From: an uncultured Mucispirillum sp.
Lineage (GTDB): Bacteria; Chrysiogenota; Deferribacteres; Deferribacterales; Mucispirillaceae
Direction: 5' to 3'
Assembly (NCBI GenBank): GCA_944324495.1
Contig: CALUWN010000006.1
Location: forward strand, 62,001-126,000
DNA length: 64,000 nt
Below the pieces are notes generated by a model. That model worked only from the letters and a program-made list of their open reading frames with translations, searched no databases and was not told the DNA's origin. Positions 1 through 64,000 of the stretch are shown piece by piece (position 1 is the stretch's first letter; every line of letters begins with the position of its first letter). Made by a program: the position numbers and the translations under genes.

Positions 1-1
1 T

Positions 2-640
2 AATATATTAATTTCTAAAGAATATGAAGAAGTTGTAAATGATTATTTAGAAAAAGGTTTAACTTTAGTATTTGTTTCAGTTAACAGTATTTTTGTTGGT
101 ATATATGGTATTTCTGATACAATAAGGCAGGAAGCAGCAGATACTATAGCAGAACTTCAAAAATCAGGAAATACAATATCTATTATAACTGGTGATAATG
201 AAAAATCTGCTGGTATTATATTAGGTAAAGCAGGAATTAATGCAAATATTATCGCAAATGTTTCTCCATTTGATAAAGGCAAAATTTTACAGAGTGCAGT
301 AGATACTAAAAAAACTGTTATGATAGGTGATGGTATTAATGATGCAATTGCTCTAACTTCTGCAAGTGTGGGAATATCTATGAGAAATTCTACTGATATT
401 TCTATGGAAAGTGCATCTGCAGTTTTGCTTCGTAATGATTTATCAATAATCAGTAAATCTCATAAAATATGTAAAAAAACACTCAAGATTATAAAAGAGA
501 ATTTGTTTTGGGCTTTTTCATATAATATTATTGCAATACCTTTGGCTGTTTCTGGGTTAATACATCCTGTAATGAGTGCAGCATTTATGAGTTTTAGTTC
601 ATTATTTGTTGTAACAAATTCAATGCGTATTAGAAAATGA
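2..640 (+). CDS. Copper-translocating P-type ATPase, C-terminal part (cut by window edge)
   Basis: About 212 residues of an inner-membrane P-type ATPase; the reading frame is open to base 2, so the start lies outside the window. The visible part holds the end of the catalytic domain, with TGDN near residue 63 and GDGINDA near 109, then the last two membrane helices. The helices carry YN (AFSYNIIAIPLA) and MSFSSLFVV, the P1B-1 Cu(I)-site pattern of CopA and CcoI. The phosphorylated Asp (DKTGT) would be upstream. The stop is 4 nt from the end of the convergent methyltransferase gene. Neighbours at 1605-2712 look like copper or cytochrome-oxidase assembly proteins, so a CcoI-like role is possible. 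The family is clear; CopA versus CcoI is not. Confidence 0.9.
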   Translation, partial: NILISKEYEEVVNDYLEKGLTLVFVSVNSIFVGIYGISDTIRQEAADTIAELQKSGNTISIITGDNEKSAGIILGKAGINANIIANVSPFDKGKILQSAVDTKKTVMIGDGINDAIALTSASVGISMRNSTDISMESASAVLLRNDLSIISKSHKICKKTLKIIKENLFWAFSYNIIAIPLAVSGLIHPVMSAAFMSFSSLFVVTNSMRIRK

Positions 641-644
641 AATA

Positions 645-1580
645 TTAAAACTCTAAAAATTTAGAACATAAGATTCCATATTCTCTATTTAGTACAGGTA
701 TATTATTAATAACAGGATATATCAATAAACAATTGTGACAGTAAAATTGGTTATTATGATATTTAAGAGTCTTTTTACAAATAGGGCAGGCGTAAACAGA
801 TTGATTTTCTGTTGTTTCTGTGTTTTTCTCAATAATTATTATTTCACTCATATTTTTATCCATAGATATATCAAACAGTTCATACCTAATAACTTTATAC
901 CCTAATGCTATAGCTGTACTATGTAATTTTGTGATATATTTATGTTTTAAAATATTTTCTTTTGTAGCATCACTACCAAGATTGTAAGAAGGCTCTATCA
1001 TTAATAAATATTTTTTTGTAACTCTGTATAATTCTTGCAATATATCTTTTTCTTTATTAGTATTAGGTTCTATAGCATGGCAAGTAAACACCAAATCTAT
1101 GGATGAATCTGCAAATGGTAAATCAAATATATTACCAGTTACAAAACTGCTGTTATGTTGTGAGAATTCTTTTGAATAAAAATTTGAAGCATACAACACT
1201 CTAGAAAGTGATATATCAACCCCATAAATTTGTTGTGGTATTTTTTTTGAATTTTTCATTATGCCATGAAGCGTCGTAGCTTCCCCAGTACCAGCATCAA
1301 GTATAGAATTATAATCTAACGAATCAAAAATATTTGCTGCTGCTTCATACCATAAATTGTGGTATTCTACATTATCAATTTCCTCAAGAGCATAATCATT
1401 TGTTTTCCTTCTTACTAAAACAGGAACATGAGAAAGGTTTTTATAACCTTTAATATAACTACCAGCCTGCATATCATATGAACATTTAATAATATCTTTA
1501 TCATTAAAATCAATATTATGATTATCCCTAAGATATTCCATTATATTTATTTTTTTATCATATAATTCTTTTAATGTCAT
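645..1580 (-). CDS. SAM-dependent methyltransferase with C-terminal Trm112-like zinc ribbon
   Basis: Class I methyltransferase of 311 residues. Motif I is ILDAGTGEATT, followed by an acidic motif II (YGVDIS) and a late motif LPFADSSIDLVFTCHAIEP. The last 50 residues form a small zinc-ribbon domain (CPIC, then CHNC, then a YPVINNIPVL strand) like the Trm112/UPF0434 family. I chose the ATG at 1580 because a GGAGG lies 8 nt upstream of it; an in-frame ATG at 1595 overlaps that ribosome binding site. The substrate is not evident. The gene is followed by nothing on its own strand and lies downstream of the TauE/DsbD-like gene with a 24-nt gap, so it probably belongs to that transcript. Confidence 0.75.
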   Translation of the reverse strand: MTLKELYDKKINIMEYLRDNHNIDFNDKDIIKCSYDMQAGSYIKGYKNLSHVPVLVRRKTNDYALEEIDNVEYHNLWYEAAANIFDSLDYNSILDAGTGEATTLHGIMKNSKKIPQQIYGVDISLSRVLYASNFYSKEFSQHNSSFVTGNIFDLPFADSSIDLVFTCHAIEPNTNKEKDILQELYRVTKKYLLMIEPSYNLGSDATKENILKHKYITKLHSTAIALGYKVIRYELFDISMDKNMSEIIIIEKNTETTENQSVYACPICKKTLKYHNNQFYCHNCLLIYPVINNIPVLNREYGILCSKFLEF

Positions 1581-1604
1581 ATTACAAGCCTCCATATAAT
1601 ATAT

Positions 1605-2279
1605 TTAGTAGCTAAAGTTATATCCCAAATATATAATATATATACCCATAAAAAATAGCAATAGGGAAGTAATATGTTTAAAGTATTTGACATATCTCAT
1701 AATATATGAGCCTAGTACAGCCAATGTCATCATGGCAAAAGTAGTTCCAATACCAAATGATGCCATCATTGAAGCTCCTGTATACCAAGAACCAGAGGAC
1801 ATAGCACCTATTAAAGCACTAACTGTTAACCCACATGGTAGAAAACCTAAAATTATACCATATACAAAAGGGTTTTTTGGTGTATACTTTTTTAAGGTAT
1901 TCATAATAGGTAGTTTTGCAAGAAAATTTAAAGAACTTATATTTAGGAAATACATTAAAGCAAAAACTATTAAAATAGAGCCACCAATATATGCAGTGAA
2001 TTTTTGAACACTTACAAATTCTTCACCAGTCATTAATTTTAATGCTAATGAACCTAGGCTGCCAATAATTGCACCCATAATAGAATATGTAACAGTCCTA
2101 CCAATATTATAGAAAAAATTTGGAATTAAAATTTTATAACCAGCATTGTTTGTGGAAAATGCACTGGAAATATGAAGAACAAAAGGGTGGCACATTAAAA
2201 TACAATGGCCATACCCTCCTGTAAAACCAATTAGAAAATGACCAATTATTAAGTTAATATATGAAGTAAAATCAGTCAT
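1605..2279 (-). CDS. TauE/SafE-DsbD_2-type membrane protein, probable metal or cytochrome assembly factor
   Basis: Polytopic inner-membrane protein of 224 residues with about six hydrophobic segments. The first helix carries GHCILMCHPF (Cys26, Cys30) and a later helix has GFLPCGL, the cysteine pattern of the sulfite exporter TauE/SafE and DsbD_2-like family often found beside cbb3 oxidase and copper ATPase genes. That family placement comes from known relatives; a role in copper delivery or oxidase assembly is inferred from the neighbouring copper ATPase and FixH-like gene. It starts 16 nt after the FixH-like gene on the same strand. The ribosome binding site is weak, so translation may be coupled. 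Transport substrate unknown. Confidence 0.7.
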   Translation of the reverse strand: MTDFTSYINLIIGHFLIGFTGGYGHCILMCHPFVLHISSAFSTNNAGYKILIPNFFYNIGRTVTYSIMGAIIGSLGSLALKLMTGEEFVSVQKFTAYIGGSILIVFALMYFLNISSLNFLAKLPIMNTLKKYTPKNPFVYGIILGFLPCGLTVSALIGAMSSGSWYTGASMMASFGIGTTFAMMTLAVLGSYIMRYVKYFKHITSLLLFFMGIYIIYLGYNFSY

Positions 2280-2295
2280 AAATATAACCAGTTAA

Positions 2296-2712
2296 TTACT
2301 TTACATCAAAAAACACATACATTGTTTCTGTTTTACCGTCAGTATATGTGATATCTGCTTTTGTATACCATTTAGTTCTACCAGACATACATTTAACAAG
2401 TATTTGCTTTACAGTAAAAACTTTATTAGATGTTTTTATACCTTCATATTCATATTTACCCATATTCATTTCCATGTTAGAAGTAAATTTAATAGATTTA
2501 ATATTTGGTTTGTCAAATGAATAAGTAAGGGTAAATTCATTCATAGGTTTCATTGGACGAGTAGCTGAAACTTTTACAGTATTAGATTTTAATGTAAAAG
2601 ATTTATCCTGAGTAGTAATATCAAGGCTTTCTTGATAATCTACAGGAAAAGCAGCAAAAGAAATAAAAGGAACTAAAAAAATAAACAGCACAAATAAAGA
2701 GAGTTTTTTCAT
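2296..2712 (-). CDS. Secreted FixH/YtkA-like periplasmic protein
   Basis: Protein of 138 residues with a typical signal peptide (MKKLSLFVLFIFLVPFISFA, cleavage after about residue 20). The mature part is predicted all-beta and holds a Met-rich segment (MEMNMGKYEYE, around residues 80-90) and KCMSG near 108, reminiscent of the MPMG region in FixH/YtkA and CopC-type domains, which can bind copper. It heads a minus-strand run with the TauE/DsbD-like gene and the methyltransferase, opposite a copper ATPase. The start at 2712 has a GGAG about 9 nt upstream. The FixH-like label rests on the motif and context only; a general copper-binding periplasmic protein is the main alternative. Confidence 0.5.
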   Translation of the reverse strand: MKKLSLFVLFIFLVPFISFAAFPVDYQESLDITTQDKSFTLKSNTVKVSATRPMKPMNEFTLTYSFDKPNIKSIKFTSNMEMNMGKYEYEGIKTSNKVFTVKQILVKCMSGRTKWYTKADITYTDGKTETMYVFFDVK

Positions 2713-3585
2713 AAATTATGCTCCTATAAAGTAATTTATAATCAAGTAGTAACACATATAAAAAGATAAATCAAGTATAAATATAACGGGGGGGGTGTTT
2801 TTAAAATTATAATAATAAATATAAATAATTACAGAATAACAGTGATACTTTAAAAGTAAAGTATAATATAAAAATACACAAATATATAAATAATAAAGGG
2901 AGGGGGTGTGTAAATAGTATAGATAATAGAAAGTAGTTAGTACAAATATAACTATAAAAGTAATATTATATTATTACACTATTATATATAAACTATAAAC
3001 TTGATTAAATATTTTATTAATAATGATGATTGGCGACTTAAAAAGCTTTAAATGAAATATTTATCAAATATAGATTATAAACCCTTTACTATAAAATTTG
3101 CTTTAACCTTAATTCAAATAATTTATAATGTCGTATTTATAAATTGCATTATAAAAACCATAAAATTAATTCTATATAATCAATAATGTAATATATAATT
3201 TTGCCTGCAGGCCTTAATGTCAAATTGTATCTAAAATACAAAATCAAAAATTTAAAATGCTGCATAAACATCTAAATAAAAGTATCAATAAAAAATCATC
3301 AAAATTTGATAAATCAAACAATCCCATTAATATGCACTAAACGTCCGATAAGATATATTATGTAAAATAAATAAGTAAAAAGGGGTGGATTTTAGAAATT
3401 TTAGCAATTTTTAGATTAAAATCTACCAGCACCCTATAAAAATAAAAAAATGCGTTTTAAAGCAAAAATCAGATTTAAGCAACTAAATTAGTATTATAAT
3501 TAGCTGTAAGACAATTTATATGTTGATAAAAAGTATGCTTTAATATATAAATGATTACAAAGATAAATTAAAAAGGAGCTTAACC
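2713..3585. other. Non-coding spacer with G-tracts and a hairpin
   Basis: 873 bases without a convincing gene on either strand; all frames are broken by frequent stops. It must hold the promoter for the minus-strand FixH-like gene and for the plus-strand HAD gene. It contains an eight-G run near 2789-2796 followed by TGT, a second similar block near 2898-2906 (GGGAGGGGGTGTG), and a long hairpin at 3381-3435. No tRNA, tmRNA, SRP RNA or RNase P signature was recognised. Confidence 0.6.
3381..3435. other. Long imperfect hairpin, possible small RNA element
   Basis: Left arm AGGG plus GTGGATTTTA (3381-3394) pairs with right arm TAAAATCTAC (3417-3426) and CCCT (3432-3435), with one G-U pair and a CAGCA bulge; an inner AAATT/AATTT pairing can extend it. 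It lies about 150 bases upstream of the HAD gene. There is no following T-tract on either strand, so it is not a simple terminator. Function unknown. Confidence 0.4.
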
Positions 3586-4233
3586 ATTAATACAAAACTT
3601 GTTATTTTTGATTTAGACGGGACTTTGTGCGATACGTTTGATGATATATACCTATCTCTTAAATACAGCCTAAATTTGTATAATGTTTTTACACCATCAC
3701 TTGATGAAGTTAAATCTTTTATTGGTGATGGACTTGCAAAGCTTATAGAACGTACATTAAATGTTACAAATCAAATACATTTAAAAGATGAGATTATGAA
3801 TACTTTTTTAGAATATTATAAAGCTCATTGTACAGATTCTTCCTTATTGTTTCCCGGTATGGAAAATGTTTTAGTTTCTTTATATAAGGATAATGTTAAT
3901 ATGGCTGTGGTTTCAAATAAAGCTGAGCATCTTGTCAAAATAATTATAAACGAACTTGGTTTATCAAAATATTTTAAATTTGTTTTTGGTGGTGATTCTT
4001 TTTCTGATAAAAAGCCTAATCCTGTTGCTTTAGAGTTTATTCTTAATTCATTGAATATAAACCCAGAAAAAGCATTAATGGTTGGTGACAGTGATAATGA
4101 TGTTATTGCTGGTAATAATGCTAAGATTAAAACTTGTTTTTGCACTTACGGATACTCCAGCCTTTTTAAATCTACTTCAGATTATACAATAAATGCTCCA
4201 ATAGAACTTATAGATATTATAAAAGGAATATAA
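3586..4233 (+). CDS. HAD-family phosphatase, phosphoglycolate-phosphatase-like (apparent ATT start)
   Basis: HAD-superfamily hydrolase of 215 residues, most like phosphoglycolate phosphatase or related Gph/PpaX enzymes. Motif I is FDLDGTL at residues 7-13, motif II VVSNK, motif III with KPNP, and motif IV VGDSDNDV. No ATG, GTG or TTG in frame lies upstream of motif I; the first such codon (TTG at 3625) would delete the catalytic Asp pair. A strong AAAAGGAG (3571-3578) sits 7 nt before an ATT at 3586, giving a protein that begins (M)NTKLVIFDLDGT, as family members do. ATT initiation is therefore the best reading. It is followed 2 nt later by mtaD. Substrate is not certain. Confidence 0.8.
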   Translation: MNTKLVIFDLDGTLCDTFDDIYLSLKYSLNLYNVFTPSLDEVKSFIGDGLAKLIERTLNVTNQIHLKDEIMNTFLEYYKAHCTDSSLLFPGMENVLVSLYKDNVNMAVVSNKAEHLVKIIINELGLSKYFKFVFGGDSFSDKKPNPVALEFILNSLNINPEKALMVGDSDNDVIAGNNAKIKTCFCTYGYSSLFKSTSDYTINAPIELIDIIKGI

Positions 4234-4235
4234 AT

Positions 4236-5492
4236 ATGAAAAAATTTGCTTATTATGCTGATTTTATATACTATAATGATGAAATAGTTAATAAATCTTA
4301 TTTACTTGTAGAAAATAATATTATAAAAGGTATTTCTTCTAATATTGAAGAAATCTCTGATTATTCAATTATTATGTTTAATAATTCAGCAATTTTTCCC
4401 GGTTTAATTAATACTCATAACCATTTAGGTATGGGGATAATGCGTGGTTTTGCTGATGATTTACCTTTAATGACTTGGCTTAATGATTATATATGGCCTA
4501 CAGAACGTAAGTTATTATCTGGTGATTTTGTTTACTATTCTACCCTGCTTTCCTTAGCAGAATCCATTCGTTCTGGTGTTACCTGTGTTAATGATATGTA
4601 TTTTTTTGCTAATAATGCAAAAATGGCTATTGAGAAATCAGGCATTAGAGGTTATGTTGGTTTTGGGGTGCTTGATAATTTTGATAAAGCATTAAAATCA
4701 GCTGATAAATTTGAAGAATCTGATTTAGTTTCTTTATCAATCTGCCCTCATGCTTTATATACAGTTCCTTTTGATATTATGAAGCAGTGTGTAGATTATG
4801 CTTCAAAAAGAAATATACTTTTGCATACTCATTTAGCAGAAACAAAAGATGAAGAAAATATTATTCTTGCAAAATATGGAAAAAGACCAGTTGAACTTAT
4901 GAATGAAACTGGTGCTTTTGACTGCCCTTCTGTTTTTGCCCACTGTGTACATATTAATGATAGCGATATGAAAATTATGAGCAAAAAACAAGTGAATACA
5001 TCTCACTGTATTGAAAGTAATTTAAAACTAGCAAGCGGTTTTTCTCCTGTAAAACAGATGTTAGATGCAAATATAAATGTTTCTATCGGTACAGATGGTG
5101 TATGCAGCAATAATGATTTATCAATGGTTGGTGAAATGCGTACAGTTTCACTTTTTCATAAAGCATTTAATAATGACGCAACAGCACTTGATGCAAAAAC
5201 TGTACTTAATATGGCTACAAAAAATGCAGCTAAAGCATTAAATCGTGATGATATTGGTGTTTTATATGAAGGTAAAAAAGCAGACTTTTTTGTTTTATCT
5301 TTTGACAGCATTCATATGACACCTGTATATAATCCTATATCTCACCTTATATATAATGCAAAAGATAGTGATATTACAGATGTTTATGTTAATGGTAAAC
5401 CTGTTATGCAAAATAGAAAGCTTTTAAAAATAGATGAAGAAGAAATTAAAAATTATGCCAGAGAAAAGGCAAAAAATATAATACAAGGGTAA
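4236..5492 (+). CDS. mtaD: Amidohydrolase, 5-methylthioadenosine/S-adenosylhomocysteine deaminase type
   Basis: Metal-dependent amidohydrolase of 418 residues from the MtaD/SsnA/TRZ family. The metal motif is THNH near residues 62-65, followed by MRGFADDLPLMTWL, a hallmark of MTA/SAH deaminases. Further ligands are in HTHLAET, AHCVH and IGTDG. The family removes the 6-amino group from methylthioadenosine or S-adenosylhomocysteine to give the inosine form, a step that also feeds the futalosine route to menaquinone in some bacteria; mqnD in this window fits that. It lies 2 nt after the HAD gene and 4 nt before purB, so the three are co-transcribed. Other deaminase substrates cannot be excluded. 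Confidence 0.85.
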   Translation: MKKFAYYADFIYYNDEIVNKSYLLVENNIIKGISSNIEEISDYSIIMFNNSAIFPGLINTHNHLGMGIMRGFADDLPLMTWLNDYIWPTERKLLSGDFVYYSTLLSLAESIRSGVTCVNDMYFFANNAKMAIEKSGIRGYVGFGVLDNFDKALKSADKFEESDLVSLSICPHALYTVPFDIMKQCVDYASKRNILLHTHLAETKDEENIILAKYGKRPVELMNETGAFDCPSVFAHCVHINDSDMKIMSKKQVNTSHCIESNLKLASGFSPVKQMLDANINVSIGTDGVCSNNDLSMVGEMRTVSLFHKAFNNDATALDAKTVLNMATKNAAKALNRDDIGVLYEGKKADFFVLSFDSIHMTPVYNPISHLIYNAKDSDITDVYVNGKPVMQNRKLLKIDEEEIKNYAREKAKNIIQG

Positions 5493-5496
5493 AAAT

Positions 5497-6933
5497 ATGA
5501 ATGAATTTGACAGATTTAAAACTCCTTTTGAAGAAAGATATTCTTCTAAAGAAATGCTTTACTTATTTTCTCCTAATAAAAAATTTACTACATGGAGAAA
5601 ACTGTGGATTGCTCTTGCAGAATCAGAAAAAGAATTAGGGTTAAATATTACTCAAACTCAAATTGATGAGATGAAAAGCCATATTGATGATATTGATTTT
5701 GAATATGCAAAAGAAATGGAAAAAAAATTCAGACATGATGTAATGGCTCACGTTCATACATTTGGTAAAGTATGCCCTACTGCTATGCCTATTATACACC
5801 TTGGTGCAACAAGTGCTTTTGTTGGTGATAATACTGATATTATAGTTATGAAAGAAGCAATGGAGCTTGTACGCAGTAAATTGGCAGCAGTTTTAGATAA
5901 CTTAAAAACATTTGCATTAAAATATAAAGATTTACCAACACTTGGTTTTACCCATTTTCAACCAGCACAGCTTACAACAGTAGGTAAACGTGCTACTCTT
6001 TGGATGCAGGATTTTATGCTGGATATGGAAAATATGATATTTGAGTTAGATAATATTCGCTTTAGAGGTGTAAAAGGTACAACAGGAACTCAAGCATCAT
6101 TCTTACATCTTTTTGAAAATAACCATGAAAAAGTTAAGCAGCTTGATAAACTTGTATCATCTAAAATGGGTTTTGATAAAGTTTTTGGTGTAAGTGGACA
6201 AACATACACTAGGAAACAAGATTCTAGAATATTAGTAGTACTTGCAGGGTTAGCAGAATCTGCTCATAAATTTGCTACAGATATAAGGCTTTTAGCTAAC
6301 TTAAAAGAAATTGAAGAGCCATTTGAAAAAAATCAAATTGGTTCAAGTGCTATGGCATATAAAAGAAACCCTATGAGAAGTGAAAGAGTATGTGCCCTCT
6401 CCCGCTTTATTATAGCAGCAACTTCAAACACATATTATACTCATTCTGTACAGTGGTTTGAAAGAACATTGGATGATTCAGCAAACAGGCGTTTATCTAT
6501 TTCTGAAACATTCTTAGCTGCTGATGCTGTGTTAGAATTACTTTTAAATATTACAAGTGGTTTAGTAGTATATGAAAAAGTAATTGCAAAACGTATTTCT
6601 GAAGAACTTCCATTTATGGCAACAGAAAACATCATTATGGAATCAGTACAACGTGGAGCAGACAGGCAGGAAATGCACGAACAAATTAGAATTCATTCTA
6701 TGGAAGCAGGAAAACGTGTAAAACAGGACGGTTTAGATAACGACCTTTTAAAACGTGTTATTGCTGATGATAAAATACCATTAAATGAAAAAGATATAGA
6801 GCGTATCTTAAACCCAAAAGAGTTCATAGGCAGAGCTCCAGAGCAAACTGTAGAATTTATTGCCTCAGAAATAGACCCATTAATTGAAAAATATAAAGGC
6901 AGCAAATCATTTGAAGGTATTGTAAACGTATAA
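5497..6933 (+). CDS. purB: Adenylosuccinate lyase
   Basis: Cytosolic lyase of the fumarase/aspartase superfamily, 478 residues, splitting SAICAR and adenylosuccinate in purine synthesis. Recognisable segments are HDVMAHVHTFG, a histidine-containing TLGFTHFQPAQLTT, and the signature loop GSSAMAYKRNPMRSERV. The length and the C-terminal extension match the longer PurB type. ATG at 5497 begins 4 nt after mtaD, and a bidirectional terminator follows at 6993. Grouping with an adenosine-type deaminase suggests a purine salvage or recycling theme for the operon. Confidence 0.93.
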   Translation: MNEFDRFKTPFEERYSSKEMLYLFSPNKKFTTWRKLWIALAESEKELGLNITQTQIDEMKSHIDDIDFEYAKEMEKKFRHDVMAHVHTFGKVCPTAMPIIHLGATSAFVGDNTDIIVMKEAMELVRSKLAAVLDNLKTFALKYKDLPTLGFTHFQPAQLTTVGKRATLWMQDFMLDMENMIFELDNIRFRGVKGTTGTQASFLHLFENNHEKVKQLDKLVSSKMGFDKVFGVSGQTYTRKQDSRILVVLAGLAESAHKFATDIRLLANLKEIEEPFEKNQIGSSAMAYKRNPMRSERVCALSRFIIAATSNTYYTHSVQWFERTLDDSANRRLSISETFLAADAVLELLLNITSGLVVYEKVIAKRISEELPFMATENIIMESVQRGADRQEMHEQIRIHSMEAGKRVKQDGLDNDLLKRVIADDKIPLNEKDIERILNPKEFIGRAPEQTVEFIASEIDPLIEKYKGSKSFEGIVNV

Positions 6934-6992
6934 TAATATAAATAATTTATTTATTATACTTAAAGTTAAACTATATATTTTATATAATAAAA

Positions 6993-7024
6993 AAGGTTTG
7001 TTATGAAAATAACAAACCTTTTTT
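6993..7024. terminator. Bidirectional terminator between purB and the convergent lipoprotein gene
   Basis: Perfect 12-bp stem AAGGTTTGTTAT / ATAACAAACCTT with a GAAA loop, flanked by an A-run on the left and a T-run on the right, so it can terminate on both strands. Confidence 0.9.
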
Positions 7025-7038
7025 ATTGTATTAGATTT

Positions 7039-8040
7039 TTACATTTGTCTTTTTAATGTTTTTTGGTTTGCAATATTTTCTTTTGCCCTTTCAATTGCAT
7101 CAGATATTGTTTTAATTGGTTTTAAAGAATTATCTTCAGCTTTCAAGTAATAGTTTAAAGCTTTTTCATAATTATTTGATAATTCACTACAAACACCCAT
7201 ATTATAGTTTAAACTAATAGATGCAGGAGTTTCTTTTAAACCTGATGCCCACAGCTCACAGGCTTTTTCCATACGCTCTACCTTTGCAAACTCTATCCCA
7301 CTTTTCAGAAATTCTTCTGACTTTTTATTGGTACCATCTTTTTTACTCATTAACTCAATTTTTACATTTTCAACATATGGGGCTATATCTAATCTATATC
7401 TATACAATATTTCATTAAGTGCATCATTATATAATTCTGCTTCTGTTCTTGCTCCAAAATATGAATCTGAACAGTAGTAAGAACTGCTTTGCTCTTGAAA
7501 GTCTTTTGAATATATAACCTTGCCCGTGGCAACTGAAGAAAGTTTAGGAGTGATATTAACTACAATATTCCTTCTTTCACAAGGTACGTTATATTCACGA
7601 TAAACCCTGCACCTGCCGTCCACATATCTTGCACACTCGCTTCTTGTTTCATAACTATGTGTAACATTATATCTTGATTCTGCATTACCATACCATATAG
7701 CTTCTGCACCAATAAGCTGACCAAAATCAACAATAGTATCTGGGTTTGCAATTGTCATTTGAAACTGTTGTTCCTGTAATATTTTATTTATATTCTTTCT
7801 ATCAACTACAGCATATTGTTTCTTGCCATTTACTTCTGCTTTAATAACAGTTGATTCCATTCTTGATGATGCGTCTGCACCTTGATTACCTGTAAAATCA
7901 AGAAAAGCAACTGTTTTATAATTTGTTACATCTGTAGAACCAGCAGGCACTATTCTTGAAGCATTAATTGTAGTTGCACAACCTGAAGTAATAAATAAAA
8001 AAACAATAATTAAAAGACTATTCTGCAATAAGTTCCGCAT
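7039..8040 (-). CDS. CsgG-like lipoprotein with tetratricopeptide region
   Basis: Lipoprotein of 333 residues: signal peptide ending in the lipobox TSGC (Cys at about residue 22). Residues 40-210 resemble the CsgG/curli-assembly and LPP20-like fold (VAFLDFTGNQGADAS, VVDRKNINKILQEQQ, ATGKVIYSKDF). Around residues 125-155 there is an unusual cysteine-containing insertion (SECARYVDGRCRVYREY...PCERR). The C-terminal third reads as one or two TPR-like helical repeats (CELWASGLKETPASISLNYNMG). The start at 8040 has a GGAG 9 nt upstream and overlaps the end of the preceding methyltransferase gene by 31 nt. Likely periplasmic face of the envelope; exact role unknown. Confidence 0.65.
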   Translation of the reverse strand: MRNLLQNSLLIIVFLFITSGCATTINASRIVPAGSTDVTNYKTVAFLDFTGNQGADASSRMESTVIKAEVNGKKQYAVVDRKNINKILQEQQFQMTIANPDTIVDFGQLIGAEAIWYGNAESRYNVTHSYETRSECARYVDGRCRVYREYNVPCERRNIVVNITPKLSSVATGKVIYSKDFQEQSSSYYCSDSYFGARTEAELYNDALNEILYRYRLDIAPYVENVKIELMSKKDGTNKKSEEFLKSGIEFAKVERMEKACELWASGLKETPASISLNYNMGVCSELSNNYEKALNYYLKAEDNSLKPIKTISDAIERAKENIANQKTLKRQM

Positions 8041-8885
8041 GGAAGTACTCTCCTGTTTTTCCTAAATGGAAGCCCTATTTCTCCACATTCTATTAAACTA
8101 TTTTTATTAAACATACCACCAAAACAATCCATTGTAATATTATATACAGCAAGTGGTGAAAGCCCTGAAGTATAAGAATTAATTAAAATAAACTTTGGAT
8201 TTTCTGATAATATATTTTTACAAGACAACAATAAATCCCATAAGTTCTTTTCCAATTTCCATACTTCACCAGATGCACCCCTTCCAAAAGATGGTGGGTC
8301 CATAATAATGCCATCATATTTTTTATTACGTCTTTCTTCTCTTTGAATAAATTTCATACAGTCATCAACAATTAATCTTACTTTATTTGGCTCTACTTTA
8401 GATAACTGTAAATTTTCTTTACACCAGTTTACTGTGCCTTTTGAAGCATCTACATGGCATACATTTGCCCCAGCTAATGCTGAAGCCACAGTGGCTGCTC
8501 CAGTATAACCAAAAAGATTAATAATATTATTTGCTTTTTTTTCTTTAATAGTATTAGTAATCCAATCCCAGTTAGCTGCCTGCTCTGGAAAAAGCCCAGT
8601 ATGTTTAAAGCCTGTAGGATGAACTTTTAAAACCATATTTCCATATGTAATATTCCAAGATTCAGGGATAGACTTATAATAATTCCACTGGCCGCCACCT
8701 TTTGAACTTCTGGTATAAACAGCATCAGCTCTAGACCATAATTTATCATCATTTTTTGCCCATACAGCTTGAGGCTCTGGTCGTAAAAGTATAAATTTAT
8801 CCCACTTTTCTAATTTTTGTCCGTCACCAGAATCAATAATCTGAAAATCTTTCCATTTATCTGATACAATAAGCTTTGATTCCAA
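8010..8885 (-). CDS. Class I SAM-dependent RNA methyltransferase, RlmI/RlmL-like
   Basis: Protein of 291 residues with a Rossmann methyltransferase core: NIINLFGYTGAATVASALAGA (motif I region), VDASKGTVNWCKENL, IVDDCMKFI and the catalytic-type motif MDPPSFGRG. The N-terminal 80 residues contain the conserved KWDKFILLRPEPQAVW segment seen in the PF10672-like group related to RlmI. The family methylates 23S rRNA cytosines or guanines; the target here is not known. It begins 2 nt after pyrD on the same strand and overlaps the next gene, so it is probably part of the pyrK-pyrD transcript. Confidence 0.8.
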   Translation of the reverse strand: MESKLIVSDKWKDFQIIDSGDGQKLEKWDKFILLRPEPQAVWAKNDDKLWSRADAVYTRSSKGGGQWNYYKSIPESWNITYGNMVLKVHPTGFKHTGLFPEQAANWDWITNTIKEKKANNIINLFGYTGAATVASALAGANVCHVDASKGTVNWCKENLQLSKVEPNKVRLIVDDCMKFIQREERRNKKYDGIIMDPPSFGRGASGEVWKLEKNLWDLLLSCKNILSENPKFILINSYTSGLSPLAVYNITMDCFGGMFNKNSLIECGEIGLPFRKNRRVLPCGTYCRIVF

Positions 8886-8887
8886 AA

Positions 8888-9802
8888 CTATCTAACCGCC
8901 TTTCCAATAATTTCAGAAAAATGATTTATATTTTTCCTTTCTAAATATTCATCTAAGCCAGATGCTGTTTCATTACAAACATTTGCATTAACAAAATTTG
9001 CAGTACCTATTTGGATTGCACTAGCCCCTGCTAATATAAATTCTGCTGCATCTTTCCAGTTGCCTATTCCACCTATTCCAATCACAGGTATTTTAACTGT
9101 TTCATAAACTTCTTTAACCATTCTAAGTGCAATAGGCTTAATAGCTGGACCACTTAAACCACCAGTCACATTTGCAAGAACTGGTTTCATTCTCTCCACA
9201 TCAATTGCCATACCAATAAGAGTATTGATTGCAGAAATAGCATCTGCACCACTTTCCTCACAGGCTGTAGCAAATGGTTTAATATCCTGCACATTTGGAG
9301 AAAGCTTAACTATTAATGGTTTATTTTTAATTACTTTTCTACATACTGATACAACTTGGCTTACAGCTTCAGGACTTGATGAAAATGAAATACCACCTTC
9401 TTTTATATTTGGGCAAGATATATTCATTTCAAGCATATCTACTTGCTCTACTTCATCTAAAATTTTGGCAACTTCTACATACTCTTCAAGGGTTTTACCC
9501 CAAAAATTAACAATAAGGCGTGTATCTAAACTTTTTAAAGCAGGTATTTTTTCCTTTAAAAATTTTTCAACACCAACATTTTGTAACCCAATAGCATTTA
9601 GCATCCCAGAGTAAGTTTCTGCAATACGTGGCATAGGGTTACCCTCTGTTTCATGAAGAGATATACCTTTTATAGAAATACCACCTATCTTTGTTATATC
9701 TGTAAAACGTTTAAATTCAAGACCATATCCAAATGTACCACTTGCTGCAATTATAGGATTTTTAAATTCCACACCACAAATTTCAGTTTTTAATCTATCC
9801 AT
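8888..9802 (-). CDS. pyrD: Dihydroorotate dehydrogenase, class 1B catalytic subunit
   Basis: FMN TIM-barrel enzyme of 304 residues oxidising dihydroorotate to orotate. Visible motifs are NPIIAASGTFGYG near residue 16, the catalytic NISCPN with its cysteine near residue 130, KLSPNV, and the phosphate-binding VIGIGGIGNWKDAAEFILAG. Class 1B enzymes work as a heterotetramer with PyrK, whose gene ends 4 nt upstream. Electrons would pass through PyrK to NAD+. Confidence 0.95.
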   Translation of the reverse strand: MDRLKTEICGVEFKNPIIAASGTFGYGLEFKRFTDITKIGGISIKGISLHETEGNPMPRIAETYSGMLNAIGLQNVGVEKFLKEKIPALKSLDTRLIVNFWGKTLEEYVEVAKILDEVEQVDMLEMNISCPNIKEGGISFSSSPEAVSQVVSVCRKVIKNKPLIVKLSPNVQDIKPFATACEESGADAISAINTLIGMAIDVERMKPVLANVTGGLSGPAIKPIALRMVKEVYETVKIPVIGIGGIGNWKDAAEFILAGASAIQIGTANFVNANVCNETASGLDEYLERKNINHFSEIIGKAVR

Positions 9803-9806
9803 ATTA

Positions 9807-10595
9807 TCACCTAATTAATTCATTCCAGTCTACTTTTGTACCATCAAAAATAGGTCCTTCAACGCAGCAGCGTCTTCTAACCTGCTGCCCATTTTCGTTT
9901 ACTGTTATCATGCACCCAAGGCAGGCACCAACACCACAACCCATTTGCTCATCTAAAGAAACATCAATTGCAACATTATTTTTACTGCATAAATCTGTTA
10001 CTGCCTGCAGCATTCTATTAGGACCACAAGCATATATTTTTTTATATTGATTAATATTTTCAGTTAATGGAACAAGTACATTACCTTGTATTCCTAATGA
10101 GCCATCATCTGTTGTAATAATTAATTCATCACATATGGTTTTTAAGAAATCATACATTAAAATATCTGTATTACTTCTACCACCATAATATAATGTTACT
10201 TTTGACCCCATTTCACGTAACTTTCTAGCTGAATTAATCATAGGAGCAAGCCCAATTCCTCCAGCAATTAAAGCAACAGGTGCATCTTTTTCAAATCTGA
10301 AAAAATTACCAATAGGACCAGTTACAAGAAAATCATTACCGGGCAGTGCCTCTGATAATACTTTTGTTCCACGACCTGTAATCATATATAAACATGTAAA
10401 AGTCTCACTTGAAGTTATATCGCATATTGCAAAAGGTCTTTTAAGAAGTGTATCTGTTAAGTAAATGTTATCACTGTGAGGTGATATCATAAAGAAACGC
10501 CCTGCATTTTTTTCTTTTGCAATATCAGGACATTTTAATTCCAAATAGCCAAATTTTTCGCTTAACCTTGTGTTTTTTACAACTGTTGCTTTCAT
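9807..10595 (-). CDS. pyrK: Dihydroorotate dehydrogenase electron-transfer subunit
   Basis: FAD and [2Fe-2S] subunit of dihydroorotate dehydrogenase 1B, 262 residues. It has a ferredoxin-reductase-like beta barrel (RPFAICDI), an NAD-binding half (GGIGLAPMINSARKL, YYGGRSNTDIL, YACGPNRML) and C-terminal iron-sulfur cysteines in EQMGCGVGACLGC and RRRCCVEGP. I placed the start at the second ATG (10595), since AAAAGGA sits 6 nt before it and the first ATG at 10601 touches the ribosome binding site. It pairs with the adjacent pyrD. Confidence 0.93.
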   Translation of the reverse strand: MKATVVKNTRLSEKFGYLELKCPDIAKEKNAGRFFMISPHSDNIYLTDTLLKRPFAICDITSSETFTCLYMITGRGTKVLSEALPGNDFLVTGPIGNFFRFEKDAPVALIAGGIGLAPMINSARKLREMGSKVTLYYGGRSNTDILMYDFLKTICDELIITTDDGSLGIQGNVLVPLTENINQYKKIYACGPNRMLQAVTDLCSKNNVAIDVSLDEQMGCGVGACLGCMITVNENGQQVRRRCCVEGPIFDGTKVDWNELIR

Positions 10596-10655
10596 AACCA
10601 TTCCTTTTATTATTTTTCTAATATTATCATATTCTTAAATATTTTTCTACAAAAA

Positions 10656-12776
10656 TTATCCTATTCTAAAATACGATAATGAATCTTTATACATTGAAAT
10701 AAGTGTCTTTCTTACATTATAATTTTCATCTGTTTTTAATTCTTCATCATGCATTAAGATATATTCCACATCATCTCTAACCTGCTTAATTATATTTATA
10801 TCTTTAATAATATCAGCAAATTTTAATTCTGGAGCACCTGACTGTTTAGTACCAAAAAAATCACCCTGCCCCCTGAGTTTTAGGTCTGCTTCTGCTAGTT
10901 TAAATCCATCAGTATAATCAATCATTGCTTGGATTCTTTCTCTACTGTAACTGCTAATATCATCTGAAGTTATCAGTAAACAATATGACTGCAAACTGTT
11001 TCTGCCAACTCTGCCCCTTAACTGGTGAAGCTGGGAAAGCCCAAACCGTTCTGCATTTTCTATTAATATTACAGTTGCTTCAGGTACATCAACCCCCACT
11101 TCCACAACTGTTGTAGAAACAAGTATATCCATATCTCCATTTTTAAAATCATAAAGCAGCTGCCTTTTTTCTTCTGATTTCATTTTGCCATGAAGTAACC
11201 CTACATTTTTATTTTTAAAATATTTTTTAACTTCTTCATAGCTTTGCGTCGCTGCTTTTAACTCTAATTTATCACTTTCATCAATTAAAGGATAAATAAA
11301 ATAAGCTTTATGGTTTTTATTTAACTGCTCTTCTACCATGTTATATGCTTTTATAATATCTTTTGCTTTAAATGCTTTTGTAATGCAAGGAATTCTTCCG
11401 GGTGGCAGCTGGTCTATAATACTTATATCTAAATCACCATATAAAGTCATTGCAAGTGTTCTAGGTATTGGAGTTGCTGTCATTAAAATAACATCTGGAG
11501 TACAGCCCTTATCTATTAAAGTTTTACGCTGATGTACCCCAAACCTGTGCTGTTCATCTGTTACTATTAAACCTAAATTTTTAAATTCTACATTATCTTC
11601 TATAAGAGCATGAGTTCCTATGATAATATTAATACTTCCATCAGCAAGCCCTGATTTAATTGTTTCTTTACTTTTCTTTTTTGTAGAGCCAGTTAATAAT
11701 TCAACACTTATATTTAATTTTTCAAAAAATTTAATTGCATTTTGAAAGTGCTGTTCTGCTAGTACTTCTGTAGGTGCAATTATAACTACTTGATAACTAT
11801 TATGAACTGCAACAGCAGCAGCAATAAATGATATAATAGTTTTACCACTACCCACATCACCCTGCACAAGCCTGTTCATCTGTTTATTAGATATCATATC
11901 ATTAAATATTTCAATTAATGCTTTTTTTTGAGCTGGTGTTAATGTAAATGGCATTACATTTTTTATTACCTGCAAATAATATTTATCTATATTGAATTTA
12001 ATACCTTTACTTTTATTATATGTTTTACGTTTTAGCTGCATTACAAGCTGCATATAAAAAAGCTCATCATATATAAATCTTTTATAAGCTGGATGAGTTC
12101 TGTTTAATATACTTTTTACATTTTCATTAGTATTTGGATTATGTATTGTGTATACTGCATCGCAAAGATTTGGGAATTTATATTTATCAAGAATATTGTA
12201 TGGCAACGTTTCTTCTATTTCTTTTAATCCTTTATTTAAAGCAGTTTTTAATGCTTTTCTATATACTGATAATGTAAGCCCTGCTGGCACTGTATATATA
12301 GAACGAATTGAGCCAATATCATCTTTATTAATAATTTCAGGATGAAAAATAGATAATACTCCATCATATTTTGTAGTTACACCATACAGATAATAATACG
12401 TACCAGTATGTAGAATAGATGATGGATAATTATGGTTAAAATTAATCCATAAACAAAAGAAATAACCATACTCACCTTTAAAAACTGCTTTAAGTAATGA
12501 TTTACCATTACGTGTTCTAATAATAGTACTTCCTTCAAAAGCCCCTGCTAAAATATTTTTATCTTCATTATTGCTGTTAGGTAAAAGCACTTCATACCTA
12601 TAAGGAAAAGCAAAAATCATATCTTTTATTGTGTTTATTTTTAAGCGAGATAAACCAGTGCCAGATTTTTCACCAATCCCTGGTAAACTTGTAACAGGCT
12701 GTGATATAAAAGAAAAAGCTGTCTGATTATTATTACCAGACAGCTTGTTTTTATTAGTAACCAAACAAATAACCAA
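10656..12776 (-). CDS. recG: ATP-dependent DNA helicase RecG
   Basis: Branch-migrating helicase of about 700 residues for stalled forks and recombination intermediates. It shows the N-terminal wedge region (VTSLPGIGEKSGTGL), Walker A GDVGSGKT, the DEQH box (TDEQHRFG), TATPIPRTLAMT, and the C-terminal motifs HGKMKSEEK and QLRGRVGR. The start is uncertain: the frame opens with a TTG at 12776 that lacks a ribosome binding site, and a strong hairpin falls inside the first 20 codons. Relatives begin only a few residues before the VTSLPGIG segment, so the true start may lie near 12700 with a rare codon. Confidence 0.9.
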   Translation of the reverse strand: MVICLVTNKNKLSGNNNQTAFSFISQPVTSLPGIGEKSGTGLSRLKINTIKDMIFAFPYRYEVLLPNSNNEDKNILAGAFEGSTIIRTRNGKSLLKAVFKGEYGYFFCLWINFNHNYPSSILHTGTYYYLYGVTTKYDGVLSIFHPEIINKDDIGSIRSIYTVPAGLTLSVYRKALKTALNKGLKEIEETLPYNILDKYKFPNLCDAVYTIHNPNTNENVKSILNRTHPAYKRFIYDELFYMQLVMQLKRKTYNKSKGIKFNIDKYYLQVIKNVMPFTLTPAQKKALIEIFNDMISNKQMNRLVQGDVGSGKTIISFIAAAVAVHNSYQVVIIAPTEVLAEQHFQNAIKFFEKLNISVELLTGSTKKKSKETIKSGLADGSINIIIGTHALIEDNVEFKNLGLIVTDEQHRFGVHQRKTLIDKGCTPDVILMTATPIPRTLAMTLYGDLDISIIDQLPPGRIPCITKAFKAKDIIKAYNMVEEQLNKNHKAYFIYPLIDESDKLELKAATQSYEEVKKYFKNKNVGLLHGKMKSEEKRQLLYDFKNGDMDILVSTTVVEVGVDVPEATVILIENAERFGLSQLHQLRGRVGRNSLQSYCLLITSDDISSYSRERIQAMIDYTDGFKLAEADLKLRGQGDFFGTKQSGAPELKFADIIKDINIIKQVRDDVEYILMHDEELKTDENYNVRKTLISMYKDSLSYFRIG
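12716..12746. terminator. Terminator-like hairpin between cheW and recG
   Basis: 10-bp perfect stem AAGCTGTCTG / CAGACAGCTT with an 11-nt loop. On the minus strand it is followed by TTTCTTTT, as expected for the end of the cheW transcript. The end of cheW (12793-12801) carries a further copy of the AGACAGCTT arm on the minus strand, so an alternative, mutually exclusive pairing exists. The hairpin lies in the first codons assigned to recG if the TTG start is used. Confidence 0.7.
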
Positions 12777-12785
12777 ATATAAATA

Positions 12786-13238
12786 TTATGATAAGCTGTC
12801 TAAAGCCATTTGTTCTTGTATTGAGAATACTTTAAGAATATCAAGTATAATAACCATACATTTAGAAGTTCTAGCAACACCACCAATATAGTTATCAATA
12901 GCAGGTGAAGTGCCGGGAGCTTTATCAATTTTATCAACTTCGATACGGATAACTTCTTCCACTTTATCAACTATTAAGCCAATTCTTCTATTCTGTATAC
13001 ATACAACAACGATACGTGTAGATTCACTAATTTCAGTAACTTTAACATTTAATTTTTTACGTAAATCAACTATAGGTATTACCCTGCCACGCATATTAAT
13101 AATGCCTTCAACAAAACCAGGTGCTCGTGGAACTGGTGTAATCTCAACCATACGAATAATTTCTTCTACAGCCATTATGTCAATACCATAATGTTCCTGT
13201 GCAAGCATAAAACCTACGAATTGCCTTAATTCTGCCAT
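12786..13238 (-). CDS. cheW: Chemotaxis coupling protein CheW
   Basis: Adaptor of 150 residues that links chemoreceptors to the CheA kinase in the cytoplasm. The family pattern is clear: ELRQFVGFMLAQEHYGIDIMAVEEII, PVPRAPGFVEGIINMRGRVIPIVDLR, RIGLIVDKVEEVIRI. No cheA or cheY is next to it; a chemoreceptor is encoded at 24507-26141. It appears to be transcribed alone and ends at the hairpin at 12716-12746. Confidence 0.93.
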   Translation of the reverse strand: MAELRQFVGFMLAQEHYGIDIMAVEEIIRMVEITPVPRAPGFVEGIINMRGRVIPIVDLRKKLNVKVTEISESTRIVVVCIQNRRIGLIVDKVEEVIRIEVDKIDKAPGTSPAIDNYIGGVARTSKCMVIILDILKVFSIQEQMALDSLS

Positions 13239-13298
13239 ATTATCCTCATTTTTATAATATTAATATTTTACTTTATAATATATTTTTAAATATTTCAA

Positions 13299-14156
13299 CT
13301 AATTTATTTTTTTTGGTGATAAAAAATTAATAGCATCTTTTTTAAAAGATATATAGTTAGATTGGCTGTCTAAATCTACATATTCACCATCTAACTGACA
13401 AAAGCCTACCCCATCTACTTTAAAATAATTAGATGATATGTGTGTACCATTAAAACCAAATCTAAAAAATAATGAAGCAAAAGCATTAAATAATGCAAAC
13501 CTACCCTTACGCTGTACAAGAAAAGCATTAATTAAATTTTCATCTATCTTTCCTAATTTATATGTACCAGCATATGAAGCTGCAACAGCAAAAACACCAT
13601 GATAAAAACCATAGTTTTTACCAGTTTTATATAAATTAATCTTATTATATTTATCTGAAAAAAAAGCAGGAAATCCATACATAAAATGTATAGCTGTTTT
13701 TAATGGTCTAAATGTTACACCGTGTCTTTCTACTTTTTTTACCACATGAGCATCAAACCCAAAACCTGCCATTAGCAAAAACAGTTTATCACCAACATAA
13801 CCAACTGGTATTTTTTTAAAATTTTTAAAATCTAGTTTTTCCACTGCTTTATAAGGATTGCGCCCTATACCATATTCTTTACAGAAAACATTAATAGTTC
13901 CAAGAGGCAGAGCGTAAAAATATTTATTTGTACCAACAACTCCCCTTGCTGTTTCATTAATCATACCATCGCCACCAGCCGCAATTATTACATCAGCAGC
14001 TGATTCTTTGGCTATAATTTCTGCATGACCTCTATACTCTGTAAGAGCGACCTCTACATTATCTGATTTTTTTTTCAGTAATGATAAAATCCTATCTATT
14101 TTACTTTGTTTATATTTTCCACTTGCTGGATTAGCTATTAATAAAACAGAAACCAT
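13299..14156 (-). CDS. Diacylglycerol kinase-like lipid kinase
   Basis: Protein of 285 residues of the DAGK catalytic / YegS-BmrU family. It starts with VLLIANPASGKY, has the nucleotide-binding AAGGDGMINETARGV near residue 59 and LPLGTINVFCKEYGIG near 82, and ends with a beta-rich C-terminal domain. Members phosphorylate diacylglycerol or related lipids at the membrane. It follows mqnD by 15 nt on the same strand and may be part of the long mla-mqnD transcript. The true lipid substrate cannot be told. Confidence 0.82.
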   Translation of the reverse strand: MVSVLLIANPASGKYKQSKIDRILSLLKKKSDNVEVALTEYRGHAEIIAKESAADVIIAAGGDGMINETARGVVGTNKYFYALPLGTINVFCKEYGIGRNPYKAVEKLDFKNFKKIPVGYVGDKLFLLMAGFGFDAHVVKKVERHGVTFRPLKTAIHFMYGFPAFFSDKYNKINLYKTGKNYGFYHGVFAVAASYAGTYKLGKIDENLINAFLVQRKGRFALFNAFASLFFRFGFNGTHISSNYFKVDGVGFCQLDGEYVDLDSQSNYISFKKDAINFLSPKKIN

Positions 14157-14171
14157 ATATCCTCATTTATT

Positions 14172-14966
14172 TTATGCAAAAACATCATCACCAACATTTA
14201 ATAATGCAGATATTGCACTTATGGCTGGTGTCAAATCTTTAGAGTATTCATTAACATATAAATTAATATGGGAACTCATAACATTATTATCCATATCTTG
14301 TGCATAATTTTTACAATAAAGTAGAGCTTTTTCTCTATTGTTATATGCATATTCAATACTTTTTCTTATTGCATTATTTACATCATCAGCCATATGAAGA
14401 TATTTTTTATGAATTGCAATAAACCCTAATGGAATTGGAAGATTATATTTACTTTCCCATTCTACCCCTAAATCAGTCAACTTAGTAAGCCCATAATTTT
14501 CATAAGTAAACCTGCCTTCATGAATTACAAGCCCTGCATCAACTTTTCCATCACGGATAGCTGGCATAATTTTATCAAATCTCATTATTTCAATATTTGT
14601 AGCACATTCTTGATAAAACTTTTTAAAAACAGCAAAAGCAGTAGTATTTTCTCCGGGTATTGCCACCTTTTTACCTTTTAACTCTTCTACTTTATTATAT
14701 TGTTTTGATAATAGTAATGGACCACACCCAAACCCAAGAGCTCCACCACATTTTAATATTTTATAGTTTTCTTTTATTAAAGGAAATACCCCAAAAGATA
14801 CTTTAACAATATCTTTTTCTTCTGATAATGCCATATTATTACATAACTGAATATCTTCCATAACAACTTCAAAGTCAAAAGGTACTTCTATATCTCTTCT
14901 TATTAATGCACCAAAAATAAAAGTGTCATTAGGACATGGTGAAATTGCTAATTTAATTTTATCCAT
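14172..14966 (-). CDS. mqnD: 1,4-dihydroxy-6-naphthoate synthase (futalosine menaquinone pathway)
   Basis: Protein of 264 residues with a periplasmic-binding-protein type fold used as an enzyme. The N-terminus (LAISPCPNDTFIFGAL) and VSFGVFPLI are typical of MqnD, which converts cyclic de-hypoxanthine futalosine to 1,4-dihydroxy-6-naphthoate. No secretion signal is present, in line with a cytosolic enzyme. The presence of MqnD implies menaquinone by the futalosine route; other mqn genes are not in this window. It follows mlaD by 14 nt. Confidence 0.88.
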   Translation of the reverse strand: MDKIKLAISPCPNDTFIFGALIRRDIEVPFDFEVVMEDIQLCNNMALSEEKDIVKVSFGVFPLIKENYKILKCGGALGFGCGPLLLSKQYNKVEELKGKKVAIPGENTTAFAVFKKFYQECATNIEIMRFDKIMPAIRDGKVDAGLVIHEGRFTYENYGLTKLTDLGVEWESKYNLPIPLGFIAIHKKYLHMADDVNNAIRKSIEYAYNNREKALLYCKNYAQDMDNNVMSSHINLYVNEYSKDLTPAISAISALLNVGDDVFA

Positions 14967-14980
14967 AAAATTTTCCTTGA

Positions 14981-16663
14981 TTAATATACTAAACTATCAA
15001 AAAAATCATCATTCTTTTTAGATTTTTTATTATCGTTATTTTCTTTTTTATTGTTTTCTTCTTTATCTTCTTTTATTACTTGTTTTTCTGTATTATTATT
15101 TTTTTCTAATTGTTTTTGTTCATCTTTTTGTTCTTCATAGTCTTTATATATGGTATTTTCTTCTTTTTTTACTGCTTCTTCTTTATTTTTTGCAACTTTT
15201 CCTATTTCGGTAGGTTTAAACCTGTAACCTGCACCAACCATATACATTCTATTAACATTACCTATAATATCTTCCACACCAGCTTGAATAAATATACCTT
15301 TGTAAAAATGCCACCTAATGTATGCTTTAGTATATACATCTAAACTATTTTGGTATGTATTAAAATCATATGCTTCAAGAGAAATAGCAAGATTATTGTT
15401 TTTTAACGGATAAATATCTGCAGCAAGCCCTAATGTATTATCAAATACTCCAAACCTGACACCAAAAACATTGGCAAATATATGGCTGTATTGTAATGAA
15501 ATAGCAAGTTCAGAATACTTAATTTTACTACCATATATATCATATTCTGGGCTGTTTGGTGCAATAGGTGGAATATTGGAAAGCCCTATGAGATAGAAAT
15601 TTTTAGGGTCAGAATAAAATTGAGCCTGCACATAACCTCTACCAGTATAAACTGATTTTGCATCAAAAAGAAAATCAGCCCCTATTGTAGTATATAATGC
15701 CATACCGTTTTCATTATCAGCAGAATTGGAATCACCTAAAAAACTAGACATTTTACTTACTACGTTTTTTACATCTTTTTTTGTTTCTTCATCATTGATT
15801 AAAAGACCTAAAGTACCTTTACCTTCATTAATATCTTTTGTAATATTTTCTATTTCATCCATAGTAGTATTAACTTTATCAGTTATTTCTTTTAAATTTT
15901 TCAAGCTGTCATCAATATTTCCTTGATTATTAGCTACTAATTTATCAACTGATGCAGTAAAAGCTTTTAATGTTTCACTTATTTCTGCAATATTACTAAT
16001 AGATGAATTTAATTGATTTTCATTTTTTGCAATAATGCGTTCAATCATATCTGTCATATTTTTAGCATTATCTATTACTTCTTGAATATTTTTATCGTTA
16101 GTAGCAACAATATTTTTTACACTTTCAGTAATATCTTTAAGGTTAGATATACTATCTTGCAGTGCATTTTTGGATTCATCTGTGGTTATAACTTCATTAA
16201 AAGATTTAAGCAGAGTTGTCATTTCTGCTGCTACATCATTTAATTTTGCCATAACAGCATCCATATTTGCAGAATTTTGCCTGCCGTCATATTCATAATT
16301 ATTTTGTAACGGTGATTTAGACTGGATTGTTGGGTCGGCTTCAAATTCCACATACTTTTGCCCTACAAACCCTGATTGTTTTACATTAAATCGTACATTA
16401 TCAGGTATTTCAAATTCATGATATACTATTACTTTTGAAATAATTTCATTATTTTTCATTGTAACATCTTGAACTTCACCAACTTTAATACCTTTATACA
16501 TAATTGGTGTACCTTCACGAATTCCTGTTGCATCATTAAGACGAAAATAAACTGTTTTCCCTTCCTTTGAATTAAAATCCAAATTACCAAAAACTGTGGT
16601 AGTAAGTGCTACCATAAAAAAACCTAAAATGACAAAAATACCAACTTTTGTTTCTAAATTCAT
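14981..16663 (-). CDS. mlaD: MlaD-type MCE protein with long coiled coil and C-terminal barrel-like domain
   Basis: Substrate-binding component of a phospholipid ABC system, 560 residues against about 180 for E. coli MlaD. Residues 8-28 form one membrane anchor; 35-115 are the MCE domain (GIREGTPIMYKGIKVGEV, FVGQKYVEFEADP); 125-310 are heptad-rich helix with repeated SISNIAEISETLK-like units; 320-490 are predicted beta-strands with alternating hydrophobics (YVQAQFYSD, ISLQYSHIFANVFGVRFG, YMVGAGYRF); the last 65 residues are Lys/Glu/Asn-rich. It lies 30 nt after mlaF. The added domains suggest a protein that spans from the inner to the outer membrane. Confidence 0.85.
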   Translation of the reverse strand: MNLETKVGIFVILGFFMVALTTTVFGNLDFNSKEGKTVYFRLNDATGIREGTPIMYKGIKVGEVQDVTMKNNEIISKVIVYHEFEIPDNVRFNVKQSGFVGQKYVEFEADPTIQSKSPLQNNYEYDGRQNSANMDAVMAKLNDVAAEMTTLLKSFNEVITTDESKNALQDSISNLKDITESVKNIVATNDKNIQEVIDNAKNMTDMIERIIAKNENQLNSSISNIAEISETLKAFTASVDKLVANNQGNIDDSLKNLKEITDKVNTTMDEIENITKDINEGKGTLGLLINDEETKKDVKNVVSKMSSFLGDSNSADNENGMALYTTIGADFLFDAKSVYTGRGYVQAQFYSDPKNFYLIGLSNIPPIAPNSPEYDIYGSKIKYSELAISLQYSHIFANVFGVRFGVFDNTLGLAADIYPLKNNNLAISLEAYDFNTYQNSLDVYTKAYIRWHFYKGIFIQAGVEDIIGNVNRMYMVGAGYRFKPTEIGKVAKNKEEAVKKEENTIYKDYEEQKDEQKQLEKNNNTEKQVIKEDKEENNKKENNDNKKSKKNDDFFDSLVY

Positions 16664-16693
16664 AGAATTCTTCCTATAATAAAAAATAAAATA

Positions 16694-17440
16694 TTAAAAA
16701 ACCTTTATTGGCCCATCTTTTGAGCCAGAAAAAAACTGTCTAACATATGGATTATCTGTTTCTTTAAAATAATCTGGTGTACCATACTGTATTATACGCC
16801 CATTATAAAGCATACCAATATAATCTGCATTTTTTAAAACACTTGGTATATCATGGGAAATTACAACTGAAGTAATGTTTAATTCTTTTTGTGTAGTATA
16901 TATTAAATCATCTACTACATCTGTCATTATTGGGTCTAACCCAGTTGTAGGCTCATCATACATCATTATGTCTGGAGATAGTGCAATAGCCCTTGCAAGC
17001 CCTACCCTTTTACGCATACCACCTGAAAGCTCTGAGGGAAACCTGTTATTTACTCCAGAAAGCCCTACAAGTTTTAGTTTTTCGTGTACTATTTCCATAG
17101 TTTCTGCTTCGCTTAATTTTCTATGTTCCCTTAAAGGAAATGCAACATTTTCATAGACTGTCAATGAATCAAATAAAGCAGCATTTTGAAAAAGCATACC
17201 AAATTTATAGCGTATTTTTAAAAGCTGTTTTTTATTAGCTTTTGTAATATCTGCTCCATCAACATAGATTGTGCCTTTATCTGGCTTAATTAAACCCATA
17301 AGCTGTTTTAAAAGCACACTTTTGCCTGTTCCAGATGGACCAATAATATAAGTAATAGCACCTTTTTTTATTTCAAGGTTTATACCATTATGCACATTAT
17401 GATTGCCAAATTTTTTGTATAAATTAACAACTTTAATCAT
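16694..17440 (-). CDS. mlaF: Phospholipid ABC transporter ATP-binding protein
   Basis: ABC ATPase of 248 residues driving lipid movement with MlaE. Walker A is GPSGTGKS near residue 34, the Q-loop is LFQNAALFDSLTVYENVAFPL, the signature is LSGGMRKRVGLARAIA, Walker B is IMMYDEPTTGLDP and the switch His is in VVISHD. The QNAALFDSLTV and GGMRKR segments are typical for the Mla/Ttg2A group. Its start overlaps the mlaE stop by 4 nt. Confidence 0.92.
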   Translation of the reverse strand: MIKVVNLYKKFGNHNVHNGINLEIKKGAITYIIGPSGTGKSVLLKQLMGLIKPDKGTIYVDGADITKANKKQLLKIRYKFGMLFQNAALFDSLTVYENVAFPLREHRKLSEAETMEIVHEKLKLVGLSGVNNRFPSELSGGMRKRVGLARAIALSPDIMMYDEPTTGLDPIMTDVVDDLIYTTQKELNITSVVISHDIPSVLKNADYIGMLYNGRIIQYGTPDYFKETDNPYVRQFFSGSKDGPIKVF

Positions 17441-18207
17441 AGTATTAATACCGATGTTAAAATATAGTCAAACATACATACAAGTACAGCAGATTCAACA
17501 ACTGAAACATTTGTAGCTTTACCAACGCCTTCTGCACCGTTTGATGTATTAAATCCATTATAGCAGCTAACAATAACAACTATTATACCAAATACAAAAG
17601 ATTTTATAATACTATCTATTATATCATTAAGATTTGTGTATAATACCATATTTTCAAAATAAATACTACTGCTAACTCCCATCATTGGAACTACTACCAC
17701 ATAGCCACCTATTACACCAAAAATAATACAAATTGCATTTAATAAAGGCATTGAAAACATACCTGCAAGCATTCTAGGTACAGCTAAGTAATGTACTGGG
17801 TCAACAGCCATAGCATCAAGAGCATCTATTTGTTCTGTTACTTTCATTGTGCCAAGTTCAGCAGTCATAGCAGAACCAGCACGAGCAGCCACCATTATAC
17901 CAGTTAATACAGGCCCAAGCTCTAATATCATAGCCATAGCTATAAGACCACTTGTCATTTCACCAGAGCCAAAATTATTAAGTCCCTTATATGACTGCAG
18001 ACTGAAAACCATTCCTGTAAATATTCCTGTTAAAATAATTATAGGTATTGATTTATACCCGATAAATTCTATTTGTTTTATAAATAATCTAAACCTAAAA
18101 GGTGGTTTAAAAATACCTTTTGTAGTTTCATAAAACAAAATAGACATTCTACCAGCCATATGGACAATATCTAAAACTATCTTACCTACAAACTCAAAAA
18201 ATCTCAA
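17437..18207 (-). CDS. mlaE: Phospholipid ABC transporter permease (TTG start inside alr)
   Basis: Inner-membrane permease of 256 residues, MlaE family. Typical segments are FIGYKSIPIIILTGIFTGMVFSLQ, ELGPVLTGIMVAARAGSAMTAELGTMKVTEQIDALDAM and PRMLAGMFSMPLLNAI. The frame is open to 18276, but the family length and the strong AAGAAGG 5 nt upstream favour the TTG at 18207, giving a protein that begins (M)[15 protein letters not shown]. This start overlaps the end of alr by 14 nt. With mlaF and mlaD it forms a minimal lipid-transport operon; mlaA, mlaB and mlaC homologues are not present. Confidence 0.9.
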   Translation of the reverse strand: MRFFEFVGKIVLDIVHMAGRMSILFYETTKGIFKPPFRFRLFIKQIEFIGYKSIPIIILTGIFTGMVFSLQSYKGLNNFGSGEMTSGLIAMAMILELGPVLTGIMVAARAGSAMTAELGTMKVTEQIDALDAMAVDPVHYLAVPRMLAGMFSMPLLNAICIIFGVIGGYVVVVPMMGVSSSIYFENMVLYTNLNDIIDSIIKSFVFGIIVVIVSCYNGFNTSNGAEGVGKATNVSVVESAVLVCMFDYILTSVLIL

Positions 18208-19327
18208 AATAACCTTCTTTATGTTTATATAATCGTGGCACTCTATCTGATATTCCACACAATATTTCATAATCAATAGTACCTGCTAAATCTCCTAATA
18301 AAGTAGCAGATATATTATCACCCATTATTTCAACTTTTTTTCCAATACAGTCTTCACCAAGGTGGGTAATATCTATCATTGTCATATCCATACAAATATT
18401 GCCAACAACACCACATTTTATATTATCAATAAACACATACCCTTTATTTGATAAAGCACGTACATAACCATCAGCATATCCTATGGGTATTACCCCAATA
18501 ATCATATCCTTTGGTGCAACAAAAGTTCTTCCATAACCTACAGACTGCCCCTTTTTTAAACATTTAACATGGGCAATTTCGCTCCATAAGCTCATAACAG
18601 GCTTTAACTCTTTTAACACATTTGTAGATTCATATCCATATAAAAATAATCCGGGACGAGTAAAAGTCCACCTGTTTTCAAAATTAGCAATACCTGAAGA
18701 GTTTAAAAAACTTGTAGCAAAAGTATAATCTTTATTTATCTCTAAAAATTTATCAAACCTTTCAGTTTGAATATGTGCAAAACTATTATCGCTGTCAGAG
18801 GTAGCTAAATGGCTTATTGCATAATCAATAACAATATTATTAAATTTTTTTAAAAGTAATTCTATATTATAATCATATGAAAAGCCAAGCCTGCTCATAC
18901 CTGTATCAATTTCAAGTGCAACATGAGTTTTAATGCCTAAATCATTAGCAGCATTAGAAATAATACTTGCATACCTTTCATCAAATACTGGTAATGTAAG
19001 GGATGCTTCTAATGCTTCTTTCACAAAAGAATCACTAACATACCCTAAAACTATAATCTTAATTTTTGTATCAGGCAGCACTTTTCTAAGCTCAATACCC
19101 TCTATCATAGTAGCAACTGCAAAATGAGTAACATTCATTTCTTCATAAGCATATTTTGCTAAAATTTTTGCTCCATGCCCATAAGCATCAGCTTTTACAA
19201 CTGCTATAATATCTGATTTTGATAGACTGCGGGCAAGCTCAATATTACTTGCAAACCTTTCTAAATCTATAACAGCATAAGTTGGGCGTGGTATTATATT
19301 CAAATTATCAAGGCTATTTATTTTCAT
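18194..19327 (-). CDS. alr: Alanine racemase
   Basis: PLP enzyme of 377 residues making D-alanine for peptidoglycan. The PLP lysine is in [12 protein letters not shown] near residue 35, and the catalytic tyrosine of the second face is in VGYGRTF. Other conserved parts are [27 protein letters not shown] and [12 protein letters not shown] chose ATG at 19327 (MKINSLDN), which overlaps the prfB stop by 14 nt; a TTG at 19345 would add six residues. It sits between prfB and the mla genes in one run of minus-strand genes. Confidence 0.92.
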
Positions 19328-20426
19328 TTTCAATACCTGCAGCAAAAAGTAAATAATGGCGTATAAATGGTTCTAGTTCGCCATCCATAACAGCATCAAC
19401 ATTACCAGTTTCATATCTTGTTCTTAAATCTTTAACCATTTTATATGGGTGCATTACATATGAACGGATTTGGTTACCCCAGCCTATATCAGTTTTACTG
19501 TCCTCCATTTTTTCTTTTTCTTCATTTCTTTTATTCATTTCATATTCATAAAGTTTTGATTTTAAAATTTTCATAGCAGAAGCCTTATTTTTATGCTGAC
19601 TGCGTTCATTTTGGCAGGCTACCACAATACCTGATGGAATATGCGTTATTCTAACAGCAGAATCTGTAGTATTAATATGCTGCCCACCAGCACCACCTGC
19701 CCTGTATGTGTCTATTCTTAAATCAGATTCATTTATCTCTATTTCTAAATCATCATCAATTTCAGGCAGTACAAAAACAGAAGCAAATGATGTATGCCTT
19801 CTATTTTGAGAATCAAATGGAGATATTCTCACAAGCCTGTGAATACCACTTTCACTTTTTAAATATCCAAAACCATATTCACCAATTATATTAAATGTAA
19901 TTGATTTAATACCTGCTTCATCACCGTCTAACTGGTCTAAAGTTTCTAATTTAAAACCATTTTTTTCTGCCCACCTGTTATACATTCTATAAAGCATTGA
20001 TGCCCAGTCGTCTGCTTCTGTGCCACCTGCTCCAGAATGTATTGCAACGATTGCATTATTTATATCGTGTGGGTCATTTAAAATTAATTTTAGCTCAAAT
20101 TCTGTTACTTTATGCTGTAATTTATTATAATTATCTATTATATCGCTTTCAGCAGAAGTTTCACCTTCATTATATAATTCTTTTAGTACATTAATATCTT
20201 CCTGCAGTTGCAAAAGCTCTCTAAAAGATTCTAAAAATTTCTTTATGGCAGACTGTTCTTTTAATAAATGTTTTGATTCTTTTTTTGACCAAAAATCTTT
20301 ATCATTTATAGACTGCTGCTCTATTTCATCTACTTTTTTTTGTAATACATCTTCTTTTACAGCCGGCACAAAGCTTAAAACTTTTTTATTAAGTTCATCT
20401 ATTTCTTGAAATATTTCTTCTAACAT
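19314..20426 (-). CDS. prfB: Peptide chain release factor 2, without programmed frameshift
   Basis: RF2 of 370 residues that ends translation at UGA and UAA. It shows the recognition tripeptide SPF (RISPFDSQ) and the catalytic GGQ in [16 protein letters not shown]. In many bacteria prfB carries an in-frame UGA near codon 26 with a frameshift signal. Here the frame is continuous from the ATG to the end ([12 protein letters not shown] at residues 15-26) and no such UGA is present, so autoregulation of that kind is absent. Confidence 0.93.
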
Positions 20427-20444
20427 ATTGTCCTTTCTATATTT

Positions 20445-20894
20445 TTATATTTCAATTATAACTGCTGTTTCATCGCAGTCTGGATATTTTGGGCATTTCA
20501 AACAATCTGTCCATATTTTTTTAGGCAGGCTGTCTATTTCTGTTTTTTTAAAACCACAGCTTTCAAAAAAATCCTGCCTGTATGTAAGAGCAAAAATTTT
20601 AACAAAACCTATTTGTTTACCCCATTTTAAACTATAATCCACAAGAGAATAGCCAATTTTTTGCCTTTTATACTCTTCAACTACAGCTAAAGACCTAATT
20701 TCTGCTGTATCGCTCCAAGTGGGATGAAGTGCACATACTCCTTTTATAATGCCATCTTCTTCAAATATTATAAACTCCAATATTTTCTCATATATGTCAT
20801 TTAAACTGACTTGTAACATTTCACCTTTTTTAGCATATTTATTAACTATCTGCTGTATGATAGGTGCATCATAAATTTTTGCGTGTCTTATCAT
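20445..20894 (-). CDS. GNAT acetyltransferase, ArgA-like N-acetylglutamate synthase
   Basis: GNAT protein of 149 residues. The acetyl-CoA binding segment is AVVEEYKRQKIGYSLVDYSL (residues 73-92). The C-terminus, KIWTDCLKCPKYPDCDE, has the Cys-x2-Cys-x5-Cys cluster typical of the short single-domain N-acetylglutamate synthases found in delta-proteobacteria and relatives. The likely reaction is acetylation of glutamate as the first step of arginine synthesis. Its ATG overlaps the stop of the upstream lipoprotein gene by 4 nt; prfB follows 18 nt later. Confidence 0.78.
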   Translation of the reverse strand: MIRHAKIYDAPIIQQIVNKYAKKGEMLQVSLNDIYEKILEFIIFEEDGIIKGVCALHPTWSDTAEIRSLAVVEEYKRQKIGYSLVDYSLKWGKQIGFVKIFALTYRQDFFESCGFKKTEIDSLPKKIWTDCLKCPKYPDCDETAVIIEI

Positions 20895-21298
20895 CTTACA
20901 TAATTCCTATATTTATCAATTACTTTTTGGGCTACTTTAGAATTAGATATTAAATATTTTGTAGCCCTTACATTAATATCTAAAACTCCATCTCTTCTTG
21001 TGTATATATAAGCTTTAACTGTACAATTATCCACCTTGCCTTCCACATAACCATCTACAAAGCTTAAATCACTAATAGTACCTTTATTAGCTTCAAAAGC
21101 ATATATTAATTTTTCAACAGCTAATGCTTTTTCTGTAACATCAATATCAGAAACAGAACCTGATGTAAATATTACAGTAGAAGCAGCACCAGCCACAGCA
21201 GTAGCTGCAATCCAAGCACAACCATTAAAAAAAATAACAGGTATAATTATAACAAATACCAATTTAGCTATCATCGTTCTTGTTGTCAATTTAATCAT
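20891..21298 (-). CDS. Small DUF3568-like lipoprotein
   Basis: Protein of 135 residues with an N-terminal hydrophobic signal and a lipobox-like FFNGCAW (Cys near residue 27), then a Gly/Ala-rich stretch (AATAVAGAASTV). The rest matches the general pattern of DUF3568-type small lipoproteins, with a short C-terminal region ending VAQKVIDKYRNYVR. The start could also be the internal ATG at 21274, which would give a shorter signal. Its stop overlaps the acetyltransferase start by 4 nt. Function unknown; membrane-anchored at the envelope. Confidence 0.6.
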   Translation of the reverse strand: MIKLTTRTMIAKLVFVIIIPVIFFNGCAWIAATAVAGAASTVIFTSGSVSDIDVTEKALAVEKLIYAFEANKGTISDLSFVDGYVEGKVDNCTVKAYIYTRRDGVLDINVRATKYLISNSKVAQKVIDKYRNYVR

Positions 21299-21381
21299 TT
21301 TGCATATTATAAAATTTCATCATAATAATCAACTTAAATATTACATATTTGTATTTTATATTGATATTTCCTATAAATATG

Positions 21382-21410
21382 TTGACTTATGATAATATAA
21401 TCTTTACTAT
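21382..21410 (+). promoter_or_regulatory. Sigma-70 promoter of pyrRBC
   Basis: -35 TTGACT (21382-21387), 17-bp spacer, -10 TACTAT (21405-21410). The predicted leader is only about 20 nt and ends with GGAGG before the pyrR ATG, too short for a classic PyrR attenuator. Confidence 0.75.
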
Positions 21411-21438
21411 CTATATCAGGTAAATACGGAGGTATTTT

Positions 21439-21987
21439 ATGACCAATGAAAAAATGCTTATAAACAGCGATGAAATGCAGGCTATTATAGAAAGGATGAC
21501 TTTTCAAATAATAGAAAAAATAACTGACTATGATAATACATATATCGTTGGTATTAGAAGACGTGGTGAATATATTGCCAACAGAATAATAGACAGTTTT
21601 AAACGCCATAATAAAAAACCATTAAAATCAGGTGTATTAGATATTACTCTTTATAGGGATGATTTATCAGAAATAGCAAATCTTCCAGAAGTTAAAACTT
21701 CTGATATAGGCTTTGATGTTAATGGTAAAACAATCATCTTAGTTGATGATGTACTTTTTACAGGAAGAACAATACGTTCTGCAATTGATGCACTTCTTGA
21801 TTATGGCAGACCAGCAAAAATTATGCTTGCTGTTATTGTGGATAGAGGTCATAAAGAACTTCCAATACACGCAGATTTTACTGGAAAAGTTATTCCAACT
21901 AGAAAAAGCGAAGTAATACACGTAAAAGTTACAGAAATAGATAATGTGGATTCAGATTGTGTAACAATAAGCGATAGAGAGGCTTAA
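21439..21987 (+). CDS. pyrR: PyrR regulator / uracil phosphoribosyltransferase
   Basis: Protein of 182 residues of the type I phosphoribosyltransferase fold. The PRPP-binding motif is ILVDDVLFTGRTIRSAIDAL, and GIRRRGEYIANRI is typical of PyrR. In other bacteria PyrR binds pyr mRNA with UMP to lower expression and has weak UPRTase activity. A strong GGAGG precedes the ATG. It starts the pyrR-pyrB-pyrC operon; if it regulates here, the short leader would favour block of translation over attenuation. Confidence 0.9.
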   Translation: MTNEKMLINSDEMQAIIERMTFQIIEKITDYDNTYIVGIRRRGEYIANRIIDSFKRHNKKPLKSGVLDITLYRDDLSEIANLPEVKTSDIGFDVNGKTIILVDDVLFTGRTIRSAIDALLDYGRPAKIMLAVIVDRGHKELPIHADFTGKVIPTRKSEVIHVKVTEIDNVDSDCVTISDREA

Positions 21988-21988
21988 A

Positions 21989-22909
21989 ATGGTATATGAC
22001 AAAAAGGATTTTATATCCACAAGAGATTTAACTTCAGAACAGATAGATTATATCCTTACACAGGCTTTATCTTTCAGGGAAATTAATAAACGTGAAGTTA
22101 AAAAAATACCTACTTTAAAAGGAAGAACTATTGTAAACCTTTTTTTTGAACCATCTACTAGAACAAGAACTTCTTTTGAGATAGCAGGAAAAAGGCTTGG
22201 TGCTGATGTTATTAATATTAGTGCTTCAACTTCCAGCACACAAAAAGGCGAAACATTAATGGATACTGTTAAAAATATACAGGCTATGTCATCTGATATT
22301 ATTGTTATAAGGCATAGTTTTTCAGGGTCTGTTAAATTTGTGGCAGATAACGTTCACACTCATATTGTCAATGCAGGTGATGGGCTTAATGAGCACCCTA
22401 CTCAATCAATGCTTGACCTTTTAACCATAAAACTTCAAAAAGGTAAATTAGAAGGCTTAAATGTTACTATAATTGGTGATATTGAACATTCAAGGGTTGC
22501 TAGAAGTGATATATGGGCTATGAAAACTTGTGGTATGAATGTAAAATTATTTGGGCCACCTACTATGATACCTGTTGGCATAGAAGCTTTTGGTGTAGAA
22601 ACTGCATCTAATATGGAAGAAGCTGTTAAAGATGCAGATGTTATTATTATGCTTAGAATTCAAAGGGAAAGAATGGCAAAACTGCTTATACCTTCGGAAA
22701 GAGAGTATTCAAAACTTTTTGGTTTAACTCCAGCTGTAATGGCAAAAGCTAAAAAAGATGTAATGGTTATGCACCCAGGGCCTGTTAATAGAGGCGTTGA
22801 GCTTTCTTCTGTAGTTGCAGACAGTCAAAATTCTGCTATATTAGACCAGGTGGAAAATGGTGTAGCTATACGTATGGCAGTACTTAGTTTTCTTGCTATG
22901 GCAAAATAA
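21989..22909 (+). CDS. pyrB: Aspartate carbamoyltransferase catalytic subunit
   Basis: Enzyme of 306 residues joining carbamoyl phosphate and aspartate. The carbamoyl phosphate motif is FFEPSTRTRTSFE near residues 52-64. Also visible are GDGLNEHPTQSMLDLLTI, IGDIEHSRVARSD and MHPGPVNRGVE. ATG is 1 nt after the pyrR stop, so translation is likely coupled. No pyrI regulatory subunit is adjacent. Confidence 0.96.
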   Translation: MVYDKKDFISTRDLTSEQIDYILTQALSFREINKREVKKIPTLKGRTIVNLFFEPSTRTRTSFEIAGKRLGADVINISASTSSTQKGETLMDTVKNIQAMSSDIIVIRHSFSGSVKFVADNVHTHIVNAGDGLNEHPTQSMLDLLTIKLQKGKLEGLNVTIIGDIEHSRVARSDIWAMKTCGMNVKLFGPPTMIPVGIEAFGVETASNMEEAVKDADVIIMLRIQRERMAKLLIPSEREYSKLFGLTPAVMAKAKKDVMVMHPGPVNRGVELSSVVADSQNSAILDQVENGVAIRMAVLSFLAMAK

Positions 22910-22924
22910 TTACGGTGGTATCAT

Positions 22925-24190
22925 ATGAAAACATTACTTAAAAATTGTAAAATAGTAAACTACGATAAAATCACTGAAGGTAATATTTTAATTGAAAATG
23001 GTATAATTACAGATATTACCACAGAAAATATTAAAGCTGATAAAGAATATGACTGCACAGGTAAATACGTACTGCCAGGGCTTATAGATATGCACTCCCA
23101 TATGAGAGAACCCGGTTTTGAATATAAAGAAGATATTACAAGTGCAGGACGAGCTGCTGTTGCAGGTGGTATTACTACAGCCTGCTGTATGGCAAATACA
23201 AAACCTGTTATTGATAATGCTCCTGTTGCTGCCTTTATTATAAACAGAGCTAAAAATGACGGGCTTTTTGATGCTCTGCCTTACGGTGCAGTTACTAAAG
23301 GTTTAAAAGGCGAAGAGCTTACAGAAATGGGCGATTTAATAGAAAATGGTGTATGCGGATTTTCTGATGACGGTCATACTATTATGAATGCAGAAGTAAT
23401 GCGTAGAGCATTAGAGTATGTTAAATATTTTGATTCTTTTATTTCTGTCCATGCAATTGATACAAACCTGCAGGGAAATGGTTATATGAATGAAGGCAGA
23501 ATTTCAGCAATTAATGGATTAAACGGTATTCCTTCTGAATCAGAATCTGTTATTATTGCAAGAGATATTATGCTTGCCCGCCTTACAAAATCAAGGGTTC
23601 ATATAAGTCATGTAAGCTCTAAGGAAGCTGTGGATATTATTAGATGGGGTAAAAATGAAGGTGTTAATGTTACAGCTGAAGCTACCCCACACCACTTTAC
23701 TTTAACTGATGAAAACTGCTTAACTTATGATACTAATTATAAAATGAGCCCACCTTTAAGAGAAGAAGAAGATATTGAAGCAATATTACAAGGTTTCAAA
23801 GACGGTACAATAGACTGTATTTCTACAGACCATGCACCACATCAGGACGATGAAAAATTTGTAGAATTTGGACTTGCTCCTGTTGGTATTATTGGTTACC
23901 AGACAGCTGTTCCTTTAACTATAAAAAGAATAGATGAAGGCATACTATCATGGACAGATTTTGTAAGGCTTATGTCTTATAATCCAGCAAAAATACTTAA
24001 AAAAGAAAATTTAGGGATAATTGCAAAAGGAAAACAGGCAGATATTGTAGTTATTGATGCAGATATTGAATACACTTATACAAGAGAAATAAATAAATCT
24101 AAATCATTTAACACTCCATTTTTAAATAAACAGTTAAAAGGAAGAGCTTTATATACATTTAAAAATGGCAGATTAGTTTTTCAGGCATAG
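22925..24190 (+). CDS. pyrC: Dihydroorotase
   Basis: Zinc amidohydrolase of 421 residues, type I dihydroorotase. The metal motif is DMHSHMREPGFEYKEDI near residues 57-73; further ligands lie in SVHAID, HISHVSS and the STDHAPHQ segment, where the catalytic Asp resides. It cyclises carbamoyl aspartate to dihydroorotate, the substrate of PyrD-PyrK. It is the last gene of the pyrRBC operon and is followed by a strong terminator. Confidence 0.95.
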   Translation: MKTLLKNCKIVNYDKITEGNILIENGIITDITTENIKADKEYDCTGKYVLPGLIDMHSHMREPGFEYKEDITSAGRAAVAGGITTACCMANTKPVIDNAPVAAFIINRAKNDGLFDALPYGAVTKGLKGEELTEMGDLIENGVCGFSDDGHTIMNAEVMRRALEYVKYFDSFISVHAIDTNLQGNGYMNEGRISAINGLNGIPSESESVIIARDIMLARLTKSRVHISHVSSKEAVDIIRWGKNEGVNVTAEATPHHFTLTDENCLTYDTNYKMSPPLREEEDIEAILQGFKDGTIDCISTDHAPHQDDEKFVEFGLAPVGIIGYQTAVPLTIKRIDEGILSWTDFVRLMSYNPAKILKKENLGIIAKGKQADIVVIDADIEYTYTREINKSKSFNTPFLNKQLKGRALYTFKNGRLVFQA

Positions 24191-24220
24191 TTTAATATTA
24201 TAAGTTTAAGAATACAATTA

Positions 24221-24248
24221 AGGCTGTTGGATATCCAACAGCCTTTTT
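24221..24248 (+). terminator. Rho-independent terminator of pyrRBC
   Basis: 10-bp perfect stem AGGCTGTTGG / CCAACAGCCT with an ATAT loop, followed by TTTTT. Confidence 0.93.
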
Positions 24249-24462
24249 CATATTATATATTTTTATATGATTCATAATATTCTTCATAGGAACATAGAAA
24301 CTATTAATTAAAATTATAAATAACTTTTTAAAATATTTTTTATTCCAACTATACTGTTGATTTTGGATTTAAATCAAATCTTATCAAAAAATGCGTGCGA
24401 TTATATAAATACTTATAACTGGTTTAAAATTTATCCAGCCCTTTAGATATTATAAAAAATAT

Positions 24463-24502
24463 TTAGTCTGCTTAATGCTCCTATATTTATTAAGCAGACT
24501 AA
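24463..24502. terminator. Terminator of the chemoreceptor gene
   Basis: Stem TTAGTCTGCTTAAT / ATTAAGCAGACTAA (14 bp) with a 12-nt loop. The minus-strand side is followed by ATATTTTTTATA and the plus-strand side by AAAAAATT, so it mainly suits the minus-strand gene. Confidence 0.85.
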
Positions 24503-24506
24503 AAAA

Positions 24507-26141
24507 TTATTTTACTTTAAACTTTGTAAGCATCATTTTAAGAGTTTCTACTCTTTCCTGTAAATGCTCTATAGTTTGTGTTACTTCATTTACAGCATTG
24601 CTTGATTCTTCAATACCAGTTGCAATACTTGTTGAGGTTTCATGAACAGTCTGTACAGTGGAGTATTCATTATCCATATCTTCTCGAATAGAACTCATAA
24701 CACCATTGATTCCATCAATACCAGTAAAAATTTTATTAAAAACATCTTCTGTTCTTTCAATATTATTAACACCTTCTTTCACTTTTTCAGCTTCAAGCCC
24801 CATAGCAGAAGATGCTCTTAACGCCTCATTTTGTAGCGTAGAAACAATAGCCGTAACTTCACTTGTTGCTTGTTGAGTTCTTTCTGCAAGTTTTCTAACT
24901 TCATCAGCAACTACTGCAAATCCTCTGCCTGCTTCACCAGCTCTAGCTGCTTCAATAGCTGCATTTAATGCAAGAAGATTTGTCTGGTCTGCAATATCAT
25001 TAATAACTGTTACTATATTACCTATTTCACTGGAAGAATTTGCAAGGTTAGTAATGGTATCAGAAAGAGAATCTGCGTCTTCATGGATTTTTTCCATGCT
25101 CATTTTTAAATCTGTAAGCTGTTTTCTACCATCATTAGCAGAAATAACTGTATTATCAACTATTTCTTGATTTGATTTTAATGAATCAACAGTTGCTTTA
25201 ACAGTAGAATTAATAGAATCTAGACTGGCAGCTGTATCACCTACTTGATGTGCCTGCTCAGAGAAGGTAGAAGATAATTCTTCCATAGTTGATGCAAGCT
25301 GATTATTACTTGAAGCTACATCTTCTGTTGCTTCTGTTACACTTTGTAAGATTTCTCTAATACTTGCAAGAGATAGATTTATATTTTTAAATGTTTCACT
25401 TATTTCTGATGAACCTTCTAAATTTGGAGCTTTTACAGTCATATCACCATCAGCAATACTTATAAATAATTTATCCAATGTATTTAATGCTCTTTTTAAA
25501 CTATTGATAAAAATATACAGGAATATTAAAAATATAACTGCTATTCCTGCCATTACAAATAATGATACAAAAATAATTGTAACAGATTTAGAAGTAGATT
25601 GTTTTGCAGCATTTGTTGAAAACTTCTTTATCTCATCTTCAAAAGTATTTAAAGATTGTGATATTTTGTCCTTTCCAGCTTCATATTCTTTACTGCTCAT
25701 AAGCTGTGTAGCTTTTTGTAAATCACCAGCAGCAACAGCATCAAATGATGCTTCTTCAAGCTTAATCAATGCATCTGAATCACTTTTTGCTTTTTCAACA
25801 TATACTAATATTTCTGAAGGAACACCTAATTTTTTTAATGCTTCTACAGCTTTATCTCTGCTTTTTGTATTATTTACTTCATTCCAGTATTTATCATAAT
25901 ATTCTCTATTACCAGTAGTAGCATAAAGTCTTGCCTGAGTAGTTAAATAATCTGAGGCTTTAGATACAATAAATCCATATGAAACAATATCAAGGCTGTC
26001 ATATGTTAACATTTCATTATGTTTTGTTGCACTATAAATCATTGTCATAAAAATAAGAAAAGATATAATCATTGCAGCCATACCAGCAACAATAACCCAT
26101 AAAAAATAGTTAAACTTAAATCTTAAAATCCTCAGTCCCAT
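24507..26141 (-). CDS. Methyl-accepting chemotaxis protein
   Basis: Chemoreceptor of 544 residues. Membrane helix 1 is near residues 13-36, a helical periplasmic domain of the four-helix-bundle type spans about 40-180, helix 2 is near 186-212, then a HAMP domain ([19 protein letters not shown]) and the long cytoplasmic coiled coil. The signalling tip is [20 protein letters not shown] followed by [17 protein letters not shown]. There is no C-terminal CheR-binding pentapeptide; the protein ends LTKFKVK. It would signal through CheW (12786-13238) to a CheA encoded elsewhere. The ligand is unknown. It is a single-gene transcript. Confidence 0.95.
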
Positions 26142-26227
26142 GTATTTTCACCTATAAAATATTAATATAACATAAAAAAGTTTATGTATATTAGTATTTA
26201 TATAGTCTTTTTAGATTTTTTTCAATA

Positions 26228-26262
26228 AAAAAATAGGCATACATTAATATATGCATGCCTAT
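26228..26262 (-). terminator. Terminator of the nifS-iscU-nfu operon
   Basis: Stem ATAGGCAT (26233-26240) / ATGCCTAT (26255-26262) with a 14-nt loop. On the minus strand it is followed by a run of seven T, which marks the end of the operon. Confidence 0.85.
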
Positions 26263-26293
26263 TGTAAAATTTAAAACACATATATTATTTAAA

Positions 26294-26518
26294 TTATGCT
26301 GAAACAACTTCTTTAATTTCAGGTATTTCTTCTTTAATTCTTGCTTCAATACCTTGTTTTAAAGTCATTAAGCTAAAAGGACAGCTGCCACAAGCACCTC
26401 TTAATGCAACAGTAACAACGCCGTCTTTAATATTGATAAGTTCAACATCGCCGCCATCTGCTTGTAAACCCGGGCGAACTTTATTTAATACTTCTTGAAC
26501 CCTTTCTTTTAATTCCAT
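26294..26518 (-). CDS. Nfu-type Fe-S carrier (NifU C-terminal domain)
   Basis: Protein of 74 residues made only of the NifU C-terminal domain. It carries RPGLQADGGDVELI and the cluster-binding CGSCPFS (CxxC) motif. Such domains hold and pass on [4Fe-4S] clusters. It follows iscU with a 24-nt gap, so scaffold and carrier, fused in classical NifU, are separate proteins here. Confidence 0.93.
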   Translation of the reverse strand: MELKERVQEVLNKVRPGLQADGGDVELINIKDGVVTVALRGACGSCPFSLMTLKQGIEARIKEEIPEIKEVVSA

Positions 26519-26542
26519 TTTATTCTCCTTTTTTTAAAAAAA

Positions 26543-26980
26543 TTATTCAGCTTCTTTTTTAATTTCTGCTTTCATATTATCAACTATGGAAGCATCTTTA
26601 CCTTGTTTTATGTAGTAATCTTTTAAAGCTGCTTCAACAGCTTCTTCTGCCATTACTGAGCAGTGGATTTTTGCAGGTGGTAAGCCGCCTAAAGCATCAA
26701 CAATTGCTTGGTTTGTAAGTTTTAATGCATCTTCAACTTTTGCACCTTTTAACATTTCTGTAGTCATAGAGCTTGAAGCAATTGCTGCACCGCAACCAAA
26801 AGTTTTAAATGTAGAGTTTTCAATAACTCCATCACTATTTACTTTTAAGTATAATTTCATTACATCACCGCAAGATGGGTTACCAACTTCACCTACCCCA
26901 TTTGCGTCTTCAATTTCTCCCATATTTCTTGGGTTTGTAAAATGATCCATCACTGTATCACTGTATGGTCCTGCTGCCAT
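26543..26980 (-). CDS. iscU: Iron-sulfur cluster scaffold IscU/NifU-N
   Basis: Scaffold protein of 145 residues on which [2Fe-2S] clusters are built. All three cluster cysteines are present in their usual settings: NPSCGD near residue 36, FGCGAAIAS near 62 and KIHCSVMAEEA near 107, with the conserved Asp after the first Cys. The N-terminus (YSDTVMDHFTNPRNMGEI) is typical. It is 19 nt downstream of nifS. Because the partner NifS here lacks its PLP lysine, the source of sulfur for this scaffold is an open question. Confidence 0.95.
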   Translation of the reverse strand: MAAGPYSDTVMDHFTNPRNMGEIEDANGVGEVGNPSCGDVMKLYLKVNSDGVIENSTFKTFGCGAAIASSSMTTEMLKGAKVEDALKLTNQAIVDALGGLPPAKIHCSVMAEEAVEAALKDYYIKQGKDASIVDNMKAEIKKEAE

Positions 26981-26999
26981 TTTTATTCTCCTATATTTT

Positions 27000-28199
27000 T
27001 TATTTTTTTATTTTTGACGGGTCAAAAGCCGGGCTCATTGCACAAAGTTTATCAATGATTTCCGGACTAACTTTTAACACGTAGTCAATATCCTCTTCTG
27101 TATTATATTTTGAAAGGCTCATTGTAATAGACCCTGCACAAATATCTGTTGGTACGCCAACAGCAGTAAGTACATGGGAAGCCTGTAAATCTTCTTCATC
27201 TTCAGCTAATATATTTGATGAACATGCTGAACCACTGGCACAATATACACCTTTTTGAGCATACCACATTAAAAGTGATTCACCCTCAATATATTCTACC
27301 CAAAAGCTTACATGGTATGGAAGCCTGTTTTCCACATCGCCTGTAATATGAAGAAAATCATACTGGTCTGTAAGACCTTTAATTAACTTATTTCTTAATT
27401 TCATAAGATGAGGAACATAATCTTTCATCTCATTTTTTGCTATTTCGCAGGCTTTACCAAGCCCAATAATAGCAGGAACATTTTCACTACCGCTTCTAAT
27501 ACCTCTTTCTTGAAAACCACCGTCAAATAATGGTTTTAATTTTACTTCTGGAGCTACATATAAAGCTGCCGCACCACGTATTCCATAAAAGTTTTGAGCA
27601 GCAATAGTCAATGTAGAAGCGTTCATTTTATTAACATCAATATCAATAAAACCACAAGAAGCTACTGCATCAACATGAAAATGTATGCCTTTTTCTTTAC
27701 ATATTTTACCAATTGCTTCAATATCTTGAATAACACCAATTTCAGAGTTAGCATGAGCAATTGCTACAAGTGCAGTATCATCTTTTATAGCATTTGCAAC
27801 ACTTTCTGGTGATACCCTACCATTTTTATCAACTTGTAATTTTGTAAAAGTATAGCCATCATTCATCATTTTTAATACTGGATTTTGTATGGAATAATGC
27901 TCTATCTCACTAATAATAATATGTTTTTTATTACCACTTAACCCCATTACACCTTTTATGGCAATATTATTAGATTCTGTACCATTAGATGTAAATATAA
28001 TTGTTTCAGGGTTTTGTGCCCCTATTAAGTCTGCCACCTGCTTACGTGCCTGATTAATAGCATTATAGCACTGCCTGCCAAGTGGATAAAAATGTGCTGC
28101 AGGGTTTCCATATTTTTCAGTTAAATATGGTATAACTTCATCTACCACCCTGCTATCAGGCTTTGTGCCTGCAATATTGTCTAAATATATTGGTTCCAT
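27000..28199 (-). CDS. nifS: NifS-family protein lacking the PLP-binding lysine
   Basis: Fold-type I aminotransferase-like protein of 399 residues, NifS/IscS group. Retained features are YLDNIAGT at the N-terminus, SNGTESNN, the active-site-type His101 in IEHYS, Asp177 in FHVDA, the GSEN loop after GIRSG, and the flexible-loop cysteine Cys326 in CASGSACSS. The expected SGHK segment before YGPKG reads AAQNFYGIRG: the Schiff-base lysine is Asn203 and its His neighbour is Gln202. The Gln of the DATQS motif is Ala180. The gene is intact and in operon with iscU and nfu, so decay is unlikely. Desulfurase activity by the normal mechanism is not expected. Confidence 0.9.
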   Translation of the reverse strand: MEPIYLDNIAGTKPDSRVVDEVIPYLTEKYGNPAAHFYPLGRQCYNAINQARKQVADLIGAQNPETIIFTSNGTESNNIAIKGVMGLSGNKKHIIISEIEHYSIQNPVLKMMNDGYTFTKLQVDKNGRVSPESVANAIKDDTALVAIAHANSEIGVIQDIEAIGKICKEKGIHFHVDAVASCGFIDIDVNKMNASTLTIAAQNFYGIRGAAALYVAPEVKLKPLFDGGFQERGIRSGSENVPAIIGLGKACEIAKNEMKDYVPHLMKLRNKLIKGLTDQYDFLHITGDVENRLPYHVSFWVEYIEGESLLMWYAQKGVYCASGSACSSNILAEDEEDLQASHVLTAVGVPTDICAGSITMSLSKYNTEEDIDYVLKVSPEIIDKLCAMSPAFDPSKIKK

Positions 28200-28201
28200 T
28201 A

Positions 28202-29005
28202 TTACATAACCTCTCTTAACTTTTTCATAACATCTTCAATCAGCACTCTCACATAGTCACCCACAAAAGTAAAAGCGTTTCTTCGTGGGATAACTGCAAT
28301 ATCTGAACGTTCTGAAATATCTGCTGCTGTAAAGAAACTTTCTGTAGGGAAATAACCTTCATCGTCCTTTAGCCCAAAAGCATCTTTTGCAAAAACATCT
28401 ATTTCAAAAACAGTTGAAAGTGGTGAGATTCTAACAGATACATCGCCACCTGAGGCTGCAAAATCATCTACTGTTTTACCAACAGGAAGACCTGCAATCA
28501 GTGGGTTAAAGTGCTTATTGAAAGCTATTCTGTTATGAAATACTAAACTTTCACCTTCATCAAAAGAAAAAATACTTCTTGTTTGCTGCATTAAATCTTC
28601 CACTCCGTGTTTACCATATACACATACTGGAAGTGATACTGTAACAGTAACATCTGCAACAGGTACTGCTATATTTTTTAATACTTTTCTCACAGGTTCA
28701 TCTATTTTAAAAACTTCTACATCATTTCCAAATTCATAATCTGTAATATCTATAACTGTACCGTCAAAATTTTTTATAATGTTATTTTCATCTTTCAAAG
28801 GTTTTGCAAGTAATATTAATATTTCAGCTTCCCTTATAGATGATAAATCAGTTTCTACATACCCTTCTGCTGTATCTTCTAAAGAATCTGCAAATTCTTT
28901 ATCACCATATATAGTGTATTCTAAAAGAGGAAATTCACTTTCCACCTTTGAAAGAAAATCTAATAACAATAAATAATCATCAACAAAAATTGCTGTTTTA
29001 ATCAT
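28202..29005 (-). CDS. USG-like / aspartate-semialdehyde-dehydrogenase-related protein
   Basis: Protein of 267 residues. Its middle and C-terminal parts resemble the dimerisation domain of aspartate semialdehyde dehydrogenase and especially the USG-1 paralogues: VSLPVCVYGKHGVEDLMQQT, then FNKHFNPLIAGL, ISPLSTVFEIDVFAK and a C-terminal VGDYVRVLIEDVMKK. The N-terminal dinucleotide-binding glycine motif is missing and there is no NPNC-type catalytic cysteine, so it is probably not an enzyme. It ends 2 nt before nifS and follows the RodZ-like gene by 18 nt. Role in this operon unknown. Confidence 0.5.
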   Translation of the reverse strand: MIKTAIFVDDYLLLLDFLSKVESEFPLLEYTIYGDKEFADSLEDTAEGYVETDLSSIREAEILILLAKPLKDENNIIKNFDGTVIDITDYEFGNDVEVFKIDEPVRKVLKNIAVPVADVTVTVSLPVCVYGKHGVEDLMQQTRSIFSFDEGESLVFHNRIAFNKHFNPLIAGLPVGKTVDDFAASGGDVSVRISPLSTVFEIDVFAKDAFGLKDDEGYFPTESFFTAADISERSDIAVIPRRNAFTFVGDYVRVLIEDVMKKLREVM

Positions 29006-29023
29006 TAAAAATAAATCCTTATA

Positions 29024-29959
29024 CTACCTAATTAATTCTAATTTGCCATCAACTGCTTCATAGTTTAAAATGCGTACAATATTTCTTCTGCCAAAGTTAT
29101 TGTATGTTTGCCCTTTATATTCTATGCTTACAGCTACAGCATTACCGATTTCTACTCTAAATGTTTTATCAAACTCTATGTTTAAAACAGTACCAGCAGT
29201 AGCATCTATAGTATTTTCTTCACCTTTATCAGTTCTATATTTAAACCAGCAGTCTTCTGAAAAACGAACTGTTATTTTTTCTGGCTCAATAATAACTGGT
29301 GTTGGTATGTTTTGAGCAAATAATGGGTCAACAAAAGCTGGTTCCATAGCTGTACCTATTGCTATAGAATTATTATCTGTAGCATTATCTGCATATATAT
29401 TTGAACCATAATAGTTAAAATATGTACCATTATCAGTTTTATTATCTTCTGCAAAAGTGATTACTGGCTCAGGTTCTGTAACTGCTTTTTGTTGAGCTGG
29501 TGTTTGCTTATCTGATGAATATGTTTCAGCAAAATAATTGCTTGAATATAAATAATAACCAGCATAGCCTACTGCAACTAATATAATAACAATAAATATT
29601 GCAAACATAGGTTTTTTACCAGATTTTTGTTCGTTTTCTAAAAAGCTTGTTTCAGTAGTCTGAGGTGTATAGTCTTCTGGTTTAATTTCTTCCTGAGTAG
29701 TACTTTTACTAATAGCTCCATCTTTTGGGCATTCTTTAGAAAAAAGTGGCCATACAACATTTTCATAATCTAAACCTAAAAACTCAGCATATTTTTTTAC
29801 AAACCCGTAAGCATGAAGATATGACGGCAAATCTTTAAACCTGCCATCTTCTATAATATTAATAAATGGTTCTCTAATACGTGTGTCATCTACAACATCT
29901 TTAATAGTCTTTTTTTGCTCTTCTCTTGTTGTTTTTAGTAAATTTCCTAATTCACTCAT
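29024..29959 (-). CDS. RodZ-like helix-turn-helix membrane protein
   Basis: Protein of 311 residues: an N-terminal helix-turn-helix domain of the RodZ/HTH_25 type (residues 1-75, LGNLLKTTREEQKKTIKDV, YGFVKKYAEFLGLDYE), a basic linker, one membrane helix near residues 114-133 (MFAIFIVIILVAVGYAGYYL), an Asn/Asp/Thr-rich periplasmic linker, and a C-terminal beta domain (residues 225-311) of the DUF4115 type. RodZ links MreB filaments to the cell-wall machinery and sets cell shape. It is the first gene of the run that continues with the USG-like protein and nifS. Confidence 0.82.
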   Translation of the reverse strand: MSELGNLLKTTREEQKKTIKDVVDDTRIREPFINIIEDGRFKDLPSYLHAYGFVKKYAEFLGLDYENVVWPLFSKECPKDGAISKSTTQEEIKPEDYTPQTTETSFLENEQKSGKKPMFAIFIVIILVAVGYAGYYLYSSNYFAETYSSDKQTPAQQKAVTEPEPVITFAEDNKTDNGTYFNYYGSNIYADNATDNNSIAIGTAMEPAFVDPLFAQNIPTPVIIEPEKITVRFSEDCWFKYRTDKGEENTIDATAGTVLNIEFDKTFRVEIGNAVAVSIEYKGQTYNNFGRRNIVRILNYEAVDGKLELIR

Positions 29960-30103
29960 TAATACTCTCCATTAAGCAGACAATCACCCTTACAAAAAGT
30001 AGTCTACTATTTTTCTATATTTTTTCAACTATTTTTTTATTCATTTATAAAAAAAATACAAATTTAGTTTTATTATAATTTATTTAGTTTTATTATCAAT
30101 ATG

Positions 30104-30877
30104 TTATGAATTTTCATAGTAAAGAGCCAAAAGCCCATCTAGTGTAAGGTTTGGCTCATATGTGCCTTTTTGTTCCATATCATGAGAAATATCATTACCT
30201 AAGCCACCAGTAATAATTATATTTACTTTAGCTGTATTTTTAAACTTCTCATCTAACACTCGTCTTAAAAGACCGTTTATCATCTCAAGATACCCAAAAT
30301 ATATACCAGATTGTATGCTGTGTACTGTATTTGTACCAATAACGGATATTGGTTTTTTAATGCTGACTTCAGGAAGCTGAGCCGTATTGGACCTTAACAT
30401 TTTTGAAGCAAGCATAATACCTTGGCATATTATTCCACCAATATATTCACCATTATCATTTACAATATCAAATGTGGTAGCTGTGCCAAAATCTATTACA
30501 ATACAGGGCTTTCCATATTTTTTTACACCTGCAACAGCGTTTGCTATTCTATCTGCACCTACTTCTTTAGGATTATCCATTTTCATAGTTATTCCAGTTT
30601 TTAACTGATTATTTACAATTAATGGTGTTATTTTTAAATATTTTTTTATCATCCTGTTGAAAGTATAAAGCAATTGAGGAACTACACTGGCAATAATTGC
30701 ACCATCAATTGATTTAGGGGATACGTTATTTCTTTCAAGTAAAGTTAAAAGCAGGCTTGCATACTCATCAGTTGTTTTATCATGTATTGATTGAACTCTA
30801 AATTTATATACAAGATTCGTTTTATCATATAATCCAAATACTGTATTTGTATTACCTATATCAACAGTTAAAATCAT
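30104..30877 (-). CDS. coaX: Type III pantothenate kinase
   Basis: ASKHA-fold kinase of 257 residues for the first step of coenzyme A synthesis. It starts with the phosphate-1 motif LTVDIGNTNTVFGLYD; further motifs are GADRIANAVAG, CIVIDFGTATTFD and TGGLGNDI. The type III form is not inhibited by CoA in known examples. Its start overlaps the birA end by 17 nt, a pairing of birA and coaX that is common in bacteria. Confidence 0.95.
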   Translation of the reverse strand: MILTVDIGNTNTVFGLYDKTNLVYKFRVQSIHDKTTDEYASLLLTLLERNNVSPKSIDGAIIASVVPQLLYTFNRMIKKYLKITPLIVNNQLKTGITMKMDNPKEVGADRIANAVAGVKKYGKPCIVIDFGTATTFDIVNDNGEYIGGIICQGIMLASKMLRSNTAQLPEVSIKKPISVIGTNTVHSIQSGIYFGYLEMINGLLRRVLDEKFKNTAKVNIIITGGLGNDISHDMEQKGTYEPNLTLDGLLALYYENS

Positions 30878-31625
30878 ACCCTATTTCTCCCACACTTATA
30901 TTTTTAATATTATGTGTTTTTATATCTTCTACTATTAATTCGCCATTAGGCATTATACCTTTTTCCACTACTTCTGTTACTTTACCATTAATATGTATGG
31001 ATATGTTTTTATTGTAATGGGCTGAGTATGTTTGCCATAATGATTCAATCTGCATAGAACCATCAATATAACTATTAACCATTTTTTCCATTGATGATAA
31101 TATTTTAGCAAGCATAACTTCTTTAAATACTTCATCTTTTGTATGCATACATACAGATGTTGCTTTGTAAGCTATTTCCTCAGGAAATGTGGTATTAAAA
31201 ACATTTATACCTGCCCCAAAAACGATTTTTGAAGTATTATTTCCTTGAAATGATGCTTCCATAAGCATACCACTAACTTTTTTACCGTTTATAGTGCAGT
31301 CGTTTGGCCATTTAAGTTTTGCAGGTGCATATAGTGATATACCATCACAAACGGAATAACCAGCAATAATATTAAAAGGCATGAGTATATTATGGGATAT
31401 ACCCGTCAGCAAAATAGAAAAAATTAGAGATTTACCACTATCAACCCATACCCTGCCACTTCTGCCCCTGCCTTTTGTTTGCAGATTAGTTACTACAACA
31501 GTTCCATATGGAAAATCTTTTTCAAGTAAAATATCATTTGTAGATGTAACTTCATCGTATATATAAATATTTTTGCCAAAACTTATAGTGTTAAGATGCT
31601 TAAAATAAAGTTCTTTATCAAACAT
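30861..31625 (-). CDS. birA: Biotin-[acetyl-CoA-carboxylase] ligase, without DNA-binding domain
   Basis: Biotin protein ligase of 254 residues, class I (monofunctional). The catalytic core is seen as VTSTNDILLE, the biotin and ATP loop KGRGRSGRVWVDSGKSL, LKWPNDCTINGKKVSGMLMEA and GAGINVF. The N-terminal winged-helix domain used by E. coli BirA as a biotin repressor is missing, so it should not regulate transcription by itself. It is divergent from leuS across 157 bases. Confidence 0.93.
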   Translation of the reverse strand: MFDKELYFKHLNTISFGKNIYIYDEVTSTNDILLEKDFPYGTVVVTNLQTKGRGRSGRVWVDSGKSLIFSILLTGISHNILMPFNIIAGYSVCDGISLYAPAKLKWPNDCTINGKKVSGMLMEASFQGNNTSKIVFGAGINVFNTTFPEEIAYKATSVCMHTKDEVFKEVMLAKILSSMEKMVNSYIDGSMQIESLWQTYSAHYNKNISIHINGKVTEVVEKGIMPNGELIVEDIKTHNIKNISVGEIGYDFNC

Positions 31626-31782
31626 ACAGCCTATTCACCAATATATAAAAACATATACTTTTATCATATTTAAAAAATTATAACAAGCTATAATAATTAA
31701 TGAATATTATTTCTTGCTAATTTCATATAATGTATGCTATATATTGCAAGTGACTTTAAAAATTATTTTATTATGGTGATAT

Positions 31783-34341
31783 ATGAAATATAATCCATCT
31801 GCATTTGAATCTAAATGGCAAAAACGCTGGGAAGAAAATAATATTTTTAAAAGAGAGGCAGATACTTCTAAGGAAAAATATTACTGCCTTGAAATGCTGC
31901 CCTATCCTTCTGGTAACATTCATATGGGGCACGTTCGTAACTACTCTATTGGTGATGTTGTTTCTCGTTTTAAATTTATGAAAGGTTTTAATGTTATTCA
32001 CCCTATGGGTTGGGATGCTTTTGGGCTTCCTGCTGAAAATGCAGCAAAACAAAACAACAGACACCCTGCTGACTGGACATATTCAAATATTGCAAATATG
32101 AAAGAGCAGCTTAAAAAACTTGGCTTTTCTTATGACTGGACAAGGGAAGTTGCCACTTGTGCTCCAGAATATTATAAATGGGAACAAAAAATATTTATAG
32201 AACTTTGGAAAAAAGGGTTAGCTTATAAGAAAAAATCACTTGTAAATTGGTGCCCTGAATGTGAAACTGTACTTGCAAATGAGCAGGTGGAGGATGGCTC
32301 ATGCTGGAGATGCTCTTCTACTGTTGAACAAAAAGAACTTGAACAATGGTTTTTAAAAATTACAGAATATGCAGATGAATTATTAGAAGATACATACAAA
32401 TTAAAAGGATGGCCTGAAAAAGTTTTAACTATGCAGAGAAACTGGATTGGTAAATCTGTTGGTGCTGAGATTATATTTAACTTCAGCCATAGTGATGAAA
32501 CTGTTACAGTTTTCACTACTCGTCCAGATACTTTATATGGTGCAACTTTTATGCTTTTAGCACCAGAACACCCAATGGTTAAAGACTTAATTAAAGGTAC
32601 AAAATACGAAAAAGCAGGTCTTGAATTTATTGCAGAAATTGCAAAACAAGATAAAGCTGATAGAACAGATAATAAACAGAAAAAAGGCTTTTTTACAGGT
32701 AAATATGTTATAAACCCTGTAAATAATACTAAGCTTCCTGTGTATATTGCAAACTATGTATTAATGGATTATGGTACTGGTGCTGTTATGGCTGTACCTG
32801 CCCATGATACAAGAGACTTTGAATTTGCAAAAGAATATAACCTTCCTATTAATATTGTTATACAGCCAGAGGATGAAGAACTTGACCCAGAAAAAATGAC
32901 AGAAGCTTATACTGGTGCAGGAAAATTAGTTAATTCTGGCGAATTAAATGGGCTTGATTATGATGAAGCTAAAAAGAAAATTATAGAAAACCTTGCTAAA
33001 AATAATGCAGCAAAACCATCTATTAATTTTAGATTAAGGGACTGGGGTATCTCCCGCCAAAGATACTGGGGTGCTCCAATACCGTTTGTTTACTGTGAAA
33101 AATGTGGTATGCAGCCTGTTGCAGAAAAAGATTTACCTGTTGAACTTCCTAAAAATGTTGATTTTAAAGGTCAAGGTAACCCACTTGATGGTGTGGAAGA
33201 TTTTGTTAATACTACCTGCCCTGTTTGTGGTGGAAAAGCTAAAAGAGAAACTGATACTATGGATACTTTTATGGAATCCTCTTGGTATTTCTTACGCTAC
33301 TGCTCACCAAAATGCGACAGCAATATTTTTGATAAAAAAGAAGTTGATTACTGGATGCCTGTTGACCAATATATCGGTGGTATAGAACACGCAGTTATGC
33401 ACCTTTTATATGCAAGGTTTTTTACGAAAGTTTTACGTGATATGGGTTACCTTTCATTTGATGAGCCTTTTACTAACCTTTTAACACAAGGTATGGTTTG
33501 TAAAGAAACATGGAAATGTGAATATGACGGGTGGCTTTTCCCTAGCGAAGTTGAAAATGGAAAATGCGTAAAATGTGGTAGAGATGCCATAAAAGGCAGA
33601 GTAGAAAAAATGTCTAAGTCTAAGAAAAATATTGTAGACCCGGGTTTATTAAATAACCAATATGGTGCTGATACTATTAGGCTTTTTTCTGTATTTGCAG
33701 CACCACCTGAAAATGAAATTGAATGGTCTGAAAATGGCGTTGAAGGCTGTTACCGCTTTATAAACAGAGTATTTAGGCTTATTGATAATAATATTGAAAT
33801 ATTAAAAAATTATAAAAATCTTGCCCCTGCTTTTGAAGGTGATGTAGCAAAAAATATTATTAGAGCAACTCATGCAGCCATAAAAAAAGTAACAAATGAT
33901 ATTAACAGGTTTCAGCTAAATACAGCAGTTTCTGCCATTATGGAAATGGTTAATACTTTATATGTGGAAGCAGAAAAATTATCATCAGATAATGATAAAG
34001 CAGCATTTGCTTTTAGTTTAGATACTCTGCTTACAATAATCGCACCATTTACTCCACACGTTGCTGAAGAATTAAATGAAATGGCTGGCAATAACACATT
34101 TATTGCTGAGAAAAACTGGCCAGATTACGAAGAAAAATACACTATTTCTGATGAAATAGTTATTGTTGTTCAGGTAAATGGTAAAGTAAGAGCAAACTTC
34201 TCTTTTCCAAGAGATGTGGAAGAAAATGTTGTTTTTGATACTGTATTAAAAGACAGCAAAGTTCTTTCTTATATTGAAGGAAAAGAATTAGTTAAAAAAA
34301 TATTTGTTAAAAATAAACTTGTCAGCCTTGTGGTAAAATAA
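31783..34341 (+). CDS. leuS: Leucyl-tRNA synthetase
   Basis: Class Ia synthetase of 852 residues. The HIGH-type motif is PYPSGNIHMGHVRNY near residue 41, the KMSKS loop is EKMSKSKKN near residue 612, and the connective editing domain (TTRPDTLYG, MAVPAHDTRDFEFA) removes mischarged residues. Zinc-type cysteine pairs appear in CPEC...CWRC and CEKCG...CPVCG. It starts a four-gene run with lptE, holA and a glycosyltransferase; the stop overlaps the lptE start by one base. No T-box leader is seen. Confidence 0.97.
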   Translation: MKYNPSAFESKWQKRWEENNIFKREADTSKEKYYCLEMLPYPSGNIHMGHVRNYSIGDVVSRFKFMKGFNVIHPMGWDAFGLPAENAAKQNNRHPADWTYSNIANMKEQLKKLGFSYDWTREVATCAPEYYKWEQKIFIELWKKGLAYKKKSLVNWCPECETVLANEQVEDGSCWRCSSTVEQKELEQWFLKITEYADELLEDTYKLKGWPEKVLTMQRNWIGKSVGAEIIFNFSHSDETVTVFTTRPDTLYGATFMLLAPEHPMVKDLIKGTKYEKAGLEFIAEIAKQDKADRTDNKQKKGFFTGKYVINPVNNTKLPVYIANYVLMDYGTGAVMAVPAHDTRDFEFAKEYNLPINIVIQPEDEELDPEKMTEAYTGAGKLVNSGELNGLDYDEAKKKIIENLAKNNAAKPSINFRLRDWGISRQRYWGAPIPFVYCEKCGMQPVAEKDLPVELPKNVDFKGQGNPLDGVEDFVNTTCPVCGGKAKRETDTMDTFMESSWYFLRYCSPKCDSNIFDKKEVDYWMPVDQYIGGIEHAVMHLLYARFFTKVLRDMGYLSFDEPFTNLLTQGMVCKETWKCEYDGWLFPSEVENGKCVKCGRDAIKGRVEKMSKSKKNIVDPGLLNNQYGADTIRLFSVFAAPPENEIEWSENGVEGCYRFINRVFRLIDNNIEILKNYKNLAPAFEGDVAKNIIRATHAAIKKVTNDINRFQLNTAVSAIMEMVNTLYVEAEKLSSDNDKAAFAFSLDTLLTIIAPFTPHVAEELNEMAGNNTFIAEKNWPDYEEKYTISDEIVIVVQVNGKVRANFSFPRDVEENVVFDTVLKDSKVLSYIEGKELVKKIFVKNKLVSLVVK

Positions 34342-34841
34342 TGAAAAAAATTCTGCTTACTGGTTTAATATTACTTACTGTATCATCCTGTGGATATTCA
34401 ATTGCAGGCTTTAATAATAGTATTCCTGTGAAATACTACATTAATGTGGTTAATAATAACACCATAGATACATATATTGGTGATATTATACAGCTGGAAG
34501 CAGAACGCTTTTTCCTTTCATACAACGAACTTTCTTCTTATAAACAGGCAAGTTACTTTATGGATATAAATATTGATAACTTAAAATATATCAACCCTAT
34601 TTTAAGTGCAACTGATGAAGCATCATCGACAAATATATCATATGATATTACAATAATAGTAACAGATGTAGAAGGTAAAGAAATATATTCATATAATACT
34701 TCTGTATCTAAATCTTTTACAATTACGCAAAGTGTATCTACTGCCCTGCAAAATAAAGATCAGGCATTAAAAGATAGTTTGCAGGATATATTTACTACTT
34801 TTAGAATTAATATTAGCCCAAGAGTTTATAAGAAAAGTTAA
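34341..34841 (+). CDS. lptE: LptE-like LPS-assembly lipoprotein
   Basis: Lipoprotein of 166 residues with a lipobox VSSCGYS (Cys near residue 17) and the CGY start of the mature protein that is typical for LptE/RlpB. The rest shows alternating beta-strand patterns and a C-terminal segment with DSLQDIFTTFRINI. LptE plugs the LptD barrel in the outer membrane during lipopolysaccharide insertion. The gene order leuS-lptE-holA is the classical context and supports the call more than sequence alone does. Confidence 0.8.
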   Translation: MKKILLTGLILLTVSSCGYSIAGFNNSIPVKYYINVVNNNTIDTYIGDIIQLEAERFFLSYNELSSYKQASYFMDINIDNLKYINPILSATDEASSTNISYDITIIVTDVEGKEIYSYNTSVSKSFTITQSVSTALQNKDQALKDSLQDIFTTFRINISPRVYKKS

Positions 34842-34849
34842 GGTATGTA

Positions 34850-35749
34850 ATGGATAAATATTTTATTACAGGCAGCAGTTATTTTATAGAAAAAAATATA
34901 AAACTTTATACACCAAAAGATGATGATTTAGATTTGGAAGTTTTTTTTGGTGATGAAATAAACAGAGAAGAATTTTTAGGCTATATCAACTCTGTAGATT
35001 TGTTTGGTAATACAAAAGCTGCAGTTCTTAGAAATACTAATAAAATAAAAGATATAGAATCATTAGTTTTATCTATGGCAAAGTCACAAGAATGTGTTTT
35101 GCTGGTCACTGCTATAAGTGGTGAAAAAGTTGACCAAAATCTTGTAAAGTTGTTTAAAAGTAATGGTTTTAATGTATTAGTAGAAGAACAGAAAAAAACA
35201 AAAGCAACTATTGATGATGTGATTCGTATATTTAAAGAAAAAAATATATTGTTTAATTATAATCAAGCAGAACTCATACTTAATAAATGCTTAAATAATT
35301 TAAGTATGGTGGAAAATGAAGCAGAAAAAATGGAAATATATATATTAAGCAGAAAAGCAAAAGTACCTGTAAATATTCTGCTTGAACAAATTTCTGGTGA
35401 AAAAGAAGAAACAATATATGCTTTAACAGATGCTTTTGGTATGCGTAATCTTTCTAATACTTTAAAAATATACAGTACTATGGAAAAAGATTTTGATAAC
35501 TGCTTTAAAATCTTTTTTGCATTAACTAGAAGAATATATTATTTATACTTATTATATATTGATGAAAGTTTTTTAAAACGTGTTCCAGATTTTCAGCTTA
35601 TAAAAATAAAAGACCAAAAAAAGAAATGGAAAGAAATAGAACTTGTTAAAATTTTAGATGATATTTCAGAACTTGACAAAAATATTAAAACAGGGATAAT
35701 GAATATTGATAATGCTGTTTTATCATTAATTATGTTAATAGAAAAATAG
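34850..35749 (+). CDS. holA: DNA polymerase III delta subunit
   Basis: Clamp-loader subunit of 299 residues. Typical segments are YFITGSSYFIEKNI at the start, an acidic FFGDE, VDLFGNTKAAVLRN, and the C-terminal domain with EQISGEKEETIYALTDAFGM. It opens the beta clamp within the clamp-loader complex. The N-terminal ATP site is not conserved, as usual for delta. It follows lptE by 8 nt. Confidence 0.85.
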   Translation: MDKYFITGSSYFIEKNIKLYTPKDDDLDLEVFFGDEINREEFLGYINSVDLFGNTKAAVLRNTNKIKDIESLVLSMAKSQECVLLVTAISGEKVDQNLVKLFKSNGFNVLVEEQKKTKATIDDVIRIFKEKNILFNYNQAELILNKCLNNLSMVENEAEKMEIYILSRKAKVPVNILLEQISGEKEETIYALTDAFGMRNLSNTLKIYSTMEKDFDNCFKIFFALTRRIYYLYLLYIDESFLKRVPDFQLIKIKDQKKKWKEIELVKILDDISELDKNIKTGIMNIDNAVLSLIMLIEK

Positions 35750-35778
35750 ATAGTATAATAATTTATGGAGAGTATAAG

Positions 35779-36888
35779 TTGAAAAAACTGCCAGTAGCAA
35801 TAATTCCTGCATATAAACCTATGCCTGTAGTAATTAATATTGCACAGGAACTTATAAAATCAAATGCATTTCAAGGTATTATTTGTATAAATGACGGAAG
35901 TGGCAAGGAATATGATGAAATATTTAATGAGCTTATTAATATTGGTGTTAAAGTAGAATACCATGCTGTTAATTTAGGTAAAGGAACAGCATTAAAAACA
36001 GGGTTTAATGCTGCTTTGCATTATTTTCCAGAAAGCTGTGGTGTTGTCACTCTTGATGCTGACGGACAGCATTTAAGTAAAGATGTTATAAATATTGCCC
36101 AAGAGCTCTTACAAAATAGTAACAGCATAATTACTGGCGGTAGAGTATTTGACGGTAAAACTATCCCCCTTAGAAGCAGATTTGGCAACAAGCTAACTAA
36201 AGTTATTTTTAAACTATTTACAGGTGTTAGTATAAATGATACACAAACTGGATTACGTGGTATACCAAGCAGTTTCCTCCCTACTCTTTTAAAATTAAAA
36301 ACATCTGGTTACGATTTCGAGCTTGATATGTTAATACAGGCAAAAGAACAGCATTATACAATAAAAGAAGTGCCAATAACAACAGTTTATGAAAATGGCA
36401 ATGCTTCTTCTCATTTTAATCCAGTGCTTGACTCTTTGCGTATATACTTTGTATTTTTTAGATATATGTGGGTAGCAATACTTTCATTTTGCATTGATTT
36501 TCTAATGCTTGAATTTTTTCTCCATATATTTAAAGTACCTGATACTTCAAATGATTACCAGTTGTTACAGGTTTCTAAAACTGTAATTATTGCAAATATA
36601 TTAGCAAGGCTTGTTTCATCAACATTTAATTTTATATTAAACAGGAAATTTGTATTCAAATCAAAAGCAAATGTAGTTGATGAATATTTAAAATACTTTG
36701 TTTTAGTTGTATATGTATTAATCATAAATAATGCTGTATTTTATTTCTTACTGCATAATGATAACTTTCAAGAATTAACAGGGCTGACACAACAATTTAT
36801 TGAAATAACTAAACTGTTTACTGAACTTGTTACTTTTATAATAACATTTATTATTGCAAGAACAATAATATTTAGAAATGATAAATAG
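35779..36888 (+). CDS. Family 2 glycosyltransferase fused to a GtrA-like membrane domain
   Basis: Membrane protein of 369 residues. Residues 1-215 are a GT-A glycosyltransferase 2 domain (PVAIIPAYKP, NDGSGKEYDE, NLGKGTALKTGF, and the DADGQH metal motif), like dolichyl-phosphate mannose synthases. Residues 225-369 hold four membrane helices of the GtrA/DPMS type (FFRYMWVAILSFCIDFLMLEFF, FNFILNRKFVFKS). The likely role is loading a sugar on undecaprenyl phosphate or flipping the product for surface glycan decoration. Start codon is TTG with GGAG about 11 nt upstream. Substrate unknown. Confidence 0.85.
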   Translation: MKKLPVAIIPAYKPMPVVINIAQELIKSNAFQGIICINDGSGKEYDEIFNELINIGVKVEYHAVNLGKGTALKTGFNAALHYFPESCGVVTLDADGQHLSKDVINIAQELLQNSNSIITGGRVFDGKTIPLRSRFGNKLTKVIFKLFTGVSINDTQTGLRGIPSSFLPTLLKLKTSGYDFELDMLIQAKEQHYTIKEVPITTVYENGNASSHFNPVLDSLRIYFVFFRYMWVAILSFCIDFLMLEFFLHIFKVPDTSNDYQLLQVSKTVIIANILARLVSSTFNFILNRKFVFKSKANVVDEYLKYFVLVVYVLIINNAVFYFLLHNDNFQELTGLTQQFIEITKLFTELVTFIITFIIARTIIFRNDK

Positions 36889-36980
36889 TTTATAAAGATT
36901 CTATTATTAGCAGCATAATATAATTGTACTGTATTTAATAAAAAAAGTAATTTATTATGTGGTATAAAAAATAAGCATTA

Positions 36981-37012
36981 TACAGTATTACTTTATATAA
37001 AGTAATACTGTA
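36981..37012. terminator. Bidirectional hairpin between convergent genes
   Basis: 15-bp perfect inverted repeat TACAGTATTACTTTA / TAAAGTAATACTGTA separated by TA, between the glycosyltransferase and trmL stop codons. T-tracts are short, but position and stem suggest termination on both strands. Confidence 0.7.
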
Positions 37013-37022
37013 TTTATTCATC

Positions 37023-37487
37023 CTAGCAAATATTTGGAAAATTTAGTTTATGCAGCATATGGTATGCTACAACAGCAACAGAAGAAGAAAGATTTAAACT
37101 TCTTAATCCCGCTTTCATTGGTATTCTATATAAATTTTCGCTGTACTTTTCATACATAAATTTTGGAAGCCCTGCACCTTCGCTTCCAAAAACGATATCA
37201 ATATTTTTATTTTCTTTAATATTAATATCTGTATATAATTTATGACCTTTAGTGCTTATGGCACATATTTCATTTGTAACATTATCTAAATATTCATCAA
37301 TTGTCTTTATATGAGTAACATTAACGTACTGCCAGTAATCCATAGCAGCACGTTTAACATATTTATCATCAATAGAAAAACCAAGTTTTCCCACAAGCAC
37401 AAGCTCTATATCTGTTGCAGCACAAAGCCTTGCTATATTACCAGTATTTTGTGGTATTTCTGGTTCTATTAGAACTATTCTAAACAT
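37023..37487 (-). CDS. trmL: tRNA (cytidine/uridine-34 2'-O)-methyltransferase
   Basis: SPOUT methyltransferase of 154 residues that modifies the wobble base of some leucine tRNAs in relatives. Sequence signs are IVLIEPEIPQNTGNIARLC at the start, AMDYW, FGSEGAGLP for the knot and RIPMKAGLRSLNLSSSVAVVAYH at the end. It is the last gene of the proB-proA-nadD-rsfS run, where many bacteria carry rlmH, another SPOUT enzyme. Confidence 0.92.
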   Translation of the reverse strand: MFRIVLIEPEIPQNTGNIARLCAATDIELVLVGKLGFSIDDKYVKRAAMDYWQYVNVTHIKTIDEYLDNVTNEICAISTKGHKLYTDINIKENKNIDIVFGSEGAGLPKFMYEKYSENLYRIPMKAGLRSLNLSSSVAVVAYHMLHKLNFPNIC

Positions 37488-37512
37488 TTGCTAACTTTCC
37501 TTTTTTTGCTGC

Positions 37513-37845
37513 TTAAATTTTAGGGCAGCCACCCCAAATAGATTCAAGATTATAGAACTCACGTTCATTTTTACGCATAATATGTACCATAATATCGCCA
37601 TAATCAATACAAACCCATATACCATTACCTGTGCCTTCATGGTAAAGTGGCTGTATATCTTCTTTTTTTAGCTCCACCATAACATATTCTGCTAATGCTT
37701 TTACATGAGTATCCACATTACCTGTTGCAATAATCATATAATCAGCAATCGTAGATTTTTCAGAAATATTATAACAAATAATATCCTCACCCTTTTTATC
37801 ATCAAGTAAGTTTTTAATTTTTAATGCTAAAGTTTTAGTATCCAT
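37513..37845 (-). CDS. rsfS: Ribosomal silencing factor RsfS
   Basis: Small protein of 110 residues that binds ribosomal protein L14 and keeps subunits apart when nutrients are low. The family core is SEKSTIADYMIIATGNVDTHVKAL followed by GIWVCIDYGDIMVHIM and a C-terminal FYNLESIW. It follows nadD by 9 nt, a conserved pairing. Confidence 0.93.
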   Translation of the reverse strand: MDTKTLALKIKNLLDDKKGEDIICYNISEKSTIADYMIIATGNVDTHVKALAEYVMVELKKEDIQPLYHEGTGNGIWVCIDYGDIMVHIMRKNEREFYNLESIWGGCPKI

Positions 37846-37854
37846 TATACCTCA

Positions 37855-38451
37855 TTATCTATATAATTTATTTTGTTTAATATAAACATACACTTCTTCT
37901 GGTAAAAATTCGTATGATTTTTCAATATTTTCCCTAATATAGCTGCTTGAAATATCAACTGAATCCAGTTGAAAAAGCTCTATTTTATTATGTTCTTCTA
38001 TACGGTTTATAATATTTTTTGGCAACTGCCCCAGCATATTTTCAAATGATATACCCGGTCTATAACCTACAATAAAAGATGTAAAATCAAAAAGCTCATT
38101 ATATTTATACCAGCTTTCAATAGTGGCAAAAATATCACTGCCTACTAAGAAATAAAGATTATCATTTTTATATAATTTATTTATTTCCTGTAATGAATTA
38201 TATGTATAAGAAAGAGTATCACTTCTATTTTCAATATCAGTAACATCAAAAAAACTGTATTTATCAGTTACCAGTTTCACCATATTATATCTATGGATAA
38301 ATTCTGCTTTATGACTGCTTTTATGTGGCGGCTCTTTTGATACCATAAAAATAAGTTTATCAATATTAAACTGTTTTAAGGCTGATAAAGCAATTTTTAT
38401 ATGACCCTTATGCACAGGGTCAAAAGCTCCGCCAAAAATACATATATTCAT
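37855..38451 (-). CDS. nadD: Nicotinate-nucleotide adenylyltransferase
   Basis: Enzyme of 198 residues making deamido-NAD. The N-terminal GGAFDPVHKGHIKIA contains the GxFDPxHxGH motif, PPHKSS is conserved, and DISSSYIREN is the C-terminal ISSTxIR motif. The start shares one base with the end of proA, so the genes are translationally coupled. Confidence 0.95.
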   Translation of the reverse strand: MNICIFGGAFDPVHKGHIKIALSALKQFNIDKLIFMVSKEPPHKSSHKAEFIHRYNMVKLVTDKYSFFDVTDIENRSDTLSYTYNSLQEINKLYKNDNLYFLVGSDIFATIESWYKYNELFDFTSFIVGYRPGISFENMLGQLPKNIINRIEEHNKIELFQLDSVDISSSYIRENIEKSYEFLPEEVYVYIKQNKLYR

Positions 38452-39695
38452 TATGCTCTCAGCTGCCCACTGCCATAAATCATATATTTAGTAGTTGTTA
38501 AATCTTCTGCTCCCATAGGGCCTCTTACATGTAATTTTTGAGTGCTTATACCTATTTCTGCACCAAGCCCAAATTCACCACCATCTGTAAAGCGTGTTGA
38601 AGCATTAACATAAACAGCTGCAGCATCTACTTCTTTCAAAAACTTTTCTGCACTGTAGTAATTTGTTGTAATAATTGATTCGCTATGCCCTGAACCATAT
38701 TTATTTATATGGTTTATAGCTTCATCAATATTTTCTACTACTTTTATAGCAAGAATTAAGTCGCTATATTCTGCATAATAATCTTCTTCTATAGCTGGCC
38801 TGCAGTCAACAAGTTTTAAAGTTTCTGGGCATCCTCTTAAATCAACATCAACTTCCTGCAGCATATTTGCAATTTCTACAAGCACATTATCTACTGCATT
38901 TTTATGGATAAGTAATGTTTCCATAGCATTACAAGCACTTGGACGCTGTACTTTTGCATTAAATGTTATAGATAAAGCATCTTGATAGTCTGCACTTTCA
39001 TCTATAAACACATGGCACACACCTTTATTATGCATAATTACAGGTATTTTTGCATTATCTACCACATAGTTTATAAGGTTTTCACCACCACGTGGGATAA
39101 TTACATCAATCAGCCCTTTAGCTTGAGCTATTTCTTTTATAATATTTCTATCTATATCTTTTATTAAATATATACTATCTTTTGAAAAACCAGTATTCTC
39201 CAAAGCATCTGATATAATTTCTGAAAGTACAATATTAGAATTAATAGACTCTTTACCACCCCTTAATACTGCACAGTTACCTGATTTAATACATAATGCA
39301 GCACTATCAATTGTTACATTTGGGCGTGATTCATATATAATCCCAACCACACCAAGAGGCACTCTTACTTTTCTAATTTTTAGGCCATTAGGGCGAGTTG
39401 AACCAGATATTATCTCACCAACAACTTCTTTCTGCATAGATATTTCGCGAACTGCTTTTATCATACCATCAATTTCTTTATCTGTTAGTATGAGCCTGTC
39501 TATTAAAGCAGAACTTAATTCCATATCTTTTGCATTATCAATATCTATCTTATTTGCTTTTTTTATTTCTTCACGTCTTTCATCAAGTTTTAAAGCAATA
39601 TTTTCTAAAAGTTTTTTTCTTTCAATCTGGCTTGAAGTTGCCATTTTTTTTGAAGCATTTTTTACATTTTGAAGTATATCATTAAGTTCCATCAA
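38451..39695 (-). CDS. proA: Gamma-glutamyl phosphate reductase
   Basis: NADPH-dependent enzyme of 414 residues for the second step of proline synthesis. Catalytic cysteine lies in QRPSACNAMETLL near residue 253. Other conserved parts are PLGVVGIIYESRPNVT, VLRGGKE and NASTRFTDGGEFGLGAEIGISTQKLH near the end. It starts 7 nt after proB. Confidence 0.96.
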   Translation of the reverse strand: MMELNDILQNVKNASKKMATSSQIERKKLLENIALKLDERREEIKKANKIDIDNAKDMELSSALIDRLILTDKEIDGMIKAVREISMQKEVVGEIISGSTRPNGLKIRKVRVPLGVVGIIYESRPNVTIDSAALCIKSGNCAVLRGGKESINSNIVLSEIISDALENTGFSKDSIYLIKDIDRNIIKEIAQAKGLIDVIIPRGGENLINYVVDNAKIPVIMHNKGVCHVFIDESADYQDALSITFNAKVQRPSACNAMETLLIHKNAVDNVLVEIANMLQEVDVDLRGCPETLKLVDCRPAIEEDYYAEYSDLILAIKVVENIDEAINHINKYGSGHSESIITTNYYSAEKFLKEVDAAAVYVNASTRFTDGGEFGLGAEIGISTQKLHVRGPMGAEDLTTTKYMIYGSGQLRA

Positions 39696-39702
39696 GCACT
39701 CC

Positions 39703-40824
39703 CTAAATGATAATCAAATCATCTTTATGAATTATTTCATCAGAAACTTTGTATCCTAAAATATTATATATTTCACTGGAAACTGTACCCATAATCTTAT
39801 TAACATCTGCTGAAGAATACCTTATTTTACCCTTTGCTATCTCTTTATTACCATTTACAATTGAAACAATATCCCCTGCTTGAAACCTGCCAATAACTCC
39901 AGTAACTCCTTTTGCAAGCAGTGATTTATTATTATTTAAAGCATTACAGGCACCATCATCAACAATTAATGTACCTTTAGGAATAGCCGCATAACCTATC
40001 CAAAATTTGCGTTTTTTTATGGAAGCAGCACTTTGATAAAAATATGTTCCCACATTATCTTCTTTGAAAAATCTCTCAATATTTTCAGGCTCCATTCCAC
40101 GAATAATAGCCACTTCACAACCTGCTTCTAATGCTTTTTTAGCAGCCTGAATTTTTGATTTCATACCACCAGTGCCAACTGATGATATGCTGCCACCTGC
40201 ACTATCCATTATATCATCATTAATATATTCTACTTTATGTATAATAGAAGCATTTTTATCTTTAGCAGGGTCAGCCGTGTAAAGCCCTTCCACATCTGAT
40301 AAAATAAGCAGTAAATCACCATCTACAATACCTGCAACCAATGCACCAAGATTATCATTATCACCAAAAGATTCTATGTATTTTAATTCATCAACAATAA
40401 TAGTATCGTTTTCATTAATAATTGGAATAACACCAAGCTCTAATAATCTTTTTAATGCCTGCCTTGCATGCAGATATCTTTTTCTATTAGATAAATCATC
40501 TTTAGTAATTAATATTTGAGCCACATTAATATTATATTGAGCAAATGCCTGTTCGTAAGTCCATATAAGGCGAGCCTGCCCAACAGCAGCTGAAGCCTGC
40601 TTATCAACTATATCTTGAGGGCGAGATGGAAAACCTAAAAGTTTAAATCCAGAAGCTACAGCACCTGAAGAAACAATTATAATATTAGGAATAGTTTTTT
40701 TAAGTTTTGCTATATGATATACTAGAGAAGCAATTCTAGCAGAATTTATGCCTAAATCATCACCAGAAAGTATGGAACTGCCTATTTTGATTATCAAAGT
40801 CTTAATATTATTTTTAGAATTCAT
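39703..40824 (-). CDS. proB: Glutamate 5-kinase
   Basis: Amino-acid kinase of 373 residues with a C-terminal PUA domain. Kinase features are IIKIGSSILSG, IIVSSGAVASGFKLLG, NENDTI and GTGGMKSKIQAAKKAL; the PUA region starts near residue 275 (KGTLIVDDGACNAL...GVIGRFQAGDIV). It phosphorylates glutamate for proline synthesis and in relatives is inhibited by proline. tRNA-Gln lies 30 nt upstream on the same strand, so some transcripts may read from the tRNA into proB. Confidence 0.95.
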   Translation of the reverse strand: MNSKNNIKTLIIKIGSSILSGDDLGINSARIASLVYHIAKLKKTIPNIIIVSSGAVASGFKLLGFPSRPQDIVDKQASAAVGQARLIWTYEQAFAQYNINVAQILITKDDLSNRKRYLHARQALKRLLELGVIPIINENDTIIVDELKYIESFGDNDNLGALVAGIVDGDLLLILSDVEGLYTADPAKDKNASIIHKVEYINDDIMDSAGGSISSVGTGGMKSKIQAAKKALEAGCEVAIIRGMEPENIERFFKEDNVGTYFYQSAASIKKRKFWIGYAAIPKGTLIVDDGACNALNNNKSLLAKGVTGVIGRFQAGDIVSIVNGNKEIAKGKIRYSSADVNKIMGTVSSEIYNILGYKVSDEIIHKDDLIII

Positions 40825-40854
40825 TATCAGACCCTAAAAAAATGGATAAAAAAA

Positions 40855-40929
40855 TGGCTGGGGCAGAAGGATTCGAACCTCCGGATGGCGGGACCAAAAC
40901 CCGCTGCCTTACCACTTGGCGATGCCCCA
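40855..40929 (-). tRNA. tRNA-Gln (anticodon TTG)
   Basis: 75 nt including an encoded CCA. The cloverleaf closes with acceptor GGGGCA/TGCCCC, a D-loop containing AAGTGGTAAGG, anticodon stem GCGGG/CCCGC around TTTTGGT and T-arm GGTTCGAATCC. It is very close to E. coli tRNA-Gln. It precedes proB on the same strand. Confidence 0.97.
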
Positions 40930-40945
40930 GCGTTTGCGTGAATGA

Positions 40946-40992
40946 TAATTAATATATTTTTTCTATTTAGTCAAGTACTTTTTTTAAAAAAA
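40946..40992 (-). promoter_or_regulatory. tRNA-Gln promoter with T7A7 upstream block
   Basis: Reading the minus strand: T7A7, then GTACTTGACTAAA. The -35 TTGACT is at 40969-40974, followed by a 17-bp spacer and the -10 TAATTA (40946-40951). The T7A7-GTACTTGACTAAA block is identical to the one before tRNA-Phe. Confidence 0.8.
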
Positions 40993-41023
40993 TAAAAAAA
41001 ATTTCTTTATAACTATAAATTGC

Positions 41024-41437
41024 TTAATCTTCTGATGTTTTTACACGAAGTTTTTCTATCATATCCATAAGTTGAGAACGTTCGCTATCAGAAAATATAG
41101 AAAGAACATTTGCCTCATGGTTTCTTATTTTACTATTTATCTCATCAAAAAGCTTATTACCACTTTCTGTGAGTTTTAATATTTTTTTCACTTTACCATT
41201 TTGTACTACGTAATCTACATAACCTTGATTTCTTAATTTTGCAATATATCTGGATGTCATACCTTTATCCATACTGTAGTACTCATATATATTACTTGCT
41301 TTAGCAGTAACATTTCTATGGAGATAAAGTATAATCCCCCACAACACACTTGTTAAGCCATACGGCTTTAATATACGATTTACATCGTTAATAATTTGCC
41401 TGTATACTCTTGAATATTCTTGAAAAAATAATTTCAT
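41024..41437 (-). CDS. MarR-family transcriptional regulator
   Basis: Winged-helix regulator of 137 residues. The N-terminal helix dimerises; the DNA-binding core is seen as LTSVLWGIILYLHRN, ASNIYEYYSMDKGMTSRYIAKLRNQGYVDY and a wing with KVKKILKLTESG. I took the ATG at 41437 because GAGGG lies 6 nt upstream; a GTG at 41449 is the alternative. It is divergent from the Rrf2 gene, and a 7-2-7 palindrome in the spacer is a likely operator. Ligand and targets unknown. Confidence 0.85.
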   Translation of the reverse strand: MKLFFQEYSRVYRQIINDVNRILKPYGLTSVLWGIILYLHRNVTAKASNIYEYYSMDKGMTSRYIAKLRNQGYVDYVVQNGKVKKILKLTESGNKLFDEINSKIRNHEANVLSIFSDSERSQLMDMIEKLRVKTSED

Positions 41438-41533
41438 AGATTCCCTCACATAACTTCCAGCAACTCATATATTAATACAGCAACAAAAATTTTTCAATAT
41501 ATTTAAAAATAAATTTATTAAGATTAATTTTTT

Positions 41534-41549
41534 TTATACAACTGTATAA
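41534..41549. promoter_or_regulatory. Palindromic operator candidate between marR and rrf2
   Basis: TTATACA-AC-TGTATAA, a perfect 7-2-7 inverted repeat. It ends 8 bp before the -35 of the rrf2 promoter, in the spacer between divergent regulators, and has the size of a MarR-type site. Confidence 0.5.
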
Positions 41550-41557
41550 TAAAAATA

Positions 41558-41586
41558 TTGATATATCTAAATTTATGATATATTAT
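41558..41586 (+). promoter_or_regulatory. Promoter of the Rrf2-family gene
   Basis: -35 TTGATA (41558-41563), 17-bp spacer, -10 TATTAT (41581-41586). TGATATAT is repeated directly 17 bp apart across both elements. Confidence 0.7.
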
Positions 41587-41625
41587 AATATTCAAGATTT
41601 AATGATATTTATAAAAGGATGTTTT

Positions 41626-42042
41626 ATGAAAATAACTCGTGCATGTGATTACACTATCCGCGCTTTAGTATATATGGCCCAATCACCTATGGGAACCCCT
41701 TTTATGCGTTATGATATTGCTAAAGCGTGTAATGTTCCTGACAGCTTTCTTGGTAAAATATTACAAAGTCTAGCTAAGTCAGATATTTTAATTAGTGAAA
41801 GAGGTAAAAAAGGTGGTTTTAGGTTGGGAAAAGCTCCAAAAGATATCTGTATGTATGATGTGCTTGTTGCAGTTGATGGGCCACTTAATATTAATAACTG
41901 CCTTGATGAGCAAATTGGATGTTGTTTTGACAGGTCATGCTGTGCTCATAAAATGTGGCAGGATGTTCAACAAGCTTTAATTGATAAATTAAAACAATAT
42001 TCACTTGCTGATATTTCTGAAAATTGTGCCCAAATAGTATAA
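41626..42042 (+). CDS. Rrf2-family transcriptional regulator with cluster-binding cysteines
   Basis: Regulator of 138 residues. The winged helix is MKITRACDYTIRALVYMA to GKKGGFRLGK. After it comes a Cys-rich loop NNCLDEQIGCCFDRSCCAH, matching the Fe-S ligand region of IscR/NsrR-type proteins, with spare cysteines. ATG at 41626 has AAGGA 7 nt upstream; the frame is open further left, but that part crosses the promoter. It probably senses iron-sulfur status, oxygen or nitric oxide. Targets may include the next gene, 44 nt downstream; the Fe-S operon at 26294-29959 is another candidate. Confidence 0.87.
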   Translation: MKITRACDYTIRALVYMAQSPMGTPFMRYDIAKACNVPDSFLGKILQSLAKSDILISERGKKGGFRLGKAPKDICMYDVLVAVDGPLNINNCLDEQIGCCFDRSCCAHKMWQDVQQALIDKLKQYSLADISENCAQIV

Positions 42043-42086
42043 TAGTACAATAGCATAATTATAAATTAATTCTTTTGGGGGTATAT

Positions 42087-43046
42087 ATGAGTGCTGTATA
42101 TATTGACGAAAACACTGCATCAAAAATCTTAACAATGGATGATGCTTTAAATCTTGTGGAAGAGTCTTTTTCATCGTACGCTAAGGGGCAGGCTTTTAAT
42201 ATGACTCGCCAGCGTATGAGAATACGTAAAGGAGCACTCCATATGCTTCCCGGAGCTGTACCATATAAAAATGTTATTGGTTTTAAAGCATACACATCTT
42301 TCCGTGCTGGCTTAATTTTTAAAGTACATTTATATGATGCTGAAAATGGCAGCCCTCTTGCCATTATTGATGCTAATGAAATAGGAAGACTTAGAACTGG
42401 AGCTGCTACAGGTATTGCTACAAAATATATGGCAAAAAAAGAAAGCTCTACTGTTTTTATTTTTGGTGGTGGTTTCCAAGCTGAAGCACAGCTTGAAGCA
42501 GTTTGTAAAACAACTAAAATAAATAAAGTATATGTTACAACAAGAAAAATAGAAAATGCTCAAAATTTTGCTGAAAAAATGAGCCACAGCCTTGGTATAG
42601 AAATCATCCCCACTCAAAATATTGAAGAAGATTTACCAAAAGCAGATATTATCATAACAATTACTACATCAGTTAAACCGTTATTTGAACACACCATGTT
42701 AAACCCTAATGGTGTACATATTAATGGTGCAGGCTCTAATGCACTTATCCGTGCAGAAGTGCCAGAAAAAACTATAGAAGCAGCAGAAGTTTTAGCAGTA
42801 GATAGTAAAGATGTAGCAGCAATTGAATGTGGTGATATTCTCCCCTCCCTTGAAAAAGGCAGACTTCATTGGAATGAGATTGTAGAACTAGGAGAAATTA
42901 CAGCAGGATTTCGTAAGGGAAGAATTACAGAAAATGGTATAACTATCTTTCAATCTCAGGGAATGGGTTTGCAGGATATTATGTGTGCTGAATTTATATA
43001 CAGAAAAGCAGCTGCTGAAAATTTAGGCAAAATATTACCATTTTAG
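42087..43046 (+). CDS. Ornithine cyclodeaminase / mu-crystallin family enzyme
   Basis: NAD(P)-dependent protein of 319 residues. The Rossmann region includes STVFIFGGGFQAEAQLEAV near residue 122, ATGIATKYMA before it, and GAGSNALIRAEVPEKTIEAA after it. The conserved K in IGFKAYTSF and R in GRLRTGAATG are present. The family includes ornithine cyclodeaminase, alanine dehydrogenase and ketimine reductases, which cannot be told apart by eye. ATG at 42087 with GGGGG upstream is preferred to the TTG at 42075. Confidence 0.82.
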   Translation: MSAVYIDENTASKILTMDDALNLVEESFSSYAKGQAFNMTRQRMRIRKGALHMLPGAVPYKNVIGFKAYTSFRAGLIFKVHLYDAENGSPLAIIDANEIGRLRTGAATGIATKYMAKKESSTVFIFGGGFQAEAQLEAVCKTTKINKVYVTTRKIENAQNFAEKMSHSLGIEIIPTQNIEEDLPKADIIITITTSVKPLFEHTMLNPNGVHINGAGSNALIRAEVPEKTIEAAEVLAVDSKDVAAIECGDILPSLEKGRLHWNEIVELGEITAGFRKGRITENGITIFQSQGMGLQDIMCAEFIYRKAAAENLGKILPF

Positions 43047-43074
43047 TTACATATTTTTTTAAAAAAATTTTTTT

Positions 43075-43092
43075 TGCTTGATAATACAAGCA
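43075..43092. promoter_or_regulatory. Small palindrome upstream of nrdJ
   Basis: TGCTTG-ATAATA-CAAGCA, a perfect 6-6-6 inverted repeat that ends 26 bp before the -35 of the nrdJ promoter. It could be an operator; it does not match the NrdR box I know. Confidence 0.4.
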
Positions 43093-43118
43093 CTTATGAA
43101 TGTATGAAATATTTTCTC

Positions 43119-43146
43119 TTGATTAGTTTTAAAACTCTGATAATAT
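43119..43146 (+). promoter_or_regulatory. Promoter of nrdJ
   Basis: -35 TTGATT (43119-43124), 16-bp spacer, -10 TAATAT (43141-43146), about 30 bp before the ATG and TTAGGAGC ribosome binding site. Confidence 0.65.
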
Positions 43147-43176
43147 AGCATTCTAAAAACTGATTTAGGAGCAAAT

Positions 43177-45468
43177 ATGGCATCAAATAATTCTAAAGCA
43201 CTTTTTCAAAAAGACCCAGAATTACAGGCAAATTCTGTAACAGTGCTTAAAAAACGTTACCTTAGGAAAAAAGAATCTGGGGAGATGGAAACCCCAAAAG
43301 ACCTTTTTATTAGAGTGGCAAAAAATATTTCCCAAGCAGAGTTGAAATTTGACCCACAGGCAGATGTGGATAGTGTGGCTGAAATGTTTTACAACCAAAT
43401 GGCTGCGCTTAAATTTTTACCAAATTCACCTACTTTAATGAATGCTGGTAATGCATTACAACAACTTTCAGCGTGCTTTGTTTTACCTGTGGAAGATTCT
43501 TTAGAAGGTATTTTTGAAGCTGTAAAATATACTGCTCTTATTCATAAATCTGGTGGTGGTACAGGTTTTTCTTTCACAAGGCTTCGTCCAAAAGATGATT
43601 CTGTTAAAACTACTAAAGGTGTTTCTTCTGGTCCTGTTTCTTTTATGTCTGTTTTTGATGCTGCAACAGAAACAATCAAGCAAGGTGGTATGAGGCGTGG
43701 TGCTAATATGGGTATCTTACGTGTTGACCACCCAGATATTATGGATTTTATATATGCAAAACAGGATAAAACAAAACTTACTAACTTTAATTTATCTGTT
43801 GGTATTACAGAAGAATTTATGAAAAGTGTTAAAAAAGGCACTGATTATGATTTATTAACGCCAAGAGATAGAAAGAAAGTTGGCTCAAAAAACGCAAAAG
43901 AGGTTTTCAATGAAATGGTTCGCCTAGCTTGGGAAGGTGGCGACCCGGGTATTATTTTCTTAGATAGAATTAATAATGCAAACCCTACTCCTGCAGAAGG
44001 AGAAATGGAAAGTACAAACCCATGTGGTGAACAGCCATTATTACCATATGAATCATGTAACCTTGGTTCTATTAACTTAGTACAGTTTGTTAAAAATGGT
44101 AAAATAGACTGGGATGATTTAAAAAACACCTGCTGTATTGCAGTACGCTTTTTAGATAATGTTATTGAGATGAATAACTACCCTATTAAGCAAATTGATG
44201 AAATGACTAAGAAAAATAGAAAAATTGGTCTTGGTATTATGGGTTGGGCAGATATGCTTGTTATGCTTGATATTCCATACAATTCTGATAAAGCTATTGC
44301 ATTAGCAGAAGAAGTGATGAAATTTATTAGGGATGAAGGCAGAAAAATGAGTGTAAAATTAGCAGAAACTCGTGGCAGCTTCCCCGGTTTTGATAAAAGT
44401 ATATATCCTGCACTAGGTTTTAAAGCTATGCGTAATGCTACTATTACTACTATTGCCCCTACTGGTACTATTTCTATTATTGCAGGAGCATCAAGCGGTA
44501 TTGAACCATATTTTGCATTAGCTTATTATAGAAATGTTATGGATAATAATAAACTTCCAGAAGTAAACCCATACTTTTTAACTAAAGCTCATGAAGGTAA
44601 ATTCTACTCTGAAAGTTTACTTAATAAATTAGCTGATGCTGGTAATGCTCATAATTTAACAGAAGTACCAGAAGATATTAGAAAAATATTTGTAACAAGC
44701 CATGAAATCAGCCCAGAATGGCACGTAAAAATGCAGGCTGCTTTCCAAAAATACACAGATAATGCTGTTAGTAAAACTGTAAACTTTGAAAACAGTGCTA
44801 CTATTGAAGATGTTGAAAAAGCATATATGCTTGCTTATGATTTAGGCTGTAAAGGTATTACAATATACAGAGATGGCAGTAGAGATAATCAGGTATTAAA
44901 TATTGGTAAAGTAAAAGAGGAAGCTCCTGTTGAAGTACCTGTTCCAGTACCTGCAAAACCAAAAGAACGCCCTGCTATCTTAATTGGTAAAACTACAGAA
45001 ATCACAACTGGTTGTGGTAAAATGTATGTTACAATCAACCAAGACCAAGAAGGAAATGTTTTTGAAGTATTTACAAGTATTGGTAAGGCTGGTGGTTGTG
45101 CACAAAGTCAGTCTGAAGCTATAGGTCGTTTAATATCATTAAATTTAAGAAGTGGTGTAGAACCTGAATTTATAATTAAACAATTAAAAGGTATTTCATG
45201 CCATATGCCTTATGGTTTTGGTGCTCAAAGAGTGCTTTCTTGTGCAGATGCTGTTGGTAAAGCCCTTGATGAAGCAATTAAAAACCCGCTTAATACTCAG
45301 GTTATCAGAAACGACAGTATTACAGTTGATACTTTACTTGCTGATATGGATAAAAAAGCTGGTAACAAAGTAGTTTCTAATGGTGCCTGTCCTGACTGCG
45401 GTGCTCCTGTTGAATATATTGAAGGATGCCTCACTTGTCAGTCATGCGGTTATTCTAAATGCAGCTAA
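43177..45468 (+). CDS. nrdJ: Adenosylcobalamin-dependent ribonucleotide reductase (class II)
   Basis: Single-chain reductase of 763 residues making deoxynucleotides with or without oxygen. Core motifs are FLPNSPTLMNAG, the first active-site Cys in QLSACFVLP, TNPCGEQPLLPYESCNLGS with the radical-site N-C-E triad, and TIAPTGTISIIAGASSGIEP. A TSCPD-like domain follows (TEITTGCGKMYVTI, GGCAQSQSEAIGRL), then a C-terminal zinc ribbon with the redox tail (CPDCGAPVEY...CQSCGYSKCS). No ATP-cone regulatory domain is present at the N-terminus. It has its own promoter and terminator. It needs vitamin B12; no B12 riboswitch was found in the 130-base leader. Confidence 0.96.
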   Translation: MASNNSKALFQKDPELQANSVTVLKKRYLRKKESGEMETPKDLFIRVAKNISQAELKFDPQADVDSVAEMFYNQMAALKFLPNSPTLMNAGNALQQLSACFVLPVEDSLEGIFEAVKYTALIHKSGGGTGFSFTRLRPKDDSVKTTKGVSSGPVSFMSVFDAATETIKQGGMRRGANMGILRVDHPDIMDFIYAKQDKTKLTNFNLSVGITEEFMKSVKKGTDYDLLTPRDRKKVGSKNAKEVFNEMVRLAWEGGDPGIIFLDRINNANPTPAEGEMESTNPCGEQPLLPYESCNLGSINLVQFVKNGKIDWDDLKNTCCIAVRFLDNVIEMNNYPIKQIDEMTKKNRKIGLGIMGWADMLVMLDIPYNSDKAIALAEEVMKFIRDEGRKMSVKLAETRGSFPGFDKSIYPALGFKAMRNATITTIAPTGTISIIAGASSGIEPYFALAYYRNVMDNNKLPEVNPYFLTKAHEGKFYSESLLNKLADAGNAHNLTEVPEDIRKIFVTSHEISPEWHVKMQAAFQKYTDNAVSKTVNFENSATIEDVEKAYMLAYDLGCKGITIYRDGSRDNQVLNIGKVKEEAPVEVPVPVPAKPKERPAILIGKTTEITTGCGKMYVTINQDQEGNVFEVFTSIGKAGGCAQSQSEAIGRLISLNLRSGVEPEFIIKQLKGISCHMPYGFGAQRVLSCADAVGKALDEAIKNPLNTQVIRNDSITVDTLLADMDKKAGNKVVSNGACPDCGAPVEYIEGCLTCQSCGYSKCS

Positions 45469-45492
45469 TGTAATAAATTATTTAATATAATT

Positions 45493-45526
45493 AAGGGCAG
45501 GTTTTTTGTATCCTGCCCTTTTTTTG
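45493..45526 (+). terminator. Terminator of nrdJ
   Basis: 9-bp stem AAGGGCAGG / CCTGCCCTT with a 10-nt loop followed by a T-run. Confidence 0.92.
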
Positions 45527-45923
45527 TATCTAAAACAACTATTTTTCTGCTTAATAATATTATTCTTTTTAATATAATTATAAAGGTATAAGTATCATTA
45601 ATCATCTTATTTAAACAGCTGTAATTTATATAATACATAAATCACATTATTTAATTATTACATCATACCAACCACTTGAAAGAGCTTATACAGCATTGCT
45701 TCAATATATTCATATTTAAAGTTACATATATACATTATCGTTTTATTAAACAATATCTATACTGCCCTTCTCTTTATATATATTTAATTATAATAATTAA
45801 TATGTAAATTGCACACTGATTAATATATAATTATAACTATCTATAAACTATATTAGAGTGTTTTTATTACAGAGAAATTTATAAGACAAAAAATATTGAA
45901 AAATGTTATTATATAAAAAGATA

Positions 45924-46056
45924 GGGTATTAACCCACTCTCAGATTGTCGAAAAAATACATTTTTTCGCCAGTCAATTGATGAGCCTAATAATGCTTGTA
46001 GCATTTTATTAGGCTATAAGGGTAACTAAACTTGGATACACGCTCCAAGTTTAGTT
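45924..46056. ncRNA. Cluster of tandem hairpins, candidate structured RNA
   Basis: Four inverted repeats follow each other: a small GGGT-ATTA-ACCC (45924-45935); CGAAAAAA-TACA-TTTTTTCG (45949-45968); AGCCTAATAA-TGC with loop TTGTA and GCA-TT-TTATTAGGCT (45983-46015); and a perfect 13-bp stem AACTAAACTTGGA with loop TACACGC (46024-46056). The symmetric stems do not reveal the transcribed strand. On the minus strand the series would lie in the 3' region of the porin gene and end with TATCTTTTT. It may be a stable 3' UTR RNA or an independent small RNA. Confidence 0.4.
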
Positions 46057-46137
46057 AAATAAATTATTTTTTAATGTAGATAATATTTCTTCTTATAAGT
46101 TTAAAATAATCAATTACTTTTTTGACAATTTAAAGAG

Positions 46138-46153
46138 CGGGTAGTAACCCGCC
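46138..46153. terminator. Hairpin downstream of the first porin-like gene
   Basis: GCGGGT-AGTA-ACCCGC, 6-bp GC-rich stem. It is followed by TCTTT on the minus strand and by CCTGTTTTT on the plus strand, so it may serve as a weak terminator on either strand. Confidence 0.6.
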
Positions 46154-46193
46154 CTGTTTTTACTGCATTAAAGCAGATATTTATAAGCTATTA

Positions 46194-47345
46194 TTAAAAT
46201 ACAACAGAAGCCATTGCACCAGCTATAAAATCATAGCCTTCTTTTTCGCCTGCACTGTCCTGCATTTTATTAATGTATGCAATTTCTGGAGTAATTGCAA
46301 ACCAGTCATTAATTTGAATAACACAGTTTAAATATGCACCAAGGCTGTCATCCATTTTATCATATCCGTCACCAAAGTTAAGTGTATAACCTACACCAAT
46401 TTGTGGAGTATATTTTTCATTAAATGTATGACCTAAACCTATTGCAACACCTGCAGACTGGATATTTTCTGCTTGTGTTGTAGTAGTGCCTTTTTCATCA
46501 GATAAAAACATACTGAATTTATTATTTTGAATAGAAACTACACGGCTTTTATAATTGCCTAATGCATCCATTAAATCTAAGTTTGCACCATACCAGCCAG
46601 TAAATTGTAAAAATGAGTTGCCAAAATCAGCCTGACCGCCAAAACCTATATTATATGAATGAAATACTTTATCAGAAAAAGCATTGCTGTTATCAGAATA
46701 CATATAAGCACCGTATGCACCAAACACTTTAAATTCAAGTGTATCATTAGTATAAGTATATGCTAATTCCACCCTTGGCAATACATTAAATGGAGTATAT
46801 AAAGCATTACCTTCTGAATCTACTGCACTTAATTTATACCCTGTATCATCAGTATTATCACTATTCCAGCCACCACCTAAACTAGGAAATATCACAGCCA
46901 GTTCAAACCCTTTAATACCATAGCGAATTTGCAGTCTGTCATTATCTGCCAATGTACCTAAATCATTTAATGACTGAAAGTCGTTAGATACCTGCCCAAA
47001 AGAATATGCTGCAATAGTAGTATCTCTACCTACTACTATAAAATGGTCTTCTGCACCACCAAAACGATAAGTTAAAAAGAACCTTTGTACAGGGTCCGCA
47101 AGACCTGCTTCAAATGTTCCTGTAACATTACCGTAAGTTAATTCAACCCCTAAAAGAGATGAACCAACAAAAGCTTGAGAGCCAAAAGAATTTGAACTTT
47201 GTCCATAACTTTCACTATAAGTATAAAAAGCATCACCATATATTTCACCATATATGTTGGCTTTAAATTCGCCGCTTTCAAATTCTACGGCAAATACTGG
47301 CACTGCAGCAAGTACCATAATTAATGAAAATAAAATCTTTTTCAT
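46194..47345 (-). CDS. Porin-like outer-membrane beta-barrel protein (paralogue 1)
   Basis: Outer-membrane protein of 383 residues. A signal peptide (MKKILFSLIMVLAAVPVFAVE, cleaved after about residue 19) is followed by alternating strands throughout (FKANIYGEIYGDAFYTYSE, SLLGVELTYGNVTGTFEAGL, RLQIRYGIKGFELAVIFP, YTPQIGVGYTLNFGDGY) and the protein ends with the aromatic VVF expected by the BAM machinery. It shares signal, strand order and key segments (GNVTGTFEAGLADPVQRF versus KNVSGTIEAGLGDPVRKF) with the protein at 47604-48830. Family not recognised by name; a diffusion porin is the likely role. Confidence 0.75.
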   Translation of the reverse strand: MKKILFSLIMVLAAVPVFAVEFESGEFKANIYGEIYGDAFYTYSESYGQSSNSFGSQAFVGSSLLGVELTYGNVTGTFEAGLADPVQRFFLTYRFGGAEDHFIVVGRDTTIAAYSFGQVSNDFQSLNDLGTLADNDRLQIRYGIKGFELAVIFPSLGGGWNSDNTDDTGYKLSAVDSEGNALYTPFNVLPRVELAYTYTNDTLEFKVFGAYGAYMYSDNSNAFSDKVFHSYNIGFGGQADFGNSFLQFTGWYGANLDLMDALGNYKSRVVSIQNNKFSMFLSDEKGTTTTQAENIQSAGVAIGLGHTFNEKYTPQIGVGYTLNFGDGYDKMDDSLGAYLNCVIQINDWFAITPEIAYINKMQDSAGEKEGYDFIAGAMASVVF

Positions 47346-47559
47346 TGAACCTCCTAAAACCCAATAAAATACTTTTATGATTTATATCATATATTAGATT
47401 ATACTAGTTTTGAAATAAAGTCAAGGTTTATTGATAATAAATTTCAATAAAAACTATTATGTCTTTTTAAATAGTTAATTTTATCAACAATATATACATA
47501 TAATAATTTTAAGAAAGCTAAAAAACGGATTATATCAATATATATAAATTACTAAAGGT

Positions 47560-47581
47560 CTGGGAAGGTTTCCCTTCCCAG
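47560..47581. terminator. Hairpin downstream of the second porin-like gene
   Basis: 9-bp perfect stem CTGGGAAGG / CCTTCCCAG; on the minus strand the loop is GAAA, a stable tetraloop. It is 22 nt after the stop of the porin gene. The T-tract is poor. Confidence 0.7.
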
Positions 47582-47603
47582 TTTATAAAAGTTTGATAGA
47601 TTA

Positions 47604-48830
47604 TTAAAAACTTAAAACAGCAACAAGACCAGCAACTACTGAATATCCTTGAGCTTTACCGTAAGCTCCACTAAGGTTATAGAAAAGTGCTAATTCTGGA
47701 ACTATTGAGAACCAGTCTGTTACAAAATACTGAGTATTTAAAAATGCGCCTATGTTTTGGTCTGCATCAGCATAATGAGATGCAAAACTTGCACTGTAAC
47801 CTATACCAAGTTGAGAAACAAGTTTACCATCTAATGCTTTATAGCCATAACCTAATGAGCCGCCTGCACTGTATATATCATTAATATCAATAGTGTATCT
47901 GCCATTTGCCTGCTGAATAAGACTTACTGGGTTTAACATTATTTTTGACATACCAGTTCTATAATCACCTTGTGCATTAGATAAATACATATTCTGCCCA
48001 AAATAGCCTACATAGTTAAGAAATGAGTTGCCAAAATTAGCAGAACCGCCAAAACCTACATAGAACATATGAGCTGTTTTATCAAAAGCATCAATATGTT
48101 CTGATGCATTTTCATTATGATACATATATGCACCATAAGAACCAAAGAATTTAATATTAAAATTATCTTTTGAAAGAGTATATGCAAGCTCTAATCTCGG
48201 AATAAAATTAAACATATATGATGCTGAATCAATGGTATCATAAGCTGTAAATGGATTACTAGATGCATCAGTAGTTTGATATGAATATTCAAAACTATCT
48301 TTATAAGCTGCATCATCACCAGAACCAAAACCAATTTGCGGCATAACAATAGCTATTTCAAAACCTCTAATACCATATCTAAACTGTAATCTTCTTTTAT
48401 TAGCAACAGCACCATAGTCAATCATACACTGACCATCATTTGATAACTGCCCATAATTATAAAAAGCAATATTATTGTCTCTACCTGCTAAAAAGTAGTG
48501 GTCGGACTGACCATTAATATTGTATTTCAGATAAAATTTTCTAACTGGGTCACCAAGACCAGCTTCAATAGTACCTGATACATTTTTGTAACTCATTGTT
48601 ACACCAAAATTTGATGACCCTACAAATGCATAAGAACCAAAAGAATGCTGACCCCCACCAATTAATGTTGATGAGTAAATTGGTGTAGCTTCCTTAGATG
48701 AATAAGTATAGAAAGCATCTGCATAAAGGTTACCATAAATATTTGCTTTAAAATCCCCAGAAGTAAACTCCACAGCAAACACAGGCACTGCACAAAGTGC
48801 CATCAACCATGAAAATATTAACTTTCTCAT
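47604..48830 (-). CDS. Porin-like outer-membrane beta-barrel protein (paralogue 2)
   Basis: Protein of 408 residues, paralogous to the one at 46194-47345. The signal peptide is MRKLIFSWLMALCAVPVFAVE; the mature protein starts with FTSGDFKANIYGNLYADAFYTYSS and ends with aromatic VLSF. Differences lie mainly in segments that would be outer loops (for example the stretch after IYSSTLIGGGQHSFG and the Ser/Tyr-rich part near residue 190). It has its own gap of about 120 bases upstream and a hairpin downstream, so the two genes are probably separate transcripts. A gene duplication is the simplest origin. Confidence 0.75.
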   Translation of the reverse strand: MRKLIFSWLMALCAVPVFAVEFTSGDFKANIYGNLYADAFYTYSSKEATPIYSSTLIGGGQHSFGSYAFVGSSNFGVTMSYKNVSGTIEAGLGDPVRKFYLKYNINGQSDHYFLAGRDNNIAFYNYGQLSNDGQCMIDYGAVANKRRLQFRYGIRGFEIAIVMPQIGFGSGDDAAYKDSFEYSYQTTDASSNPFTAYDTIDSASYMFNFIPRLELAYTLSKDNFNIKFFGSYGAYMYHNENASEHIDAFDKTAHMFYVGFGGSANFGNSFLNYVGYFGQNMYLSNAQGDYRTGMSKIMLNPVSLIQQANGRYTIDINDIYSAGGSLGYGYKALDGKLVSQLGIGYSASFASHYADADQNIGAFLNTQYFVTDWFSIVPELALFYNLSGAYGKAQGYSVVAGLVAVLSF

Positions 48831-48951
48831 GTTATCCTCCTAATAACCGTACTTAAAAATTATACATCTATTTTATACATAATTTCTACATTATTGTCAA
48901 TAATAATAATTATTATTACCCTGTATTATAAACAACTTATTTAAAATAGAT

Positions 48952-49857
48952 TTAATAAATAATACCGGGATATTGAAAAGTGCCTTTACTATTAATATCT
49001 ATTTGGATACAGTTATTGCCTTTTCTACTTTTTTCACTTTTTATATCACCAGAAAGCAGCCCACCCTTATATATTTTACATCTAAATTTATTATCGTCTG
49101 CATGGGATTTAACTACTAAAATTCCAGTTAATGGTGCCTGGCAGGTAAATTTTGCATCGCTTGTATTAAATTGTGAGCAGTCCTTGTTATACCTGCCATA
49201 CTGCCCTTTTAAATGGGCATTCATCTCCTGTTTATTTGGAAAAAGTATTATATCTACAGGCTCTGCTGAAAAAAATTCAACATCTATAATAAGATTGCTG
49301 TTATCTTTTCTTGATAAATCAAAAGCCCACACTTGATTCTGTCTTAAAGTTAATTCCTTATTTGCTAGTGGTGCAGAGTGTAAATCATTTATTAAAGCAT
49401 TATACATATCTCCATTACTAATTCCACACGCATAATTATAAAACTTATTATTATCTTTTTTAATATATGTAGATATACCACTGTGAAGTAAAAGTGATGA
49501 ATACAATAATGCCATATCTAAATATGTACCTTCTCTATTATTAAATGCAGTATATGGGTTTGGAGAAGTATAGTCTGTGCTGTTATCTATTATAAAACTT
49601 GAACGGACATATTTATAAATTTCCAGTGTTTTACAAGCTTTATCATCACTAAGGCATGATGAAGTGATTTTTTTTGTAAAATTAATTAAGCTAAAATCAT
49701 TTTTTATAAGATAATCATTAATATGGCTTCGTTTTTTGCTTGTTGAATAATAAGAGGATGATGTAATATCATCCACATTAACATCTATTACAAACATATA
49801 TAAAAAACCAAATATAACAAACAGCCCTATAACAATATATGTAATAGCTTTTATCAC
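48952..49857 (-). CDS. Membrane-anchored transglutaminase-like protein, apparently without catalytic Cys
   Basis: Protein of 301 residues with one N-terminal membrane helix (residues 4-24), the rest probably periplasmic. Residues 75-135 resemble the entry of a transglutaminase-like core: EIYKYVRSSFII, then REGTYLDMALLYSSLLLHSGISTYI. In active members this helix starts with GDC or GTC; here Tyr112 takes the cysteine position. The second half (from about residue 175) looks beta-rich, with several cysteines (CSQF, FTCQAPL, FRCKIYKG, CIQI). The family match is tentative. Genes on both sides give no functional clue. Confidence 0.45.
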   Translation of the reverse strand: MIKAITYIVIGLFVIFGFLYMFVIDVNVDDITSSSYYSTSKKRSHINDYLIKNDFSLINFTKKITSSCLSDDKACKTLEIYKYVRSSFIIDNSTDYTSPNPYTAFNNREGTYLDMALLYSSLLLHSGISTYIKKDNNKFYNYACGISNGDMYNALINDLHSAPLANKELTLRQNQVWAFDLSRKDNSNLIIDVEFFSAEPVDIILFPNKQEMNAHLKGQYGRYNKDCSQFNTSDAKFTCQAPLTGILVVKSHADDNKFRCKIYKGGLLSGDIKSEKSRKGNNCIQIDINSKGTFQYPGIIY

Positions 49858-49991
49858 TTTAATATATCCTTCTATAATTATGTATTAAAAAAGTATTATC
49901 ATAAAATTTTATAAAAAATCAATTAAATTATAAAATATTTGGCTTGTTTTTTTATAACAATTAGATTAAAAGATATTTGTATGGAGGTAAA

Positions 49992-50747
49992 ATGAAAAAA
50001 ATTGCTGTAATTACAAAAAACTTTCCACGCCATTTTGATTTTATTGTTTCGGTTATGGAAACAGGTTCATTGTGCGGAGTTGTAATGGTTTTAGATGATG
50101 ATAATAATACATTTGTTAGAAATAATGATTTATTAAATAAGTATTATCAAAATTCAGAACACAAATTTTTTGGAAACAAATATAATAATATCTCCAGAAT
50201 ACACACTATTACTATTAAAAATGATGAAATAAACTCATCTAAAATATCATCATTTATTAATAATATAAAAGCAGATTTAGTAATTATTTTTGATGTTAAT
50301 AATATAGATGATAGCACTTTAAGTGAAATTAAAAGTGATATATGGAAACTGCATTTTGGTTATGTGCAGCGCTTTGCAGGGTTTAATGGAAATATTCATG
50401 CTGCACTGGAAAATAAATCACAATCCATATGTACATCGTTAATAGAATTTAAAAATAATTTATATGCTGGCAGGATAATCCATCAAACACAGTCATTATT
50501 CAGGCAGGAAGATAATATTACAGATGCAGAGTATAGAAGCCTTAGAAAAATGATATTTGATATGGAAAAAATCATCAGCTTATATAATAATGACAGTATA
50601 AAATATTATGAAGCAGGCAGCAATACAACAATATATAATGAAAACGATATAACAACTGATGACATTAAAAAGTTAGTTGATACTGCTAATTTTCTTGCAA
50701 AAAACTTATCTGATAATGAAGAATTTGAATTTAAAAAACAAATATAA
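49992..50747 (+). CDS. Formyltransferase-fold protein with altered active site
   Basis: Protein of 251 residues. The start and middle recall Met-tRNA or GAR formyltransferase N-terminal domains: KKIAVITKN, ADLVIIFDVNNI, then WKLHFGYVQRFAGFNGNIHAALEN and a strand ending YAGRIIHQTQ. In active enzymes this region reads NxHPSLLPxxRG and D-x-G-x-I-I, with a catalytic Asn-His-Asp triad. Here Asn is Lys119, His121 is kept and Asp is Tyr158. A normal formyl transfer is unlikely. ATG at 49992 follows a perfect GGAGG; the upstream TTG at 49977 is rejected. It is 17 nt from lysS and probably co-transcribed with it. Confidence 0.5.
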   Translation: MKKIAVITKNFPRHFDFIVSVMETGSLCGVVMVLDDDNNTFVRNNDLLNKYYQNSEHKFFGNKYNNISRIHTITIKNDEINSSKISSFINNIKADLVIIFDVNNIDDSTLSEIKSDIWKLHFGYVQRFAGFNGNIHAALENKSQSICTSLIEFKNNLYAGRIIHQTQSLFRQEDNITDAEYRSLRKMIFDMEKIISLYNNDSIKYYEAGSNTTIYNENDITTDDIKKLVDTANFLAKNLSDNEEFEFKKQI

Positions 50748-50764
50748 TTTTATATGGAGTTAAA

Positions 50765-52228
50765 ATGGACCAACACAGACTAGAAAAATGTAATAAACTA
50801 AGAGAAATGGGGTTAAATCCATATGTAAATTCCCATATTATATCTTCCCCTATTTCTGATATTTTAGAACGTTTTAGTAAAGAAGATGATGTTCTTCCTG
50901 AAAATGAAGAATTTAGTGCAGCAGGAAGAATTCTTGCTAAAAGAGAGTTTGGAAAAACAGCTTTTTTAACAATAAGAGATAGAAGTGGTATTATACAAGT
51001 ATATATTAAAAAAGCACTGCTTTCAGAAAATGATTTTGAAGTATACACTCTTTCTGAAGTTGGTGATTTTATAGGTGTACAAGGTACTCTTTTCCGCACA
51101 AAAACAGGTGAATTAACTATCAGAGCCTTCCAGTACAGGCTTTTAACAAAAGCATTACGTGATTTACCAGAAAAATTTCATGGTTTAAAAGATGTGGAAA
51201 CAAGATACAGACAGCGTTATCTTGATTTAATCGTAAATAACGATGTAAAAGATGTATTTATTAAACGCAGCCAGATAATTAAAGAAATAAGAGATTTTTT
51301 CACAAATCATGGTTTTATTGAAGTTGAAACACCTATGATGCACTCTCTTGTAGGTGGTGCTGCTGCAAAACCATTTATAACTCACCATAATGCATTAGAT
51401 ATGTCACTTTACCTGCGTATTGCTCCAGAACTTTACTTAAAAAGGCTTGTAGTTGGTGGTATAGAAAGAGTATTTGAACTTAACCGAAACTTTAGAAATG
51501 AAGGTGTTGATACAAAACACAACCCAGAATTTACTATGATAGAATGGTATATGGCTTATGCTGATTACAATATTCTTATGAATATGATAGAGGAGCTTGT
51601 TACTCATTTAGCAAAGAAAATTAATAACAGCGAAAAGCTTGAATATGGCGATTTAACTATAGATTTAACTCGTCCATGGGCAAGGCTTACTATGGCTCAA
51701 GCTATTGAAAAATATGGTAATATTTCCCAAGATGAGATATCTACTTATGAAAAGGCAAAACAAGTGGCACAAAATTTAAAAATTACTGTTGATGCTTCAT
51801 GGGGACAAGGTAGAATAGTTTCTGAAATTTTTGAGGCAGTTGCTGAAGAAAAACTTATTAACCCTACTTTTATTATTGATTACCCAAAAGAGATATCACC
51901 TCTTTCAAAATCAAAAGAAGATAATCCAGAACTTACAGACAGGTTTGAATTATTTGTTGCTGGAATGGAACTTTCAAACGGCTTTAATGAATTAAATGAC
52001 CCAATAGACCAAAAAGAGAGGTTTCAAAAACAAGTTGATTCTCGTAATGCTGGTGATGAAGAAGCCTGTATGATGGATGAAGACTATATTAGAGCATTAG
52101 AATACGGTCTTCCACCTACAGCTGGTGCTGGTATGGGGATCGACAGGCTTGTTATGCTTTTAACTAACAAGCAGTCTATAAGAGATGTACTGCTTTTCCC
52201 TTATATGAGAAATATTGATACTATATAA
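50765..52228 (+). CDS. lysS: Lysyl-tRNA synthetase (class II)
   Basis: Class IIb synthetase of 487 residues. An N-terminal OB-fold anticodon domain (FSAAGRILAKREFGKTAFLTIRD split by AAGR) is followed by motif 1 (RDFFTNHGFIEVETPMM), motif 2 (RVFELNRNFRNEG...HNPEFTMIEWY) and motif 3 (GLPPTAGAGMGIDRLVML). It charges tRNA-Lys in the cytosol. A terminator follows within 10 nt of the stop. Confidence 0.96.
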   Translation: MDQHRLEKCNKLREMGLNPYVNSHIISSPISDILERFSKEDDVLPENEEFSAAGRILAKREFGKTAFLTIRDRSGIIQVYIKKALLSENDFEVYTLSEVGDFIGVQGTLFRTKTGELTIRAFQYRLLTKALRDLPEKFHGLKDVETRYRQRYLDLIVNNDVKDVFIKRSQIIKEIRDFFTNHGFIEVETPMMHSLVGGAAAKPFITHHNALDMSLYLRIAPELYLKRLVVGGIERVFELNRNFRNEGVDTKHNPEFTMIEWYMAYADYNILMNMIEELVTHLAKKINNSEKLEYGDLTIDLTRPWARLTMAQAIEKYGNISQDEISTYEKAKQVAQNLKITVDASWGQGRIVSEIFEAVAEEKLINPTFIIDYPKEISPLSKSKEDNPELTDRFELFVAGMELSNGFNELNDPIDQKERFQKQVDSRNAGDEEACMMDEDYIRALEYGLPPTAGAGMGIDRLVMLLTNKQSIRDVLLFPYMRNIDTI

Positions 52229-52236
52229 TATCTTAG

Positions 52237-52270
52237 CTGCCTTATATATAAAGTATAAGGCAGTTTTTTT
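52237..52270. terminator. Terminator of lysS
   Basis: 10-bp stem CTGCCTTATA / TATAAGGCAG with loop TATAAAG followed by seven T on the plus strand. The last bases touch the recO stop codon. Confidence 0.9.
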
Positions 52271-52979
52271 ATATATTAAATATTAACTCTTTAAATAGTT
52301 TATAGCTTTTTAATTCTTTTTCTGTAATATTTTCTATATGGTTTACAAATAAGTCTAATACTGATATCTCATCATATGTATTTACTTTTATTTTTCTATA
52401 TAATTCTTGATTGGAAAAGGCACGCATAATGGTATTTACATATGGTTTTGGAGTATATGCTTCTTCAGGTGCACATTTTTCACAAAAGTACTGCCCCATA
52501 TACAAACTGCCCTGCTCTTGAATTATACTGCCACATTCAGCACATACATTAAAATTAAACATATGACCAGAGTTTTTCAGCAGTGCATATATACCAAAAA
52601 GATTAATTTTACTGTATTCTGCTGTTTTGTATTTTGTTATAATAGTCCAAATTACATTATCCTGCTGTTCTATATCATATAACCTGTCAAAAATATCAAA
52701 ATAAAGGCTTAATCTTAAAGAAATAGCAGGAGTTGAAAGATATTCAACATAAGAAGTATCTATGCGGAATGAGTAAAATTTATTAAGGTTTGTGGTATCT
52801 TTTTTCAAAAAATCAAGTTCACCGGGAATAAAAGTATGAATACCTGATTTATTGCTATATGCTTTTGGAAGAAAAAGTTTTAATTTACCATAATCATATG
52901 AATAAACTGAAGCAATAGCAGAATTATCTGCATATTTTGTAATTTTATATATTACTGCATCACTAACTAATCGTTCCAT
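52269..52979 (-). CDS. recO: DNA repair protein RecO
   Basis: Protein of 236 residues helping RecA load on SSB-covered DNA. The N-terminal OB fold begins VSDAVIYKITKYADNSAIASVYS; the helical part contains a zinc-type cluster CAECG...CEKCAPEE near residues 138-162. It follows mgtE by 2 nt. Confidence 0.85.
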   Translation of the reverse strand: MERLVSDAVIYKITKYADNSAIASVYSYDYGKLKLFLPKAYSNKSGIHTFIPGELDFLKKDTTNLNKFYSFRIDTSYVEYLSTPAISLRLSLYFDIFDRLYDIEQQDNVIWTIITKYKTAEYSKINLFGIYALLKNSGHMFNFNVCAECGSIIQEQGSLYMGQYFCEKCAPEEAYTPKPYVNTIMRAFSNQELYRKIKVNTYDEISVLDLFVNHIENITEKELKSYKLFKELIFNI

Positions 52980-52981
52980 AA

Positions 52982-54337
52982 TTATAATATTGTAAGTAAT
53001 ACCATAGATATTGCAAAGTAAATTGTAAGCCCTGTAATATCATTTAATGCCGTAATAAACGGAGCTGATGCAATTGCTGGGTCAAATTTTAATTTCATTA
53101 AAGTTATAGGCACAATAGAGCCAGTAAGTGAAGCAAAAAGCATAGCTGCAAAAATTGCAACACCAACTATTATACCAATTTGTGCTGTGCCCTCCCATAA
53201 AGGAGCTGCAATACCTAAAAGTACACCGATTACAATACCCATTAATGCACCAACTACAAGTTCTTTAAATATTACCATGCCCCACCTGCTTGTATCTATC
53301 TTACCCATTGCAACACCTTGAATAATAACTGTTGCAGACTGGCTGCCCACATTACCACCCATAGCCATAACAATAGGCATAAATGATACAAGAATTGCAA
53401 AATCAGTTATTTTTTGCTGGAAAAATGCTACAACAATACCTGCAATCATCTCTCCAATAAAAGTAATAACAAGCCAAGGAAGCCTTGTGCGTGCAACTTT
53501 ATATGGGCTTTTATCAAACATTAAATCATTTTGAGTAAGACCTGCCATGGCATATATATCTTCTGATGCTTGGTCTTTAATAATATCAATTACATCATCA
53601 ATAGTAATAATACCACAAAGCCTGTGCTGTTCATCTACTACAGGAAGAGCTAAAAAGTCATATTTTTCAACAAGTTCTGCAACATATTCCTGAGTATCTG
53701 TAACCATAGCAGAAACCACATCTTTTATCATAATTTCTGATAATTTTTTATCAGGCGGGTTTAGTATTAACTGACGTAAGGAAAGCACACCAGCAAGGCG
53801 GTTTTCATCATCAACTACATATAAATAAAATACCATTTCTAAATCTTCTGCTTTATGTAAAAGTTTTGTAGCTTCTTTAACAGAAGTATCCATATGTAGT
53901 GCAAAAGCAGATGTATTCATTATAGAACCAGCACTGCCTTCTGGGTAATGCAACAGCTCTTCCACATCTAAAAGTTCATCATGGGAAATATACTGCAATA
54001 AACTTTGCTGTTTTTCTTTAGATATTATACGAAGAATGTAGGAAGCATCATCACTATCCATTTCAGAAATTAAGGCAGCAGCCTCTTCTGGTTTTAATTC
54101 ATCAATTATATTGATAATATCTACATCCTGCATTTCAAGGATAATTTTTGCAATTTTAGAGCGGTCATCAATAAAAGACCATATTTTTTTCCTATCAATA
54201 TCAGATAAATGGGTAATAATTAATGCTAAATCTGCATGGTGTAATTTATGAAGCAATTTTTCCAACGGTATTTTAGCATTACGACGAATAAGCTTTTTAA
54301 CATTTTCAAGCTTAATACGCTCTTTAGAATCTAACAT
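52982..54337 (-). CDS. mgtE: Magnesium transporter MgtE
   Basis: Mg2+ channel of 451 residues. The N domain (residues 1-135) holds armadillo-like helices (LKPEEAAALISEMDSDDASYIL), then a pair of CBS domains (YPEGSAGSIMNTSAFALHMDTSVKE and KDVVSAMVTDT), then five membrane helices with the pore segment SFMPIVMAMGGNVGSQSATVI and LPWLVITFIGEM. CBS and N domains sense internal Mg2+. The divergent side is a cytochrome gene; recO is downstream. Confidence 0.95.
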   Translation of the reverse strand: MLDSKERIKLENVKKLIRRNAKIPLEKLLHKLHHADLALIITHLSDIDRKKIWSFIDDRSKIAKIILEMQDVDIINIIDELKPEEAAALISEMDSDDASYILRIISKEKQQSLLQYISHDELLDVEELLHYPEGSAGSIMNTSAFALHMDTSVKEATKLLHKAEDLEMVFYLYVVDDENRLAGVLSLRQLILNPPDKKLSEIMIKDVVSAMVTDTQEYVAELVEKYDFLALPVVDEQHRLCGIITIDDVIDIIKDQASEDIYAMAGLTQNDLMFDKSPYKVARTRLPWLVITFIGEMIAGIVVAFFQQKITDFAILVSFMPIVMAMGGNVGSQSATVIIQGVAMGKIDTSRWGMVIFKELVVGALMGIVIGVLLGIAAPLWEGTAQIGIIVGVAIFAAMLFASLTGSIVPITLMKLKFDPAIASAPFITALNDITGLTIYFAISMVLLTIL

Positions 54338-54442
54338 TAATATACCCCTTAAAATTTATCGTCCTGCATTATATATCACAAAATAATTTTTTTTTCAATA
54401 ATACTTTGATAAATAAATTTTTAAATTTTTTACAATATTTAC

Positions 54443-54470
54443 TTGCTTTATTTCAAAAAAAGACTATAAT
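54443..54470 (+). promoter_or_regulatory. Promoter of the fccA-fccB-like operon
   Basis: -35 TTGCTT (54443-54448), 16-bp spacer, perfect -10 TATAAT (54465-54470). The leader has AAGGAGG before the cytochrome ATG. Confidence 0.7.
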
Positions 54471-54525
54471 ACTCTTAATAAGTGGTTGTGTTTTATAACC
54501 CAAAATTTTGAAAAAGGAGGACTAT

Positions 54526-55146
54526 ATGCGTAAAAGCATCATGATTCTTACACTTTCATTGTTGACTATCACAACTACTGCAACAATTGTAATGGCTCAG
54601 GAAAATGAAGAAGGCCGTAGATTTGGTAACTTCTGTTCTTCATGCCATGGTACAGCTGGTGCAGCAGTATCTGATGCTATACCATCTATTGGTGGTCAAC
54701 ATAAAGATTTCTTAAAAAACTCCATGATGGATATGAAACCTATTGTTGTTGATGGCAAAGAACAAGCACCAAAAAGGTATTCTACTCTTATGAAGATTTT
54801 CTTAAAAGGCTATTCTGAAGCAGAGATTGAAGCTATGGCTGATTGGTATTCAAGCCGTCCTTGGGTTCCTACATCATATCCATTAAACCAAGACTTAGTA
54901 GCAAAAGGCAAAGCAAGCACACAACTTGAAACTTGCACATCTTGCCATGGTGCTAATGGAAACAATGTAGAAGATGCTGGTATTCCACGCATAGGTGGTC
55001 AAGTTCCTACTTATCTTTATAATGCATTACTTGAATATAAAAATGATAAACGTATGACAGAAAGAGCATCAGAAATGGAATTAGTTAAAGAAATCAGCGA
55101 TGAAGAATTAAAAGCATTAGCTGAATATTTTTCTTCTCTGAAATAA
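54526..55146 (+). CDS. Diheme cytochrome c, partner of a sulfide dehydrogenase
   Basis: Periplasmic c-type cytochrome of 206 residues with a signal peptide (MRKSIMILTLSLLTITTTA and cleavage near MAQ). Two heme sites are seen, CSSCHGTAG near residue 38 and CTSCHGANG near 139, in two similar halves, as in cytochrome c4 and in the cytochrome subunit of flavocytochrome c. ATG at 54526 is chosen since AAGGAGG lies 5 nt upstream. It is 15 nt before the flavoprotein gene and would take electrons from it. Confidence 0.88.
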   Translation: MRKSIMILTLSLLTITTTATIVMAQENEEGRRFGNFCSSCHGTAGAAVSDAIPSIGGQHKDFLKNSMMDMKPIVVDGKEQAPKRYSTLMKIFLKGYSEAEIEAMADWYSSRPWVPTSYPLNQDLVAKGKASTQLETCTSCHGANGNNVEDAGIPRIGGQVPTYLYNALLEYKNDKRMTERASEMELVKEISDEELKALAEYFSSLK

Positions 55147-55161
55147 TTAAGGGGTGTTAAT

Positions 55162-56487
55162 ATGAAAAAAATCTCAAGAAGAAGTTTTGTTAAAACAACA
55201 GCTGTTACAGCTGCATCCCTTTCATTATTTGGGCTTGCAGGATGTAAAAAAACAGAACAAAAACCTGCTGCAACTCAAGATGCTGCAGCACCAGTTGCAG
55301 AGAGTGCAAAAACAGGTCATACAGTAGTTATTGCAGGTGGTGGCTATGGTGGTGCTACTACTGCTAAATATTTAAAAATATTAAACCCTGCTATTAATGT
55401 TATATTAGTTGATAGAAATGCTGAACACGTTTCTTGTGCTATGAGTAACGAAGTTATTTTTGGACTTAGAGATATGAGTGAAATCACTATGCCTTTAAAA
55501 AGGTTAGCTGATAACCATGGTATTGATTTCAGACAAGCAGAAGTTACAGGGCTTGATAAAGAGAAAAAAGTATTAAAAACAAGTGCTGGTGATATTTCTT
55601 ACGATAAATTAGTTGTATCTCCAGGTATCAGTATGGATTATGACCCTGCTCTTAACTTTACTGAAGATAAACAAGCAAAATATCCTCATGCTTGGATAGC
55701 AGGTAAACAAACTGAACAGTTAAGAGATATGGTAAGCCAAATCAAAGCTGGCGATACAGTTATATTTAGAACACCATTAGCATTATATCGCTGCCCACCT
55801 GGACCATATGAAAGGGCTTGTTTATTTGGTAATGCTGCTCTTAAAAAAGGTGCAAAAGTTATCGTACTTGACCCTAACCCACAAATAATGAGTAAAAAAC
55901 CATTATTTGAAAAAGCATTTAACACTACTTATAAAGATGTATTAACATACATTCCAAGTGTAAATGTTACTGCTATTGACTACGATAAAAAAATCGTTAA
56001 AACAGATAAAGGTGATTTCCAAGGCACATTAATTAACTTTGTTCCAAACCAAAAAGCTGGTGAACTTGTGTTTACTTTAGGGCTTGTGGAAGAAGGTAAA
56101 AAATGGGCTAGTGTTGACCCTAAAACATTTGAATCTACACTTGCTAAAGATGTTTATGTTATTGGTGATGCTATTGATTCTGCACCAGTTACAGAAATGC
56201 CAAAATCTGGTACTATTGCAAACGCAACTGGTAAAGTAGTTGCTGAAAACTTAGTAAGGATTTTTGCAGGCAAAGAACCTCTTGTACCGTTTGTTGGTAA
56301 CACTTGCTACAGTTTAGTTAGTGAAACTGAAGGTATTTGGATTGCTACACTTTATGAATATAGTGCAGAGAAAAATAAAATTGTTACTAGAAATGGTGCA
56401 AACGGTATACCTGAAGCTGCTTCTGTTGAAAATAAAGTTAACGGTCACAGCTGGGGGAACAATATTCTTATAGATACATTTATGTAA
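55162..56487 (+). CDS. Flavocytochrome c sulfide dehydrogenase, flavoprotein subunit
   Basis: Periplasmic FAD protein of 441 residues oxidising sulfide to sulfur or polysulfide. It begins with a Tat signal (SRRSFVK) and a lipobox-like LAGC. FAD binding is at VVIAGGGYGGATTAKYLK near residue 54. The redox cysteines of the family are in place: YRCPPGPYERAC near residue 212 and NTCYSLVSETEG near residue 390, the latter in the C-terminal FCSD domain. The diheme cytochrome is encoded just upstream. A SoxF-like role is possible; no other sox genes are seen. Confidence 0.92.
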   Translation: MKKISRRSFVKTTAVTAASLSLFGLAGCKKTEQKPAATQDAAAPVAESAKTGHTVVIAGGGYGGATTAKYLKILNPAINVILVDRNAEHVSCAMSNEVIFGLRDMSEITMPLKRLADNHGIDFRQAEVTGLDKEKKVLKTSAGDISYDKLVVSPGISMDYDPALNFTEDKQAKYPHAWIAGKQTEQLRDMVSQIKAGDTVIFRTPLALYRCPPGPYERACLFGNAALKKGAKVIVLDPNPQIMSKKPLFEKAFNTTYKDVLTYIPSVNVTAIDYDKKIVKTDKGDFQGTLINFVPNQKAGELVFTLGLVEEGKKWASVDPKTFESTLAKDVYVIGDAIDSAPVTEMPKSGTIANATGKVVAENLVRIFAGKEPLVPFVGNTCYSLVSETEGIWIATLYEYSAEKNKIVTRNGANGIPEAASVENKVNGHSWGNNILIDTFM

Positions 56488-56531
56488 TGCTTAATCTCCT
56501 GAATTAGAATTAACATTATTTAATGCATACG

Positions 56532-56564
56532 GCTCCATAATTATTTTAATTATGGAGCTTTTTT
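56532..56564 (+). terminator. Terminator of the fccA-fccB-like operon
   Basis: 12-bp stem GCTCCATAATTA / TAATTATGGAGC with a TTT loop followed by TTTTTT. Confidence 0.92.
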
Positions 56565-56645
56565 ATTAATATTAAATAATTTTTAAATTAATAAATGACA
56601 AAACATAAAAAATATGTTATTATTCTTACTCACATTGGGGAAAAG

Positions 56646-57572
56646 ATGGAAGAAAAAGAACTTAACCAACAGGTAGAAAATATTAACCAGGTTGATGATG
56701 AAATACTTGATTTAAATATTGACCCTGTTACTGAATTAAATGACAGCACTTCTGAAGATGCTCTGCAGCAGTACTTTAAAAGTATATCAGCATATAAGCC
56801 CTACTCTCATCAGGAAGAAATAGAGTTAGGTAACCGTATTCAAAAAGGTGATAAAGAAGCTCTTAAATTATTAATTCTTGCTAATCTAAAGTTTGTTGTT
56901 TCTATTGCAAATAAATATAAAAACTTAGATGTGCCATTGCTTGATTTAATTAATCAAGGCAATATTGGTTTGCTTGAAGCTGCCAAAAGGTATGACCCTT
57001 CTAAAGGTACAAAATTTATTACATATGCTGTTTGGTGGATAAAGCAGGCTATAGTTCAAGCATTAAATGAACAAGGCAGCACTATAAAACTGCCAGTTAA
57101 ACATACCAACTATTTATATAAAATAAATTCTGCTACAGAAAAACTTACTAAAGAACTTGGCAGAGCACCTTCCACAAAAGAATTAAGTGAAGCAACCTCT
57201 ATTCCAGAAGATGATATTGAAGAGGTGCTTATGGCCTCAAAATCATACCTTTCTCTAGATAATTATATAGGTAATGAAGAGGATAAAACATTTTTAGAAT
57301 CCTTAGAAGATGAAGATACTAATGTGGAAAAAGCTATTATTGCAAAAACTTTAAAATCTTCAATTGATGAAATTATCTCAAGCCTTGACCCTAGGGAAGC
57401 TGAAATCATTATGAAAAGATACGGTTTTGATGGAGAAACTCCTAAAACACTTGAAGAACTTGGTGAAATGATGGGGGTATCCAGAGAACGTGTAAGACAG
57501 CTTGAAAACAGAGCATTGGAAAAACTTAAAAAGAAAGCTTTAAAAAAACGTCTTAATGACTATTTAAACTAA
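56646..57572 (+). CDS. Sigma-70 family RNA polymerase sigma factor, group 2-like
   Basis: Sigma factor of 308 residues. After an acidic N-terminus come region 1.2 (DALQQYFKSISAYKPYS), region 2 (LLDLINQGNIGLLEAAKRYDP, FITYAVWWIKQAIVQAL), region 3 (LPVKHTNYLYKI, TKELGRAPSTKELSE) and region 4 (EEIISSLDPREAEIIMKRYGF-like and GVSRERVRQLENRAL). The long region 1.1 of primary sigma is missing, so a group 2 (RpoS-like) alternative sigma is most likely. I chose the ATG at 56646, 6 nt after GGGG; one at 56595 would overlap the leader. Confidence 0.88.
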   Translation: MEEKELNQQVENINQVDDEILDLNIDPVTELNDSTSEDALQQYFKSISAYKPYSHQEEIELGNRIQKGDKEALKLLILANLKFVVSIANKYKNLDVPLLDLINQGNIGLLEAAKRYDPSKGTKFITYAVWWIKQAIVQALNEQGSTIKLPVKHTNYLYKINSATEKLTKELGRAPSTKELSEATSIPEDDIEEVLMASKSYLSLDNYIGNEEDKTFLESLEDEDTNVEKAIIAKTLKSSIDEIISSLDPREAEIIMKRYGFDGETPKTLEELGEMMGVSRERVRQLENRALEKLKKKALKKRLNDYLN

Positions 57573-57576
57573 TATT

Positions 57577-57604
57577 AATTATATATAATTATATATAATT
57601 ATAT
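57577..57604. repeat. Short AT tandem repeat after the sigma gene
   Basis: The 10-base unit AATTATATAT occurs almost three times in a row. It is self-complementary, and no stable GC terminator follows the sigma gene. Confidence 0.7.
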
Positions 57605-57749
57605 CCGCTATATATTATCCATAAAAAATAAATCTTTAGATATATTCAATAGTTATAAATTCGTAATATTGTATTACTGCATTAATTTCCTTGTATCTTT
57701 TATATAAATATATTATATATTCCTTGAACAATTATTTTTTGGGATATAT

Positions 57750-58625
57750 ATGAAACGAGAATCATTAGGGCATTTAATTGCTTTTTTTACTGTCTTTGTA
57801 TGGGGGCTTACTTTTGTATCTACAAAAGTGCTTCTTGATTCATTTACACCAGCAGAGATACTTTTTATACGTTTTTTACTTGGGTTTATTGCCCTTTTTA
57901 TTATTTACCCTAAAAAAGCTAAAATATTTAAAATAAAAGATGAAATATTATTTATTGCAGCAGGTCTTTTTGGAATATGTTTATATCTGCTTTTGGAAAA
58001 CACTGCTCTTTCATACACATTTGCCTCAAATGTTGGTATGCTGGTTTCTATTTCACCATTTATCTCCGCCCTGCTTGCTTATTTATTTTTAAAAGATGAA
58101 AAATTAAATTTTATGTTTTTTCTTGGAATGGTTTTAGCATTAACTGGGGTTTCTTTTATTATATTTAATGGTACTGTTGTGCTGGAAATTAACCCACTTG
58201 GTGATATATTAGCTCTTTTAGCTGCTGTTTCTTGGGCATTTTATTCTTTATTTGTTAAAAAAATAAGTTTTTTAGGCATCCACCCAGTGCAATCTACAAG
58301 AAAAATATTTTTTTACGGACTGCTTTTTACACTGCCCTATCTTTTATACACTGGTTTTCATATTGAACAAGAAGATGTATTAAATATTAAAAATATTAGT
58401 AATTTACTATTTTTAGGGTTTGGTGCTTCTGCATTATGTTTTGTTACATGGTCTTATGCTGTAAATATATTAGGAACAGTCAAAACAAGTATATATATTT
58501 ATTTTATACCTGTAATGACTGTTATTTCATCCATGATTATATTAAATGAAAAATTAACATTATATTCTGTAATAGGTATAATACTTATTGTAACAGGTTT
58601 GTTTCTATCAAATAAAAAGCATTAA
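57750..58625 (+). CDS. DMT-superfamily permease (EamA)
   Basis: Inner-membrane transporter of 291 residues with ten predicted helices in two EamA halves. The first half starts HLIAFFTVFVWGLTFVSTKVLL, and the second has PLGDILALLAAVSWAFYSLFVKK, with FIPVMTVISSMIILNEKL near the end. Members export amino acids, metabolites or toxins; the substrate is not known. Its stop shares TTAA with the convergent ZIP gene. Confidence 0.88.
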   Translation: MKRESLGHLIAFFTVFVWGLTFVSTKVLLDSFTPAEILFIRFLLGFIALFIIYPKKAKIFKIKDEILFIAAGLFGICLYLLLENTALSYTFASNVGMLVSISPFISALLAYLFLKDEKLNFMFFLGMVLALTGVSFIIFNGTVVLEINPLGDILALLAAVSWAFYSLFVKKISFLGIHPVQSTRKIFFYGLLFTLPYLLYTGFHIEQEDVLNIKNISNLLFLGFGASALCFVTWSYAVNILGTVKTSIYIYFIPVMTVISSMIILNEKLTLYSVIGIILIVTGLFLSNKKH

Positions 58626-59413
58626 CCTAGTGCAGTATCTAAAAATGTCATTAATAGAAAACCAGACATCATACCAATTGTTGCCCCATGAGAATGGGTA
58701 TCAGACTGAGATTCTGGTATTAATTCTTCTACCACAACATATATCATAGCTCCTGCTGCAAATGAAAGGGTGTAAGGAAGAAGAAATGACATATGAAAAG
58801 CAAAATATGCACCTAATACAGCAGCAATAGGCTCTACAAACCCAGAAAACTGCCCTATGAAAAAACTTCTGCGTCTGGAATATCCTTCTTTTCTTAAAGG
58901 AATAGAAACTGCTGCGCCCTCTGGTAAGTTTTGTATCCCTATACCTAAGGCAACTATCATAGCTGAAGCAAGCGTAACACCTTCATTTGCCATAGCACCA
59001 AAAGCGATACCAACAGCAAACCCTTCAGGTATATTATGCAGAGTAATTGCAAATACAAGTAAAATACTTTTTTTAAGATTACTGTTCATCCCTTCTGGTT
59101 TACCGTCTTTAGAGTTTGGGTGAAGATGGGGAAGCAGTTTATCCATAATCATAAGTACAATACCGCCTGCTGCAAACCCTAGTATAAGAGGCATCCATTC
59201 TATCATACCTGCTTCTTTTGCAATTTCTTGAGCAGGAAGCAAAAGTGACCAAAAAGATGCTGCCACCATAACGCCTGCTGCAAACCCAAGCATAATGTTT
59301 AATACATTTTTATTTATTGTTTTAAAGAAAAAAACTAAAGCAGCACCTGCTGTAGTCATCCCCCATGTAAAAAGCCCTGCCATTAATGCAAGAAGTATTG
59401 GATTAGTTTCCAT
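58622..59413 (-). CDS. ZIP-family metal transporter
   Basis: Membrane protein of 263 residues with about eight helices, GufA/ZupT branch. The metal-binding helices are TLHNIPEGFAVGIAFGAM and GIQNLPEGAAVSIPL. A His-containing cytoplasmic loop (DKLLPHLHPNSKDG) lies before them. It probably imports zinc or other divalent ions. It follows the YeiH gene by 24 nt and may be in the carB-yeiH transcript. Confidence 0.92.
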   Translation of the reverse strand: METNPILLALMAGLFTWGMTTAGAALVFFFKTINKNVLNIMLGFAAGVMVAASFWSLLLPAQEIAKEAGMIEWMPLILGFAAGGIVLMIMDKLLPHLHPNSKDGKPEGMNSNLKKSILLVFAITLHNIPEGFAVGIAFGAMANEGVTLASAMIVALGIGIQNLPEGAAVSIPLRKEGYSRRRSFFIGQFSGFVEPIAAVLGAYFAFHMSFLLPYTLSFAAGAMIYVVVEELIPESQSDTHSHGATIGMMSGFLLMTFLDTALG

Positions 59414-59437
59414 ATTAAAACCTCATCATAATATAAC

Positions 59438-60391
59438 CTACTTAACTATATCAGGTGAAATATACCACAAATCTAAATGTATAGCAGTAAAAGATATTAT
59501 TGTAATAATTATCCATAATGTAACTGAAACAAGCAGTGAGCGTACACCAACTTTAGAGAGCTCCCCTATTGTAAGACCTGCACCAACTAAAAATAATGTA
59601 CCAGTCATTAAATGTTTGCCAACAGTTGAAAGGCTGTGCCATAAACTTTCCCCTGCTGGAATAAGAGTTGTTATAATACCTGCCACTAAAAAGCCTATTA
59701 AAAACCAAGGAAAAGGTGGTTTAGTTTCAGATTTATTAAATTTTGCCATTCCTAAAGAAAGAGGAAATATCCACAATGCTCTAGTAAGTTTTACAGTAAT
59801 AGCAATACCTGCTGCGATTGCTCCATATTGAGTGGCTGCACCAACAACACTTGATGTATCATGAATTGCAATTGCAGCCCACAACCCAAATGATGCTTCA
59901 TCCATACCTAATAAATGACCAAGTGGTGGAAAAATAATCAGCCCTATGGCATTCAGTAAAAATACTACTGCCATAGATACTGCTGTTTGGCTTTGCGTTG
60001 CATTAATAGCTGGTGCCATAGCAGCAATAGCACTACCACCACATATTGCTGTACCACTTGTTAATAATATTGATAAATTTTTCTCAATTTGAAATATTCT
60101 TCCAAGCAGCAGCCCTATTATCATTGTCATAGCAATAGATGTAAATGTTATACCAATAGAAGTAAACCCAACTTTTAAAATTACACCTATTTGCATACCA
60201 AACCCTAAAAGAATTACAGAAGTTTGAAGTAATTTTTTTGAGATTTTACCTGTAACATCTTTTACAGGGTTACCAAAAATAAGTGCTATTGCAATACCTA
60301 TTATTAACCCAATAGCTGGATAATCTGTAGTAATAGAAAGAACTAATGCAACAGCAAACCAAAATAATTTATAAGATAATATTTTTTTCAT
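59438..60391 (-). CDS. YeiH-family (UPF0324) putative sulfate exporter
   Basis: Membrane protein of 317 residues with about ten helices. Recognisable parts are TSVILLGFGMQIGVILKVG, ILLTSGTAICGGSAIAAMAP and AAIAIHDTSSVVGAATQYG, typical for the YeiH/UPF0324 group. This family has been tied to sulfonate or sulfate efflux, but evidence is thin. A link with sulfide oxidation by the fcc pair at 54526-56487 is possible. The start overlaps the carB stop by 4 nt. Confidence 0.85.
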   Translation of the reverse strand: MKKILSYKLFWFAVALVLSITTDYPAIGLIIGIAIALIFGNPVKDVTGKISKKLLQTSVILLGFGMQIGVILKVGFTSIGITFTSIAMTMIIGLLLGRIFQIEKNLSILLTSGTAICGGSAIAAMAPAINATQSQTAVSMAVVFLLNAIGLIIFPPLGHLLGMDEASFGLWAAIAIHDTSSVVGAATQYGAIAAGIAITVKLTRALWIFPLSLGMAKFNKSETKPPFPWFLIGFLVAGIITTLIPAGESLWHSLSTVGKHLMTGTLFLVGAGLTIGELSKVGVRSLLVSVTLWIIITIISFTAIHLDLWYISPDIVK

Positions 60392-63300
60392 TTTTCTAAT
60401 CTATTTATTTCTTGTAAACTTCTTAACCTGCTTACAGCTGTTTGAGCTGCTTTTATACCATTTGCAGCAGCTAAGGCAGCATCTATTGTTGTAACATATG
60501 GTATATTATATTTTACAGCACTTTTTCTAATTAATGCCCCATCACTTTTTAATGACCTGCTTCCCGGTGTATCAATAATTAAATTAAGCTCACCATTAAT
60601 AATAAGGTCTGTAATATTAGGCCTGCCTTCACTTTCTTTAAATATAAATTCAGATTTAATATTATTGCTTTGTAAAAAGTTATGAGTACCACCTGTTGCA
60701 ATAATTTTAAACCCTATGCTTTCTAAAACTTTTGCAGTTTCAAGTAATTTATCATCCTTTTTATCACAAGAAAGAAGTACTGTACCTTTTAATGGCATAC
60801 ACAAACCAGATGATTCTTCTGCTTTATAATAAGCATATTCAAAAGTATCTGCAATACCCATTACTTCACCTGTTGATTTCATTTCTGGCCCTAAAACAGG
60901 GTCTGTATTAGAAAATTTATTAAATGGTAATACTGCTTGTTTTACAGCATAAAAATCAAACTCAGGTTTTTTAAGGTTAAATGAAGCAAGGCTTCTGCCT
61001 TCCATTAAAAGAGTAGCGACTTTTGCCATTGGTATGCCTGATACTTTTGATACAATAGGCACTGTTCTTGATGCCCTAGGGTTTGCTTCAAGTACATATA
61101 TAACATTATTTTCTACAGCAAACTGCACATTGATAAGCCCTACTACACCTAATTCTATGGCAATTTTTTTCATATATGTTTCTATTAACTCTTTTTGCTG
61201 TTCTGTAAGCCTTACAGGTGGGATAACACAGGCTGAATCACCAGAATGCACCCCTGCCAGTTCAATGTGTTCCATAATAGCTGGTACAAACGCATCTTTT
61301 CCGTCACATAAAGCATCTGCCTCACATTCAAGAGCATTATTTAAAAACCTGTCTATTAATAATGGTTTATCTTCACTTATTTCTATATCTTTAGAAATAT
61401 AATCTTTTAATTCCTGAGCGTTATTAATAATAGCCATACCCCTGCCACCAAGTACATATGATGGGCGTATAATTACAGGGTAACCTATACCTGATGCAAT
61501 ACTTTCAACTTCATCAATACTAGAAGCTGTACCTGCTTCTGGCATTTTAATATTTAATTTATCCATAAGCCTTGCAAAAAGTTCTCTATCTTCAACAGAT
61601 GCAATAACTTCTGGTTTTGTACCAAGCATATTCACGCCTGCTGACTGCAATTTTTTTGCAATGTTTAATGGTGTTTGACCACCAAACTGTACAATTGCTC
61701 CCATTGGTTTTTCAAAATTATATATTTCTATAACATCTTCAACAGTTAATGGTTCAAAATATAGCCTGTCAGAAGTATCATAATCTGTTGACACTGTTTC
61801 TGGGTTACAGTTTACAATAATAGTTTCATACCCTGCTTCTTTCATAGCAAATGCAGCATGAACTGAGCAGTAATCAAACTCAATACCTTGACCTATCCTA
61901 TTCGGACCACTGCCTAATACCATTACTTTTTTCTTATTATTATCTGCTGCCTGCTCGCCTTCATCTCTATTATAAGTAGAATAATAGTAGCAGGCACTTG
62001 AGTAGCCTGTTTTTTCATCTTTTTTAACACCAGAAACCCATATAGGTAAATATACAGGGCGTACACCTATATCATGACGGCGTTCTCTAACAACTTTTTC
62101 TTTAGTCTTTAAAAGGTCTGCGATATATTTATCAGAAAACCCATCTTTTTTTGCACGGTATAGCACATTATCTGGAATAGAAACAATAGTATAAGATTCT
62201 ATTTGATTTTCTAAATCTACAATTTCTTTCATCTGTTCAATGAAATAATGCTTGATTTTAGTAATATTATGGAGTTCATCAACAGTCATACCTTTTTTCA
62301 ATGCTTCATACATTATCCATTGACGCTGGCTTGATGGAGTATATAAAAGGTTTCTTAATTCATCTAAAGATTTCTCTTTATACTCTTTAACATTACCAAG
62401 CCCAAATCTGCCATTCTCAAGGGAACGTATAGCTTTTAAGAATGCTTCTTTATATGTGGCACCTATACTCATAACTTCGCCGACAGCTTTCATCTGAGTA
62501 CCAAGTTTATCTTCTTCCTGTGGGAATTTTTCAAATGCCCAGCGTGCAAATTTAATAACAACATAATCACCATTTGGAACATACTTATCAAGTGTACCAA
62601 ATTTATAATGAGGTATTTCATCAAGAGTAAGCCCTGCTGCAAGTTTTGCAGAAATATATGCAATTGGAAACCCTGTTGCTTTAGAAGCAAGTGCTGAAGA
62701 ACGAGAAGTTCTAGGGTTAATTTCAATAATAACTATCCTATCAGTTTTTGGGTCATGGGCAAACTGTACATTTGTACCACCTGTCACCCCTACGCTGTGG
62801 GCAATATCCCATGCATGTTTTTGTAATCTATTTTGTACATCTTCGCTTATAGTAAGCATAGGTGCTGCACAAAAGCTATCCCCAGTATGTACACCCATTG
62901 GGTCAATATTTTCAATAAAGCATACAGTGATTATCTGCCCCTTACTATCTCTTACAATTTCAAGTTCTAGTTCTTCCCAGCCTGCCACACTTTCTTCAAT
63001 TAATACTTGGTTTATTAAAGAGGCAGTAATACCATTTGAAGCAACTTTTCTAAGTTCTGTAGCATTATATACAAGACCGCCCCCTGTACCGCCAAGAGTA
63101 TAAGCAGGACGCACTACAACAGGATACCCTAAATCATTTGCTATTTTTTCAGCTTCTTCAACAGTGTAAGCAGGAATACTTTTTGGCATATCAACGCCAA
63201 TTTTTTCCATTGTTTCTTTAAAGATAATTCTATCTTCGCCTCGTTCAATGGCCTCAAGGTTAATACCAATAACTTCAACATTATATTTTGCCAAAATACC

Positions 63301-63615
63301 AGCTTTAGAAAGCTCCATAGTTAAATTTAAACCAGTTTGCCCACCAAGGCTTGGAAGTAGTGAATCAGGCCTTTCTTTTGCAATTATTTCTTCAAGCCTT
63401 TTCACATTTAAAGGTTCTATATATGTAACATCAGCAGTATTTGGGTCTGTCATAATGGTTGCAGGGTTTGAGTTTACAAGTACAACTTCATACCCTAATT
63501 CTTTTAATGCTTTACAAGCCTGAGTGCCAGAATAATCAAATTCACAGGCTTGCCCTATTACTATAGGACCAGAACCAACAATTAAAACCTTTTTAATATC
63601 TTCCCTTTTTGGCAT
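60388..63615 (-). CDS. carB: Carbamoyl-phosphate synthase large subunit
   Basis: Enzyme of 1075 residues making carbamoyl phosphate for pyrimidines and arginine. Two homologous ATP-grasp halves are visible, starting [23 protein letters not shown]-like at residue 8 and [21 protein letters not shown] near residue 565, each with its [10 protein letters not shown] or [12 protein letters not shown] loop. The C-terminal MGS-like allosteric domain begins near residue 940 ([27 protein letters not shown]). The small subunit carA is not in the window. It is the first gene of a run with yeiH and the ZIP gene. Confidence 0.97.
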   Translation of the reverse strand: [1075 protein letters not shown]

Positions 63616-63773
63616 ACTTTACTCCTAAATGTTATACAATTTTAAACAAACCATTTTACTATTACGAAATATTTTTGTAAAGAATAATTATAAACAATTA
63701 CTACATATTTGTATGTAATTAAAATTTTCCTTTATTTTAAAGGGCTATAACATATTAATAACAAAAAAATTAT

Positions 63774-63820
63774 TTTTTTTAAAAAAAGTACTTGACTAAA
63801 AATAAAATATATGGTTATAT
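63774..63820 (+). promoter_or_regulatory. tRNA-Phe promoter with T7A7 upstream block
   Basis: T7A7 (63774-63787), then GTACTTGACTAAA (63788-63800) containing -35 TTGACT (63792-63797); a 17-bp spacer; -10 TTATAT (63815-63820). The block is identical to the one before tRNA-Gln. Confidence 0.82.
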
Positions 63821-63841
63821 TCTCACACGCCAAATGGTGAT

Positions 63842-63917
<76 letters not shown>

Positions 63918-64000
63918 TTCCTGCTCTCTTATTTTATCCTTAAAATTTATCTATTTTGAACTTATGCAATATTTCCACACTGTTTTTATGACTTTATTAT

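Follow-up and report, generated by a model that had tools for sequence, protein, structure and literature searches.

A NifS/IscS-like protein without the PLP-binding lysine is conserved beside IscU in Deferribacterota

What might a cysteine desulfurase homolog do beside an Fe-S cluster scaffold when it lacks the lysine that binds pyridoxal phosphate (PLP)? The question is raised by a gene in a 64,000-nucleotide stretch of DNA from an uncultured Mucispirillum sp., which is the whole stretch that was analyzed and is called the window below. The features of the window that matter here are as follows.

26294..26518, minus strand: nfu-type carrier (NifU C-terminal domain), 74 amino acids
26543..26980, minus strand: iscU scaffold, 145 amino acids, with every cluster-site residue present; the sole IscU found in the genome
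27000..28199, minus strand: lysine-less NifS/IscS-like protein, 399 amino acids, defined by an open reading frame, an Aminotran_5 match, and an AlphaFold model
27591..27593, minus strand: codon AAC (Asn203) in the place of the PLP-binding lysine
28202..29005, minus strand: 267-amino-acid protein of no known family, whose gene ends 2 nt upstream of the nifS-like start
54508..56487, plus strand: cytochrome c and the flavoprotein of flavocytochrome c sulfide dehydrogenase (FCSD), together a sulfide-oxidizing pair

The frame of the nifS-like gene (28199..27000, minus strand) has no internal stop. Its stop codon lies 19 nt from the iscU start at 26980, and nfu is located downstream of iscU. The ORF coordinates therefore bear out the arrangement described in an earlier sequence-only reading of this DNA, which had proposed an intact frame 19 nt before an iscU with its cysteines, followed by nfu. 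The cluster-site residues of the window IscU are Cys37, Asp39, Cys63, Lys104, His106, and Cys107. The 267-amino-acid protein has no Pfam or PDB match, and the next gene upstream of it encodes a RodZ-like protein. Five other Deferribacterota loci have its gene in the same position, with rodZ on one side and the lysine-less nifS on the other. The FCSD genes are the "sulfide dehydrogenase pair" recognized in the earlier reading. Their presence is compatible with sulfide exposure and is no evidence for a mechanism.

The segment AAQNFYGIRG of the nifS-like protein contains Gln202 and Asn203. When aligned with Escherichia coli IscS (residue numbering in agreement with PMC9978102), Asn203 takes the place of Lys206, Gln202 that of His205, and Ala180 that of Gln183. 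Further losses are seen at Arg354 (Thr359), Asn155 (Ser152), and Ser203 (Ala200). Retained are His101, Asp177, and Cys326, which correspond to His104, Asp180, and Cys328. The six residues named in the sequence-only reading (Asn203, Gln202, Ala180, His101, Asp177, and Cys326) are all as claimed when the ORF is read and aligned, although its list missed the changes of the substrate-binding Arg354 to Thr359 and of Asn155 to Ser152.

The consequences can be gauged from E. coli IscS, in which the changes K206A, H104Q, D180G, Q183E, and C328S each abolish activity, and in which Arg354 binds the substrate carboxylate and R354K remains active (PMC9978102). The window protein would form no PLP–lysine Schiff base and would have no arginine to hold the carboxylate. 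Because both residues are lost, cysteine desulfuration is not expected. The E. coli mutants and the lysine-less IscS of Archaeoglobus fulgidus, which is considered below, together suggest that desulfurase activity has been lost.

The overall fold appears to be preserved. The protein matches the class V aminotransferase family PF00266 (Aminotran_5) with 233 bits, and its best NCBIfam model is TIGR03402, with a score of 422.5 bits that falls under the cut-off of 530.75. The AlphaFold model has a mean pLDDT of 89.5 and a NifS/IscS fold, and Foldseek matches it to Nfs1, E. coli IscS, and A. fulgidus IscS. Loop 325–337, which bears Cys326, has pLDDT values below 50 in this model, as a mobile loop would.

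Orthologs with 56%–92% identity are present in almost every class genome, the nearest named loci being from Mucispirillum (88%–89% identity). The lysine is missing in every Deferribacterota ortholog read, across independent assemblies. A sequencing error, with the lysine present in other strains, had been proposed in the earlier reading as one way to overturn its view, but an error shared by every ortholog read in the class is not a credible explanation. The triplet at the lysine site is Q-N-F/I in the main order and T-N-L in the deepest family, and the Asn codon is AAC or AAT in 13 of the 13 copies compared. Within the genus, dN is ∼0.06–0.08 and dS is ∼0.8–1.2 (dN/dS ∼0.06), which indicates that the lysine-less protein is under strong purifying selection.

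Class genomes with a match have one full-length IscU each, and its gene adjoins the lysine-less gene wherever the contigs allow comparison. Six additional IscU matches in the class are weak (21–22 bits), a strength that is not IscU-like. SUF core proteins were not found in 46 of 48 class genomes. Given a single IscU and the absence of SUF, almost every class genome has the nifS–iscU pair as its sole recognizable system for de novo assembly. Exceptions are few. Neither the lysine-less gene nor iscU was found in G014, and the incomplete genome G037 has IscU with no lysine-less match. Genomes G024 and G035 carry a lysine-bearing IscS beside IscU in place of the lysine-less pair. Their IscU proteins are 70%–73% identical to clostridial IscU and 57%–58% identical to the window IscU, and their IscS groups with Clostridia in the tree. 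This lineage thus seems, from its sequences, to have exchanged the whole pair rather than NifS alone, and the clostridial-type iscS–iscU pair (loci L055 and L084) likely represents a horizontal replacement.

To place the window protein in a wider context, 385 genomes were searched and the best 60 matches outside the class were read. In total, 200 group I homologs were compared, named loci included. One contig scan supplied 80 named loci, most of them lysine-bearing Clostridia that served as controls. Viral contigs were also searched and gave no match. Both the lysine and the arginine are present in 130 of the 200 homologs, neither is present in the other 70, and no protein is mixed. This exceptionless rule is striking, yet it reflects few independent events, since near relatives share history. 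Other active-site positions divide the homologs in a similar manner. The Gln183 equivalent is present in 130/130 lysine-bearing proteins versus 5/68 bacterial lysine-less proteins, and the His205 equivalent in 130/130 versus 14/68; Asn155 and a loop serine are also lost in the lysine-less proteins. The equivalents of His104, Asp180, and Cys328 are invariant in both the lysine-bearing proteins and the 68 bacterial lysine-less proteins. At the lysine site itself the lysine-less proteins have N, Q, S, R, D, V, H, T, or G.

Trees were built after the columns that define the trait had been removed. In them, the bacterial lysine-less proteins form one clade (SH-aLRT 98; UFBoot 99 and SH-aLRT 98 in a second tree), whose members come from Deferribacterota, Zixibacteria, Chloroflexota, a deltaproteobacterium (listed under Myxococcota), and others. 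The alignment check proposed with the sequence-only reading therefore reveals the lysine loss as a fixed trait of a supported clade. The IscU partners, 56 of lysine-less and 89 of lysine-bearing proteins, show no variation at any cluster-site residue. Among 25 genomes outside Deferribacterota that encode a lysine-less protein, IscU is found in 23 and the SUF core is missing in 22. The idea that SUF absence is peculiar to such genomes was rejected as too weak, SUF being present in 3/25 of them versus 11/29 lysine-bearing controls. Flavodiiron and rubrerythrin-like proteins are encoded near five of the lysine-less genes (loci L105, L108, L102, L098, and L039), as expected of anaerobes.

Gene neighborhoods outside the class point to candidate sulfur donors. 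Outside Deferribacterota, 11 of 27 lysine-less loci have a gene for TusA no more than 3 kb from the nifS-like gene, and 8 of 27 have one for DsrE, versus 0 of 113 lysine-bearing loci in either case. The Fisher values (2e-9 and 7e-7, respectively) are overstated, as the loci are related and contain few independent pairs. Examples of both proteins were confirmed by Pfam. TusA is also encoded upstream of the gene for the protein at locus L146, which alone among the homologs groups with IscS of A. fulgidus. At three loci (L101, L107, and L114), a radical-SAM-like protein of ∼390 amino acids follows the lysine-less nifS–iscU–tusA cluster. In the genus of the window, TusA was found in none of 10 genomes, and DsrE was not found in the class. 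As donors in Mucispirillum, TusA and DsrE were rejected on the lack of any PF01206 or PF13686 match, and the relay of these relatives is therefore not directly transferable to this genus.

The reading that we consider probable, on the basis of sequence and analogy, is that the window protein is a conserved pseudo-desulfurase, a partner of IscU whose Cys326 passes on sulfur from outside or serves as a ligand of the cluster as it forms. The protein would dock IscU the way IscS does, as its fold match suggests. Cys326 would then either carry a persulfide or bind the forming [2Fe-2S] cluster as a temporary ligand. Sulfur would arrive from outside, delivered by a persulfide donor (TusA or DsrE in many relatives) or as sulfide, and a separate lysine-bearing IscS is another possible origin; for the pair in the window, sulfide or a persulfide protein is the source that we infer. 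The pocket may still hold PLP noncovalently, because the equivalents of the PLP contacts His104 and Asp180 are invariant. The sequence-only reading had viewed this NifS as a cysteine-donating or sulfide-accepting partner of IscU. That view fits all of the sequence evidence and the A. fulgidus parallel. It needs to be widened in two respects: The TusA and DsrE neighbors in other phyla suggest a protein persulfide relay rather than free sulfide alone, and the genome's normal lysine-bearing IscS could supply sulfur in trans. A broader proposal, which we put forward tentatively, is that the clade constitutes an ancient bacterial family of NifS proteins that are not desulfurases, that these proteins support IscU-based assembly from sulfide or protein persulfides (TusA/DsrE) instead of cysteine and PLP, and that they belong to the sole de novo system of Deferribacterota, in which case nearly the whole class would assemble its clusters with no desulfurase at the scaffold.

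The chief rival is that a canonical IscS supplies sulfur to IscU in trans, so that assembly depends on cysteine after all and the lysine-less protein is a docking subunit or a persulfide relay. A search for a second desulfurase, also suggested with the earlier reading, indeed uncovered in the same genome a canonical IscS with both the lysine (SGHK) and the arginine, encoded in a cysE–iscR–iscS cluster without iscU. This cluster (L001 1–4089) also holds an 85-amino-acid ORF of no Pfam family. Almost all class genomes searched encode a lysine-bearing second copy, as do the other lysine-less genomes whose second copies were read. However, the canonical gene never adjoins iscU, except as the clostridial-type pair of G024 and G035, and the canonical copy could serve tRNA thiolation and other uses. 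We regard this explanation as rather unlikely, but it deserves more weight than any other competitor.

It is considerably less probable that the window protein is still a PLP enzyme that uses another lysine or none, possibly with a different substrate. The invariance of the His104 and Asp180 equivalents in 68/68 bacterial lysine-less proteins would suit such an enzyme, and E. coli K206A retains some bound PLP and forms intermediates slowly (PMC9978102). However, Arg354, Gln183, His205, Asn155, and a loop serine have been lost too, and the variety of residues that replace the lysine suggests no shared new chemistry. The sequence-only reading had named a substitute lysine as a result that would count against it. 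Lysines are enriched in the clade at K255, K82, K13, and K364, but these lie outside the pocket and not one of them is invariant, and a replacement lysine was rejected on the latter ground. Decay or artefact, meaning a pseudogene or a sequencing error, has nothing in its favor apart from the loss of a catalytic residue and can be dismissed with near certainty, given the intact frames, the same Asn across assemblies, the low dN/dS value, and the retained operon.

A lysine-less IscS is already known from A. fulgidus and has been noted for Methanosarcina acetivorans IscS1. In the literature searched, outside of which most subscription papers fall, we found no description of the bacterial lysine-less family or of its link to TusA and DsrE. 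Reviews state that every Fe-S assembly system except SMS includes a cysteine desulfurase (e.g., PMC11559095). In nearly the whole class considered here, the partner of the sole IscU system is, by its residues, no desulfurase. If the pseudo-desulfurase reading is true, IscU-type assembly from sulfide or persulfide would be a widespread bacterial mode that extends beyond one archaeon. It would also provide a natural system in which the part that a desulfurase plays as a platform for IscU is separable from its chemistry. The TusA and DsrE neighbors offer direct, testable candidates for the sulfur donor.

The closest known counterpart is A. fulgidus IscS (PDB 4EB5, 4EB7, and 4HVK; D199K mutant, 4R5F), whose sequence was confirmed against PDB 4EB5. 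Like the window protein, it lacks the lysine (Asp in its place), the glutamine of the DAxxS motif (Ala), the histidine (Asn), and the substrate-binding arginine (Leu), and it retains the loop cysteine and an IscU partner. The two folds are alike (TM 0.90–0.95), although the proteins are 38% identical in the structure alignment and the window protein differs in its longer cysteine loop with SSNILAEDEEDL. In two reports, A. fulgidus IscS is described as being without desulfurase activity and its Cys321 as a cluster ligand (PMC7585200; PMC9769115), and PLP is depicted in the structure of the complex (PMC9769115). In the best trees found, this protein falls outside the bacterial lysine-less clade. 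A tree constrained to one clade with it has a higher likelihood and a p-AU of 0.854, and one clade is recovered in 39% of bootstraps. The hint of an independent lysine loss in the first tree was therefore dropped, since the AU test does not reject a single clade.

Other systems share parts of this arrangement. Group I desulfurases (NifS/IscS/Nfs1) have the same fold, loop cysteine, and IscU neighbor, but the window protein lacks the equivalents of their Lys206, Arg354, Gln183, Asn155, and His205. The minimal MIS system (MisS/MisU) is likewise an IscS–IscU pair, and M. acetivorans IscS1 is reported to be without the lysine (PMC7585200). The Deferribacterota system resembles a MIS-type pair in having a single IscU beside a lysine-less NifS, with SUF absent in the 46 of 48 genomes noted above. 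The window pair adds nfu, however, and published descriptions treat MisS as a cysteine desulfurase (PMC11559095; PMC12442378), whereas the window protein is by its residues no standard desulfurase. Fe-S assembly from sulfide without a desulfurase has been reported for SMS (SmsCB) in methanogens (PMC12192291). The scaffold of that system is of the SufBC type, whereas the scaffold in the window system is IscU. For IscU itself, Fe-S assembly in an E. coli strain without iscS recovers with sulfide, a rescue that requires IscU (PMC13015791).
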